From NCBI GenBank assembly GCA_017633115.1, contig JAGBPZ010000062.1, positions 1 to 40,075 of the forward strand: a stretch of 40,075 nt of DNA, read 5' to 3'. The notes under the pieces were generated by a model, which searched no databases, was not told the origin of the DNA, and worked only from the letters and a program-made list of their open reading frames with translations. This document shows, piece by piece, positions 1 to 40,075 of the stretch. Position numbers and translations under genes: made by a program. The DNA comes from Erysipelotrichaceae bacterium. GTDB taxonomy: Bacteria > Bacillota_I > Bacilli_A > Erysipelotrichales > Coprobacillaceae. Position 1 is the first letter of the stretch; the number at the start of each line of letters is the position of its first letter.

Positions 1-1482
<1,482 letters not shown>

Positions 1483-1486
<4 letters not shown>

Positions 1487-1971
1487 AATGATTTCTCCTC
1501 ATATTTTTTCTTAAGTACTCCAGCTACACAGGCAGGTACTAAGTCATTGACATCACGGTGAAAAGACGCAATCTCTTTGACACGTGATGAAGACACAAAT
1601 GCGAATTCAGGGCTTGTGACCATGAATAGCGTTTCAACAGAAGAATCCAAATAACGGTTAGCATAAGCCATGTTGGATTCATACTCATAATCAGATGTAT
1701 TTCTAATACCTCTAAGCAAAATAGTGGCACCAACTTTACGGCAATAATCAACAGCAAGCGATGTGCTTGCATCCACGTGAACATTATCTAAATGTTTTGT
1801 GGCTATATTGAGCAAATCAATTCGCTCTTCTATTGTCAATAAAGCTGTCTTCGTAGGATGTCCGAAAATCGTCACATAGACTTCATCAAACATTTTAGAA
1901 GCACGTTCAATGATATCAAGGTGACCGTTTGTAACAGGATCAAATGTACCTGAGTAAACTGCTTTAACCAT
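1483..1971 (-). CDS. coaD: Phosphopantetheine adenylyltransferase
   Basis: CoaD joins ATP and 4'-phosphopantetheine to give dephospho-CoA, the penultimate step of CoA synthesis; coaE for the last step is at 21428. The 162-residue product starts MVKAVYSGTFDPVTNGH, with the TxGHxD nucleotidyltransferase motif, LLRGIRN, and the C-terminal SSSRVK motif. I chose the ATG at 1971 because an excellent AAGGAGG (1978-1984) lies 6 bases upstream. An in-frame start at 1995 would add eight residues and place that site inside the gene. The start overlaps the rsmD stop by a few bases. The rsmD-coaD pair is conserved in Firmicutes (ylbH-ylbI of Bacillus). Confidence 0.97.
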
Positions 1972-2521
1972 TGTCTGCCTCCTTATAATCAACAATTTGT
2001 ACTATTGTAATGCCATATTCCTTTTCTCTATATAAGTAAAACGGATTTTCAAAAGTAAGTCTGTTTTCTTTTAAATCTTCAATCACAATCACAGCTCCAT
2101 CATTTAAATGATGTTCAGATGCAAGCTGTTTGATAATATCCATATTCACACCCATATCATAAGGTGGATCCAACAATACAAGATCAAATTTAATATTGGC
2201 ATCGAGTTCGTTTAAAAACTGACGATAATCTCTTTTATAGACATGAGCATTATCAATGCCTAATGACTTAATATTGTCCTGTATCGTACGAAAAGCTTTG
2301 TACTGTTTATCGACACTGTATAGCTCATCCATGCCTCTGCTGATGGCTTCAATTCCTAAGCCACCACTGCCAGCAAATAAATCAAGGACAACACCACCAT
2401 CGAAATAAGGTCCGATAATGTTAAAGAGATTTTCTTTATTTTTATCTGTTGTTGGACGGGTCAGCTTTGAATCAACCGTTTTTAGCTGACGGCTTCGATA
2501 TTTACCTGCTATGACGCGCAA
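1964..2521 (-). CDS. rsmD: 16S rRNA (guanine-966-N2)-methyltransferase
   Basis: RsmD uses S-adenosylmethionine to methylate G966 (E. coli numbering) of 16S rRNA in the 30S subunit. The 185-residue product begins MRVIAGKYRSRQL, has the SAM-binding LDLFAGSGGLGIEAISRG motif at about residues 47-64, and the catalytic LLDPPY motif near residue 117. Length and layout are typical. It overlaps ylbF upstream by 20 bases and coaD downstream by 8, so it is translated as part of one message. Confidence 0.96.
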   Translation of the reverse strand: MRVIAGKYRSRQLKTVDSKLTRPTTDKNKENLFNIIGPYFDGGVVLDLFAGSGGLGIEAISRGMDELYSVDKQYKAFRTIQDNIKSLGIDNAHVYKRDYRQFLNELDANIKFDLVLLDPPYDMGVNMDIIKQLASEHHLNDGAVIVIEDLKENRLTFENPFYLYREKEYGITIVQIVDYKEADNG

Positions 2522-2873
2522 ATAGCATCCCCATCCTTCCTAATTGAAGTTCACTGGAAATATGACTAAAAACAATTTCTGTGACTTCATCAGTTAATTC
2601 ATTGACTTTTTTTAAAGCTCTGAGATAGTCGATAATTTCTGGCATCGCATAAAGTTGTGTTCGTTTATCTTTGATTTTGTCATCATAAGGCGTTAAATCA
2701 ATATACGAACCATATCGTTCCATTTCTTCTTTTTCAAGAACCGCTTGTTGGTAAGCTTTAATCATTCTAGCTAAATCATCGCGCTCTAACACTGCCGATG
2801 CTCTAACATAATCACAATAATCCGGTTCTTGTTTCAAGGCTTTGACAAGTTCATCAATTGCATCGTAGATCAT
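2502..2873 (-). CDS. ylbF: YlbF/YmcA family regulatory protein
   Basis: A 123-residue, largely helical cytoplasmic protein of the YlbF/YmcA family. In Bacillus, YlbF acts with YmcA and YaaT in a complex that affects RNA processing through RNase Y and, indirectly, development. The family is inferred from the all-alpha, charge-rich sequence (YQQAVLEKEEMERYG, MPEIIDYLRALKKVNEL) and from its position directly upstream of rsmD and coaD, as in Bacillus. No catalytic motif is present or expected. It overlaps ftsW upstream by 4 bases and rsmD downstream by 20. Whether it regulates RNase Y here is not shown by the sequence, and I see no ymcA or yaaT partner in this window. Confidence 0.8.
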   Translation of the reverse strand: MIYDAIDELVKALKQEPDYCDYVRASAVLERDDLARMIKAYQQAVLEKEEMERYGSYIDLTPYDDKIKDKRTQLYAMPEIIDYLRALKKVNELTDEVTEIVFSHISSELQLGRMGMLFARHSR

Positions 2874-4105
2874 AAGTCTTCTTCCACTTTTTCCTGAATC
2901 TGACTACGGTTATATTTGGCGATAATGCCTTGAGCCAGTCCAACGCATGATAAAGCTGTTAAGGTAGATGTACCACCAGCACTGATCAGCAGTAATGGTA
3001 CACCAGTCATTGGAATAAATCCTGAAACCCCACCTACATTAACGAAATAATGGGCAAAGAAATAGAAGGAAATACCAAGTAAAATTAACTTTTCTTCAGT
3101 ATCATTGACTTTAAATGCGTATGAGAAAAGTCGTGAAATAAAGAACAGGTAAACGGCTGTAAAGATCAAAAAGCCAAACAGACCTAACTCTTCAACAATA
3201 ATCGCAATGATGAAGTCGTTCTGTGCTTCTGGAATATAGCCGAATTTCATGACGGAATTACCAAATCCAAGACCAAAGAAACCACCGTTAGAAAAAGCAA
3301 TTAAGCCATTAACAGTCTGGTAACTTGTGCCATAAGGATCGTGTAATGGGTTGAACCATGTGACAAATCGTTCCATCTGGTGAGGCAACAGACGTCCACC
3401 TAATAATGCAAAGGCCAGAACAAAAACAATTAGTCCACAAGTGATAATACCTTTTGTACGTGTGAAAGATCTAGATGGCGCTGCAAGAAGCATCAAGTAG
3501 GAAATAAAACCAATGATAAGCGCTGAGCCTAAGTCATCCTGCCATAATGCTGATACAAAAAAGGCAATACCGATTGCGACAAATGGAATAAATATCGTAT
3601 TCATAAAGCGATTAGTATCAACCATTGATTTCTCAGACTTGGTATTATAATGCGCATGGGCATAACGGAGCGGAAGCTGTCCAAAACAATATGCCAATAC
3701 CACAATCAAGACAACTTTCATTGCTTCAACTGGTTGAAGTGTAAATGGACCTAATTTGATCCATGCATGTGCACCATTGATTTCCCATAAACGACAGAGC
3801 AACATCAAAAACAATGTCGCAACATAGCCAAAGATCAATAAATTCGCAGTTATAAAACGTTTCTTATAGGCTTTGGCGATAAAGAACATAGCACCCATAC
3901 CAAGGATAACGAAAACAATCTGTTTTGCCATATTGATGATGGCATAATATGAGCCAAATGTTGCTGAACCACCAATTGAAACGTCCCCTATCATTATAAT
4001 TCCAAAGATCGAAATGATTAAAATAGTCAGATAAATAGTATTATCAGCACCATTGCTTTTAAAGAAACGGGCAAATCTTTTTAGACGTTCAAGAAACTGT
4101 TTCAT
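2870..4105 (-). CDS. ftsW: FtsW/RodA/SpoVE family peptidoglycan polymerase, probably FtsW
   Basis: A SEDS-family glycosyltransferase that polymerises lipid II into glycan strands at the membrane with a partner class B PBP. About ten hydrophobic segments are visible. Family markers are NGAHAWIKLGPFTLQPVE, YGTSYQTVNGLIAFSNGG, GFGNSVMKFGYIPEAQNDF and the terminal GGTSTL. The context (ylbF-rsmD-coaD downstream) favours FtsW over RodA. The usual QPSE motif reads QPVE here, keeping the Glu. The ATG at 4105 makes an ATGA overlap with the yktA stop and gives 411 residues; an in-frame GTG at 4117 with AGGA 6 bases upstream would add four residues and remains possible. Confidence 0.88.
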   Translation of the reverse strand: MKQFLERLKRFARFFKSNGADNTIYLTILIISIFGIIMIGDVSIGGSATFGSYYAIINMAKQIVFVILGMGAMFFIAKAYKKRFITANLLIFGYVATLFLMLLCRLWEINGAHAWIKLGPFTLQPVEAMKVVLIVVLAYCFGQLPLRYAHAHYNTKSEKSMVDTNRFMNTIFIPFVAIGIAFFVSALWQDDLGSALIIGFISYLMLLAAPSRSFTRTKGIITCGLIVFVLAFALLGGRLLPHQMERFVTWFNPLHDPYGTSYQTVNGLIAFSNGGFFGLGFGNSVMKFGYIPEAQNDFIIAIIVEELGLFGFLIFTAVYLFFISRLFSYAFKVNDTEEKLILLGISFYFFAHYFVNVGGVSGFIPMTGVPLLLISAGGTSTLTALSCVGLAQGIIAKYNRSQIQEKVEEDL

Positions 4106-4359
4106 AGATGAATCCACTCGTTTTCCTGTGCAGCCTTAAAGACTTTATAAATCGAATAGGTTGAAACTTCTTCAAATTCGCGATCAATCGTCTTTTGCAT
4201 TGATTTTGAATCAACGATACTTGTATATACTTTATATGCAGCCATGAATTCTTCACGACTGATGCCTTCTTCATAAGCTTTTTCAACTGCATTATATAAT
4301 GCAATCACATCAATTATTTCTTCAGTTGTCCATGAAGGATCTAATGGATAATCATACAT
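4102..4359 (-). CDS. UPF0223 family protein (YktA-like)
   Basis: An 85-residue protein of the uncharacterised UPF0223 family, recognised by MYDYPLDPSWTTEEIIDVI, AVEKAYEEGISREEFM and EFEEVSTYSIYKVFK. The function is unknown; it is small, acidic and soluble. I chose the ATG at 4359 because GGAGG at 4368-4372 is then 8 bases away. The in-frame starts at 4365 and 4383 would be too close to this site or upstream of it. Its TGA overlaps the ftsW ATG, making it the first gene of the operon that runs to pyrD. The link between this family and ftsW is positional only. Confidence 0.85.
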   Translation of the reverse strand: MYDYPLDPSWTTEEIIDVIALYNAVEKAYEEGISREEFMAAYKVYTSIVDSKSMQKTIDREFEEVSTYSIYKVFKAAQENEWIHL

Positions 4360-4421
4360 ATACATGACCTCCCTTGTACTCATTAAATAAAAAATACTAT
4401 ACTTTTAGCGAGACTAACTGC

Positions 4422-4427
4422 ATTATA
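4422..4427 (-). promoter_or_regulatory. Possible -10 element upstream of yktA
   Basis: A perfect TATAAT on the minus strand, about 60 bases before the yktA start. The position 17 bases upstream reads TTTCAT, a poor -35, so this is a weak call. It is the only good -10 in the gap and would drive the yktA-ftsW-ylbF-rsmD-coaD-pyrKD operon. Confidence 0.4.
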
Positions 4428-4572
4428 CAATAAATCTATATAAAATGAAACCTCGAATAAGGTCCCAGAACAGAAAACAAAGGTTGGTCAGTCACCATTC
4501 TTTTTGCTTCAAATTTCAATGTTTTCATCTATAAATAGTCTATGCATCTAGGTAGATTCATTATTTAAAATC

Positions 4573-4593
4573 TGTTATAATACCCCCGAGGTG
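4573..4593 (+). promoter_or_regulatory. Extended -10 promoter and ribosome site of def
   Basis: TGTTATAAT (4573-4581) is an extended -10 (TG, one base, TATAAT). The -35 position is poor (TAGATT). A GAGGTG ribosome site follows at 4588-4593, 7 bases before the def ATG. If this -10 is used, transcription would start near 4588, so the leader would be only about a dozen bases and begin inside the ribosome site. Confidence 0.55.
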
Positions 4594-4600
4594 TTAAACT

Positions 4601-5170
4601 ATGATCACAACAAAAGACATTATAATGGAAGATGATCCATTAATCAGACAAAAATCAGTTCCTGTAGAGATGCCATTGAGCGATGAAGATCGTGCCACTG
4701 TTATGGCAATGTATGAACATCTAGTTGCTTCTCAAGATCCAGAACTGTCAGAAAAATATGGTATTAGACCAGGCGTTGGTATGGCTGCCATTCAAATTGG
4801 CATTCCGAAAAGAATGTGTGCAATCTATGTTCCTGAATTTGATGAAGATGGTGAAATGATTTCCTGTGATCAATATGCATTGATCAATCCAAGAATTGTT
4901 TCTCATTCTGTCAAACGTTCTTATTTAAGAAATGGCGAAGGTTGCCTGTCAGTGCCTGAAGATCAGGCAGGTATTGTGCCTCGTTATTTAAAAGTTACTG
5001 TCACTGGTTATGATGCCTTAACAGACCAGGACGTAAGAATTGTCGCACGAAATTTCTTAGCTATCTGCTTACAACATGAACTAGATCATTTTGAAGGTAT
5101 CCTTTACTACGATCACTTTGATCCAGAAGATCCAAATCGTCCAATCCCTGATGCTAAAATCATCGACTAA
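4601..5170 (+). CDS. def: Peptide deformylase
   Basis: Removes the formyl group from the N-terminal methionine of new proteins; a metal enzyme. All three active-site motifs are present in 189 residues: GVGMAAIQIG (motif 1, with Met where Leu is usual), EGCLSVP (motif 2, metal-binding Cys) and HELDH (motif 3, two metal-binding His and the catalytic Glu). The length and the acidic insert before motif 1 fit the longer Gram-positive (type 2) deformylases. It is transcribed alone, with its own promoter and a terminator directly after the stop. Confidence 0.96.
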   Translation: MITTKDIIMEDDPLIRQKSVPVEMPLSDEDRATVMAMYEHLVASQDPELSEKYGIRPGVGMAAIQIGIPKRMCAIYVPEFDEDGEMISCDQYALINPRIVSHSVKRSYLRNGEGCLSVPEDQAGIVPRYLKVTVTGYDALTDQDVRIVARNFLAICLQHELDHFEGILYYDHFDPEDPNRPIPDAKIID

Positions 5171-5192
5171 CCTGCTTGTTGCAGGTTTTTTC
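5171..5192 (+). terminator. Terminator of def
   Basis: CCTGC-TTGTT-GCAGG hairpin starting immediately after the def stop, followed by six T residues. Confidence 0.85.
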
Positions 5193-5202
5193 TTTACCCA
5201 TC

Positions 5203-5226
5203 AAAAAAGTCCGCCGAAGCGGACTT
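5203..5226 (-). terminator. Terminator of fakA
   Basis: On the minus strand AAGTCCGC-TTCG-GCGGACTT followed by further T residues, just after the fakA stop. The loop is the very stable C(UUCG)G tetraloop. It faces the def terminator across about 10 bases, closing two convergent units. Confidence 0.9.
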
Positions 5227-5232
5227 GAAATT

Positions 5233-6840
5233 TTATTCTACACCAATGATGAATGAATAAACTGGCTGTTTACCATCAATGACATCGATTTCGATATCAG
5301 GATAAACGTCATTAAGATAATCAGTGACTGAGGTACGTTCATCTTCAGTAATATCTTCACCACAGATCAAAGTCATAATTTCTGATTCTTCATCAACTAA
5401 GCCTTTGATTGTTTCTTTTAAAGCATCAATTTTATCTGGTACACAAGCTTTGATTTGTTTATCGCATAATGCCATATACTGGTTAGCTTTGATTTCAACA
5501 CCATCAATCTGTGTATCTTTGATTGCGAAGGTAACCTGACCAGTCTTAACATTTCCGACAGCTTCTTCCATTGCTGCGATGTTGTCCTCAATTGATTCTT
5601 CTTCATTGTACATCAAGCAAGCTGATAATCCCTGAGGCACTGTTTTTGATGGTATAACAAAGACTTCAATTTCATCAGCTAATACGTCTGCAGCCTGATT
5701 AGCCGTCATAACGATATTTGAGTTGTTTGGTAATACGATGACTTTAGCAGCTTTAACTGATTTAATAGCTGCCACTAAATCTTCAGTTGCTGGGTTCATC
5801 GTTTGACCACCTGAAACAACACCATCACAATGGAGTTCCATAAACAGGTTCTTAACGCCTTCACCTGCTGCAACAGCAATGATACCGACTTCTTTTAATT
5901 CTTCCTCTTCGAAGTATTTAACTTCTTCATCCTCAACTGCTACATTAGCAACATTGATTTTCAGAATGTCACCATAACGTAATGCTGCATTAACAGCATG
6001 ACCAGGACGTTTTGTCAACAACTGAACATCAATTAAATCTTCACGCTGCTGGATATTTAAATCTTTTGCAGGTAAGCGTTCTAATTCTTTAGTAAAGCTG
6101 TCTAAATTGAATGCACCCATCTTACGTTCAGCGACACGCATTAAGAAATGAGTGTTATAGCCTTTAGGTTTTTCTTCAACTTTAACTTCAGTAGTAACCT
6201 TAGATGTATCAGCTTTTTCAATTGATTCACCTTTTAAGCCGGCAATAAAGCCTTTGAATACCCATAATAAACCACTGCCACCACTATCAACGACACCAAC
6301 TTCTTTAAGAACTGGTAATAATTCAGGTGTTTTATTTAATGTTTCTTCGGCACTCTGAACAAAGAAATCAAACCATTCTTCGATGTCCATATCTTCCTGC
6401 ACATGAGTAACACCTGCTTCAGATGATTCTCTAATGACTGTTAAGATTGTACCTTCGACAGGTCTCATAACTGCTTTATATGCAACTTTTGATCCATCAG
6501 CAAAAGCATTAGCAACATCAACTGCAGTAATATCAGTTTTACCTTTTAATGATTTTGAAAAGCCTCTAAAGATCTGAGACATGATAACACCAGAGTTACC
6601 ACGAGCACCCATCAATAAACCACGAGATAATGCTTTTGTAACATCAAAAACACTGGCTGTTTCAGGAAGCTTTTTAACTTCTTCTGCACCATTATTAAAA
6701 GTAAGCGACATATTTGTTCCTGTATCTCCATCAGGTACAGGGAATACATTAAGCGCGTCAACCTCCGGATGGTGATTGTCGAGTAATATTGCGGCAGTCA
6801 ATACCATCCTGCGCATTGTAAGTCCGTCAATAATTTTCAT
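5233..6840 (-). CDS. fakA: DAK2-domain fatty acid kinase, FakA (YloV) family
   Basis: ATP-dependent kinase subunit that phosphorylates fatty acids bound to a FakB (DegV-type) carrier, feeding exogenous fatty acids into phospholipid synthesis. Of 535 residues, the first ~200 are the DAK2 domain with the metal/ATP motif FPVPDGDTGTNM and MGARGNSGVIMSQ. The middle and C-terminal parts match the YloV-type extension (LPNNSNIVMTANQAAD; final VYSFIIGVE). The ATG at 6840 is preferred because GGGGGA lies 4 bases upstream; an ATG at 6852, sharing a base with the asp23 stop, has no ribosome site. No fakB is in this window. It forms an operon with asp23, as yloU-yloV in Bacillus. Confidence 0.9.
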   Translation of the reverse strand: MKIIDGLTMRRMVLTAAILLDNHHPEVDALNVFPVPDGDTGTNMSLTFNNGAEEVKKLPETASVFDVTKALSRGLLMGARGNSGVIMSQIFRGFSKSLKGKTDITAVDVANAFADGSKVAYKAVMRPVEGTILTVIRESSEAGVTHVQEDMDIEEWFDFFVQSAEETLNKTPELLPVLKEVGVVDSGGSGLLWVFKGFIAGLKGESIEKADTSKVTTEVKVEEKPKGYNTHFLMRVAERKMGAFNLDSFTKELERLPAKDLNIQQREDLIDVQLLTKRPGHAVNAALRYGDILKINVANVAVEDEEVKYFEEEELKEVGIIAVAAGEGVKNLFMELHCDGVVSGGQTMNPATEDLVAAIKSVKAAKVIVLPNNSNIVMTANQAADVLADEIEVFVIPSKTVPQGLSACLMYNEEESIEDNIAAMEEAVGNVKTGQVTFAIKDTQIDGVEIKANQYMALCDKQIKACVPDKIDALKETIKGLVDEESEIMTLICGEDITEDERTSVTDYLNDVYPDIEIDVIDGKQPVYSFIIGVE

Positions 6841-6851
6841 ACTATCCCCCA

Positions 6852-7205
6852 TTAATCCATAATCTTGATACTTTGCACGTAAACGTTAATTGCTTCTACA
6901 TTAATGTCAAGTGTGCTTTCAACAACATACTTAACTTTCTTCTGCACTTCATAAACGATTTCAGAAATCTTAACACCATAACCAATGACAATGTAAAGAT
7001 TGATAATCGTTCCGGTTTCACCATTTTCAACAACGATTCCTTTTGAGTAGTTATCACGTTTCAGCAAGTCATAAAATCCATCAATCATTTTCTGACTTGC
7101 CATGCCTACAACACCATAGCATTCTGTAGCAGCTCCGCCACAAATTGTAGCAATGACATCAGTAGATAAATTGATTTGACCATAATCAGTAGTTTTTTCT
7201 ATCAT
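6852..7205 (-). CDS. Asp23/Gls24 family envelope stress protein (YloU-like)
   Basis: A 117-residue protein of the Asp23/Gls24 family, recognised by the opening GQINLSTDVIATICGGAATE, by GVVGMASQ, and by VVENGETGTIINLYIVIGYGVKI. Members are small cytoplasmic or membrane-peripheral proteins linked to envelope stress; the exact role of this copy is not known. GGAGGG lies 7 bases before the ATG. It is first in an operon with fakA and divergent from rpmB, matching the Bacillus rpmB-yloU-yloV order. Confidence 0.9.
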   Translation of the reverse strand: MIEKTTDYGQINLSTDVIATICGGAATECYGVVGMASQKMIDGFYDLLKRDNYSKGIVVENGETGTIINLYIVIGYGVKISEIVYEVQKKVKYVVESTLDINVEAINVYVQSIKIMD

Positions 7206-7241
7206 AGTAACCCTCCTTTAATTAACCAGATCGTTACTTAT

Positions 7242-7270
7242 ATTATATAATAAATTGGCTATTGGCACAA
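7242..7270 (-). promoter_or_regulatory. Promoter of asp23-fakA
   Basis: Minus-strand -35 TTGTGC (7265-7270), 17-base spacer and -10 TATAAT (7242-7247), about 37 bases before the asp23 start. The consensus -10 and correct spacing make this a good candidate. Confidence 0.7.
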
Positions 7271-7372
7271 TTCGTAATATGATAATGAATTATAAAACAA
7301 TAAATGTCAAGCGAATTCAAAATATAATCTATATTTCAAAGAAAATTATTATCATGATTTGTAAAAAAACAG

Positions 7373-7401
7373 TTGCAAATAGGAAATTTAGATGTTATTA
7401 T
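7373..7401 (+). promoter_or_regulatory. Promoter of rpmB
   Basis: -35 TTGCAA (7373-7378), 17-base spacer, -10 TATTAT (7396-7401) with an extended TG at 7393-7394. The start point would fall near 7408, leaving a leader of about 30 bases. The same TTGCAA-17-TATTAT combination precedes the NUDIX gene at 14581. Confidence 0.75.
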
Positions 7402-7439
7402 GTCAAAGTACGTGAAACGAAAAAGGATGGTGAGAAAGT

Positions 7440-7625
7440 ATGTCAAGAAAATGTCAGATTAGTGGTAAAGGACCTATGTCTGGTAATAATCGCTCTCATG
7501 CATTAAATGCAACAAGAAGAAAATGGAACGTTAATTTACAGAAAGCGACTATCATGGTTGATGGTAAACCTAAAAAGGTTAAAATTTCTGCAAGAGAATT
7601 ACGTACTTTAAGAAAGAGCGCATAA
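7440..7625 (+). CDS. rpmB: 50S ribosomal protein L28
   Basis: Ribosomal protein L28, 61 residues, a component of the large subunit. Recognised by the opening [17 protein letters not shown], the [17 protein letters not shown] stretch and [21 protein letters not shown] ribosome site lies 6 bases upstream of the ATG. The N-terminus has a single Cys and no CxxC pair, so this is the zinc-free form. It is transcribed alone with a clear promoter and a terminator about 20 bases after the stop. Confidence 0.97.
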
Positions 7626-7644
7626 TTCATCACTATTTTATCGT

Positions 7645-7669
7645 CGATACGCAAGTATCGTCTTTTTTT
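7645..7669 (+). terminator. Terminator of rpmB
   Basis: CGATAC-GCAA-GTATCG hairpin (7645-7660), with a GCAA (GNRA) tetraloop, followed by TC and seven T residues. Confidence 0.9.
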
Positions 7670-7674
7670 ATGCA

Positions 7675-7704
7675 GGGACATGTTTTTTAACATGTCCCTT
7701 TTTT
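7675..7704 (+). terminator. Second plus-strand hairpin between rpmB and the LytTR gene
   Basis: GGGACATG (7675-7682), 8-base loop, CATGTCCC (7691-7698), then six T residues on the plus strand. It acts as a back-up terminator for rpmB and reaches into the stop codon of the convergent LytTR gene. On the minus strand the same stem has no T-run directly after it, so termination in that direction is uncertain. Confidence 0.75.
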
Positions 7705-8392
7705 AGATCCTGCCAATATAGGCATTATATTGATGACGGAAATCATCACTAAAAGCACGTCCAATTTTGATTTTCGTGCCATCAACAAGCGTTACATATT
7801 CTTTATTGTAAGACGTAATATAATCAAAATTTACATAAACACTTTTTTCAATACGGAAAATGTTGGCAAACGTTAATTGATCAAGAATCTTTTTATGCCA
7901 CTTACGGGTAATAGTCAAAGTCCCTTTGATCGTAATCACATGCGATAACTCATAACTTGTTTCCATATAAATGATCTCATTGATTGGCAGATTGAAGGTT
8001 TCATCATCTACTCTCACTGTTACAACCTGACAATAGCGAAGATGATAAGAAATCTTACCGATAATTTCTGCAAACTCATCTTCTAAGAATGGTTTACGCA
8101 AATAACCGATAATATTATTTTTGTGATATTTCATTAATTCTTCTGCTGAAGCTGACATGACAACGATTGGTACTCTCATCATGTATTTATTCTGTTCATA
8201 GAAGAATTCATCAATTTCTTCTAAATCTATATCAATAAAGACAACGTCGTAATAATTGAGCTTCAAACATTCAAGGTATTCTTTAACATCATGATAATTG
8301 TCCTGTACGACAACTACATTAGACAGTTGATGATTATAATAGTCTATTTGTTTTTGGGTATAAATTTCCTGATCTATTACTGCTGCTCTCAT
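7703..8392 (-). CDS. LytTR-family response regulator (no adjacent kinase)
   Basis: A 229-residue two-domain regulator. Residues 1-~115 are a CheY-like receiver with Asp7, the presumed phosphoacceptor Asp54 (VVFIDID), S80 and the conserved KP pair (YLRKPF, Lys100). The usual acidic pair near the N-terminus reads DQE, so one acid is missing. Residues ~122-225 are a LytTR DNA-binding domain (INEIIYMET, FRIEKSVYVNFDYI, LVDGTKIKIGRAF). The ATG at 8392 is preferred because AAGGA is then 9 bases away; the ATG at 8401 abuts it. No histidine kinase or obvious target operon is next to it, so its signal and regulon cannot be named. Confidence 0.85.
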   Translation of the reverse strand: MRAAVIDQEIYTQKQIDYYNHQLSNVVVVQDNYHDVKEYLECLKLNYYDVVFIDIDLEEIDEFFYEQNKYMMRVPIVVMSASAEELMKYHKNNIIGYLRKPFLEDEFAEIIGKISYHLRYCQVVTVRVDDETFNLPINEIIYMETSYELSHVITIKGTLTITRKWHKKILDQLTFANIFRIEKSVYVNFDYITSYNKEYVTLVDGTKIKIGRAFSDDFRHQYNAYIGRI

Positions 8393-8432
8393 AGTTTCCA
8401 TTCCTTTTGTTCATTATTCTAACAAACAGTAT

Positions 8433-8450
8433 GGGACACAAAGAGGGACA
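8433..8450. repeat. Two GGGACA direct repeats upstream of the LytTR gene
   Basis: GGGACA occurs at 8433-8438 and again at 8445-8450, a 12-base period, about 40-58 bases before the regulator's start. LytTR proteins bind spaced direct repeats, so this is a possible autoregulatory site, but the repeat is short and does not match a known LytTR consensus. Confidence 0.3.
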
Positions 8451-8487
8451 GAATTTGTATAATACCGAATAATGAGTTGCCAATATC

Positions 8488-8513
8488 AAAAAGTCCTGAT
8501 TTTCAGGACTTTT
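8488..8513 (-). terminator. Terminator of the cytidylate-kinase-like gene
   Basis: On the minus strand AAGTCCTG, short loop, CAGGACTT followed by more T residues, starting 8 bases after the stop codon at 8521. Confidence 0.85.
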
Positions 8514-8520
8514 CCTTCGA

Positions 8521-9183
8521 TTATATGAGTTTCATTGTTGATGCCAATAATTGGGCACTGTAATCACGGCAGAATGTATCAATATTAATAAGTAAATCAT
8601 AGGTGCCCTTATCACCCCACTTAGTATCTGCATGAGCTGTATGGGTATTAATGCGGATCATATCTTCTTCTTTGATTTTTGCAATGACTTCACTATCATC
8701 TTCTAAGTCCTGATAAAGAGCACTGACTTTAGCTCGAGGTATTTTAGCCTTCCAGTCCTGTCCATATGTCAAAACACTTATACAGGTATACCCTTTATCT
8801 ATTACAGCTTCTTTTGTAATGCGGTCATGAATCAAGCATGGTCCTTTGCTTAAAGCAATGTCAATAGCTTGATCCATTGCCTGATCAACTTTAATGAAGT
8901 CTTCATCATTCAGTAATTCCTCTCTTGTCATACGGCGCTGACGCAGTTTAGCATTTAATGCTGCCAAGTCATCTCTCGTCACACCACTTTCTGGTACCAG
9001 GTCTAAAAGAAAGACTGCATCATAATAAGTATAGCCACTAAGTGCACAAGCCATATTGCCAATCATGCGGCCCATACTACAATACTCACTATCCAATACA
9101 ACACAATGCGGTGCATGATATTGTGCTTCAAATTCAATCATACCTTCTGTACTTTTTACATTTCTAATATCTTCAACCACCAT
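8521..9183 (-). CDS. Cytidylate-kinase-like family protein with degenerate P-loop
   Basis: A 220-residue protein resembling the cytidylate-kinase-like (Cytidylate_kin2) family. The similarity is positional and by motif: HCVVLDSEYCSMGRMIGNMA aligns with the usual start (hydrophobic strand, SREYGSGGREIA), followed by GYTYYD; then KGPCLIHDR aligns with the usual GPCVIVGR, and WGDKGTYDLLINIDTF with the C-terminal WGD..YDL.LNT signature. The P-loop glycines are replaced (YCSMG) and no Lys-Ser/Thr follows, so normal ATP binding is unlikely. About 24 extra residues precede the first strand. AAAGGAGA lies 7-8 bases before the ATG. It is transcribed alone. A pseudo-kinase role is inference; no function is known. 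Confidence 0.65.
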   Translation of the reverse strand: MVVEDIRNVKSTEGMIEFEAQYHAPHCVVLDSEYCSMGRMIGNMACALSGYTYYDAVFLLDLVPESGVTRDDLAALNAKLRQRRMTREELLNDEDFIKVDQAMDQAIDIALSKGPCLIHDRITKEAVIDKGYTCISVLTYGQDWKAKIPRAKVSALYQDLEDDSEVIAKIKEEDMIRINTHTAHADTKWGDKGTYDLLINIDTFCRDYSAQLLASTMKLI

Positions 9184-9211
9184 CTCGTATTCTCCTTTCA
9201 GACTTACTGCT

Positions 9212-9241
9212 ATTATACAAATGATTTTGTTTCATGATCAA
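9212..9241 (-). promoter_or_regulatory. Promoter of the cytidylate-kinase-like gene
   Basis: Minus-strand -35 TTGATC (9236-9241), 18-base spacer and -10 TATAAT (9212-9217), about 30 bases before the start codon. Further TATAAT-like strings lie upstream in this AT-rich gap. Confidence 0.65.
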
Positions 9242-9303
9242 TCAACACGTTAATACATTATACATCATTGAGTCAATCACATTATATCCATTATAACAGA
9301 ACA

Positions 9304-9340
9304 TAAAAAAAGCTATAAAGTTTTCTTAAACTCTATAGCT
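9304..9340 (-). terminator. Terminator of proBA
   Basis: Minus-strand hairpin with arms AGCTATAGAGTTT and AAACTTTATAGCT (one mismatch) and a 4-base loop, followed by a run of T residues, just after the proA stop. Confidence 0.88.
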
Positions 9341-9347
9341 CTCATTT

Positions 9348-10589
9348 TTACTGTCTTACCTGGCCATCACCATAGACCATATATTTAAAGCTGCACATTT
9401 CGCGAAGTCCAAGTGGTCCACGGGCATGAAGTTTCTGAGTACTGATACCAAGTTCAGCACCAAAGCCAAATTCACCACCATCACTAAAACGTGTAGAAGC
9501 ATTATGGTAAACACATGCACTATCGAGGGCATCCATGAAATAAGCTGCTGCTTCATCATTATCAGTCACGATAGTTTCTGAATGTTTTGTAGAATAATTA
9601 AAGATATGATCAACAGCTTCTTCAATTGTATCGACAACTTTAATATTGACGATATAGTCATCATATTCAGTATGGAAATCCTGATCAGTTGCTTCAGCAC
9701 AATCAATAATTGCGCGCGTTTTGTCATCACCTTTTAACTGTACAGTAGGAACAAAGGCATCAACAAGTTTTGGCAGGAAGACTTCTGCCACATCTTTATG
9801 GACAAGAATCGTCTCAATCGCATTACAAACTGAAGGACGCTGAATTTTCGCATTAATCGCAATTTTAATGGCCATATCCATATCTGCATCTTTATCAACA
9901 TATAAATGGCAGATACCAGCACCAGTTTCAATAACAGGAACTGAAGCATTCTTAACCACGAACTGAATTAAGCCAGCACCACCACGAGGTACGACAACAT
10001 CAACATATTCATTAGCTGTAATGAGTTCCCCAACAATACTACGGTCTAAGACTGTCACTAATGAAATTGTACCAACAGGAAGTAAGTCTTTAACAGCTTC
10101 ATTCATAACTTCAACAAGTTTTTTGTTGGAATTGATAGCTTCTTTACCACCTTTTAAAACACAAACATTACCTGATTTTAAGCATAATGTAGCAATGTCG
10201 ACAGTTACATTTGGTCTTGATTCATAGATAATACCAAAAACACCGATAGGTACTCTAACCTGTTTGATGACCAATCCGTTTGGACGTTTCATTTCTCTGA
10301 TGACTTCACCAATTGGATCATCTAAAGTAGCGACTTTACGAACATCATTCGCAATGGCACGAATACGTTTTTCATCAAGTAATAAACGATCCTGCATAGC
10401 TTTAGACATACCATTATCCTGAGCTGCTTTTAAATCAGCTTTATTGGCTTCAATAATACCTTCAACATTGGCATCTAATGCATCAGCAATGACAAGTAAA
10501 GCTTTATTCTTTTCATCAGTAGGCATTTTCATCAAAACACGAGCTGCTGCCTTAGCGTTCTTAAGAAGTTGTTCTAACTGTTGATTCAT
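9348..10589 (-). CDS. proA: Glutamate-5-semialdehyde dehydrogenase (gamma-glutamyl phosphate reductase)
   Basis: Second enzyme of proline synthesis: reduces gamma-glutamyl phosphate with NADPH to glutamate semialdehyde. The 413 residues have the aldehyde-dehydrogenase fold; visible markers are IYESRPNVTVDIA, CLKSGNVCVLKGGKEA, the catalytic-cysteine region KIQRPSVCNAIET (Cys in SVCNA) and the C-terminal FGFGAELGISTQKLHARGP. The length is normal. Its ATG overlaps the proB TGA (ATGA), and GGAGG lies about 7 bases upstream. Confidence 0.98.
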   Translation of the reverse strand: MNQQLEQLLKNAKAAARVLMKMPTDEKNKALLVIADALDANVEGIIEANKADLKAAQDNGMSKAMQDRLLLDEKRIRAIANDVRKVATLDDPIGEVIREMKRPNGLVIKQVRVPIGVFGIIYESRPNVTVDIATLCLKSGNVCVLKGGKEAINSNKKLVEVMNEAVKDLLPVGTISLVTVLDRSIVGELITANEYVDVVVPRGGAGLIQFVVKNASVPVIETGAGICHLYVDKDADMDMAIKIAINAKIQRPSVCNAIETILVHKDVAEVFLPKLVDAFVPTVQLKGDDKTRAIIDCAEATDQDFHTEYDDYIVNIKVVDTIEEAVDHIFNYSTKHSETIVTDNDEAAAYFMDALDSACVYHNASTRFSDGGEFGFGAELGISTQKLHARGPLGLREMCSFKYMVYGDGQVRQ

Positions 10590-11710
10590 TTTTCTTCCTC
10601 CATAATTACTATATTATTGGCATGAATAACTTCGTCATAATCATTATGATGCAAGACTGATTCAATCTGGCTTGTTTTAAGGCCTTTGATCAGTCTGACT
10701 TCTTCATTGGCATAATTACTGATACCTCGAGCAATCTTGCGACCTTGTAAATCGATGATATCGACAACCTGACCATGAGTGAAATGACCATCGACATCAA
10801 CAATACCACCTGGTAATAAACTGCGGTGATGATTCACAATCGCATTCTTGCAGCCATCATCAACTGTAATCGAGCCTTTAGCTTTTGAACGATAAGCAAT
10901 CCAGTGAGGTCTTGCCTTCATACTCTTGCCCTTAGACCCGTTGAACCAAGTACCTTCGTCGACTAATGCATTGACAATCGCATTTTCTTTATTACCATTA
11001 ACAATGCACATATGGGTACCAAAAGCATTGACCATCTTAGCTGCTTTAAGTTTAGTCGTCATACCACCCGTACCAATCGCGGAACCAGCATCACCAGCAT
11101 AGCTCATAATCTTTTTATCGACTTTATCGACATAGCTCAAGAATTTGGCATTTTCATCAATCTGTGGATTCGCCGTGTAAAGTCCATCAATATCACTGAC
11201 AAGAATCAGTAATTGCGCTTCAACAACCGGTACCATTAAAGCTGATAACGTATCATTATCCCCTACTTTGATTTCATCAGTCGCTAAAGCATCATTTTCA
11301 TTAATAATGGGAATCACACCATATTCAGACAATGCATTAATGGTATTAAACATATTCAACAGACGTTTACGATCATCAAAGTCATCGTGAGTCAGAAGAA
11401 TCTGAGCACACTTCATATTATAAATCGCAAATAACTCTTCAAAGATTTCCATCAAATGAGCCTGGCCAATAGCTGCAAGTGCCTGTTTCTTCGGTAATGT
11501 TGACGGTTTATGATCAAGTCCCATAATACCCATACCGGAAGCAACAGCACCTGAAGAGACAAGTACGACCATATAACCACGTCGATGCAGTGTTGCAATC
11601 TGCGATATGATATTGAGTGTTTTTTCCTTATTGATCTGTCCATTGGCATCACATAAAGATGATGAACCCACCTTAACTATGATACGTTTGATTTGACTGA
11701 TATCTCTCAT
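10586..11710 (-). CDS. proB: Glutamate 5-kinase with C-terminal PUA domain
   Basis: First and feedback-controlled step of proline synthesis, phosphorylating glutamate with ATP. The 374-residue product has the amino-acid-kinase domain (VKVGSSSL at the N-terminus, ASGMGIMG, INENDALA, and SAIGTGGMTTKLKAA) and a PUA domain from about residue 275 (GSITVDDGCKNAI, HHRSLLPGGIVDVDGHF). GAGGTC lies 7 bases before the ATG. A strong promoter is 26 bases upstream. In other bacteria proline inhibits this domain; nothing in the leader suggests further control. Confidence 0.97.
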   Translation of the reverse strand: MRDISQIKRIIVKVGSSSLCDANGQINKEKTLNIISQIATLHRRGYMVVLVSSGAVASGMGIMGLDHKPSTLPKKQALAAIGQAHLMEIFEELFAIYNMKCAQILLTHDDFDDRKRLLNMFNTINALSEYGVIPIINENDALATDEIKVGDNDTLSALMVPVVEAQLLILVSDIDGLYTANPQIDENAKFLSYVDKVDKKIMSYAGDAGSAIGTGGMTTKLKAAKMVNAFGTHMCIVNGNKENAIVNALVDEGTWFNGSKGKSMKARPHWIAYRSKAKGSITVDDGCKNAIVNHHRSLLPGGIVDVDGHFTHGQVVDIIDLQGRKIARGISNYANEEVRLIKGLKTSQIESVLHHNDYDEVIHANNIVIMEEEK

Positions 11711-11735
11711 GATTATGACCTCATTTCATGTGAAC

Positions 11736-11764
11736 ATTATATAAGAATTCAAAGACCATGTCTA
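11736..11764 (-). promoter_or_regulatory. Promoter of proBA
   Basis: Minus-strand -35 TAGACA (11759-11764), 17-base spacer, -10 TATAAT (11736-11741): 11 of 12 consensus positions. Transcription would start about 20 bases before the proB ATG. No terminator is visible between the upstream hydrolase stop (11770) and this promoter, so read-through is possible. Confidence 0.85.
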
Positions 11765-11769
11765 GAAAA

Positions 11770-12453
11770 TCAAAGTTGACTCATGTTTTCATCATTGAGT
11801 AGCCAAGAAATGGCTTTAGCCATTCTTTCAGGAACATTTTGAAAATGATTGCCGCTATTCATTTCTAATTGACAATTTTTATCTTGTGCCTGTAAGACCT
11901 GATACTGTGCTTCTATCATTTGTTTGACCTTTCTCAATGTCTGATTACGTGTTTTGTGTTCTTTATTACCAAGACTTAAATAGATCTTATCACATTTAAA
12001 ATTTTGTTTCATATAATCAGCCCATCCTGCAAACCAGACCGATGGTGAAGCACTGCCAATGCCTTTAAAGCCTTCTTCTTCATACCCGCACCATAAGGCA
12101 AATAAAGCGGCCAAAGAATAACCAACCAGATAATAATCTTGATGATCACCATATGTATTCCTTAGATAAGGTATTAATGAATTCATTAACCACTCTTTTG
12201 TGATCATTCCATTCCCATTAAAAGATTCATTACCATAAGCCATAGGTGTATGCCATGGCGATAGTTCATCATCCCAGTCTTGAACTAATACGCCAATATA
12301 TATAAATGGAGTCTGTGTCATTTCTCTTGCAAGAGTCAATTCTTCTTCAAGCGTTTTGACAGAATCCTCAAAAAGACATTCAATTATAATTGCTTTAGCT
12401 GACTCACATTCATCAATCAGACAAGAATGTTGATCAATTGTTATTGTTTTCAT
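11770..12453 (-). CDS. Alpha/beta hydrolase, putative esterase
   Basis: A 227-residue alpha/beta-hydrolase-fold protein. The nucleophile elbow is GYSLAAL (Ser in GxSxA); ahead of it are the strand FIYIGVLVQDWDDELSPW and the helix KEWLMNSLIPYLRNTYG, and near the C-terminus NSGNHF supplies the probable catalytic His. It resembles the esterase D/IroE-like putative esterases. No signal peptide is seen, so it is cytoplasmic. AGGAGC lies 6 bases before the ATG. It follows thrS after only a weak hairpin, so some transcription may come from the thrS promoter; I see no metabolic link. The substrate cannot be named. Confidence 0.75.
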   Translation of the reverse strand: MKTITIDQHSCLIDECESAKAIIIECLFEDSVKTLEEELTLAREMTQTPFIYIGVLVQDWDDELSPWHTPMAYGNESFNGNGMITKEWLMNSLIPYLRNTYGDHQDYYLVGYSLAALFALWCGYEEEGFKGIGSASPSVWFAGWADYMKQNFKCDKIYLSLGNKEHKTRNQTLRKVKQMIEAQYQVLQAQDKNCQLEMNSGNHFQNVPERMAKAISWLLNDENMSQL

Positions 12454-12471
12454 AAAGTAGCTCCTAGAGAA

Positions 12472-12493
12472 AACGCGCCTTCTCCGGCGCGTT
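12472..12493 (-). terminator. Hairpin between thrS and the hydrolase gene
   Basis: AACGCGCC, 6-base loop, GGCGCGTT: a GC-rich 8-bp stem five bases after the thrS stop. On the minus strand only TTCT follows, so the T-run is short and termination is likely partial. The stem lies directly before the hydrolase ribosome site. Confidence 0.6.
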
Positions 12494-12497
12494 ATGA

Positions 12498-14252
12498 TTA
12501 TTTTATTGTTTTATTTTTTATTTCTTCTTTTAATAATGTTAAGAATTCTTCCTGAGTAACTGTTGTCTGTTTACGTTCACCAAAACGTCTGTAAGTAACA
12601 GTACCATTTTCCTTTTCCTTATCACCCATAACAAGCTGGAATGGAATCTTCTTGACCTGTGCTTCACGGATACGATAGCCTAATTTTTCATCGCGGTTAT
12701 CAACTGAGCTTCTGATACCATTAGCGAGCAATAGTGAGTTGACTTCTTGTGAATAATCATCATGAAGATCAGGATTAACTGGAACAACTTTAACCTGAGT
12801 TGGTGCCAGCCATAATGGCAGATTACCTTTTGTTTCTTCTAATAAGAAAGCAACGAAGCGATCAAGTGAGCCTAAGATTGCTCTGTGGATAACAACAGGT
12901 CTTACCTTCTGACCATCTCTATCTACATATGTAAGTTCAAAGCGTTCTGGTAACTGATAGTCAAGCTGAATTGTTGATAAAGTAACATCATGGCCAATCG
13001 CACTTCTAACCTGAACATCAAGTTTAGGACCGTAGAATGCAGCTTCACCTTCTGCTTCATAATAATCAACACCCATTTCATTAAGAACTTCTCTTAATTC
13101 AGCTTCAGATCTTTCCCATAATTCATCGTTGCCGAAATATTTTTCAGTGTCATTCTTATCACGTAATGAGAGGCGGAATGAATAATTTTCAAAACCAAAG
13201 TCTTTATAAACGTCTAGGATCAGTTTTGCAACGCCTTTAAATTCTTCTTTGATTTGGTCTGGACGACAGAAGATATGTGAGTCATTCTGAGTGAAGGCAC
13301 GTGTACGTTCGATACCAGTTAAAGCACCACTTGCTTCAAAACGGAAATCGTTGGCAATTTCAGCTAAACGTACTGGTAAATCACGATAAGAATGCAGACT
13401 GTTGCGATAAATCATCATATGATGAGGACAGTTCATTGGTCTTAAGACATATGCTTCATCCTCAACTTCCATTGCTGGGAACATATCATCTTTATAATGA
13501 GCCCAGTGTCCTGATGTTTTATAAAGATTGACATTACCTAATGAAGGCGTCATAACATGCTGATACCCAAGAGAAATTTCTTTATCAGTAATATAATCAG
13601 ATAATAAACGTCTGACGATAAAACCGTTAGGAAGCCACATAGGTAAACCACGTCCAACTAAATCCGCAAACATGAAAATGCCAAGCTCTCTTCCTAATTT
13701 TCTGTGGTCACGCTGTTTAGCCTCTTCAAGAGCTTCTAAATGTTCGTCAAGTTCTTCTTTTGTAGGGAAGCAAACGCCATAGATACGCTGTAAGACTTTA
13801 TTATTTTTATCACCTTTCCAATAAGCACCAGAGTGTTTGATCAACTTATGGAAACGGCACTTTTTAACTGTATCCATATGAGGACCACGACATAAATCAG
13901 TGAAATCACCCTGTGAATAAACAGAAATTGATCCATCTTCAAGGTTACTGATCAAATCAAGTTTATATTCATCATCTTTGAACATTTCCAAAGCTTCTTC
14001 TTTAGAGACTTCACGTCTAACGATACGTTTACCGTCTTTACAGATTTTTTTCATTTCTTTTTCAATCTTTGGTAAATCATCATCTGTAATTGTGACATCA
14101 CCTAAATCGATATCATAATAGAAGCCTTCTTCAACAACTGGACCTACCCAGAATTTTGCTTGTGGATACAGATGTTTAACAGCCTGTGCCATAACATGAG
14201 CACATGAATGGTTCAAAGTATTTAGACTTTCTTCTTCTTTAAAATTTCTCAT
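12498..14252 (-). CDS. thrS: Threonyl-tRNA synthetase lacking the TGS domain
   Basis: Charges tRNA-Thr. The 584-residue product begins directly with the editing domain (HSCAH at about residues 16-20, and LCRGPH), so the ~60-residue N-terminal TGS domain usual in ThrRS is absent. The class II core is complete: MNCPHH, motif 2 RFEASGALTGIERTRAF with QNDSHIFC, and motif 3 HRAILGSLDRF, then the anticodon-binding domain. I chose the ATG at 14252 because GGAGG (14261-14265) is 8 bases upstream. A frame-extending ATG at 14285 lies inside the leader terminator and would not restore a TGS domain. Expression is controlled by a T-box leader. Confidence 0.97.
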   Translation of the reverse strand: MRNFKEEESLNTLNHSCAHVMAQAVKHLYPQAKFWVGPVVEEGFYYDIDLGDVTITDDDLPKIEKEMKKICKDGKRIVRREVSKEEALEMFKDDEYKLDLISNLEDGSISVYSQGDFTDLCRGPHMDTVKKCRFHKLIKHSGAYWKGDKNNKVLQRIYGVCFPTKEELDEHLEALEEAKQRDHRKLGRELGIFMFADLVGRGLPMWLPNGFIVRRLLSDYITDKEISLGYQHVMTPSLGNVNLYKTSGHWAHYKDDMFPAMEVEDEAYVLRPMNCPHHMMIYRNSLHSYRDLPVRLAEIANDFRFEASGALTGIERTRAFTQNDSHIFCRPDQIKEEFKGVAKLILDVYKDFGFENYSFRLSLRDKNDTEKYFGNDELWERSEAELREVLNEMGVDYYEAEGEAAFYGPKLDVQVRSAIGHDVTLSTIQLDYQLPERFELTYVDRDGQKVRPVVIHRAILGSLDRFVAFLLEETKGNLPLWLAPTQVKVVPVNPDLHDDYSQEVNSLLLANGIRSSVDNRDEKLGYRIREAQVKKIPFQLVMGDKEKENGTVTYRRFGERKQTTVTQEEFLTLLKEEIKNKTIK

Positions 14253-14269
14253 TCCTAATTCCTCCATAA

Positions 14270-14475
14270 AATAAAAAAGCTCCATCCAAAGGACGAGAGC
14301 CGTGGTACCACCTTTATTCGTTCATAAGAACCTCTTTCTCTTAACGCGAGTCCACGACCATCTCTTTCGAGGGCAGCTTCACAGGGAGTATCTGATTGAG
14401 CATCTTTAAAGCTTTCACCAACCGCTTCTTCTCTAGACAGATTCACTCAACAGACATATCCTGTTTCTTTGCTTT
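14270..14475 (-). promoter_or_regulatory. Threonine T-box leader of thrS
   Basis: The T-box core AAGGTGGTACCACGG (minus strand, about 14299-14313) is followed by the terminator GCTCTCGTCC-TTT-GGATGGAGC with a T-run reaching about 14271. Upstream is a long Stem I region. A probable Thr specifier ACT lies at 14387-14389 opposite GTGA, flanked by the complementary strings AATCTG and CAGAT. Uncharged tRNA-Thr should stabilise the antiterminator and allow thrS transcription. The T-box itself is certain; the exact specifier codon is inference. Confidence 0.93.
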
Positions 14476-14481
14476 GAGAAT

Positions 14482-14509
14482 ATTTTACATCTTTAAAATG
14501 ATTTGTCAA
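14482..14509 (-). promoter_or_regulatory. Promoter of the thrS leader
   Basis: Minus-strand -35 TTGACA (14504-14509, perfect), 16-base spacer, -10 TAAAAT (14482-14487). The start point near 14475 fits the beginning of the T-box leader. Confidence 0.75.
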
Positions 14510-14526
14510 TAAGAGTCAGATATTCA

Positions 14527-14555
14527 TTGCAAAAGAGATATTGACGTTTTATTAT
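14527..14555 (+). promoter_or_regulatory. Promoter of the NUDIX gene
   Basis: -35 TTGCAA (14527-14532), 17-base spacer, -10 TATTAT (14550-14555), 25 bases before the ATG. It is back to back with the thrS promoter, whose -35 lies 17 bases to the left. Confidence 0.65.
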
Positions 14556-14580
14556 TTGTCCATAAGGCAGGTAAAGAATT

Positions 14581-15078
14581 ATGAAATATTGTTTTGAATG
14601 TGGTACGAAACTGATTATGCGAAAACCTAATGCGACTGATCCCGAAGCACCCTACTGTCCTCATTGTCAGGAATTCCGTTTTCCGATTTTCAGTTGCGCT
14701 ATCAGTACCGTCATTATTAATCCATCACACACAAAAGTCTGTTTCATCCAGCAGTATGGTCGTCATTCAAACGTTCTTGTCGCAGGCTATATCAATAAAG
14801 GAGAAAATGCGATTGAAACATTAATTCGTGAAGTCAAAGAAGAAGTTGGACTTAATGTCGTTGAGTATCATTTTAACGATACACAATACTTTGCACCTAC
14901 TAATACTTTAATGTTCAACTTCATCAGTGTTGTGGATTCAGAAGAATTCATCAGAAACACACTTGAAGTTGATCATGTGGAATGGTTCCCGATTGAAGAA
15001 GCACGTGAGCGCATACGTCCTCATTCACTCGCAAAATATTTTCTTACTCAGGCATTACCGAAAATTAAAGCATTATAA
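14581..15078 (+). CDS. NUDIX hydrolase, NudC-like with N-terminal zinc ribbon
   Basis: A 165-residue protein with a zinc ribbon (Cys4, Cys7, Cys26, Cys29: CFEC and CPHC) followed by a NUDIX domain. The Nudix box is intact at residues 69-91: G-x5-E-x7-REVKEEVGL. This layout resembles NAD(H) pyrophosphatase (NudC). However, the NudC signature after the box (SQPWPFPxS) is replaced by TQYFAPTNTLMFNF, which keeps spacing but not sequence, so NADH as substrate is uncertain. It also lacks the N-terminal domain of full NudC. The ribosome site is weak (CAGG about 9 bases upstream). It is transcribed alone, convergent with the ROK gene. Confidence 0.85.
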   Translation: MKYCFECGTKLIMRKPNATDPEAPYCPHCQEFRFPIFSCAISTVIINPSHTKVCFIQQYGRHSNVLVAGYINKGENAIETLIREVKEEVGLNVVEYHFNDTQYFAPTNTLMFNFISVVDSEEFIRNTLEVDHVEWFPIEEARERIRPHSLAKYFLTQALPKIKAL

Positions 15079-15080
15079 AA

Positions 15081-15110
15081 GGATACCGCTTATTGGCGAT
15101 ATCTTTTTTT
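15081..15110 (+). terminator. Terminator of the NUDIX gene, overlapping the ROK 3' end
   Basis: GATACCGC, 5-base loop, GGCGATATC (one mismatch inside the stem) followed by seven T residues on the plus strand. The hairpin contains the ROK stop codon (15090-15092). On the minus strand it is followed by TTTT, so it may serve both genes. Confidence 0.75.
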
Positions 15111-16505
15111 ACTTAACTCTTTAATAGATAGAATAAGTAAACCGATGTAAGAATAAGATTGCATTTCTGCAGGACGAACAAAGTCTGGAAGATATTCTTC
15201 AGGAATATATTTGATTAACTCCTCTTTGAGTCTTTCAATTGAAGGCAGGAATTGATTAAAAACGACGATTAATTCAGGAGCAACCTGAGAAATAATAGCC
15301 AAACATTCCTGGGTTAATAATTCAATACTGCCATTCACTGTTTTATTTAATTCCAGTCGACTCGCTGATAAGTTCATAGGCAGAAACTGAACCTCACCAG
15401 CACAAGCGCAATGCCCTACTAATAATTCATCATTGATGATATGACCGATACCAGCATGTGTTGTAATAGGTTGGAATAACGCCGTTAAATTATGATACTT
15501 GTCTTGAGTCGCATGATATCCAACTGCTACGGCATTCACATCGTTCGCAAGTACGACTTTGGTATGATAACGTCTTGTCAGTTCTCCAGAAAAATCAATT
15601 CGATAATCAGGCATTCCATTGACGCTCATCAATTTAGCTTTCCCTTCATTGACAATACCTGGAAGCGATAAAGCAATGACATCTATATGCTTATGGGACA
15701 TGAAAATCATATCAATCACATCAAACAGATCGTTGAGAGATAAAGAATATTTAATAATATTATCTTTATCTAAAAGTTCATTATGTCGTCCATATAATTG
15801 ATAGTCTACATGTATACGGTCACTGTTACGAATAATAGCCATTGTCAGAATCTCACCATGTTCTTCTGACAGAATATCAACATCAACATTTTCTTTATGA
15901 TCAGTTTCATTTTTGATTTCTGTCTCTTTGATAAGCTCAATAAGCTTACCTGTATCGTAGCGGGCAAAGACTTTTGGTGGCATATTAATAATCAATTTAT
16001 TAGGAAATCTCAGCTGCAGTTCAGCTTGCTTATAAGCTATTTGAGGGGCTAAAAGTAAAATTGAATATTGATTAATGACATCTTCAATTTCATCAAAAGC
16101 TACAGCATCAAAATAATAGTCCAGTTTAAGCATTTCACTGACGTCATTGAGTTGTAAGGCAAAGAAACCTGTCGTTAAACCACCTGTACATGATAAAAGA
16201 ATCTTTTTCACAGGTTTATTAACGAGTTCCTTCACTAACGACAACATTTCATCGAACAAATCCTGAGCATGTTTAAGATTGTTCATCTGAAAATGCAAAT
16301 AGAATTCATTATCTCTTGTATAGCTGTTGACAACGCTCATCTCAAATATATTATCTTGGTGAAGTTTGATTTCAGATTTACTATAAGGGGTCTTAAGCTG
16401 AACACCATCATCAAAAGCATCAACTTCAATCATGTCAGGATAATTAAAACTTTTGACATATTCAAGAAAGACAGCTGCATTAATCTCTTTTAGAAAACGA
16501 TCCAT
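15090..16505 (-). CDS. Fusion of a PTS EIIB-like domain and a degenerate ROK domain
   Basis: A 471-residue protein of unusual make-up. Residues 1-95 are unrecognised. Residues ~98-190 resemble a lactose/cellobiose-type PTS EIIB domain: KKILLSCTGGLTTGFFALQL, with Cys106 at the phosphocysteine position, and SILLLAPQIAYKQ, matching the LLGPQVxY element. Residues ~215-471 resemble a ROK domain: ALSLPGIVNEG, VVLANDVNAVAVGYH (catalytic-type Asp322) and GIGHIINDELLVG followed by CAGEVQFLPM. The ROK phosphate motif (DxGGT) and the CxCGxxGC zinc motif are missing, and there is no helix-turn-helix, so it is probably neither a kinase nor a classical repressor. GGAGG lies 7 bases before the ATG. It has its own promoter downstream of pyk. 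A sugar-sensing role is inference. Confidence 0.7.
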   Translation of the reverse strand: MDRFLKEINAAVFLEYVKSFNYPDMIEVDAFDDGVQLKTPYSKSEIKLHQDNIFEMSVVNSYTRDNEFYLHFQMNNLKHAQDLFDEMLSLVKELVNKPVKKILLSCTGGLTTGFFALQLNDVSEMLKLDYYFDAVAFDEIEDVINQYSILLLAPQIAYKQAELQLRFPNKLIINMPPKVFARYDTGKLIELIKETEIKNETDHKENVDVDILSEEHGEILTMAIIRNSDRIHVDYQLYGRHNELLDKDNIIKYSLSLNDLFDVIDMIFMSHKHIDVIALSLPGIVNEGKAKLMSVNGMPDYRIDFSGELTRRYHTKVVLANDVNAVAVGYHATQDKYHNLTALFQPITTHAGIGHIINDELLVGHCACAGEVQFLPMNLSASRLELNKTVNGSIELLTQECLAIISQVAPELIVVFNQFLPSIERLKEELIKYIPEEYLPDFVRPAEMQSYSYIGLLILSIKELSKKRYRQ

Positions 16506-16515
16506 AATTTATCCT

Positions 16516-16530
16516 CCATTACGTTAATGG
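16516..16530. promoter_or_regulatory. Inverted repeat over the ROK promoter, possible operator
   Basis: CCATTA-CGT-TAATGG, a perfect 6-bp inverted repeat with a 3-base centre. It covers the ribosome site (16513-16517) on one side and the -10 of the ROK gene on the other, so a bound protein could block both transcription and translation. Confidence 0.4.
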
Positions 16531-16555
16531 TAATTCTTTAGATTGCATTTCTCAA
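16527..16555 (-). promoter_or_regulatory. Candidate promoter of the ROK fusion gene
   Basis: Minus-strand -35 TTGAGA (16550-16555), 17-base spacer, -10 TACCAT (16527-16532). The -10 is moderate. It lies just downstream of the pyk terminator, as expected for a separate unit. Confidence 0.5.
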
Positions 16556-16571
16556 GGATTTCCTGAAGAAT

Positions 16572-16599
16572 AAAAAAAACAGTTCCTGAGAACTGTTTT
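16572..16599 (-). terminator. Terminator of pyk
   Basis: Minus-strand AAAACAGTTC-TCAG-GAACTGTTTT followed by four more T residues (eight in all), 5 bases after the pyk stop. Confidence 0.93.
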
Positions 16600-16604
16600 C
16601 TTCA

Positions 16605-18035
16605 CTATTTAAGTGTAACTAATTCGAGGTAGTTTGTCTGACCAGATACACCTGGAGTACCACCAGTGATAATAAATTTATCACCCATGTTAGCGCCGTT
16701 TTCCAAAGCAATGACCTTAGCGAGATTAATCAAACCTTGCATAGATTTCATTTGTTTACACATAACTGGTTTAACGCCCCAGCTTAAGGCAACATTACGC
16801 ATAACATCACCTGTAGGTGTAGCAGCAATGATTGGTGCTTTAGGACGATATCTTGACATTCTCTTAGCTGTGAATCCAGATTCAGTGAAGGCAATGATCA
16901 TTGCAACATCTAAACGTGCAGCTATTTCAGCAACTGCCATACAAATAGATTCAGAATCATCATGCTCTTTATAACTTCTGATAGCACGACGATGCAAATG
17001 ACCATAGTCAAGACTCATAGCAGTTCTTGCTGCAATTTTAGCCATTGTTTCAACAGATTCAACTGGATATTTACCAGCAGCTGTTTCACCAGAAAGCATG
17101 ATAGCATCTGTACCATCAAATACAGCATTAGCTACGTCACTAACTTCAGCTCTTGTAGGACGTGGATTTTCCTGCATTGATTCGAGCATCTGCGTTGCTG
17201 TAATAACAACTTTACCAGCCGCATTACATTTTCTGATGATCTGACGCTGAATCATTGGAACATCTTCAGCAGGAACTTCAACACCTAAGTCACCACGAGC
17301 AACCATGATACCATCAGCAACACTGATAATTTCATCAAGATTTTCTACACCTTCAAGGTTTTCAATTTTTGCAAGAACCTGAATTTCTGGACGTTCATTT
17401 TCTGCAAGTAAACGACGGATATCAAGAATATCCTGTTTACGTCTTGTGAAAGAAGCTGCAATGTAGTTGACTTCCTGTTGACATCCAAATTCAATATCTT
17501 CTTTATCTTTTTGTGAAAGGAAATCGAAGCCAAGAATAACACCAGGAACATTGATACCACGTTTATTCTTAACTTTACCGTCATTAACACAGACACAATA
17601 AATGTCTTCATTTTCAACGTGGTCGACCTGTAATGATAGCTGACCATCATTGACTAAGATAAAGCCACCCGGCTTAACATCTTTATAAAGATTTTTATAT
17701 GTGACTGTAAAACGATCAGATGTACCAACAATATCTTCAGTAGTAATAACACAAATCTGACCTTTTTTAAAGTTGGCAACACCATCAACGAAATCACCAG
17801 TACGAATTTCTGGACCTTTTGTATCAAGTAAGATAGCAACATTCGTACCTAATTCTTTATTAGCCTGACGTAAGCGTTGCATCTTGGCAGCATGTTCTTC
17901 ATATGAACCATGAGAGAAGTTCAAACGCATGACGTTCATACCTGCTTTGATCAACTTTTTCATTGTTTCGAAATCTTCAGAAGCTGGGCCAATAGTACAA
18001 ATAATTTTAGTTTTTCTTAAATTCACATCAACCAT
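16605..18035 (-). CDS. pyk: Pyruvate kinase
   Basis: Converts phosphoenolpyruvate and ADP to pyruvate and ATP at the end of glycolysis. The 476-residue product begins MVDVNLRKTKIICTIGPAS and has MRLNFSHGS, LLDTKGPEIRTG, the active-site IMVARGDLGVEVP and the signature ITATQMLESM. The C-terminal allosteric domain (FTESGFTAKRMSRYRP) is present, while the extra PEP-utiliser domain found in Bacillus Pyk is absent. The ATG at 18035 is chosen because GGAGG lies 7 bases upstream; an in-frame ATG at 18068 would put that site inside the gene. pfkA lies directly upstream but ends in its own terminator. Confidence 0.98.
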   Translation of the reverse strand: MVDVNLRKTKIICTIGPASEDFETMKKLIKAGMNVMRLNFSHGSYEEHAAKMQRLRQANKELGTNVAILLDTKGPEIRTGDFVDGVANFKKGQICVITTEDIVGTSDRFTVTYKNLYKDVKPGGFILVNDGQLSLQVDHVENEDIYCVCVNDGKVKNKRGINVPGVILGFDFLSQKDKEDIEFGCQQEVNYIAASFTRRKQDILDIRRLLAENERPEIQVLAKIENLEGVENLDEIISVADGIMVARGDLGVEVPAEDVPMIQRQIIRKCNAAGKVVITATQMLESMQENPRPTRAEVSDVANAVFDGTDAIMLSGETAAGKYPVESVETMAKIAARTAMSLDYGHLHRRAIRSYKEHDDSESICMAVAEIAARLDVAMIIAFTESGFTAKRMSRYRPKAPIIAATPTGDVMRNVALSWGVKPVMCKQMKSMQGLINLAKVIALENGANMGDKFIITGGTPGVSGQTNYLELVTLK

Positions 18036-18061
18036 TTCATTACCTCCAATTACATTGAAAA

Positions 18062-18080
18062 ATGACACTGTGTCATATTA
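18062..18080 (-). promoter_or_regulatory. pyk promoter region with a perfect palindrome
   Basis: ATGACAC-T-GTGTCAT (18062-18076) is a perfect 15-base palindrome. It overlaps the only plausible pyk -10, TAATAT (minus strand, 18075-18080). A second small palindrome, TTAGT-AA-ACTAA, lies at 18092-18103, where the -35 would be. The position just at or after the -10 is typical of an operator. No -35 of quality is visible, which would fit an activator- or repressor-dependent promoter. The protein that binds is unknown. Confidence 0.5.
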
Positions 18081-18114
18081 TTTCTTTGATTTTAGTAAAC
18101 TAATACTACATCTT

Positions 18115-18142
18115 CAAAAAAAATCGTCTATTAAAGACGATT
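18115..18142 (-). terminator. Terminator of pfkA
   Basis: Minus-strand AAATCGTCT, short loop, AGACGATTT continuing into a run of T residues, about 14 bases after the pfkA stop. It separates pfkA from pyk. Confidence 0.88.
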
Positions 18143-18155
18143 TCTTTTTTTGTTC

Positions 18156-19115
18156 TTAACGTAATTTATCTACATCGCTGTATAGATATTCAGGAACTCT
18201 TCTTCTATGTTCGAATAAGTCGATGATAGGTTCAGAAACAATTAAACCGCCCTGTTCACAAATACATAATCCACCATAGCCAGCTTCAAGTAATTCAACA
18301 GCTTTGATACCCATTCTGCTTGCTAAGATTCTGTCACGTGCTGTAGGTCTGCCACCTCTTTGTAAGTGACCAAGTACGTTAGCTCTAGTTTCGAAACCAG
18401 TAGCTGCTTCGATTCTCTTTGCTAATTCATTAACATCAGTGACATGTTCAGTGATAACAACGATTGCATGCTGTTTATCAGAAGCTTTTGATTTCTTTAA
18501 TAATGCGATTAATTTTTCTTCATCGAAACCAGTTTCAGCTGTAATAACTGCTTCAGCACCACAAGCGATAGATGCGTTAACTGCTAAGTCACCACAAGAT
18601 CTACCCATAACTTCAAGAATTGTACATCTCTGATGAGACATTGAAGTATCTCTTAAACGGTCTAATGCTTCAACGATTGTGTTCAAGCAAGTGTCGAAAC
18701 CGATTGTGTAATCAGTATCAGGAATGTCATTATCGATTGTTCCTGGAAGACCGATACAGTTAATACCCATCTTTGTTAATTCAAGAGCACCATGATATGA
18801 GCCGTCGCCACCAACAACAACTAATGCTTCCATACCAACAGTTTTCATTTGTTCGATTGCTTCTTCTCTGATTTTAACGTCTTTGAATTCAGGATATCTT
18901 GCGGATTTTAAAATTGTACCACCTACGTTGATAATATTACGTGTACTGCTCTTGTTGAATTTATAGAAATTACCTTCATGTAATCCCTTATAACCTAACA
19001 TTACACCGTAACAATCGATACCCTTGTTCATGCATGTTCTTGCAACTGCTCTAACCGCAGCATTCATGCCAGGAGCATCGCCACCAGATGTTAATACACC
19101 AATAGTTTTAACCAT
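18156..19115 (-). CDS. pfkA: ATP-dependent 6-phosphofructokinase
   Basis: Phosphorylates fructose 6-phosphate, the committed step of glycolysis. The 319-residue product is exactly the normal bacterial length. Visible motifs are GVLTSGGDAPGMNAAVRA (ATP site), VVGGDGSYHGA, the catalytic GTIDNDIPDTDYTIGFDT, EVMGRSCGDLA and LGHLQRGGRPTARDR. Start at 19115 with AGGTGA 7 bases upstream; an in-frame ATG at 19166 would add 17 unlikely residues. pfkA-pyk order is conserved in Firmicutes, but here the two genes have separate signals. Confidence 0.98.
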   Translation of the reverse strand: MVKTIGVLTSGGDAPGMNAAVRAVARTCMNKGIDCYGVMLGYKGLHEGNFYKFNKSSTRNIINVGGTILKSARYPEFKDVKIREEAIEQMKTVGMEALVVVGGDGSYHGALELTKMGINCIGLPGTIDNDIPDTDYTIGFDTCLNTIVEALDRLRDTSMSHQRCTILEVMGRSCGDLAVNASIACGAEAVITAETGFDEEKLIALLKKSKASDKQHAIVVITEHVTDVNELAKRIEAATGFETRANVLGHLQRGGRPTARDRILASRMGIKAVELLEAGYGGLCICEQGGLIVSEPIIDLFEHRRRVPEYLYSDVDKLR

Positions 19116-19149
19116 GATTTTCACCTCTCCATTAATATATGTTATTCGA

Positions 19150-19179
19150 TATATACATTTTATCACAAAAAGAAGTCAA
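19150..19179 (-). promoter_or_regulatory. Candidate promoter of pfkA
   Basis: Minus-strand -35 TTGACT (19174-19179), 18-base spacer, -10 TATATA (19150-19155), about 35 bases before the ATG. Confidence 0.55.
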
Positions 19180-19230
19180 TGAATATAAATTGTTATACCT
19201 TAAAAAAAATATTGATGCCTTTTATAAGTA

Positions 19231-19278
19231 AAAAGCCACTTTTTCATGAAATGATCTTCCCATTTTTTGAAAAAGTGG
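19231..19278 (-). terminator. Terminator of the dnaE-dnaI operon
   Basis: Minus-strand arms CCACTTTTTCA and TGAAAAAGTGG (11 bp) with a loop of about 20 bases, followed by a short T-run, 20 bases after the dnaI stop. Confidence 0.75.
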
Positions 19279-19297
19279 TTTGTCAGTGAATACATGA

Positions 19298-20200
19298 TTA
19301 ATCAATCATCAGTTCATCACACATATTTTTTATTTTTTCAATGATTGCAGTTGTTTTCAAACTTTCAACCGGGTCTTTTTTACGTAACGTATAGAGTTTT
19401 TTTAGCTCGTCAAGTGAGTAAATTGAAGAGATAAAAGTTGGTAGATGATTCATATCACGATAATTAATGATTGTTGAAAGCACTTCGTCTCTTGACCATG
19501 TCGTGATATTTTCCTCACCTAATCCATCAATCAATAAATAAGGAATTGTCATAAGTTCAGACATATCTGCAGTGTTAGAATCAGAATTGAATCCAGCTTT
19601 TAAATCAAACAGAAATTGCGGAAAACGACAAATACCAACATCATACCCCTGCTCAGCTAAACTGTTAAGCAATCCACAAAGAATAGTCGTTTTGCCACTG
19701 CCTGTGTGGCCGCTGACATATAATCCCTTGTTACTCTTTTTCTGGACATAAGATAAGACCTTCATCAAAGTGGCTGCAGTATTGGCTGAAAGTGTACTGG
19801 CACGTTCCATGATGTCAAGATCCATTAATTTAATAAACGCATACTCATCAGACATATTATTGAAAAGATAATGAGAGAGTATTCTTTGATTATGTTGATA
19901 TTGTTCACCATATTGACATGGACGGGTTGAAAGCAAGATTTCTCCATCATAGTCTAAATGGTACTGCATACCAACAGCTGTTTTCGGACATTGTTCAATG
20001 CTTTGACAATCACGACATAGATGATGATCTTCTTCAAAGCTCAACAATTCACTCCAGTAATCACTATAAGTCTCATAACTGATGTGATTCTGTTGAATAA
20101 ACATGTAAATGTCTTTGTTTTTAAGAAGTTCTTTTAAGCTGTTTTGTTTACGTTCTTCAAAATCATCCGCTAATTTGACGGTATGACGTACATCAATCAT
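19298..20200 (-). CDS. dnaI: Primosomal protein DnaI (helicase loader ATPase)
   Basis: Loads the replicative helicase onto origin or restart sites together with DnaB and DnaD. The 300-residue product has the N-terminal DnaI zinc region (HLCRDCQSIEQC, about residues 77-88) and a C-terminal AAA+ ATPase with Walker A SGHTGSGKTT (about 164-173) and Walker B YLLIDGLGEE. The ATG overlaps the dnaB stop and has GGAGAT 5-6 bases upstream. It is the last gene of the replication operon. Sequence motifs and the dnaB neighbour together identify it well. Confidence 0.93.
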   Translation of the reverse strand: MIDVRHTVKLADDFEERKQNSLKELLKNKDIYMFIQQNHISYETYSDYWSELLSFEEDHHLCRDCQSIEQCPKTAVGMQYHLDYDGEILLSTRPCQYGEQYQHNQRILSHYLFNNMSDEYAFIKLMDLDIMERASTLSANTAATLMKVLSYVQKKSNKGLYVSGHTGSGKTTILCGLLNSLAEQGYDVGICRFPQFLFDLKAGFNSDSNTADMSELMTIPYLLIDGLGEENITTWSRDEVLSTIINYRDMNHLPTFISSIYSLDELKKLYTLRKKDPVESLKTTAIIEKIKNMCDELMID

Positions 20201-21428
20201 GCTGATCTCCTTTCATCTGGCTGATCATCGCCATCAATGCCTCATTACTCTCTTCATTTTGTTTGACAGGCTTTTCTTTAGCTTTTTCGACAGGTTCACC
20301 ATTATCAAAGCCTTTGGCACATTCATAAGCGTCTCTTGCCGTTTTTAAATGCTTACGTGCCCATGAAGCCCCAATAGTTTCAATATAACTCTTTGGCAAA
20401 CGATTATCATTTTTTGCTAATACATATTCAATTAAGACATTTGTTACTGCAGGTGTCAATCCCAACTGCACCATAAGCGTTTCAACAATAGCTAAATCAC
20501 GCATAATTGGTTCTTTACCACCCTGGCGACTCTTAAGCAATTCATATGGAGAAATTGACTCCAGATAGCGAAGATGTTTATCTAGAGTACTTTGACCATT
20601 AGTTTGACTTTTATCTGCTTCACTTTGTTTTAAATATACATCGTTGAGAGCAACACTGTCGAGAGCATGTTGTGATTTGACACGGTCTTCAAACAATTTC
20701 ATATCAATGTGATCATCATTAAAACAATCTCTTACTAATGATGCCAATGTTAAAGGATCGATCGCATAGACATAACCTAATTGAATGATCTGATCAATTG
20801 ACTGGCCAAGCATTCGTAATGGAATATGATGATCACGCAACGACTCTTCAAAAAGAGTTGTATCATAATCTATAGAAATCCCCTGATTAACCTCTTCATA
20901 CATTTTTGCACGGGTTCTAAGTGGTCGTTCCTGCTTCAAGTCAACATCGAAAACATCTGTAAACTTCACTGGATGCTCTTCATAATTCTTCAAGCTTTCA
21001 GACTTGATTTGGAAATAACGTCTGGTGCGATCATACGATGATGTGCCAATCGTTTGTTTTAGTAATGTAGTGAGAATCTGGTTTTTGAAAAAATTCTTGA
21101 GTGATAAAGGTGAACAGACCTGATATAAATAAGTCGTACGTTCCTTTCTTAAACGAGAATAATATTGTATCAATCCTACCGCCGCTAAAACCTTGATTGC
21201 TTCATCAAGTGTTTCGAGATCACAGTTTAAATAAGAAGTAATGCGACTAATTGGTGATGGATAATGATAATGATTCATGCGCTTACCTTCATTATAAAGG
21301 AACATATAAAGTGCATAGGCATCTTTACCAATTAAAGGCATATATAAATAAATAAGCGTGTCGTTTTGGACTTCATCAAGCGGATAACTATATTGTGAAA
21401 AATAGTCATCTGTAGCATGTAAACTCAT
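20193..21428 (-). CDS. dnaB: Replication initiation/membrane attachment protein DnaB (Firmicutes type)
   Basis: The Firmicutes DnaB helps DnaI load the helicase and links the origin to the membrane; it is not the helicase that carries this name in E. coli. The 411-residue product opens with a winged-helix DnaB/DnaD N-terminal domain (DTLIYLYMPLIGKDAYALY) and has the C-terminal DnaB-II-like helical part (MVQLGLTPAVTNVLIEYVLAKND, SYIETIGASWARKHLKTARDA). It is somewhat shorter than the Bacillus protein (about 470 residues). The ATG shares a base with the coaE stop, and GGAGGTGAT lies upstream. The dnaB-dnaI order is the Firmicutes norm; nrdR, often found just upstream, is absent here. Confidence 0.9.
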   Translation of the reverse strand: MSLHATDDYFSQYSYPLDEVQNDTLIYLYMPLIGKDAYALYMFLYNEGKRMNHYHYPSPISRITSYLNCDLETLDEAIKVLAAVGLIQYYSRLRKERTTYLYQVCSPLSLKNFFKNQILTTLLKQTIGTSSYDRTRRYFQIKSESLKNYEEHPVKFTDVFDVDLKQERPLRTRAKMYEEVNQGISIDYDTTLFEESLRDHHIPLRMLGQSIDQIIQLGYVYAIDPLTLASLVRDCFNDDHIDMKLFEDRVKSQHALDSVALNDVYLKQSEADKSQTNGQSTLDKHLRYLESISPYELLKSRQGGKEPIMRDLAIVETLMVQLGLTPAVTNVLIEYVLAKNDNRLPKSYIETIGASWARKHLKTARDAYECAKGFDNGEPVEKAKEKPVKQNEESNEALMAMISQMKGDQHD

Positions 21429-22717
21429 TATTTAATCACCTCCATCAATTGGTCAATACCCTTATATAAATCCTCAAGACTCTGATTATTTTCAATGACA
21501 TAGTCAGCTAACTGACGTTTTTCATCAAGTGACATCTGAGCATCAATACGTCTTTGCGCATCTTCACGCGTGAGATTGTTGCGCTGCATCAGTCTGATCA
21601 ATTGCTGATCATCATCACAAGCGACAACAATTGTGACATCACAGAGTCTATCAAAATTTGCTTCGAATAATAAAGGCACATCTAGAATGATAATGCTCTG
21701 AGAACAACTTGTAATAGCTTTAATAGTCTCTTTTAAAACATACGGATGAATGATCGATTCAAGCTTTTTTCTCGCTTCGGAATTAGTGAAAACAATTGAG
21801 CCTAACTTACGTCGATCAATAATTCCATCTTCCACACAATCAAAATACGTCTTTATAGCTTCTTTGACTGCTTCATCTTCATAGCTTTGATGCGTCAACT
21901 CATCAGCATCAACAACAATATAGCCTTTCTCTTTGAGATACGCTGACACAGTACTTTTTCCTGTGGCAATGCCTCCAGTTAAACCAATGACTTTTATGCC
22001 TGGTTTTTGTTCAAATAACTGACTCAATTTTTTATAGAAAAGCATATCGCTATGAGGCAAACAATGAGTCTCTGTCTTAAGATAAGCAATACTCTTTTCA
22101 ACATCCTCAACCAAATATATATAAGGATTAAGATCATCATCACATGTTGCCGTTAATGATTCATCAAATAATTCCAAATCAATTGCACTCATCATGACAT
22201 AATCGTTGATAGTAGCACGACCGTTGATACCTTCAATGATCATCTTTCGGGAATCATCACAGACCAGTTCAACAACGATTTCACCACAAAACAGATGTGA
22301 CGGTGTCACTTTGATTAGTTCATTTGCCTCTAACAATAAAGTCAATAATGGTAAATAATCAGTATATTTCTTATAATGTATAACAATGCTTTGGATTTTC
22401 CCAAATCCATTGTTTAATGTTTCTTTTAATGCCGTTACCATCGGATGAAAAAAGATTGGATTGGCATAGCTCAATAAGCAGCATTCTTTCTCAGCTTCTT
22501 CAATTAAGAGAGATAATGCCTTTTCACTTAAATCATCAAGTTTGCTTAAAAGCACACCAGTATGATTATGTATATAAGCAGAAATATCCTGGACATCAGA
22601 TGAAAGATAAACAAGATCGATATCTTCATGGTCATCAGTTACGACTTCCGATACATCTGCTTGCATCAAGGCATTATTGAGTTGTGGACAGTCATCGACT
22701 AATAACCATTTCAACAT
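21428..22717 (-). CDS. coaE: Dephospho-CoA kinase with a Gfo/Idh/MocA-like N-terminal extension
   Basis: Residues ~240-429 are a complete CoaE, which phosphorylates dephospho-CoA to CoA: P-loop IGLTGGIATGKSTV, DADELTHQSY, and the lid/base region RIDAQMSLDEKRQLADYVIENN-like at the end. The first ~235 residues are not part of CoaE. They resemble a shortened Gfo/Idh/MocA oxidoreductase: DLVYLSS, GVLLSKLDDLS (Lys of the usual EKP motif), then FHPMVTALKETLNNGFGKIQ, matching the usual RFxP...LKELI..G.lG.I pattern. The nucleotide-binding GxGxxG is missing. The ATG at 22717 has GGAGA 8 bases upstream and lies just after the mutM stop; a GTG at 22741 would add eight residues. Confidence 0.9.
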   Translation of the reverse strand: MLKWLLVDDCPQLNNALMQADVSEVVTDDHEDIDLVYLSSDVQDISAYIHNHTGVLLSKLDDLSEKALSLLIEEAEKECCLLSYANPIFFHPMVTALKETLNNGFGKIQSIVIHYKKYTDYLPLLTLLLEANELIKVTPSHLFCGEIVVELVCDDSRKMIIEGINGRATINDYVMMSAIDLELFDESLTATCDDDLNPYIYLVEDVEKSIAYLKTETHCLPHSDMLFYKKLSQLFEQKPGIKVIGLTGGIATGKSTVSAYLKEKGYIVVDADELTHQSYEDEAVKEAIKTYFDCVEDGIIDRRKLGSIVFTNSEARKKLESIIHPYVLKETIKAITSCSQSIIILDVPLLFEANFDRLCDVTIVVACDDDQQLIRLMQRNNLTREDAQRRIDAQMSLDEKRQLADYVIENNQSLEDLYKGIDQLMEVIK

Positions 22718-22719
22718 AA

Positions 22720-23532
22720 CTAATATCTCCTGTTTTGACACTTCGGACAGAAATAGGTACCTCTGCCACCAACGACAATTTTTCTAATAGGATGACCACA
22801 CACTTTACATTCCTTTTGTCCATGGACGAACAGTTTAACTTGAAACAAACCATGGATACCATTGGCATCAAAAGTGTTAATAGTAGTACCACCCTGTTCA
22901 ATGGCTTCATTTAAAACATCAGAAGCCACTTGTACCATTTGCACTACACGGTTTCGTGATAATCGTGAGGCTCTTGTACGGGGATCAAGATGCATACGGA
23001 ATAAAATCTCGTTGGCATAAATATTACCAATGCCACAAAGTATGGATTGATCAAGTAAAATCTGTTTAACCGTACGCTTTGAATGATGAATTTTCTTATA
23101 AATCATCTCGGAATCTGCATCCCATGGTTCATCCCCTAACTCATCAAAAGGCGGTAAAATGCGATAGTTGACAGGATCAACAAGTTTCATACGACCAAAT
23201 TTACGGGTATCATTATAACGCAGGTCCTGTCCATTAGACAAATGGAATATCACATGATCGTGTTTTTCATAGGGCTTCTCACCTGCAACAATATTGTACT
23301 TGCCCTCCATACGTAAATGGGACAAAAAAGCAGCATCATCAAGATTAAAGATCAAATATTTTCCATAACGATCAATATCATTGATATGTTGATGAGCAAC
23401 CTGTTCACAAAATGCCTTTGCATCACCATCAATTGTTTTTTGATAACGCAGTTCAACACTGTCAATCATTTCATTTTGCACGAAGTTTTTAAGCGTTCGT
23501 CTGACAGTTTCTACTTCTGGTAGTTCTGGCAT
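22720..23532 (-). CDS. mutM: Formamidopyrimidine-DNA glycosylase
   Basis: Base-excision-repair enzyme that removes 8-oxoguanine and formamidopyrimidines and cuts the backbone. The 270-residue product keeps the N-terminal catalytic PELPEVE (Pro and Glu after Met removal), the helix-two-turn-helix region ILLDQSILCGIGNIYANEIL, and a C-terminal zinc finger with CKVCGHPIRK and YFCPKCQ. It begins one base after the polA stop codon, as in the Bacillus polA-mutM-coaE cluster. Confidence 0.97.
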   Translation of the reverse strand: MPELPEVETVRRTLKNFVQNEMIDSVELRYQKTIDGDAKAFCEQVAHQHINDIDRYGKYLIFNLDDAAFLSHLRMEGKYNIVAGEKPYEKHDHVIFHLSNGQDLRYNDTRKFGRMKLVDPVNYRILPPFDELGDEPWDADSEMIYKKIHHSKRTVKQILLDQSILCGIGNIYANEILFRMHLDPRTRASRLSRNRVVQMVQVASDVLNEAIEQGGTTINTFDANGIHGLFQVKLFVHGQKECKVCGHPIRKIVVGGRGTYFCPKCQNRRY

Positions 23533-23533
23533 T

Positions 23534-26176
23534 TTATTTCAAATCTCCCCAGGTCTTACCATAATTACCATCAACTTTTAAAGGTACATCCATTTTAAAG
23601 CAATCTTCCATAGCTTTTTTGACTACAGTCATCAATTCATCGAGCTCATCGGCGGCAACATCAAAAATCAGTTCATCATGAACCTGAAGAATCATCTTAG
23701 ATTTAAAGTGATGTTTTTTCATGACTTCATCAACTTTAATCATTGATAATTTCATAATATCAGCACCTGAACCCTGAATTGGAGCATTCATGGCAAAACG
23801 TTTAGCTTGTTCACGAACAGTTCGATTGCGGTCGTTAATTGTAGGAATATAACGTTTACGATTGAGAACTGTTGAGACATAGCCCTTCTCGGAACAACTT
23901 TCAACTATATCATTCATATAAACAGCAATCTCTGGATACGTCTGATAGTAACGTTCAATAAATCTCGTAGCTTCAGCCATCGACATGCCAACATCATTGG
24001 CAAGACGGAAATTACTCATTCCATAAATAATACCAAAGTTAACAGCTTTTGCCTGGCGGCGCATTTCATCTGTGACCTCACTGTCATCCAAGCCAAAAAC
24101 GAGTGCCGCTGTATGGCGATGAATGTCTTTATCAGCATTAAAAGCATCAATCAAACCTTTAACCTTAGCGACATGTGCCAATATTCTAAGTTCGATTTGT
24201 GAATAATCGAAAGAAACAAGATAATCAAAACTTGGTTCAAAAGCATAACGAATCTTTTTACCCTCTTCTGTTCTTACAGGAATATTCTGCAAGTTAGGAT
24301 CAATTGAGGAGAGTCTGCCTGTTTGTGTCAATGTCTGTAAATAAATGGTATGAATTTTTCCATCAGAAAAAATCTGTGACTGTAAACCCTTAAGATAAGT
24401 TGATGACAGTTTTGTCAACATACGATAGTCAAGCAACAATGGGAAAATTGGATGCTGATCGACCATCGACTCTAAAACTGGTTGGGCTGTTGAATAACCA
24501 GTTTTAGTTTTCTTTTTAGCTTTAAAGCCCATTTTATTGAAAAGAATGTCTCCAAGCTGTTTAGGAGAACCGATATTAAAAACTTCTCCTGCATAGTAAT
24601 AAATCTTATCGGCAGTTTCTTCGATTTGTTTTTCAAAGACAGTTTCCATTCGCTCTAACACATCAGGATTGACCTTTGCACCCTGCCATTCCATTTCACC
24701 TAAAATATGAGCAACTGGCAATTCAATAGATTGATAAAGCTCATACTGGTTTTCTTCTTTAAGCTTTTTAATGGCTTCATTTTTTAATACATAAATGGCT
24801 TTAGCTTTTTCCTGAGCATGGACGGCAACCATTTCAACATCGGGAATATGACGTTTAGCACCTTTGCCAAACACTTGTTCATCATAATGCACCTGTTCAT
24901 AGTTGAAATAATTACATGTATCTTTAACTTCGTCCTTGATTGATGGTGAAAGTACATATGATGCCAATCTCAAATCAAAGACCATACCCTTAAGATCGAC
25001 ACCATTCCATCTTGAACCAATAATTGCAGCCTTAATATCAAAACCATATTTATGTTTTGTTTCATCTTTCATATAAGATTTAAAGTTATCGTCTGATAAT
25101 GCATCTGTAAGGTCAATATAGAAAGATTGATTTGGGTTATAAAATCCATAACCTAGTATAAAAGATTTGTGATAGTTTTCATCATAGATTACCGCATAAA
25201 CTGCAGTATCTTCCTTAATGTCGGGGAATGATTTGACCACATTGGCAACGACGGGCTTTTGATCCAAGACTGTTTCCTCATTTGTTTCAACAATCTGATC
25301 ACCCTGTTCAATAGTCATTGAACGAATCAAACTATTCATATCATATTTTGCATAAAAGGCTTTGAGAGTCTCAAAGTCATAGCCATCATAAGCGGCTTTA
25401 TCAAGGTCGACGTCAATTGGCACATCACGAAGAATGGTCGCAATTTGTTTTGAAGCAATGGCATCATTCATTCCCGCTCTGACCTTTTCGCCCATCTTAC
25501 CTTTGATTTCGTTCTGGTGTTCCTGAATGCCTTCAACACTGCCATATTCATGAAGGAGTTTTAATGCGGTCTTTTCACCAACGCCTTTAATACCAGGGAT
25601 ATTATCGGCTGTATCGCCCATTAAACCAAGTAAATCTCTGATTTGATCAGGCTTCAGATCATAACGTTCTTCTAATTCTTTTAACCCAACGATTTCCATT
25701 TCTGAGACACCACGTTTATTGGTACGATAAATGGTCGTCTTATCAGAAATCAGCTGGAATGCATCTTTATCACCTGTATAAATTGAGACATTAAGATCAT
25801 GATCTTCACCAAAACGTGACAGTGTACCAATCAAATCATCCCCTTCATAGCCTTCGAGTTCATAATAAGTAATATTAGCCGAACGTAAATATTCACGTAC
25901 GATTTCAAATTGAGGAATTAATTCTTCTGGTGCTGGTTTTCTTGTTGCTTTATAGTTTTCCATCAATTCATTTCTGAATGTTGTGCGACCAACATCAAAA
26001 GCAACAATCAGATAACGAGGATGACGTTTTAAAATTGTATTCATCATGCGGGCAAAACCAAAAATCGCATTTGTTGGAATACCATCTTTATTAAACATAA
26101 AGTTGCCTGTTGCTGCTGTTGCATAATAGGCTCTAAACAACAAGGAGTTGCCATCTATTAATACTAAATCATTCAT
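23534..26176 (-). CDS. polA: DNA polymerase I
   Basis: Repair and Okazaki-fragment polymerase, 880 residues. Residues 1-~290 are the 5' nuclease (LIDGNSLLFRAYYA, AFDVGRTTFRNEL, GYEGDDLIGTL, GVGEKTALKLL). Residues ~300-470 occupy the place of the 3'-5' exonuclease but read AVYAVIYDENYH where the DxE metal site should be, so proofreading is probably lost, as in Bacillus Pol I. The polymerase is intact: DYSQIELRILAHVA (motif A), RRQAKAVNFGIIYG (motif B), VHDELIFDV (motif C). The ATG overlaps the dnaE stop; AGAGG lies 9 bases upstream. Confidence 0.97.
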   Translation of the reverse strand: MNDLVLIDGNSLLFRAYYATAATGNFMFNKDGIPTNAIFGFARMMNTILKRHPRYLIVAFDVGRTTFRNELMENYKATRKPAPEELIPQFEIVREYLRSANITYYELEGYEGDDLIGTLSRFGEDHDLNVSIYTGDKDAFQLISDKTTIYRTNKRGVSEMEIVGLKELEERYDLKPDQIRDLLGLMGDTADNIPGIKGVGEKTALKLLHEYGSVEGIQEHQNEIKGKMGEKVRAGMNDAIASKQIATILRDVPIDVDLDKAAYDGYDFETLKAFYAKYDMNSLIRSMTIEQGDQIVETNEETVLDQKPVVANVVKSFPDIKEDTAVYAVIYDENYHKSFILGYGFYNPNQSFYIDLTDALSDDNFKSYMKDETKHKYGFDIKAAIIGSRWNGVDLKGMVFDLRLASYVLSPSIKDEVKDTCNYFNYEQVHYDEQVFGKGAKRHIPDVEMVAVHAQEKAKAIYVLKNEAIKKLKEENQYELYQSIELPVAHILGEMEWQGAKVNPDVLERMETVFEKQIEETADKIYYYAGEVFNIGSPKQLGDILFNKMGFKAKKKTKTGYSTAQPVLESMVDQHPIFPLLLDYRMLTKLSSTYLKGLQSQIFSDGKIHTIYLQTLTQTGRLSSIDPNLQNIPVRTEEGKKIRYAFEPSFDYLVSFDYSQIELRILAHVAKVKGLIDAFNADKDIHRHTAALVFGLDDSEVTDEMRRQAKAVNFGIIYGMSNFRLANDVGMSMAEATRFIERYYQTYPEIAVYMNDIVESCSEKGYVSTVLNRKRYIPTINDRNRTVREQAKRFAMNAPIQGSGADIMKLSMIKVDEVMKKHHFKSKMILQVHDELIFDVAADELDELMTVVKKAMEDCFKMDVPLKVDGNYGKTWGDLK

Positions 26177-29100
26177 CTAAACTAACCTCTCTTACCTGAT
26201 TAATAATAAGTGACACACGGTCTTTGATTTGAACACGTACTTCCATCAATACCGTATTGCCTCTTTCAAGTGCTTTGCGATAACGCGAATACTGATTCGC
26301 GAAACAAACACATTCAGCACTTCCTGTTTCATCATTACCTTCAATAAATGCCATCTGATTGCCATTCTTATCAACAATCGTACGTACACGGTTGATTGTC
26401 ATGACAATTAAGATATTGCGTTGACCCGACGTTGAAGCATCAGCTAATGCAATAATATCATATGGCAGTTTTTCCTTGATAAAGACGATTGGATGTGTTG
26501 ATAAATAAATATCAAGTACTTCTTTTTCATTTTCAAGTCGTTGATTGCGATATTCACGGATATCGCGTAATATTGGCTCTTCATCGATACCAAGAGTATC
26601 TTTTAAAGAGACATAATTAATCATAATATCCAGATTGCCTTTTAAAAAGGCACGATTTGGATTGAATTCATCAAATGCTCCTGCATCAATCAGACTTTCG
26701 ATGACCTTGACTGATAAACGTTTTGACGACATTCGGGAAAGAAAATCATACATATCTGTAAATAAGCCTTTTTCACGTTCCTGAATAATTGCCTGATAAG
26801 CTGCTGCGCCTACATTTTTGATAGCAACTAAAGAATAACGAATCCCCTCTTCTTCAACCATAAAGCGTACAGAAGAACGATTGATTGAAGGTGGCAGAAT
26901 GGCTGTCCCATAACGACGGCTTTCTTCAATAACATGACGTTTTGTATCTTTCGATGCCGAACTGTTTGATAAAATCGCCGCATAAAAATATTTAGGATAA
27001 TTCGCTTTTAAGTAAGCAGCCTGATAAGCAACACAGGCATATGCGACACTGTGTGATTTATTAAAGCCATAATCTGCGAATTTCTCAATCAAGTCATAAA
27101 TCTCTTCAGCGATAGCCTGGGAATACCCTTGAGATAAACTACCTTCAATAAACTCAGCACGGAGCTGGTTGATTGTTTCCGGATCTTTAGCTGATACACC
27201 TTTACGTAACGTATCTGCCTTACCCATTGAAAATCCGGCGATTTTAACCGCTATCTGCATGATTTGTTCCTGATAAATGATAATACCATAAGTTGATTCA
27301 AGTATCTCTTCGAGTTCAGGAATCAAATAAGTGATTGGCTTCTTTTTATGACGACGAGCAAGATATTCATTGATATTATCCATTGGACCCGGGCGGTACA
27401 TCGCATTGGCAGCAACAATATCATTGAAATGATTTGGTTTCATCTTGCGCAATAATGCACGCATGCCATTGGATTCAAGCTGGAAAACACCAAAGGTATC
27501 ACCACGTGACAATAATTCAAATGTTTTTTGATCATTAAATGGAATCACATTAAGATTGATCAGGGTACCCTGATCACGATAAATATCCTGAATAATATAA
27601 TCCAATACTGTCAAATTTCTCAAACCAAGCAGGTCCATTTTCAGTAAGCCGGCTTTTTCAATGTATTTCTTCGAGAACTGTGTCATTATCGCATCTGATG
27701 GTCCCTTGACTAATGGCACGATTTCATTGAGCGGCTTTGGTGATAAGACGACACCACCTGCATGCATTGAAATATTCTTTGGTAAGTGTTCGATGACACT
27801 CATTGGCCCTATCAGTTTACGCAAAGTTGGATCACTATTGACGATTGATTGGAATGATGCAGAGTTTTCGTAAACTTCAGTAATTGTTTTTTTGTTACGT
27901 CCACCAGTTGGTACCATCTTCGCCAGGAGTTCCAAACGTGGTGCTGGCAAGCCAAATACCTGACCTATTTCCTTGATTGCCACACGTGGTCCATATGTTG
28001 TAAAAGTGACAATCTGAGCAACACGATCCTGTCCATATTTATCAATCACATATTGAATAACTTCATCACGGCGGTCATCTTGAAAGTCAATATCTATATC
28101 AGGCATGGAGACGCGTTCAGGATTCAAGAAACGTTCAAATAGTAAATCATAAGCCATTGGGTCAATATTGGTTATACCCAATACATAAGCGACAAGAGAA
28201 CCTGCGGCAGAACCTCTTCCAGGACCAACGACAATATGATTCACTTTAGCATAGCGTACATAATCCCAGACAATTAAAAAATAATCATCAAATCCCATTG
28301 AGTGGATGACATTGAGTTCGTAATTCAAACGTTCAATATAATGGCGAGGAATCTGACGACCATGGAAACGTTTTTTAATACCCAAACGGCATAAAGAAAA
28401 CAGATAATCATGGGCATCGCCATTATTTGGTACTGGATATTTTGGCAGATTCATCACATTTGCAGGAATACTAACATGACACAAATCAATCAAATCATAT
28501 GTATTCTGTAAAATATCTGGAGCAAATAACGCTCTCATTTGAGTTTCTGTCTTTAAATATTTTTCAGTCGTCATTGGTTGATATTGAGGTGGCAACTCCT
28601 GATCACTAACTGCTGCCTGCATTAAGTCCACTGCAATGGCATCTTGTTGTCTTAAATACGAAACATCATTGCCAAAGACGACCTTGACACCAACATAGCG
28701 AGCAAGATTAATCAATTTCTCTGTCATCTGTTCATATAAAGCAATCTTATGATTCTGAACCATGACATAAAAATGATCACCAAAAAGGGTAACGAACTGA
28801 CGCATATACTCTTCTGCAAGAGTTTCCATTTCTTTAAGCAATAAACGTTCTATAATGCTTTCATTTGATGCCGATAAGATGATGAGATGATCTTTATAGT
28901 TAACTAAAGTTTGTAAAGAGACAGGCTTATTAAGGGTGCAGATATCACTAACGATTTTGACTAAATGAAAATAACCCACATCATCCATAGCCATCAGAGT
29001 CAGGGGATAGATTTCATCGTTGATTGATACAGAAGCTTCAACACCAATCAATGGTTTGATTTTCGCCTTTAGACATTCCTGAAAGAATTCAAAAGCGCCA

Positions 29101-29231
29101 TACATATTGTCTGTATCAGTCAGAGTAAGTGCAGGAATACCATGTTTAACGGCTTCATCAATCAAATCACGAATGAGAATCGTACTCTGTTGAAAACTGT
29201 AACAGCTTTTAATTTGTAAGTGTCCAAACAT
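26169..29231 (-). CDS. dnaE: DNA polymerase III alpha subunit, DnaE
   Basis: C-family replicative polymerase; in Firmicutes DnaE extends primers before handing over to PolC. The 1020-residue product has an N-terminal PHP domain whose metal-binding motifs are changed (HLQIKS for HLHVHS; TDTDN for TDHGN), so that domain looks inactive. The polymerase core has GRGSAAGSLVAYV and the catalytic PDIDIDFQDDRR. Helix-hairpin-helix and OB-fold regions follow in the last ~250 residues. The ATG at 29231 has AGGA 9 bases upstream; the in-frame ATG at 29255 lies inside the -10. It is first in the operon dnaE-polA-mutM-coaE-dnaB-dnaI. Confidence 0.96.
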   Translation of the reverse strand: MFGHLQIKSCYSFQQSTILIRDLIDEAVKHGIPALTLTDTDNMYGAFEFFQECLKAKIKPLIGVEASVSINDEIYPLTLMAMDDVGYFHLVKIVSDICTLNKPVSLQTLVNYKDHLIILSASNESIIERLLLKEMETLAEEYMRQFVTLFGDHFYVMVQNHKIALYEQMTEKLINLARYVGVKVVFGNDVSYLRQQDAIAVDLMQAAVSDQELPPQYQPMTTEKYLKTETQMRALFAPDILQNTYDLIDLCHVSIPANVMNLPKYPVPNNGDAHDYLFSLCRLGIKKRFHGRQIPRHYIERLNYELNVIHSMGFDDYFLIVWDYVRYAKVNHIVVGPGRGSAAGSLVAYVLGITNIDPMAYDLLFERFLNPERVSMPDIDIDFQDDRRDEVIQYVIDKYGQDRVAQIVTFTTYGPRVAIKEIGQVFGLPAPRLELLAKMVPTGGRNKKTITEVYENSASFQSIVNSDPTLRKLIGPMSVIEHLPKNISMHAGGVVLSPKPLNEIVPLVKGPSDAIMTQFSKKYIEKAGLLKMDLLGLRNLTVLDYIIQDIYRDQGTLINLNVIPFNDQKTFELLSRGDTFGVFQLESNGMRALLRKMKPNHFNDIVAANAMYRPGPMDNINEYLARRHKKKPITYLIPELEEILESTYGIIIYQEQIMQIAVKIAGFSMGKADTLRKGVSAKDPETINQLRAEFIEGSLSQGYSQAIAEEIYDLIEKFADYGFNKSHSVAYACVAYQAAYLKANYPKYFYAAILSNSSASKDTKRHVIEESRRYGTAILPPSINRSSVRFMVEEEGIRYSLVAIKNVGAAAYQAIIQEREKGLFTDMYDFLSRMSSKRLSVKVIESLIDAGAFDEFNPNRAFLKGNLDIMINYVSLKDTLGIDEEPILRDIREYRNQRLENEKEVLDIYLSTHPIVFIKEKLPYDIIALADASTSGQRNILIVMTINRVRTIVDKNGNQMAFIEGNDETGSAECVCFANQYSRYRKALERGNTVLMEVRVQIKDRVSLIINQVREVSLDE

Positions 29232-29253
29232 AGTCCCACATCCTTTCTTGACC

Positions 29254-29262
29254 ATTATATCA
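29254..29262 (-). promoter_or_regulatory. Extended -10 promoter of the dnaE operon
   Basis: TGATATAAT on the minus strand: perfect TATAAT (29254-29259) with the TG extension. The -35 position has no good match. The start point would lie near 29247, leaving about 16 bases of leader and ruling out the ATG at 29255 as the dnaE start. Confidence 0.7.
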
Positions 29263-29308
29263 TAATTTTACTAAAGAAGTGCTTACTGCACAACTTTCTT
29301 GGGCGAAT

Positions 29309-29338
29309 CAAAAAAGCGATGCTTTCAAAACATCGCTT
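29309..29338 (-). terminator. Terminator of the transglutaminase gene, over its stop codon
   Basis: Minus-strand AAGCGATG, 9-base loop, CATCGCTT followed by T residues. The first arm begins inside the stop codon at 29337-29339. Confidence 0.9.
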
Positions 29339-30482
29339 AGTATTTAAATACACTTAATGTGCATGTTGCCTTGAGATCACCAACACTTGCTGTGATTACA
29401 CACTGCCCTTCGCCAACACCAGTCACGACACCTTTAGAAGAAACTGTTGCCACCTTTTTATTGCTTGATGACCATTTAAGGTTAGCTACATCAGGTGATG
29501 AAGCATCCACTAAAGTAGCTGTTAATTGTCCCTTATTGCCTACTAATACATAGCCGGCAGTGACGTCAAGAGTCAAACTTGTAACAGGCACATAATCTTT
29601 AGTTGACATTTTATATGTCGAATTAAATGACTTAGTATTATAAGCCTTATCACGTGTATGTTCAGTAAAATTGGCATTAGATTTCAAGAAATAGCGATAA
29701 CGCGAGTTGCCGGCATCCCATGTTGAATCAACATTATAATACTTACCATTAAGCTTAACAATATTCCAGGCATGAGATTTTTTATTACCGGTGATAAAAC
29801 GACAATTGACACCTGCCATTAGGCAGAGACGATAAAACAACAATGCATAGCCTTCACAGACTGCTTTCTTTTTAATCAGAGCATTGTACGGTGTATAACG
29901 CATACCGCTTGTTGATACATGATCATAGGCGATATTAGACGTCATCCAATCATAGATCTTTTTGACCTTCTGGTAATCAGTGCTGTTAGCCATATCTAAA
30001 GACTTAATCAATGCTTTACCCTGGGTTTGAACCTCTTCATCCTGAGCTTTTGTCATACGATAAGTAATCGCAAAGGTATAACGGCATTTTTTCCTACTGC
30101 CATAGATCAGGAAATTATATTGCCAGTGATCAATATTCCATTCAATCGAATCGCCTTCATTCGATGTTTTCGTATGTGCATAAGCCTTTTTGAGAATCTT
30201 ACTGGCAGTACTTTTTGCCTTCTTTTTCGTTGAAATCAAAGACTTTTTGGTTATGTAGAAGGTAAAGGTCGCTTTATGCTTCTTTAAATATGAGCGTACT
30301 TTTTTACCTGCAGAAGAGACAGATTTATAAGATTTCGCTTCGGATGTGATTTGTATTTGTGGCATTGCTTTAAAGCCAGACGCATCACTCACACTGCCAC
30401 TCATTGCAGAAACATTAGTGAAATGTCCAAAAGTCAGCATTACACTTATTATCATCACAATTATTTGACGATAGACTTTCAC
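29337..30482 (-). CDS. Secreted transglutaminase-like protein with C-terminal Ig-like (Big2) domain
   Basis: A 381-residue exported protein. The N-terminus is a signal peptide (KVYRQ, then a hydrophobic stretch to about residue 19, cleavage probably after NVSA). A transglutaminase-like cysteine-protease core carries the triad Cys209 (AVCEGYALLFYRLC), His237 (KSHAWNIV) and Asp252 (NVDSTWDAG). Residues ~300-381 are a bacterial Ig-like Big2 domain (VTSLTLDV..., LKWSSSNKKVATVSSKGVVTGVGEG). No LPxTG or membrane anchor is seen. The start is GTG with GGGAG 7 bases upstream; the overlapping ATG two bases earlier meets a stop at once. It probably acts on the cell wall or on surface proteins. Confidence 0.85.
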   Translation of the reverse strand: MKVYRQIIVMIISVMLTFGHFTNVSAMSGSVSDASGFKAMPQIQITSEAKSYKSVSSAGKKVRSYLKKHKATFTFYITKKSLISTKKKAKSTASKILKKAYAHTKTSNEGDSIEWNIDHWQYNFLIYGSRKKCRYTFAITYRMTKAQDEEVQTQGKALIKSLDMANSTDYQKVKKIYDWMTSNIAYDHVSTSGMRYTPYNALIKKKAVCEGYALLFYRLCLMAGVNCRFITGNKKSHAWNIVKLNGKYYNVDSTWDAGNSRYRYFLKSNANFTEHTRDKAYNTKSFNSTYKMSTKDYVPVTSLTLDVTAGYVLVGNKGQLTATLVDASSPDVANLKWSSSNKKVATVSSKGVVTGVGEGQCVITASVGDLKATCTLSVFKY

Positions 30483-30491
30483 ATTATCACT

Positions 30492-30500
30492 CCCTTTCTT
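30492..30500 (-). promoter_or_regulatory. Possible extended -10 of the transglutaminase gene
   Basis: Around these coordinates the minus strand reads TGTTATGAT (TG, one base, TATGAT), about 25-35 bases before the GTG start. No -35 of quality is visible. Position is approximate to a few bases (the element is within 30505-30520). Confidence 0.25.
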
Positions 30501-30549
30501 TCATTCTTATCATAACACAAATCTCTTTTTTTAAAATCTTTTTCAGACT

Positions 30550-30568
30550 GAAATCAAGCATTGATTTC
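30550..30568. repeat. Inverted repeat over the M16C peptidase stop codon
   Basis: GAAATCAA-GCA-TTGATTTC, perfect 8-bp arms. It spans the peptidase stop at 30554-30556. On the minus strand it is followed by AGTCTG, not by a T-run, so it is not a standard terminator; it could protect the transcript end or be chance. Confidence 0.5.
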
Positions 30569-33424
30569 TGACTCATTATTATCTTTTTCTAGCATCGCAG
30601 TGTTACCAACCAGACAAGTTGCACCTTCATTTGATAAGCGATCTAAAAGATCACACCATTTCAACAGGTCTTCTTTTGTAGTCGACAACATTTCCTTACG
30701 GAAACGAACAGCATCTTCGTATCGATAACCAGTGATATAAGATTCATCACTACGTAATCCTTTGACAACTTCAGCCATTAACGGTTCAGTTGTTGCAATC
30801 GTTGAAATAATATATTTATCGATTTCTTCTTCGCTTTCAACAAAGCCTCGCAAGAATTCACTCATTCCTTTATAGGCATCAAGTGTAGCTAATGGTGAAG
30901 GATCGCGATAAGAATAAGTTGCAATCGTACCTGATAAGCCAGCAGATAATCCTGTACCATAGGCACCACCCTGTACACGAACAACATTCCATAAATAAGA
31001 CAGACTGATAATATTAGCTGCAACTGATAAACTGCCATCATAGCTTAAACCTGCTTCTTTGAGATGGTAACCTTTAACCGCATAACCAATACCAGCAGGA
31101 ATAGTAATTTCCGTCATCAGGTCATCATGATTGACATATTTATAAGAATGCGCAACTGGTGTACCTGATTTAAATATATCCAACAATAGACTCAATTCAT
31201 CTTTAAGCTCATGAGTAGCTGAATATGAGAAGAACAAGCGGTTCTTCACAAAGACTTTTTCTCTGACATCATTGAAGAATGAAATCATATCAGTAAACAT
31301 ATCATCGCTGAAGTCGAGTGAATCAAGATAATTGATCATATCCAAACCAGCAAGTGCTTTTTGAATCGCATTACGTGCATCATAATGTGCCAAGGTATCC
31401 ATCATACCCAATGAGTGTCCGCTCATGATTTTGAGCTGTTTGCCATCATCAATCAACTGCTTCAAAATATCACTCATACGTCCCTGATCAAAGATAGTAT
31501 TGTGGATGATATCATCAATAATAGCCATACCGGCTTCTAGATTTTCTTCTAGTAAAGAAGCGGTGATCAGCACATAAGGTTTACCATTAGCTGAGTCTTT
31601 ATTGTTCAAGAAGCTGCGAATAGTGAAATTCAAGCGGCCAAAGACAGATTTGATATCTTTCTGTAAAGTTAATGCATCACGAGTTGTTGTTGGCATTTCT
31701 TCCAAGAACTGTGTCATTAAAGCAATCTTTGTCAATTCAGGAAGAGAATAATCTGAACAGTCAAAGTAATAACGTAAATGAATGACACCTTCAATTTTAG
31801 TGACACGATGAAGAACTTTCACACCATCATATTCACTTTCGTTTGATTGCGCTTTTTCAGGTTCTGGATTGACTTCATCAAGAGTGAGTACTGGTAAGGT
31901 GCTGAGCTGTTCTAAGGTATCCGGTGTTGATTGCCATTTAATCAGATTATCGTTTAGTTCGTTTAAAGCGTTCAAATCATCATCAGACATATGGGCAAGC
32001 TTGTTATCTAAATGCTTTTGTTCAAACGCACGAGTTTCTTCACCTAATGATGTTGATGGCAATGTTAAAACAGTGACTGTTTGATCATCTTCAATAAGCA
32101 TCTTCATCATTAATTCTTCATAGGCGCCTGTTTCAACCTGTTCACGCATCTGTTTAATAACATCATTGTAAACAAGATAAGTCAATGGATCGCCACCATG
32201 AAGCCAGCTGTTCATAGCGAGAATCGCACGCATCAATCCTTGTGGTTCTCCAGGAGTACGTAACTTAAATGACAACTGATTGATTGATGCCTGAATCATC
32301 TCATGGTCCAAACCTTTGTCATAAATCTCTTCAACCGTTTTCTTGATCAATGCTTTAATAGCCTGGACATTGTCAGGGTCGATATTACGGCAATGAACGA
32401 TAGTTACAGTATTGGCAATCGTGTCATCAACTTCCAATTCCAGATCTTCTACCAAATTTGCATCCAATAGTGCTTTCGCAAGTGGTGCTTCATTAGAACC
32501 CGTTAAGACATCAACGATAATACCCTGCATCATGTTTTGTAACATATCCTGCCAGCCACCAATAATTTTACCGATAGACAGCTGTGCCTTCGCATCATCA
32601 CCATCTTCAACTTCATAATATTGAGTCAGTTCACGGTTATCTAAAGGCTGTGGGTCAGGAATGGTAATATGAAGATCAGCTTGATCATATTGAGATAAAT
32701 AAGAATCAATCATCGCTAATGTTTCATCTAATGGCACATCTCCATCAATAAAGAAGCGCGCGTTGGATGGATGATAAAAACGTTTATACATCTCAACAAA
32801 CTGTTCATAAGTCAAATTAATAATGGAAGATGGTTCACCACCACTATTGAAGCCATAGCATGTTGGACCAAAGAGCAAGCGGTTGACGCCCTGGCGCATC
32901 ACTTCTTCAACATCTGACATAGCACCTTTCATTTCATTAAGAACAACGCCCTTATAAACATTGCCATCTTCATTCAATTCAATATGACAGCCTTCCTGCG
33001 CAAAGATATAAGGATTCGTCAAAATATCAGGGGCAAAGACTGCATCAAGATAGACACTCATTAAATTGAGATAATCCTTTGTGTTGCGTGAAGACACTGG
33101 ATACATTGTCTTATCAGAAAATGTCATCGCATTTAAAAAAGTATTTAATGAACTCTTCAACAGTTCAACAAAAGGTTCCTTAACAGGATACTTTTTTGAT
33201 CCACATAAAACTGAGTGTTCAAGGATATGGAAAACACCCGTATCATTTTCAGGAATCGTTTTAAAAGTCACACTAAATAATTTATTGATATCTCCATTAT
33301 TATGGAAGCATAATTCTGCTCCTGTTTTCATATGAGTCATTTCCACTAATGTAGAATTCAGTGCTTTGACATCGCGTACACGCGTGACGACAAAGCCATG
33401 TAATTGATCATCAACATTGAACAT
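30554..33424 (-). CDS. Insulinase-family M16C zinc peptidase (presequence-protease-like)
   Basis: A 956-residue peptidase of the pitrilysin/insulinase clan, subfamily M16C, similar in size to mitochondrial PreP/Cym1. The inverted zinc motif HILEH is at residues 66-70 (HILEHSVLCGSKKYPVKEPF), the distal zinc Glu is in VVLNEMKGAMSD, and SLNTFLNAMTFSDKTMYP is typical. The second, inactive half includes VQGGAYGTGLSAG near the C-terminus. No signal peptide is present, so it should degrade peptides in the cytoplasm. The ATG at 33424 is chosen with AGGAG 9 bases upstream; a TTG at 33430 is too close to the site. It is transcribed alone. Confidence 0.93.
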   Translation of the reverse strand: MFNVDDQLHGFVVTRVRDVKALNSTLVEMTHMKTGAELCFHNNGDINKLFSVTFKTIPENDTGVFHILEHSVLCGSKKYPVKEPFVELLKSSLNTFLNAMTFSDKTMYPVSSRNTKDYLNLMSVYLDAVFAPDILTNPYIFAQEGCHIELNEDGNVYKGVVLNEMKGAMSDVEEVMRQGVNRLLFGPTCYGFNSGGEPSSIINLTYEQFVEMYKRFYHPSNARFFIDGDVPLDETLAMIDSYLSQYDQADLHITIPDPQPLDNRELTQYYEVEDGDDAKAQLSIGKIIGGWQDMLQNMMQGIIVDVLTGSNEAPLAKALLDANLVEDLELEVDDTIANTVTIVHCRNIDPDNVQAIKALIKKTVEEIYDKGLDHEMIQASINQLSFKLRTPGEPQGLMRAILAMNSWLHGGDPLTYLVYNDVIKQMREQVETGAYEELMMKMLIEDDQTVTVLTLPSTSLGEETRAFEQKHLDNKLAHMSDDDLNALNELNDNLIKWQSTPDTLEQLSTLPVLTLDEVNPEPEKAQSNESEYDGVKVLHRVTKIEGVIHLRYYFDCSDYSLPELTKIALMTQFLEEMPTTTRDALTLQKDIKSVFGRLNFTIRSFLNNKDSANGKPYVLITASLLEENLEAGMAIIDDIIHNTIFDQGRMSDILKQLIDDGKQLKIMSGHSLGMMDTLAHYDARNAIQKALAGLDMINYLDSLDFSDDMFTDMISFFNDVREKVFVKNRLFFSYSATHELKDELSLLLDIFKSGTPVAHSYKYVNHDDLMTEITIPAGIGYAVKGYHLKEAGLSYDGSLSVAANIISLSYLWNVVRVQGGAYGTGLSAGLSGTIATYSYRDPSPLATLDAYKGMSEFLRGFVESEEEIDKYIISTIATTEPLMAEVVKGLRSDESYITGYRYEDAVRFRKEMLSTTKEDLLKWCDLLDRLSNEGATCLVGNTAMLEKDNNESEINA

Positions 33425-33452
33425 AATCAAATACTCCTTTCAGATAGTCTTT

Positions 33453-33481
33453 ATTTTAGCGATTTTTTGATTTTTCTACAA
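33453..33481 (-). promoter_or_regulatory. Candidate promoter of the M16C peptidase gene
   Basis: Minus-strand -35 TTGTAG (33476-33481), 17-base spacer, -10 TAAAAT (33453-33458), about 30 bases before the ATG and just after the TSCPD-gene terminator. Confidence 0.55.
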
Positions 33482-33490
33482 GTCATATAC

Positions 33491-33516
33491 AAAAAAGGAG
33501 ATCTAACCGATCTCCT
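33491..33516 (-). terminator. Terminator of the thyA-dfrA-plsC-TSCPD operon, over the stop codon
   Basis: Minus-strand AGGAGATC, 5-base loop, GATCTCCT then T residues. The TAG stop at 33503-33505 lies at the stem-loop junction. Confidence 0.92.
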
Positions 33517-33745
33517 CTAAACGCTGTGCAAACTGATCTGGACATGAAGTTGGCCTCATACCACACTTAATGCCTCTTAATCGACGGATAATTTCATCTT
33601 TTTCCATACCATCAGCCAATGCTGCAACACCTTGTGTATTGCCATGACATCCGTTTAAAAAGTGAATATTGACGACTTTTCCATCGACCACATCAAAACT
33701 TACCTGTCTTGCACAGGTACCTCTCATAGGGCAATCATAATGCAT
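33503..33745 (-). CDS. TSCPD domain protein
   Basis: An 80-residue cysteine-rich protein made only of a TSCPD domain; the motif TSCPD itself is at residues 66-70. Five cysteines (5, 11, 33, 62, 69) and NGCHGNTQGVAALADGM suggest metal binding. Similar domains occur at the C-terminus of some ribonucleotide reductases, and stand-alone copies are common in Firmicutes; the function is unknown. GGAGG lies 9 bases before the ATG. It is the last gene after thyA, dfrA and plsC, so a nucleotide link is possible but not proven. Confidence 0.85.
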   Translation of the reverse strand: MHYDCPMRGTCARQVSFDVVDGKVVNIHFLNGCHGNTQGVAALADGMEKDEIIRRLRGIKCGMRPTSCPDQFAQRLEEIG

Positions 33746-33761
33746 TGATTAAATCCTCCCT

Positions 33762-34472
33762 TTAAGCATGTTCATTGATATAAGACTGAATCTGATCATG
33801 AATTTTTAATGCCAGTTCATCACTTTTCATATTGGCGTAGTCTTCAGGCATGATTGGTTCAAAGAAGTGAAGCTGTACTTCAACCTTCTTTAAATTGTTT
33901 TCTTCAACAACCTTAAATGAGTTCATAATTGCTGCTGGAACGATCGGCACTTTCGCATCCATACCAGCTCTAAAAGTACCTGATTTGAATTCTAATAAAG
34001 TATTACCTTGCTTAGAACGTGTACCTTCAGGATAAATGACATATGGAATCCCTTCTGTCATTTCTTTTCTTGCCTGACGAATGACTTTAACAGCCTGACG
34101 GAAATTTTCTCTGTCAATTGCAGGGAATTCAAGGAAACGTAAAGCATCTCCTACAGCCACAACATCCATCAATTCCTTCTTAGGAATAATTTTAAATGGA
34201 CGTTCCATCACTTCAAACATTAATAAGATATCATACATACCCTGATGGTTTGGTGTCATCAGGAAAGCACCATCCTTAGGAATATTTTCGATACCGGTAA
34301 TGATAGGTTTTGTACGGCAGCAACGCAGGGCATGACGACAAATCCCACGGACAAATTGATAACGTTCTTCGTAAGGATATTTATCCTTATTGCGAGCATA
34401 TTTTTTGACACCAAAGTAATACTTTGGAAGACTGAAGAACAGACGGAATAATATATAAGCAATTCGTATCAT
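33762..34472 (-). CDS. plsC: 1-acyl-sn-glycerol-3-phosphate acyltransferase
   Basis: Adds the second acyl chain to lysophosphatidic acid, forming phosphatidic acid at the inner membrane face. The 236-residue product has the catalytic HX4D motif (NHQGMYD), the substrate motif YPEGTRSKQG, and VPIVPAAI. A hydrophobic N-terminal segment (IRIAYILFRLFFSLPKYYFG) probably anchors it. AGGAGAT lies about 7 bases before the ATG. It starts one base after the dfrA stop, in a folate operon, a placement without obvious metabolic logic. Confidence 0.93.
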   Translation of the reverse strand: MIRIAYILFRLFFSLPKYYFGVKKYARNKDKYPYEERYQFVRGICRHALRCCRTKPIITGIENIPKDGAFLMTPNHQGMYDILLMFEVMERPFKIIPKKELMDVVAVGDALRFLEFPAIDRENFRQAVKVIRQARKEMTEGIPYVIYPEGTRSKQGNTLLEFKSGTFRAGMDAKVPIVPAAIMNSFKVVEENNLKKVEVQLHFFEPIMPEDYANMKSDELALKIHDQIQSYINEHA

Positions 34473-34473
34473 A

Positions 34474-34944
34474 CTATGATCTCCTGTAAATCTCTAATGT
34501 AAAAGTTTCAAACGGTTTTGTTTCAACGAGCTGATAGCCATAAACACTAAAATCTGGGAAGTATGTCTCACCAGTGTGAGTGCCTGGAATTCTTGATAAT
34601 AATAATTCATCAGCAACACCTAAGCACTGACGATAAATAGAAGCACCACCACAAATATAAAGAGTCTGATCACTGTTTTTGTATTCATTTAAAACATCAG
34701 TCAAACTATCACGTACCTCAACACGTTCATCTTCAAAAGGCACATCTGCAACGACAATTGTATGACGGTTTGGTAAAGGTCTGCCAATGGCTTTATAAGT
34801 AGTTAATCCCATAAGGATGGTCTGATTGAGGGTCGTTGCTTTGAAATGTTTAAGATCCTCAGGTACATTCCATGGCAGTCCTGTTTTAGAATCCTTTTGA
34901 CCAATCAACAGATTCTCATCTGTTGCAACAATGATTGAAATCAT
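34474..34944 (-). CDS. dfrA: Dihydrofolate reductase
   Basis: Regenerates tetrahydrofolate with NADPH after ThyA consumes it. The 156 residues show IIVATDENLLIG, LPWNVPEDLKHFK (active-site acidic residue in PED), MGLTTYKAIGRPLPNR and ICGGASIY. The ATG shares a base with the thyA stop (TAATG), giving the classic thyA-dfr couple. It is the chromosomal enzyme; nothing suggests an acquired resistance cassette. Confidence 0.96.
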   Translation of the reverse strand: MISIIVATDENLLIGQKDSKTGLPWNVPEDLKHFKATTLNQTILMGLTTYKAIGRPLPNRHTIVVADVPFEDERVEVRDSLTDVLNEYKNSDQTLYICGGASIYRQCLGVADELLLSRIPGTHTGETYFPDFSVYGYQLVETKPFETFTLEIYRRS

Positions 34945-35822
34945 TAAACACTCACCTTGCCTCTCAATTTACCATGTGACTGATAATCTACCAATTTGAT
35001 GTCATCAATTGTGAAATCAAAGATTGATTTGACATCAGGATTAAGCTGAAGCTTTGGTAATGGTAATGGTTCTCGTTCTAACTGTGTCTTAACAACATCA
35101 ATGTGATCTTGATAAATATGCAGATCACCAAATGTATGAACAAACTCTTTAGGCTGATAACCACAAACCTGCGCCAGCATACATGTTAATAAAGCGTAAG
35201 ATGCGATGTTGAACGGTACACCAAGGAATGTATCTGCACTTCTTTGATAAAGCTGACAGCTCAAATATTTCTTATCTGGTGATACATAGAACTGCATCAA
35301 TGTATGACATGGAGGAAGTGCCATCTGATCGACCTGAACTGGATTCCATGCAGAAATAATATGACGTCTTGAAAATGGATTGTTTTTGAGTGAATCAACC
35401 AGACGTGACAACTGGTCAATGCCCTGATAATTGAAATTACGCCATTGCGCACCATAAACAGGTCCAAGGTTGCCATGTTTTTTAGCGAATTCATCATCAT
35501 CACGAATTTTTGCGATAAATTCTTCTAATGTTTCACCATTAAAGTCTTCACTCTTTTTAAAATCTTCATATGGCCATTCATTCCAGATACCAACGCGACG
35601 ATCAACAAGATATTTGATATTTGTATCGCCTTTAATAAACCAAAGCAATTCTTCAGCAATTGGTCTTAAGAACATTTTTTTAGTCGTTAATAATGGGAAC
35701 CCTTCACGCAAATCATAACGTGTCTGATAGCCAAAACAACTGCGTGTACCCGTACCTGTACGGTCATCACGGTCTTCACCATTTTCTAAGATATATCTAC
35801 ACATATCCAAATATTGTTTCAT
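34944..35822 (-). CDS. thyA: Thymidylate synthase
   Basis: Methylates dUMP to dTMP using methylenetetrahydrofolate. The 292-residue product has DDRTGTGT, the R/W-rich [20 protein letters not shown] with the nucleophile Cys, and [20 protein letters not shown]. The ATG at 35822 has AGGAGG 8 bases upstream; an in-frame TTG at 35828 is too close to that site. It is first in the operon with dfrA, plsC and the TSCPD gene, and has a good promoter. Confidence 0.97.
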
Positions 35823-35852
35823 GGTCAATGCCTCCTGTCTTAAATATGATTT

Positions 35853-35881
35853 ATTTTATCATATGACATACTTTGTCGCAA
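35853..35881 (-). promoter_or_regulatory. Promoter of the thyA operon
   Basis: Minus-strand -35 TTGCGA (35876-35881), 17-base spacer, -10 TAAAAT (35853-35858) with a TG extension (TGATAAAAT), about 30 bases before the ATG. Confidence 0.75.
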
Positions 35882-35897
35882 TGATTACGCTTCTCTC

Positions 35898-37571
35898 TTA
35901 ATCAATCGCACTACGATAAGGTTCAGAAATATAGCGCAACTTAAGAGCCTGATGACGTCTATAAGCATATGGATCATCATTATAATCTTTGAGATAAGCA
36001 TACATCTTCTTCAAGTCAGGCCATTGTTTCTGGAAATATGTACAGCCAAGAACTACAACTGCATAATAATGGCCATCATCTTCAACGACACCGGCAAAAG
36101 ATTTACCTGCAAGATCAGTGAGACCGGTCTTGCCACCTTTCATCCAATTATATTTCAATAATGCGTTAGTTGATTTTAAAGTCAGTTTATGTTGACCGTT
36201 AGCATTTTTGTATGGATAACGGCGTTTCATAATGACACTGCGAATCATATCATTTTTATAAGCATAAGCGGCGATTTTCGCTAAATCACCAGCTGATGAA
36301 TAATGATTATAATCACTCAAACCATGAGCATCAACAAAGTGCGTATGTGTACAGCCAAGCTCTTTAGCTTTAGCATTCATGAGTTTTGTGAATTCCTTAA
36401 TACTGCCAGCAACATGCTCACCAATAGCTGTAGCCGAACCATTACTTGAAGCCATCAACATTGCGTGCATCAAATCTTTAAGTACGATCTTTTCTCCATC
36501 TGCCAGATAAATCGTACTCCATGGCGTTGAAGCGGCTCGAGCTGATACAGTGACGACATCGTTCATCTGACAATGTTCTGTGGCCACGATTGCTGTCATC
36601 AATTTAGTGATACTTGCCATGGCACGTTCATCAGACATGTGCTTTTGATAAACGACATTATCCTGATTGTCAATTTCTTCAATAATAGCAGCTTTAGCCT
36701 GTAATGATAAATGAGCGATTGGCAAACGTATTGTCAATTGCATCATTGGACTTGTATAGGATTTATGAGTATCTGTTTCATCAGCAACGATGCGCCAATA
36801 TGTTAATTGTCGCAATGGGAAATAAGTACTTGGTAAGACGACACGTAAATGGGTATCTTCTGCTGATAAAGTATAGCTGTTGACGTTGACCCACTTATGT
36901 GTTGCCGTTGCTAAATGCTGGAGTGTATAGGTACGATCCGTACCATTGACAACTCGGCAATTGATAATACGTGAAGCATTTGGCGATGTTTCCTGCCATC
37001 TTTTCCAACCCTTCAGTTTAGTCGTTTCCTTTTCTTTGAAATGGATCGAAAGTGTCAAATCTTCATTAATATCTTTAATCTTTGAACCTGCTTTGTAATA
37101 ATGATTATCAAGCATCCATCCCGCAAACAGACCAGTTGAATCATTGAACAGCTTTTTCGCGACATGGTAACTATGCTGACTCATATAGCCATCGAATTGT
37201 CGACTGTTACCATCCTGATCTACATAAGTCAATGTATAAAACTTAGTATCAGGTGCACACCACTGGGCATAGAGTGTAACTTTTTTGTCTTTAAAATAAC
37301 CAGTATCAACATAATCCTGATCTACATAATAAGTGCCTTTTCCTGCCTTATCCGTTGTCCAGCCCGCAAATAAAGCGGTCTCTTTATGAAAGCCACAATA
37401 AGGTAACTGCGAATAACTATCAATATCGATTGATGTCATTTCGCCACTACCACCATTGGCATTAAAGCTTATGTGAAGAGACGGTGTCGTCTCCTTTTCA
37501 CCATGAACCTGATGATAAGGCAATAAGGTTATGAGTAAAGCCGTTATAACGACCATTAATTTTGTTTTCAT
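35898..37571 (-). CDS. Secreted D-Ala-D-Ala carboxypeptidase with N-terminal InlB-type repeats
   Basis: A 557-residue exported wall enzyme. After a signal peptide (KTKLMVVITALLITLLPYHQVHG) come two InlB-type B repeats (SFNANGGSGEM...ALFAGWTTD...VTLYAQW, then LTYVDQDG...LFAGWMLDN), residues ~30-185. A ~100-residue unassigned stretch (~190-285) follows. The C-terminal half is a DacA-like S11 peptidase with SITK (Ser ~320), SSN (~375) and KTG (~481) active-site motifs. It trims the terminal D-Ala of peptidoglycan stems. I see no PBP5-type C-terminal anchor. The ATG at 37571 is chosen for GGTGAT upstream and a clean signal peptide; ATGs at 37577, 37583 and 37589 are in frame. Confidence 0.88.
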   Translation of the reverse strand: MKTKLMVVITALLITLLPYHQVHGEKETTPSLHISFNANGGSGEMTSIDIDSYSQLPYCGFHKETALFAGWTTDKAGKGTYYVDQDYVDTGYFKDKKVTLYAQWCAPDTKFYTLTYVDQDGNSRQFDGYMSQHSYHVAKKLFNDSTGLFAGWMLDNHYYKAGSKIKDINEDLTLSIHFKEKETTKLKGWKRWQETSPNASRIINCRVVNGTDRTYTLQHLATATHKWVNVNSYTLSAEDTHLRVVLPSTYFPLRQLTYWRIVADETDTHKSYTSPMMQLTIRLPIAHLSLQAKAAIIEEIDNQDNVVYQKHMSDERAMASITKLMTAIVATEHCQMNDVVTVSARAASTPWSTIYLADGEKIVLKDLMHAMLMASSNGSATAIGEHVAGSIKEFTKLMNAKAKELGCTHTHFVDAHGLSDYNHYSSAGDLAKIAAYAYKNDMIRSVIMKRRYPYKNANGQHKLTLKSTNALLKYNWMKGGKTGLTDLAGKSFAGVVEDDGHYYAVVVLGCTYFQKQWPDLKKMYAYLKDYNDDPYAYRRHQALKLRYISEPYRSAID

Positions 37572-37587
37572 TTTCATCACCATCAAC

Positions 37588-37596
37588 ATCTTATCA
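37588..37596 (-). promoter_or_regulatory. Possible extended -10 of the carboxypeptidase gene
   Basis: TGATAAGAT on the minus strand, directly before the cluster of in-frame ATGs; the -35 position is only a T-run. If used, it would exclude the ATG at 37589 as start. Confidence 0.3.
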
Positions 37597-37608
37597 CAAC
37601 TAGAGATG

Positions 37609-37641
37609 CAAAAAAAGGTTGACTATATAGCCATACCTTTA
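37609..37641 (-). terminator. Terminator of aroA-aroC-aroK, over the aroK stop
   Basis: Minus-strand arms AAAGGT and ACCTTT with an inner stem TGGC/GTCA (one G-U pair, one bulged A), followed by seven T residues. The aroK TAG is in the loop. Confidence 0.7.
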
Positions 37642-38414
37642 TAATGCGTATAAGTTTCAATGACAGCATTCGTACAATCATTGAGAGTGCGATCATTGTG
37701 AATATGAATATCACACGCACTTGTGTAGAGCGGATGACGTTCACCGTAAAGTTTATAAAGTTGCTGAGCCCCTTCTTTTAATAATGGACGACCGCTTGTA
37801 TCAACATCTTCAACAATATTGGCAATTGGTCGATCCAGATAGAAAATAACGCCATTTTCCTTTAATGCCTCAATGTTTTCCCAACGTTTTATGACACCGC
37901 CACCAGTTGAAATAACAACACCTTTCTTTTGTGAGACTTCCTTTACACATAAGGTTTCATGATCACGGAAATAAGTCTCGGAAATCGCAAACATGTCAGG
38001 AATACTCATTGCGAAACGATGTTCCAGATAGTCATCGAGATCGACAAAATCCATACCAGTTTTTTCAGCCAGCAATTGTCCAATCGTCGTTTTACCACAG
38101 CCCATGATACCAATTAATACGATATTGGCATTTGGGCGTTTATACTGTCTTAAAATGGCAGTCTGATAACGTTTAGATAGCCCCATATTGTATTGAATAA
38201 ACTGTTGGACATATGGCTTAACTTCATCATCGGTCACACGATCCAGATTGCGTTTTAAGACTTCATCTTCACGTCCTGGTTGAATGATGGATAAGTTGTT
38301 TGCCATTTTATATTCAATGACATCTTTAGCGAGCTGCAAGCGTCTTTCTATCAACGGCATAAGTTGCGCATCGATGGCATCGATTTCCGCACGACATTCT
38401 TCTAAAGTTTTCAT
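37623..38414 (-). CDS. aroK: Bifunctional chorismate mutase / shikimate kinase
   Basis: A 263-residue fusion of two enzymes of aromatic amino-acid synthesis. Residues 1-~88 are an AroQ-type chorismate mutase (CRAEIDAIDAQLMPLIERRL, then the conserved Lys/Arg positions and REDEVLKRN). Residues ~95-263 are shikimate kinase: P-loop GIMGCGKTTIGQLL, FVDLDDYLE, FRDHETLCV, STGGGVI, and the lid RPLL and R in YGERHPLY. The kinase acts before EPSP synthase (AroA), and the mutase after AroC, so the two halves flank the adjacent genes in the pathway. The ATG lies one base after the aroC stop, with only a weak ribosome site, suggesting coupling. Confidence 0.93.
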   Translation of the reverse strand: MKTLEECRAEIDAIDAQLMPLIERRLQLAKDVIEYKMANNLSIIQPGREDEVLKRNLDRVTDDEVKPYVQQFIQYNMGLSKRYQTAILRQYKRPNANIVLIGIMGCGKTTIGQLLAEKTGMDFVDLDDYLEHRFAMSIPDMFAISETYFRDHETLCVKEVSQKKGVVISTGGGVIKRWENIEALKENGVIFYLDRPIANIVEDVDTSGRPLLKEGAQQLYKLYGERHPLYTSACDIHIHNDRTLNDCTNAVIETYTHYKGMAI

Positions 38415-38415
38415 C

Positions 38416-39477
38416 TTATTTTAACATGTCCAGAATCCCTAGCGCTGCCATGGCTTCGACCACAACAACAGCTCTTGGGACGATACAAGGATCATGTCTT
38501 CCTCCAATCTTTAAAGTTGTATTGGTTTTGTTTCTTACATCCACAGTGTCCTGTGGTATAGAAATAGATGCAGTTGGCTTAATCCCTACAGTAAAGACAA
38601 TTGGCATACCATTGCTGATACCTCCAAGAACACCACCATTATGATTTGTTTTTGTTTTAACAGTTTCCTGATCATAATAATAAGCATCATTTGCTTCAGA
38701 GCCATTCAAAAGCGTGATGTCATCAAGATCACCAAAAGAAACAGACTTCACCGCTGGAATACTCCACAACAATGTTGCCAGATGTGACTCTAGAGAATCA
38801 AAAAATGGAGCACCGATACCAGCAGGTACACCAGTGATGGCACATTCGATTTTACCACCAACACTATCACCTTTTTTCTTAGCTTCAACTATACACTCTT
38901 CCATATCCTTAAAGATATCTTTATTGATCACTGGATAGAGTTGATCTCTTAAAGCATAAAACTCAGGTTCGATACCAAAATGATCATCTAACACATTGTG
39001 AATGGATAGAATATGTGCACCTATTTCAATTCCTTTGTCTTTAAGAATCTGTTTTGCAATAGCCCCTGCAAATACAATTGGTGCTGTCAAACGTCCTGAA
39101 AACATACCACCACCGCGGACATCGTTATAACCTTTGAATTTGACAAAAGCTGGATAGTCGCTATGTCCGGGACGCATTTTAGCTTTTAATTCTTCATAAT
39201 CCTTAGAATGCTGAGATGTATTTTTAATCATTGCGCATAATGGTGCCCCAGTTGTGACACCATTTAAAACACCACTCATGATATCATAACCATCTGTTTC
39301 TACACGTGAAGTCGACAGTTGATTCTGCCCTGGTGCACGGCGTTTCATCTCTTTATTGATCAATTCATAATCCAGTTTGAGACCTGCAGGTAAATTGCCA
39401 ATAATAATACCAATTGCTTCACCATGGCTTTCACCAAAGATGGACAATTCTATATTTTTACCCCAGTTAGCACTCAT
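38416..39477 (-). CDS. aroC: Chorismate synthase
   Basis: Last common step to chorismate, converting EPSP with a reduced-flavin cofactor. The 353-residue product has all signatures: FGESHGEAIG near the N-terminus, RPGHSDYPAFVKF, DVRGGGMFSGRLTA, and GGISNGMPI with KPTASI toward the C-terminus. AGGAGG lies 8 bases before the ATG, which is inside the last codons of aroA (overlap of 11 bases). Confidence 0.97.
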   Translation of the reverse strand: MSANWGKNIELSIFGESHGEAIGIIIGNLPAGLKLDYELINKEMKRRAPGQNQLSTSRVETDGYDIMSGVLNGVTTGAPLCAMIKNTSQHSKDYEELKAKMRPGHSDYPAFVKFKGYNDVRGGGMFSGRLTAPIVFAGAIAKQILKDKGIEIGAHILSIHNVLDDHFGIEPEFYALRDQLYPVINKDIFKDMEECIVEAKKKGDSVGGKIECAITGVPAGIGAPFFDSLESHLATLLWSIPAVKSVSFGDLDDITLLNGSEANDAYYYDQETVKTKTNHNGGVLGGISNGMPIVFTVGIKPTASISIPQDTVDVRNKTNTTLKIGGRHDPCIVPRAVVVVEAMAALGILDMLK

Positions 39478-40075
39478 GAGTGTTTCCTCCTAACTTTTTA
39501 TAATGTAAGAAAAAATCTGGGTAAGATTTTTTCACACATTCATAATCATCAATCACGATATTACCTTCTGCTTTCAATGCCAAAACAGCGGCACTCATAG
39601 CCATACGATGATCATGCATTGTTGTTACATGACATCCTCTTACTTGACCACCTGTGATCGTGAGTGAATCCTCAGTTTCTTCAACTTCAATACCCGCTTT
39701 TTTAAGCATCTTAGCGATTGCTTCAAGACGGTCACATTCCTTTAAACGTAAACGTCTGGCATTATAGATATGACTGACACCTTTGGCATAAGCACAGGCA
39801 ACTGACATCACCGGCATTAAATCTGGCTGTTGTGAGGCATCGATATCAATCGCATTAAGTTCATCAGCCTTGATAATCAAACCTTCTTCATTAAATGACC
39901 ATGAAGCACCCATGGACACAAGAAAATCTAAAATGGCGCAATCACCCTGCTTTGAATGAGGATTTAAATCACGTAAAGTAACTTCCGACCCAAGTGTATC
40001 AGCCACCAGATAAAATGCTGCCTGAGAATAATCGGCTTCGATGCGTTCATCATGAGGATGATAATGTTGTTGTCC
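39467..40075 (-). CDS. aroA: 3-phosphoshikimate 1-carboxyvinyltransferase (EPSP synthase), 5' end off the window
   Basis: The C-terminal 202 residues of EPSP synthase, joining shikimate 3-phosphate and phosphoenolpyruvate. The reading frame is open to the right edge; an internal GTG at 40006 is not the start, since upstream codons read EADYSQAAFYLVA, the conserved DxSxAAF motif of the second domain. Other motifs are ADELNAIDIDASQQPDLMP, LRLKECDRLEA (the KESDR-type motif with Cys for Ser), and HDHRMAMSAAVLAL. The adjacent aroC and aroK confirm the assignment. Confidence 0.95.
   Translation of the reverse strand, partial: GQQHYHPHDERIEADYSQAAFYLVADTLGSEVTLRDLNPHSKQGDCAILDFLVSMGASWSFNEEGLIIKADELNAIDIDASQQPDLMPVMSVACAYAKGVSHIYNARRLRLKECDRLEAIAKMLKKAGIEVEETEDSLTITGGQVRGCHVTTMHDHRMAMSAAVLALKAEGNIVIDDYECVKKSYPDFFLHYKKLGGNTHEC

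What the first reader, a model, noticed from the sequence alone, without database searches (positions are those of the whole stretch)
15090..16505. PTS EIIB-like domain fused to a ROK domain that has lost its kinase motif
Residues ~98-190 carry Cys106 in the EIIB phosphocysteine context (LLSCTGGLTT) and the LLLAPQIAY element; residues ~215-471 are ROK-like but lack the DxGGT phosphate loop and the zinc motif, and there is no helix-turn-helix. A protein that could be phosphorylated by the PTS and bind a sugar, encoded just downstream of pfkA-pyk, would be a plausible flux or sugar sensor of a type I cannot name. The first 95 residues match nothing I know.
Basis: partly seen in the sequence, partly recalled or inferred. 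Interest (0 to 1): 0.62.

Follow-up and report, generated by a model that had tools for sequence, protein, structure and literature searches.

The report
EIIB-ROK fusion protein, HTH-less regulator relative
The gene encodes a conserved three-part gut-bacterial protein that joins a sugar-uptake phosphorelay domain to a degenerate sugar-kinase-like domain descended from DNA-binding repressors, so it is probably an undescribed sensor of sugar traffic whose activity nobody has yet tested.

Summary
Window 15090-16505 (-) encodes an intact 471-aa protein: a frataxin-like alpha/beta domain (1-97), a complete lactose/cellobiose-type PTS EIIB domain (98-202; predicted structure matches IIB-chitobiose at Z 17.7, 1.4 A) and a ROK-fold domain (214-467) without DxGGT, zinc motif or helix-turn-helix. 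It is not an assembly fault. One to five end-to-end homologues occur in 31 of 37 genomes of its family (Coprobacillaceae, Erysipelotrichales), with sporadic copies elsewhere. Cys106 is invariant in 67 of 67 relatives gathered by overall similarity. The closest relatives of the ROK half are not kinases. They are HTH-ROK repressors encoded directly beside a free-standing copy of the N-domain+EIIB module. The fused proteins form one clade sister to these pairs, so the fusion joined two neighbouring genes and dropped the HTH. I read it as a PTS-phosphorylation-responsive, DNA-binding-less ROK sensor or co-regulator, a one-chain counterpart of the E. coli Mlc:EIIB-Glc complex (inferred; phosphorylation, ligand and output untested). 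The pfkA-pyk link is not conserved, and a strong terminator separates the genes. No publication describing the architecture was found in the open-access library searched. Novelty: new variant of a known kind, PTS-controlled regulators.

The parts
15090..16505 (-). EIIB-ROK fusion gene, 471 aa
   Evidence: end-to-end homologues
16215..16505 (-). N-terminal alpha-beta5-alpha domain, residues 1-97 (frataxin-like fold, no Pfam family)
   Evidence: AF2 pLDDT 95.3; VIA Z 8.8 to CyaY, 9.1 to TriTu immunity protein; no Pfam match above cut-off
16287..16295 (-). conserved H71-F72-Q73 of the N-domain (E55 also conserved)
   Evidence: H71 64/67, E55 66/67
15900..16214 (-). Lac/Cel-type EIIB domain, residues 98-202
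   Evidence: Z 17.7, 1.4 A to 2wy2 IIB-chitobiose
16170..16190 (-). EIIB phosphate loop C106-T-G-G-L-T-T112
   Evidence: C106 and G109 67/67
16041..16052 (-). LAPQ element of EIIB, residues 152-155
   Evidence: P154 and Q155 67/67
15105..15866 (-). ROK-fold domain, residues 214-467, without DxGGT, zinc motif or HTH
   Evidence: PF00480 E 6.4e-11; Z about 20-23 to ROK kinases and repressors; nested with HTH-ROK repressors
15534..15545 (-). N321-D322-V-N324, remnant of the ROK sugar site and catalytic Asp
   Evidence: N321 32/32, D322 29/32 fused copies
15393..15401 (-). A369-G370-E371; the following ExGH His is Phe/Tyr
   Evidence: sugar-site residues as in PMC5458393
16513..16517 (-). GGAGG ribosome-binding site
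   Evidence: sequence
16516..16530 (.). perfect palindrome CCATTA-CGT-TAATGG next to the start, possible operator
   Evidence: not found in relatives
16571..16604 (-). pyk terminator hairpin separating pyk from this gene
   Evidence: -16.1 kcal/mol, z -3.9
15082..15103 (-). own terminator, at the convergent junction with the NUDIX gene

Best explanation
This is a member of an expanded protein family of Coprobacillaceae/Erysipelotrichales: a PTS-responsive sensor or co-regulator without its own DNA-binding domain. Proposed mechanism: a Lac/Cel-type EIIA~P (one copy in this genome) phosphorylates Cys106 when EIIA~P is in surplus, i.e. when little PTS sugar enters; dephosphorylation reports uptake. 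The ROK cleft binds a sugar or sugar phosphate but cannot phosphorylate it. The two inputs set the contacts between the EIIB and ROK parts, and the output is protein-protein interaction, most simply with HTH-ROK repressors or other PTS partners. It arose by fusing two neighbouring genes, N-domain+EIIB and an HTH-ROK repressor, with loss of the HTH. Shown: domain composition, predicted fold, invariant phosphate loop, lost kinase and HTH features, the phylogeny of the ROK half, the split gene pairs, and EI plus EIIA-Lac in the genome. Inferred: phosphorylation, ligand binding, direction of the signal and output partner.
For: Invariant Cys106 phosphate loop and LAPQ in 67/67 relatives, down to ~25% identity. 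Full EIIB fold. The ROK half lacks the ATP loop but keeps three of five sugar-site residues, N321, D322 and E371; Tyr replaces the sugar-site His in L. monocytogenes NanK too. The ROK half is nested in HTH-ROK repressors: fused is one clade (SH-aLRT 99), fused+split 98, apart from kinases 100. Adjacent gene pairs of N-domain+EIIB and ROK regulator in five genomes, with HTH_24 above cut-off in two, argue that the two modules work together. EI in 38/38 good genomes and EIIA-Lac in this one. Near neighbours include HAD phosphatases 9/112, Mac acetyltransferases 7, PHP 5 and EIIB 4, against 2/92 for HAD and at most 1/92 for the others at distant positions. Precedents: Mlc inactivated by binding EIIB-Glc (Nam et al. 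2008, cited in PMC11393339); EIIB-like domain with conserved Cys419 in MtlR (PMC8560693).
Against: Most fused genes stand alone among unrelated genes, so no regulon or sugar can be named. There is no HTH, so the output is unknown. No phosphorylation data. Some paralogues in this genome change D322, so sugar binding may not be general. The precedent EIIB-Glc belongs to a different EIIB fold family from EIIB-Lac (from memory). Neighbour enrichment is modest and not corrected for relatedness. The inter-domain arrangement in the model is uncertain (pTM 0.72).
Confidence: 0.5

Rival explanations
1. It is a moonlighting or auxiliary EIIB: the EIIB domain passes phosphate to EIIC partners for transport, and the N- and ROK domains only anchor or regulate transport.
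For: Complete EIIB fold and phosphate loop; a few copies lie next to ordinary EIIB genes (L047, L056, L097).
Against: Fused copies rarely sit with EIIA or EIIC genes; ordinary 100-aa EIIBs exist in the same genomes; the partner in split pairs is a repressor, not a permease.
Confidence: 0.15
2. Phosphorylation-independent adaptor: the Cys loop binds a phosphorylated metabolite or has a structural role, and the protein scaffolds other proteins (for EIIB-like domains of AtxA and RivR the Cys is reported to be needed for dimerisation).
For: Dimerisation role of EIIB-like domains in PRD regulators (PMC8560693); lone genes without a PTS operon.
Against: All loop positions needed for phosphocysteine chemistry are kept, not the Cys alone; EI and EIIA are present in the good genomes that carry it.
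Confidence: 0.2
3. Active but unusual sugar kinase or hydrolase using the ROK cleft.
For: N321, D322 (the catalytic Asp position) and E371 are mostly kept; F. nucleatum NanK shows that the zinc motif can be absent while other active-site features stay (PMC5458393).
Against: DxGGT is absent throughout the clade and in its HTH-ROK sister; the ExGH His and the second Glu are lost; it is phylogenetically apart from the kinases; this genome already has four full-length ROK kinases.
Confidence: 0.06
4. Mis-assembly or frameshift joining two genes.
For: Split two-gene forms exist in relatives.
Against: 31 of 37 family genomes and named isolates such as Sharpea azabuensis, Kandleria vitulina and Eggerthia catenaformis carry the same fusion; this genome has three complete copies and one truncated copy.
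Confidence: 0.01

Closest known systems
E. coli Mlc with EIIB-Glc (PDB 3bp8)
   Same: A ROK repressor-type protein paired with a PTS EIIB; ROK half matches 3bp8 chain A at Z 19.2; same logic of reading PTS state through EIIB.
   Different: Here both parts are in one chain, the EIIB is Lac/Cel type, the HTH and zinc motif are missing, and an extra N-domain is present.
HTH-ROK repressors (NagC/XylR/Mlc type; Lmo0178, PDB 5f7r)
   Same: Fold and ancestry of the ROK half; no kinase loop in the near relatives; Z 20.7 to 5f7r.
   Different: No HTH; EIIB module in its place.
Lac/Cel family EIIB (IIB-chitobiose, PDB 2wy2, 1h9c, 1iib)
   Same: Whole-domain fold at 1.4-1.7 A, Cys phosphate loop, PQ element.
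   Different: Fused between two other domains, usually without EIIA/EIIC neighbours.
PRD/EIIB transcription regulators (MtlR, AtxA, Mga)
   Same: EIIB-like domain, in MtlR with a conserved Cys, inside a regulatory protein (PMC8560693).
   Different: Galactitol-type EIIB, PRDs and HTHs; no ROK domain.
S. aureus MecR2 (PDB 4ija) and F. nucleatum NanK (5nck)
   Same: ROK folds; NanK lacks the zinc motif (Z 22.2 and 22.0).
   Different: MecR2 is a DNA-binding anti-repressor (from memory); NanK keeps DxGxT and ExGH.

Membership tests
PTS EIIB, lactose/cellobiose family | Cys phosphate loop C-x-x-G-[LM]-[ST]-T | tested here: met
   CTGGLTT; C and G in 67/67 relatives
PTS EIIB, lactose/cellobiose family | domain fold and profile match | tested here: met
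   Z 17.7, 1.4 A over 103 residues; PF02302 24.1 vs cut-off 23.6 for the domain alone, but 20.5 (below) for the whole protein
PTS EIIB, lactose/cellobiose family | encoded with cognate EIIA/EIIC | tested here: not met
   neighbours unrelated in the window and in most relatives
PTS EIIB, lactose/cellobiose family | phosphorylated on Cys by EIIA and donates to sugar | not testable with these tools
   biochemical
ROK sugar kinase | ROK fold and PF00480 profile | tested here: met
   E 6.4e-11, 42.7 bits vs 22.9; Z about 22
ROK sugar kinase | DxGxT nucleotide loop | tested here: not met
   absent; hydrophobic residues at the position in fused and split copies
ROK sugar kinase | catalytic Asp in ND motif | tested here: met
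   D322 here, 29/32 fused copies
ROK sugar kinase | ExGH and CxCGxxGCx(E/D) zinc motif | tested here: not met
   AGEVQF with no Cys-rich loop (motif definitions from PMC5458393)
HTH-ROK repressor (NagC/XylR/Mlc) | ROK half in the repressor lineage | tested here: met
   tree, fused+split 98, apart from kinases 100
HTH-ROK repressor (NagC/XylR/Mlc) | N-terminal winged HTH | tested here: not met
   no HTH profile; the N-domain folds alpha-beta5-alpha
PRD/EIIB regulators (MtlR type) | HTH, PRD and EIIB-Gat domains | tested here: not met
   no HTH or PRD profile; EIIB is of Lac/Cel type
Frataxin | frataxin fold with iron-binding acidic helix | tested here: inconclusive
   Z 8.8, 2.7 A over 89 residues, 11% identity; could be a shared topology only, function not tested

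The most novel reading that the evidence does not exclude
A lineage-specific class of PTS-phosphorylated ROK pseudo-repressors: single proteins in which a Lac-type EIIB has permanently captured a ROK repressor body. They act without touching DNA, for example by forming mixed dimers with true HTH-ROK repressors, so that each paralogue couples one sugar ligand and the PTS phosphorylation state to gene expression.
Probability: 0.3. Interest if true: 0.75.

Novelty: new variant of a known kind. Interest (0 to 1): 0.56.

Why it matters
In E. coli a ROK repressor and an EIIB meet only as separate proteins. Here evolution first put their genes side by side and then fused them, which makes the EIIB-ROK link testable in one purified chain. 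The family is abundant (one to five fused copies plus stand-alone N-domain+EIIB copies per genome) in common gut Coprobacillaceae such as Thomasclavelia, Faecalibacillus and Sharpea relatives. If the reading is right it is a main, undescribed layer of sugar sensing in these bacteria.

Tried and rejected
Plasmid collection: no match. PHROGs: only a weak match. Operator idea: the palindrome at 16516-16530 does not recur in relatives. Linkage to pfkA-pyk: no relative has the orthologues next to the gene. DNA binding by the N-domain: the fold gives no HTH. Best structural neighbours of the N-domain are the TriTu immunity protein and frataxins at Z 8-9, too weak to infer function; Foldseek E-values for the N-domain alone were all above 0.001. 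The literature searches found no description of an EIIB-ROK fusion, but only open-access PMC text was searched. Motif conservation from the genome contigs set was not used because that set was retrieved with GLTT and FYLHFQ patterns.

Full report
Observation. The ORF at 15090-16505 (-) is intact, 471 codons with an ATG and a GGAGG site. Profile searches find a lactose/cellobiose EIIB domain (TIGR00853 E 8.6e-13; PF02302 just above cut-off when the domain is scanned alone) and a ROK domain (PF00480 E 6.4e-11). Residues 1-97 match no Pfam family above cut-off.

Not an artefact. A protein search of 60 related genomes found end-to-end homologues in most genomes of the same family, often several per genome. 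Counting rows that span both halves gives one to five fused copies in 31 of 37 genomes of family f1. Named isolates with the same architecture include Sharpea azabuensis, Sharpea porci, Kandleria vitulina, Eggerthia catenaformis, Faecalibacillus faecis and Longibaculum muris. This genome has three complete copies and one cut by a contig end. A profile of the N-domain plus EIIB run over 392 genomes of the phylum hit the whole module in all 17 sampled f1 genomes and only rarely outside; elsewhere essentially only the EIIB part matched ordinary EIIBs.

Structure. The AlphaFold2 model (71 sequences in the alignment; mean pLDDT 88.9, pTM 0.72) shows three domains. Residues 99-201 superpose on IIB-chitobiose at 1.4 A over 103 residues (Z 17.7). 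The ROK half gives Z about 20-23 to NanK-type kinases and to repressors including Lmo0178, and Z 19.2 to Mlc in its complex with EIIB-Glc. The N-domain modelled alone has pLDDT 95.3 and an alpha-beta5-alpha sandwich resembling frataxin/CyaY (Z 8.8) and the TriTu immunity protein (Z 9.1), at 11-13% identity. This is a topology match only.

Conservation. In 67 relatives gathered by overall similarity, not by motif (32 fused, 35 stand-alone N-domain+EIIB), Cys106, G109, P154 and Q155 are identical in all; E55 is kept in 66 and H71 in 64. In the ROK half N321 is kept in 32/32, D322 in 29/32 and E371 in 31/32 fused copies. The ExGH His is Tyr or Phe in 31 of 32 and the zinc loop is gone. The sugar-site residues of ROK proteins are N, D, E, H and E (PMC2742894; PMC5458393); three of five are kept, and the His-to-Tyr change is also seen in L. 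monocytogenes NanK.

Origin. In five genomes the N-domain+EIIB module is a separate 200-230 aa gene directly upstream of a regulator-like ROK gene with an N-terminal extension of HTH type (HTH_24 above cut-off in two of five, weaker or degenerate in the others). A tree of ROK halves puts all fused copies in one clade (99), sister to these split partners (98), inside a larger set of HTH-ROK repressors and apart from the ROK kinases (100) (SH-aLRT, short search). The simplest history is an operon of N-domain+EIIB and HTH-ROK repressor, fused once with loss of the HTH. A tree of the N-domain+EIIB part agrees: 36 fused copies and one solo copy form one group (97). Loss of the kinase loop precedes the fusion, because the HTH-ROK relatives lack it too.

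Context. The gene is its own unit: a strong hairpin after pyk (16571-16604, -16.1 kcal/mol, z -3.9) and an own terminator (15082-15103). pfkA-pyk are not near the homologues. Fused homologues are mostly lone genes. Among direct neighbours of fused and stand-alone copies, HAD phosphatases, Mac-type acetyltransferases, PHP phosphoesterases and EIIBs are somewhat commoner than at five to six genes' distance; I regard this as weak support for a sugar role. EI occurs in all 38 good genomes tested and EIIA-Lac in this genome; its EIIA gene and one EIIB gene stand without an EIIC nearby in the sequence held.

Mechanism. Two lines, gene adjacency and fusion, say that the N-domain+EIIB module and the ROK repressor module act together. 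The classical precedent is Mlc, a ROK repressor inactivated by direct binding to EIIB-Glc (Nam et al. 2008, as cited in PMC11393339); EIIB-like domains with a conserved Cys also occur in MtlR-type regulators (PMC8560693). I therefore propose that Cys106 is phosphorylated by EIIA-Lac, that the ROK cleft binds a sugar without phosphorylating it, and that the output is a protein contact rather than DNA binding. Only the anatomy, conservation and ancestry are shown.

Filing. It is an EIIB domain by fold and motif, a ROK domain by fold and descent, but not a ROK kinase and not a ROK DNA-binding repressor. It works like a PTS-controlled ROK regulator; it is filed as a new variant of that kind.

Noticed in passing
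L191:6326-8195, L195, L196, L198, L200, L201, L207; own genome L133:8562-10443: A family of HTH-ROK repressors is almost always encoded directly upstream of a PHP-domain phosphoesterase in Coprobacillaceae, a conserved pair of unknown role.
   Followed up: partly
L120, L135, L139, L146, L148: Stand-alone N-domain+EIIB genes are repeatedly adjacent to maltose-acetyltransferase-type (Mac) genes.
   Followed up: partly
L129:8612-9951: Two stand-alone N-domain+EIIB genes in tandem, next to an RpiR-like regulator gene and a phosphoesterase gene.
   Followed up: no
window 16516-16530: Perfect palindrome CCATTACGTTAATGG overlapping the ribosome-binding site of the fusion gene, possible operator; not found near relatives.
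   Followed up: yes
L070, L076, L078, L091, L105: Fused homologues in contigs labelled Selenomonadaceae and Atopobiaceae (metagenome bins), suggesting horizontal transfer or wrong binning.
   Followed up: no
L208:8983-9282 and L209:7513-7818 (own genome): EIIA-Lac gene and an EIIB gene without an EIIC gene nearby in the sequence held; the EIIA lies near a contig end.
   Followed up: partly
L110:8955-10360: The N-domain+EIIB ORF is followed by a truncated ROK ORF after a gap of about 177 bases, probably a decaying fusion gene.
   Followed up: no

Follow-up and report, generated by a model that had tools for sequence, protein, structure and literature searches.

The window, a 40,075-nucleotide stretch of DNA from an Erysipelotrichaceae bacterium, encodes a 429-amino acid protein in which dephospho-CoA kinase (CoaE) follows, in a single reading frame, the remnant of an oxidoreductase of the Gfo/Idh/MocA family (Gfo for short). 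The kinase is probably made obligately as a fusion with a non-catalytic passenger, and the passenger is most likely a gene caught during its loss rather than a new sensor. The locus would provide a snapshot of a domain fusion born from gene loss in a tight operon: when the start signals downstream disappear, a dying gene becomes the obligatory front of an essential enzyme. There is a risk of misreading such passengers as regulatory domains.

The fused gene and its kinase domain

The fused gene occupies positions 21428..22717 on the reverse strand when counted from its ATG start codon; a GTG at 22741 is also possible as a start (21428-22741). A Shine-Dalgarno-like AGGAG (22727..22731, reverse strand) is located 9 nt 5' of the ATG, within the last codons of mutM. 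This upstream neighbor (22720..23532, reverse strand) encodes a Fapy-DNA glycosylase, and the downstream neighbor, dnaB (20193..21428, reverse strand), encodes a replication initiation protein (DnaB_2). The gene order at the locus, polA-mutM-[Gfo remnant/CoaE]-dnaB-dnaI, confirms the position between mutM and dnaB in the replication operon that an initial annotation had given to the joined gene. That annotation had also described CoaE as preceded in frame by a segment of about 235 residues, in agreement with the 429-amino acid frame having CoaE at residues 243–415.

These residues are identified as CoaE by Pfam (PF01121, 2e-53, 181.2 bits, cut-off 27), and the CoaE part scores 183.2 bits against NCBIfam TIGR00152, for which the curated cut-off is 65.55. 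The kinase domain (21431..22000, reverse strand) has the P-loop motif GxxxxGKS, present as GLTGGIATGKS, and the CoaE part is 43–54% identical to the CoaE of 37 relatives. Apart from the fused gene, the window's genome yielded no CoaE match. Based on its intact motifs and single copy, the CoaE part is predicted to be an ordinary working dephospho-CoA kinase. It shares with the CoaE of ordinary polA-mutM-coaE-dnaB-dnaI operons the same operon place and a full kinase domain above the TIGR00152 cut-off, but differs by its 239-residue N-terminal extension and the lack of its own start codon. AlphaFold2 modeling of the whole fused protein from its single sequence yielded a mean pLDDT of 37.2, with low values in the CoaE part as well. 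With the whole 429-amino acid protein as query, the only match in genome contigs was one Myxococcota CoaE, and one relative was found in viral contigs (L126).

The start signals of the kinase differ from those of its relatives. In 23/23 relatives, the coaE start lies 0–13 nt ahead of the last base of the Gfo stop codon, and most of these relatives have an AAGGA, AAGGAG, or GGAG site within the Gfo gene, ahead of coaE. At the place of the relatives' coaE ATG or GTG, the fused gene has an ATA codon (residue 241; 21995..21997, reverse strand) with no Shine-Dalgarno sequence ahead. A search for a ribosome-binding site before this ATA, and before the in-frame ATG (residue 225) and TTG (residue 231), found none. 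Because coaE has lost both its start codon and its ribosome-binding site, and no other CoaE occurs in the genome, CoaE appears to be obligately made as a fusion, and the essential kinase is best produced, as we infer, from the ATG at 22717.

It could be argued instead that there is no real fusion, that CoaE is started internally, and that the frame ahead of it is a relic, either left untranslated or translated on its own. Relatives do begin coaE at the same spot, and ATA can start translation at a low rate. We consider this very unlikely, as the ATG has become ATA without a ribosome-binding site, a good AGGAG lies ahead of the upstream ATG, and there is no stop in 239 codons, as compared to the 5–12 stop codons that arose on average when free drift was simulated to the observed divergence. 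Only 1/1800 runs of unconstrained drift remained free of stops. The need to reach CoaE explains the open frame, and in this sense the frame of the remnant would be under selection.

Identity and losses of the N-terminal region

Residues 1–239 of the fused protein (22001..22717, reverse strand) had no match at E-values up to 10 in Pfam, NCBIfam, or PDB sequences. However, when a profile built from the 23 intact operon Gfo proteins was run against these residues with hmmsearch, the score was 30.6 bits, whereas the best of 5000 shuffles of the remnant's residues reached 8.7 bits. The profile search suggested in the initial annotation hence finds the operon Gfo above chance. Alignment of the remnant with operon Gfo by hhalign gave a probability of 95 and an E-value of 3.7e-8 over 199 columns (residues 29–230). 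The motifs also correspond, as DLVYLSS aligns with DAVYIA, Lys59 with EKP, FHP with RFxP, and GFGKIQ with GxIGDI. These motifs, and the absence of GxGxxG, are as first annotated. The codon-position GC of the remnant in the fused frame is gene-like (0.46/0.27/0.28).

Gene order in the same bacterial family provides an independent identification. Intact relatives have a separate Gfo gene of ~315 codons exactly between mutM and coaE, and all four operon Gfo genes tested by Pfam contain PF01408 and PF22725. The nearest solved structures to these intact relatives are 3evn, 3e9m, and dimeric dihydrodiol dehydrogenase (2o48). The gene is intact between mutM and coaE in 23/43 family genomes, broken in one (G007), and a fused remnant in one (the window); mutM adjoins coaE without a Gfo-sized gene between them in 15, and three (G001, G002, and G060) were left unscored due to a contig end or to mutM not being next door. 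In G007, the frame of the operon Gfo gene (L024 2019-2992) is interrupted after ~195 residues, which is another sign of this gene being lost from the operon. As compared to Gfo/Idh/MocA proteins (PF01408 plus PF22725), the remnant is co-linear with the operon member and likewise located between mutM and coaE, but is ~80 residues shorter, fused to CoaE, and not recognized by Pfam. From the co-linear profile match and the shared position in gene order, we infer that the remnant is a Gfo/Idh/MocA protein by descent, and the initial description of the segment as resembling a decayed member of this family holds.

The losses are extensive. We defined invariant columns over 24 intact proteins, comprising the 23 operon copies and a copy on contig 128 of the window's genome. 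The remnant has 22 of the 31 invariant columns changed or deleted, and keeps nine (M1, Y68, K94, A120, P127, G142, G241, G244, and E294). The Rossmann GxGxxG/A loop is gone, with 25 columns absent after MLKWLLV, including G8, G10, and A13. The EKP motif reads S-K-L, such that the Lys alone survives and the Glu and Pro are lost. The GG..D.G.Y/H active-site segment of the C-terminal domain is deleted whole, with ~40 residues around it absent. Beyond the gap of ~25 residues, there are smaller deletions of 6 and 4 residues. The glycines of the nucleotide loop, the EKP motif, and the active-site Asp and Tyr are what we take to be the catalytic residues of the Gfo/Idh/MocA family. Judged from its sequence, the remnant cannot function as a dehydrogenase of the Gfo/Idh/MocA type.

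A search for Gfo-CoaE fusions in the 42 other family genomes found none, and the CoaE frames there are at most 249 residues. The initial annotation had held that absence of the fusion in close relatives would suggest a local error. The absence is real for these 42 genomes, which include no genome of the same genus; the error does not follow. An assembly or sequencing error is the least likely explanation we consider, although the source genome is a 2.0 Mb draft in 171 contigs, no same-genus genome was among those compared, and the fusion has been seen once. An error would need to have produced several independent in-frame deletions along with an open frame whose codon-position GC is gene-like, and contamination of the assembly is 0.76%. 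That the separate deletions and the loss of the coaE start and ribosome-binding site coincide with an open frame makes a local sequencing error unlikely.

Divergence of the remnant and its probable history

The mean identity of the remnant to ten orthologues is 0.205 over 236 columns (about 20%), as compared to 0.44–0.50 for intact operon Gfo genes; the contig-128 copy reaches 0.46. We simulated drift with stops forbidden and realigned the resulting proteins, and 105/240 runs were at the observed identity (0.19–0.22). Among these 105, 16 were as similar as the remnant at changed residues, five had a hydrophobicity pattern as good as that of the remnant, and three had a first-codon-position GC as high. 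In an earlier form of the simulation without realignment, starting from seven genes, 8/280 runs were as high as observed in similarity and 3/280 in hydrophobicity. These figures were set aside because most of the apparent constraint disappeared once the simulated proteins were realigned. The divergence of the remnant fits decay in which only the frame was kept open, and is close to that expected of frame-preserving drift. All three measures deviate from drift toward constraint, a weak hint that the remnant may still be able to fold or may retain some role, and residual constraint might come, for example, from a need to avoid misfolding.

The initial annotation had proposed that the dead dehydrogenase could serve as a regulatory ligand-binding domain for CoA synthesis. 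As a pseudoenzyme regulator, it would bind a sugar, a nucleotide, or a ligand of the CoA pathway and tune CoaE. Consistent with such a role, the remnant retains the Lys of EKP and several structural Gly, Pro, and Ala residues, its hydrophobic pattern and first-position GC are above drift, and the intact subfamily adjoins coaE in the window's family and coaD in 4/44 sister-family genomes tested. We nevertheless regard it as unlikely. Both the NAD(P)-binding loop and the GG..D.G.Y segment are deleted, the remnant has 20% identity as compared to 43–54% for the CoaE part, and the fusion occurs in 1/43 family genomes. With its motifs deleted, 42 relatives lacking the fusion, and a divergence near that of drift, the regulatory proposal found no positive support and is not needed to account for the fused gene.

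A full-length protein of the same Gfo subfamily is encoded elsewhere in the window's genome, on contig 128 (L078 8397-9353), and scores 417.8 bits to the profile. Its neighbor is a lon-like gene (named by eye), and it is 51–52% identical to the operon copies of G014, G017, and G026. Other family members also have a Gfo copy outside the operon, with or without an operon copy. With this second copy present, the operon gene may have become free to decay. Operon copies of other genera give the remnant a higher score (118 with G015) than the contig-128 copy does (59). A tree with the remnant and the contig-128 copy as one clade is not rejected (p-AU 0.077), but the tree placement of the remnant means little because its branch has ~10 changes per column.

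The reading we favor, that of a passenger left by gene loss, would involve the following history. The ancestral order in the family, as judged from that seen in relatives, was presumably mutM - Gfo/Idh/MocA - coaE - dnaB - dnaI, in which coaE began at the end of the oxidoreductase gene or slightly inside it. Comparison with these relatives shows that, in the window's lineage, deletions removed the NAD(P)-binding loop and the active-site segment from the Gfo gene, which also drifted far, and that the Gfo stop, the coaE ATG, and the coaE ribosome-binding site were lost as well. Thereafter, CoaE would be produced only as the C-terminal part of the 429-residue protein. The first ~239 residues would be a non-catalytic passenger that at most helps or tolerates folding, and would have to stay in frame because they hold the one good translation start available to an essential enzyme. 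If the dehydrogenase reaction is still required, the intact copy on contig 128 would supply it. Counting against a passenger are the ~240 codons that are still undeleted, as bacteria tend to delete dead DNA, and the draft state of the genome with its 171 contigs.

Other CoaE fusions and gene neighbors

Fusions of CoaE as such are already known from mycobacteria, whereas the Gfo-CoaE fusion was seen only in the window. In mycobacterial CoaE (PMC2765170), the kinase domain on its own stays insoluble unless the C-terminal UPF0157 domain is present, and a regulatory role for that domain was sought but not found. The mycobacterial and window proteins are alike in having CoaE joined to an extra domain of unclear role, but the mycobacterial partner is C-terminal and aids folding, whereas that in the window is an N-terminal dead oxidoreductase. 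The window protein does not belong with CoaE-UPF0157, in which a UPF0157/GrpB-like domain follows the kinase: its CoaE is itself C-terminal, and it scores 139 bits against NF002879, below the cut-off of 215. The mycobacterial precedent, together with the hints of residual constraint above, makes it conceivable that the remnant helps folding or solubility in cis without binding a ligand. This is an improbable account as well, since the mycobacterial partner lies on the other side of CoaE, an N-terminal GST brought no improvement in the mycobacterial protein (PMC2765170), and the CoaE frames of all 42 other family genomes are free of this extension.

CoaE was also searched for over the class (395 genomes, 320 with a match, best rows listed). 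Among the matches listed, none of 17 other CoaE frames of at least 350 amino acids had a Gfo match (E 1e-3). Those long frames that were resolved were MutM-CoaE or CoaE-endonuclease IV rather than further Gfo-CoaE fusions, and the long frames of G037 and G048 were both MutM-CoaE. MutM-CoaE proteins of ~475 residues occur in several families of the class (L079 1406-2821, L031, L032, L127-L129, L134, and L136-L139; L079 alone was checked by Pfam and has three MutM domains). Another CoaE has a C-terminal endonuclease IV-like AP_endonuc_2 domain (L080 1910-3382). These proteins resemble that of the window in joining CoaE to another gene, in the case of MutM to an operon neighbor, but their partners look intact (L079 and L080 by Pfam), unlike the remnant. 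A full-text literature search joining dephospho-CoA kinase with Gfo/Idh/MocA found no paper, nor did searches on MocA pseudoenzymes and on fusions by stop-codon loss; one on MocA with CoA genes gave nothing on a Gfo-CoaE link, as judged from listings.

The fused gene draws attention to an uncharacterized oxidoreductase that adjoins coaE across most of one family and coaD in some members of another. The four sister-family genomes (G043, G058, G084, and G139) are of one genus and have the Gfo gene directly after coaD (L149 2277-3769; L150 1425-2917; G043:C1:502600-504020; G058:C14:167844-169264). This adjacency was obtained by comparing match positions, and the genes of G084 and G139 were also read. 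Outside the window's family, no Gfo gene beside CoaE was seen by eye among the matches listed. Adjacency to two CoA genes in two families may be due to chance, through one or two events, or to a link with CoA synthesis. It is quite doubtful that the Gfo subfamily is an unnoticed partner in CoA synthesis and that the fused non-catalytic module of the window adjusts CoaE activity by sensing a redox ligand or one from the CoA pathway.

Sister-family Gfo frames of ~488 amino acids, considered as a second kind of Gfo-CoaE fusion, proved to be Gfo with an HbpS-like domain. Gfo in this sister family often has such a domain at its C-terminus (assigned by Pfam in L140 1116-2582, with similar frames in L141-L148, L153, and L154).
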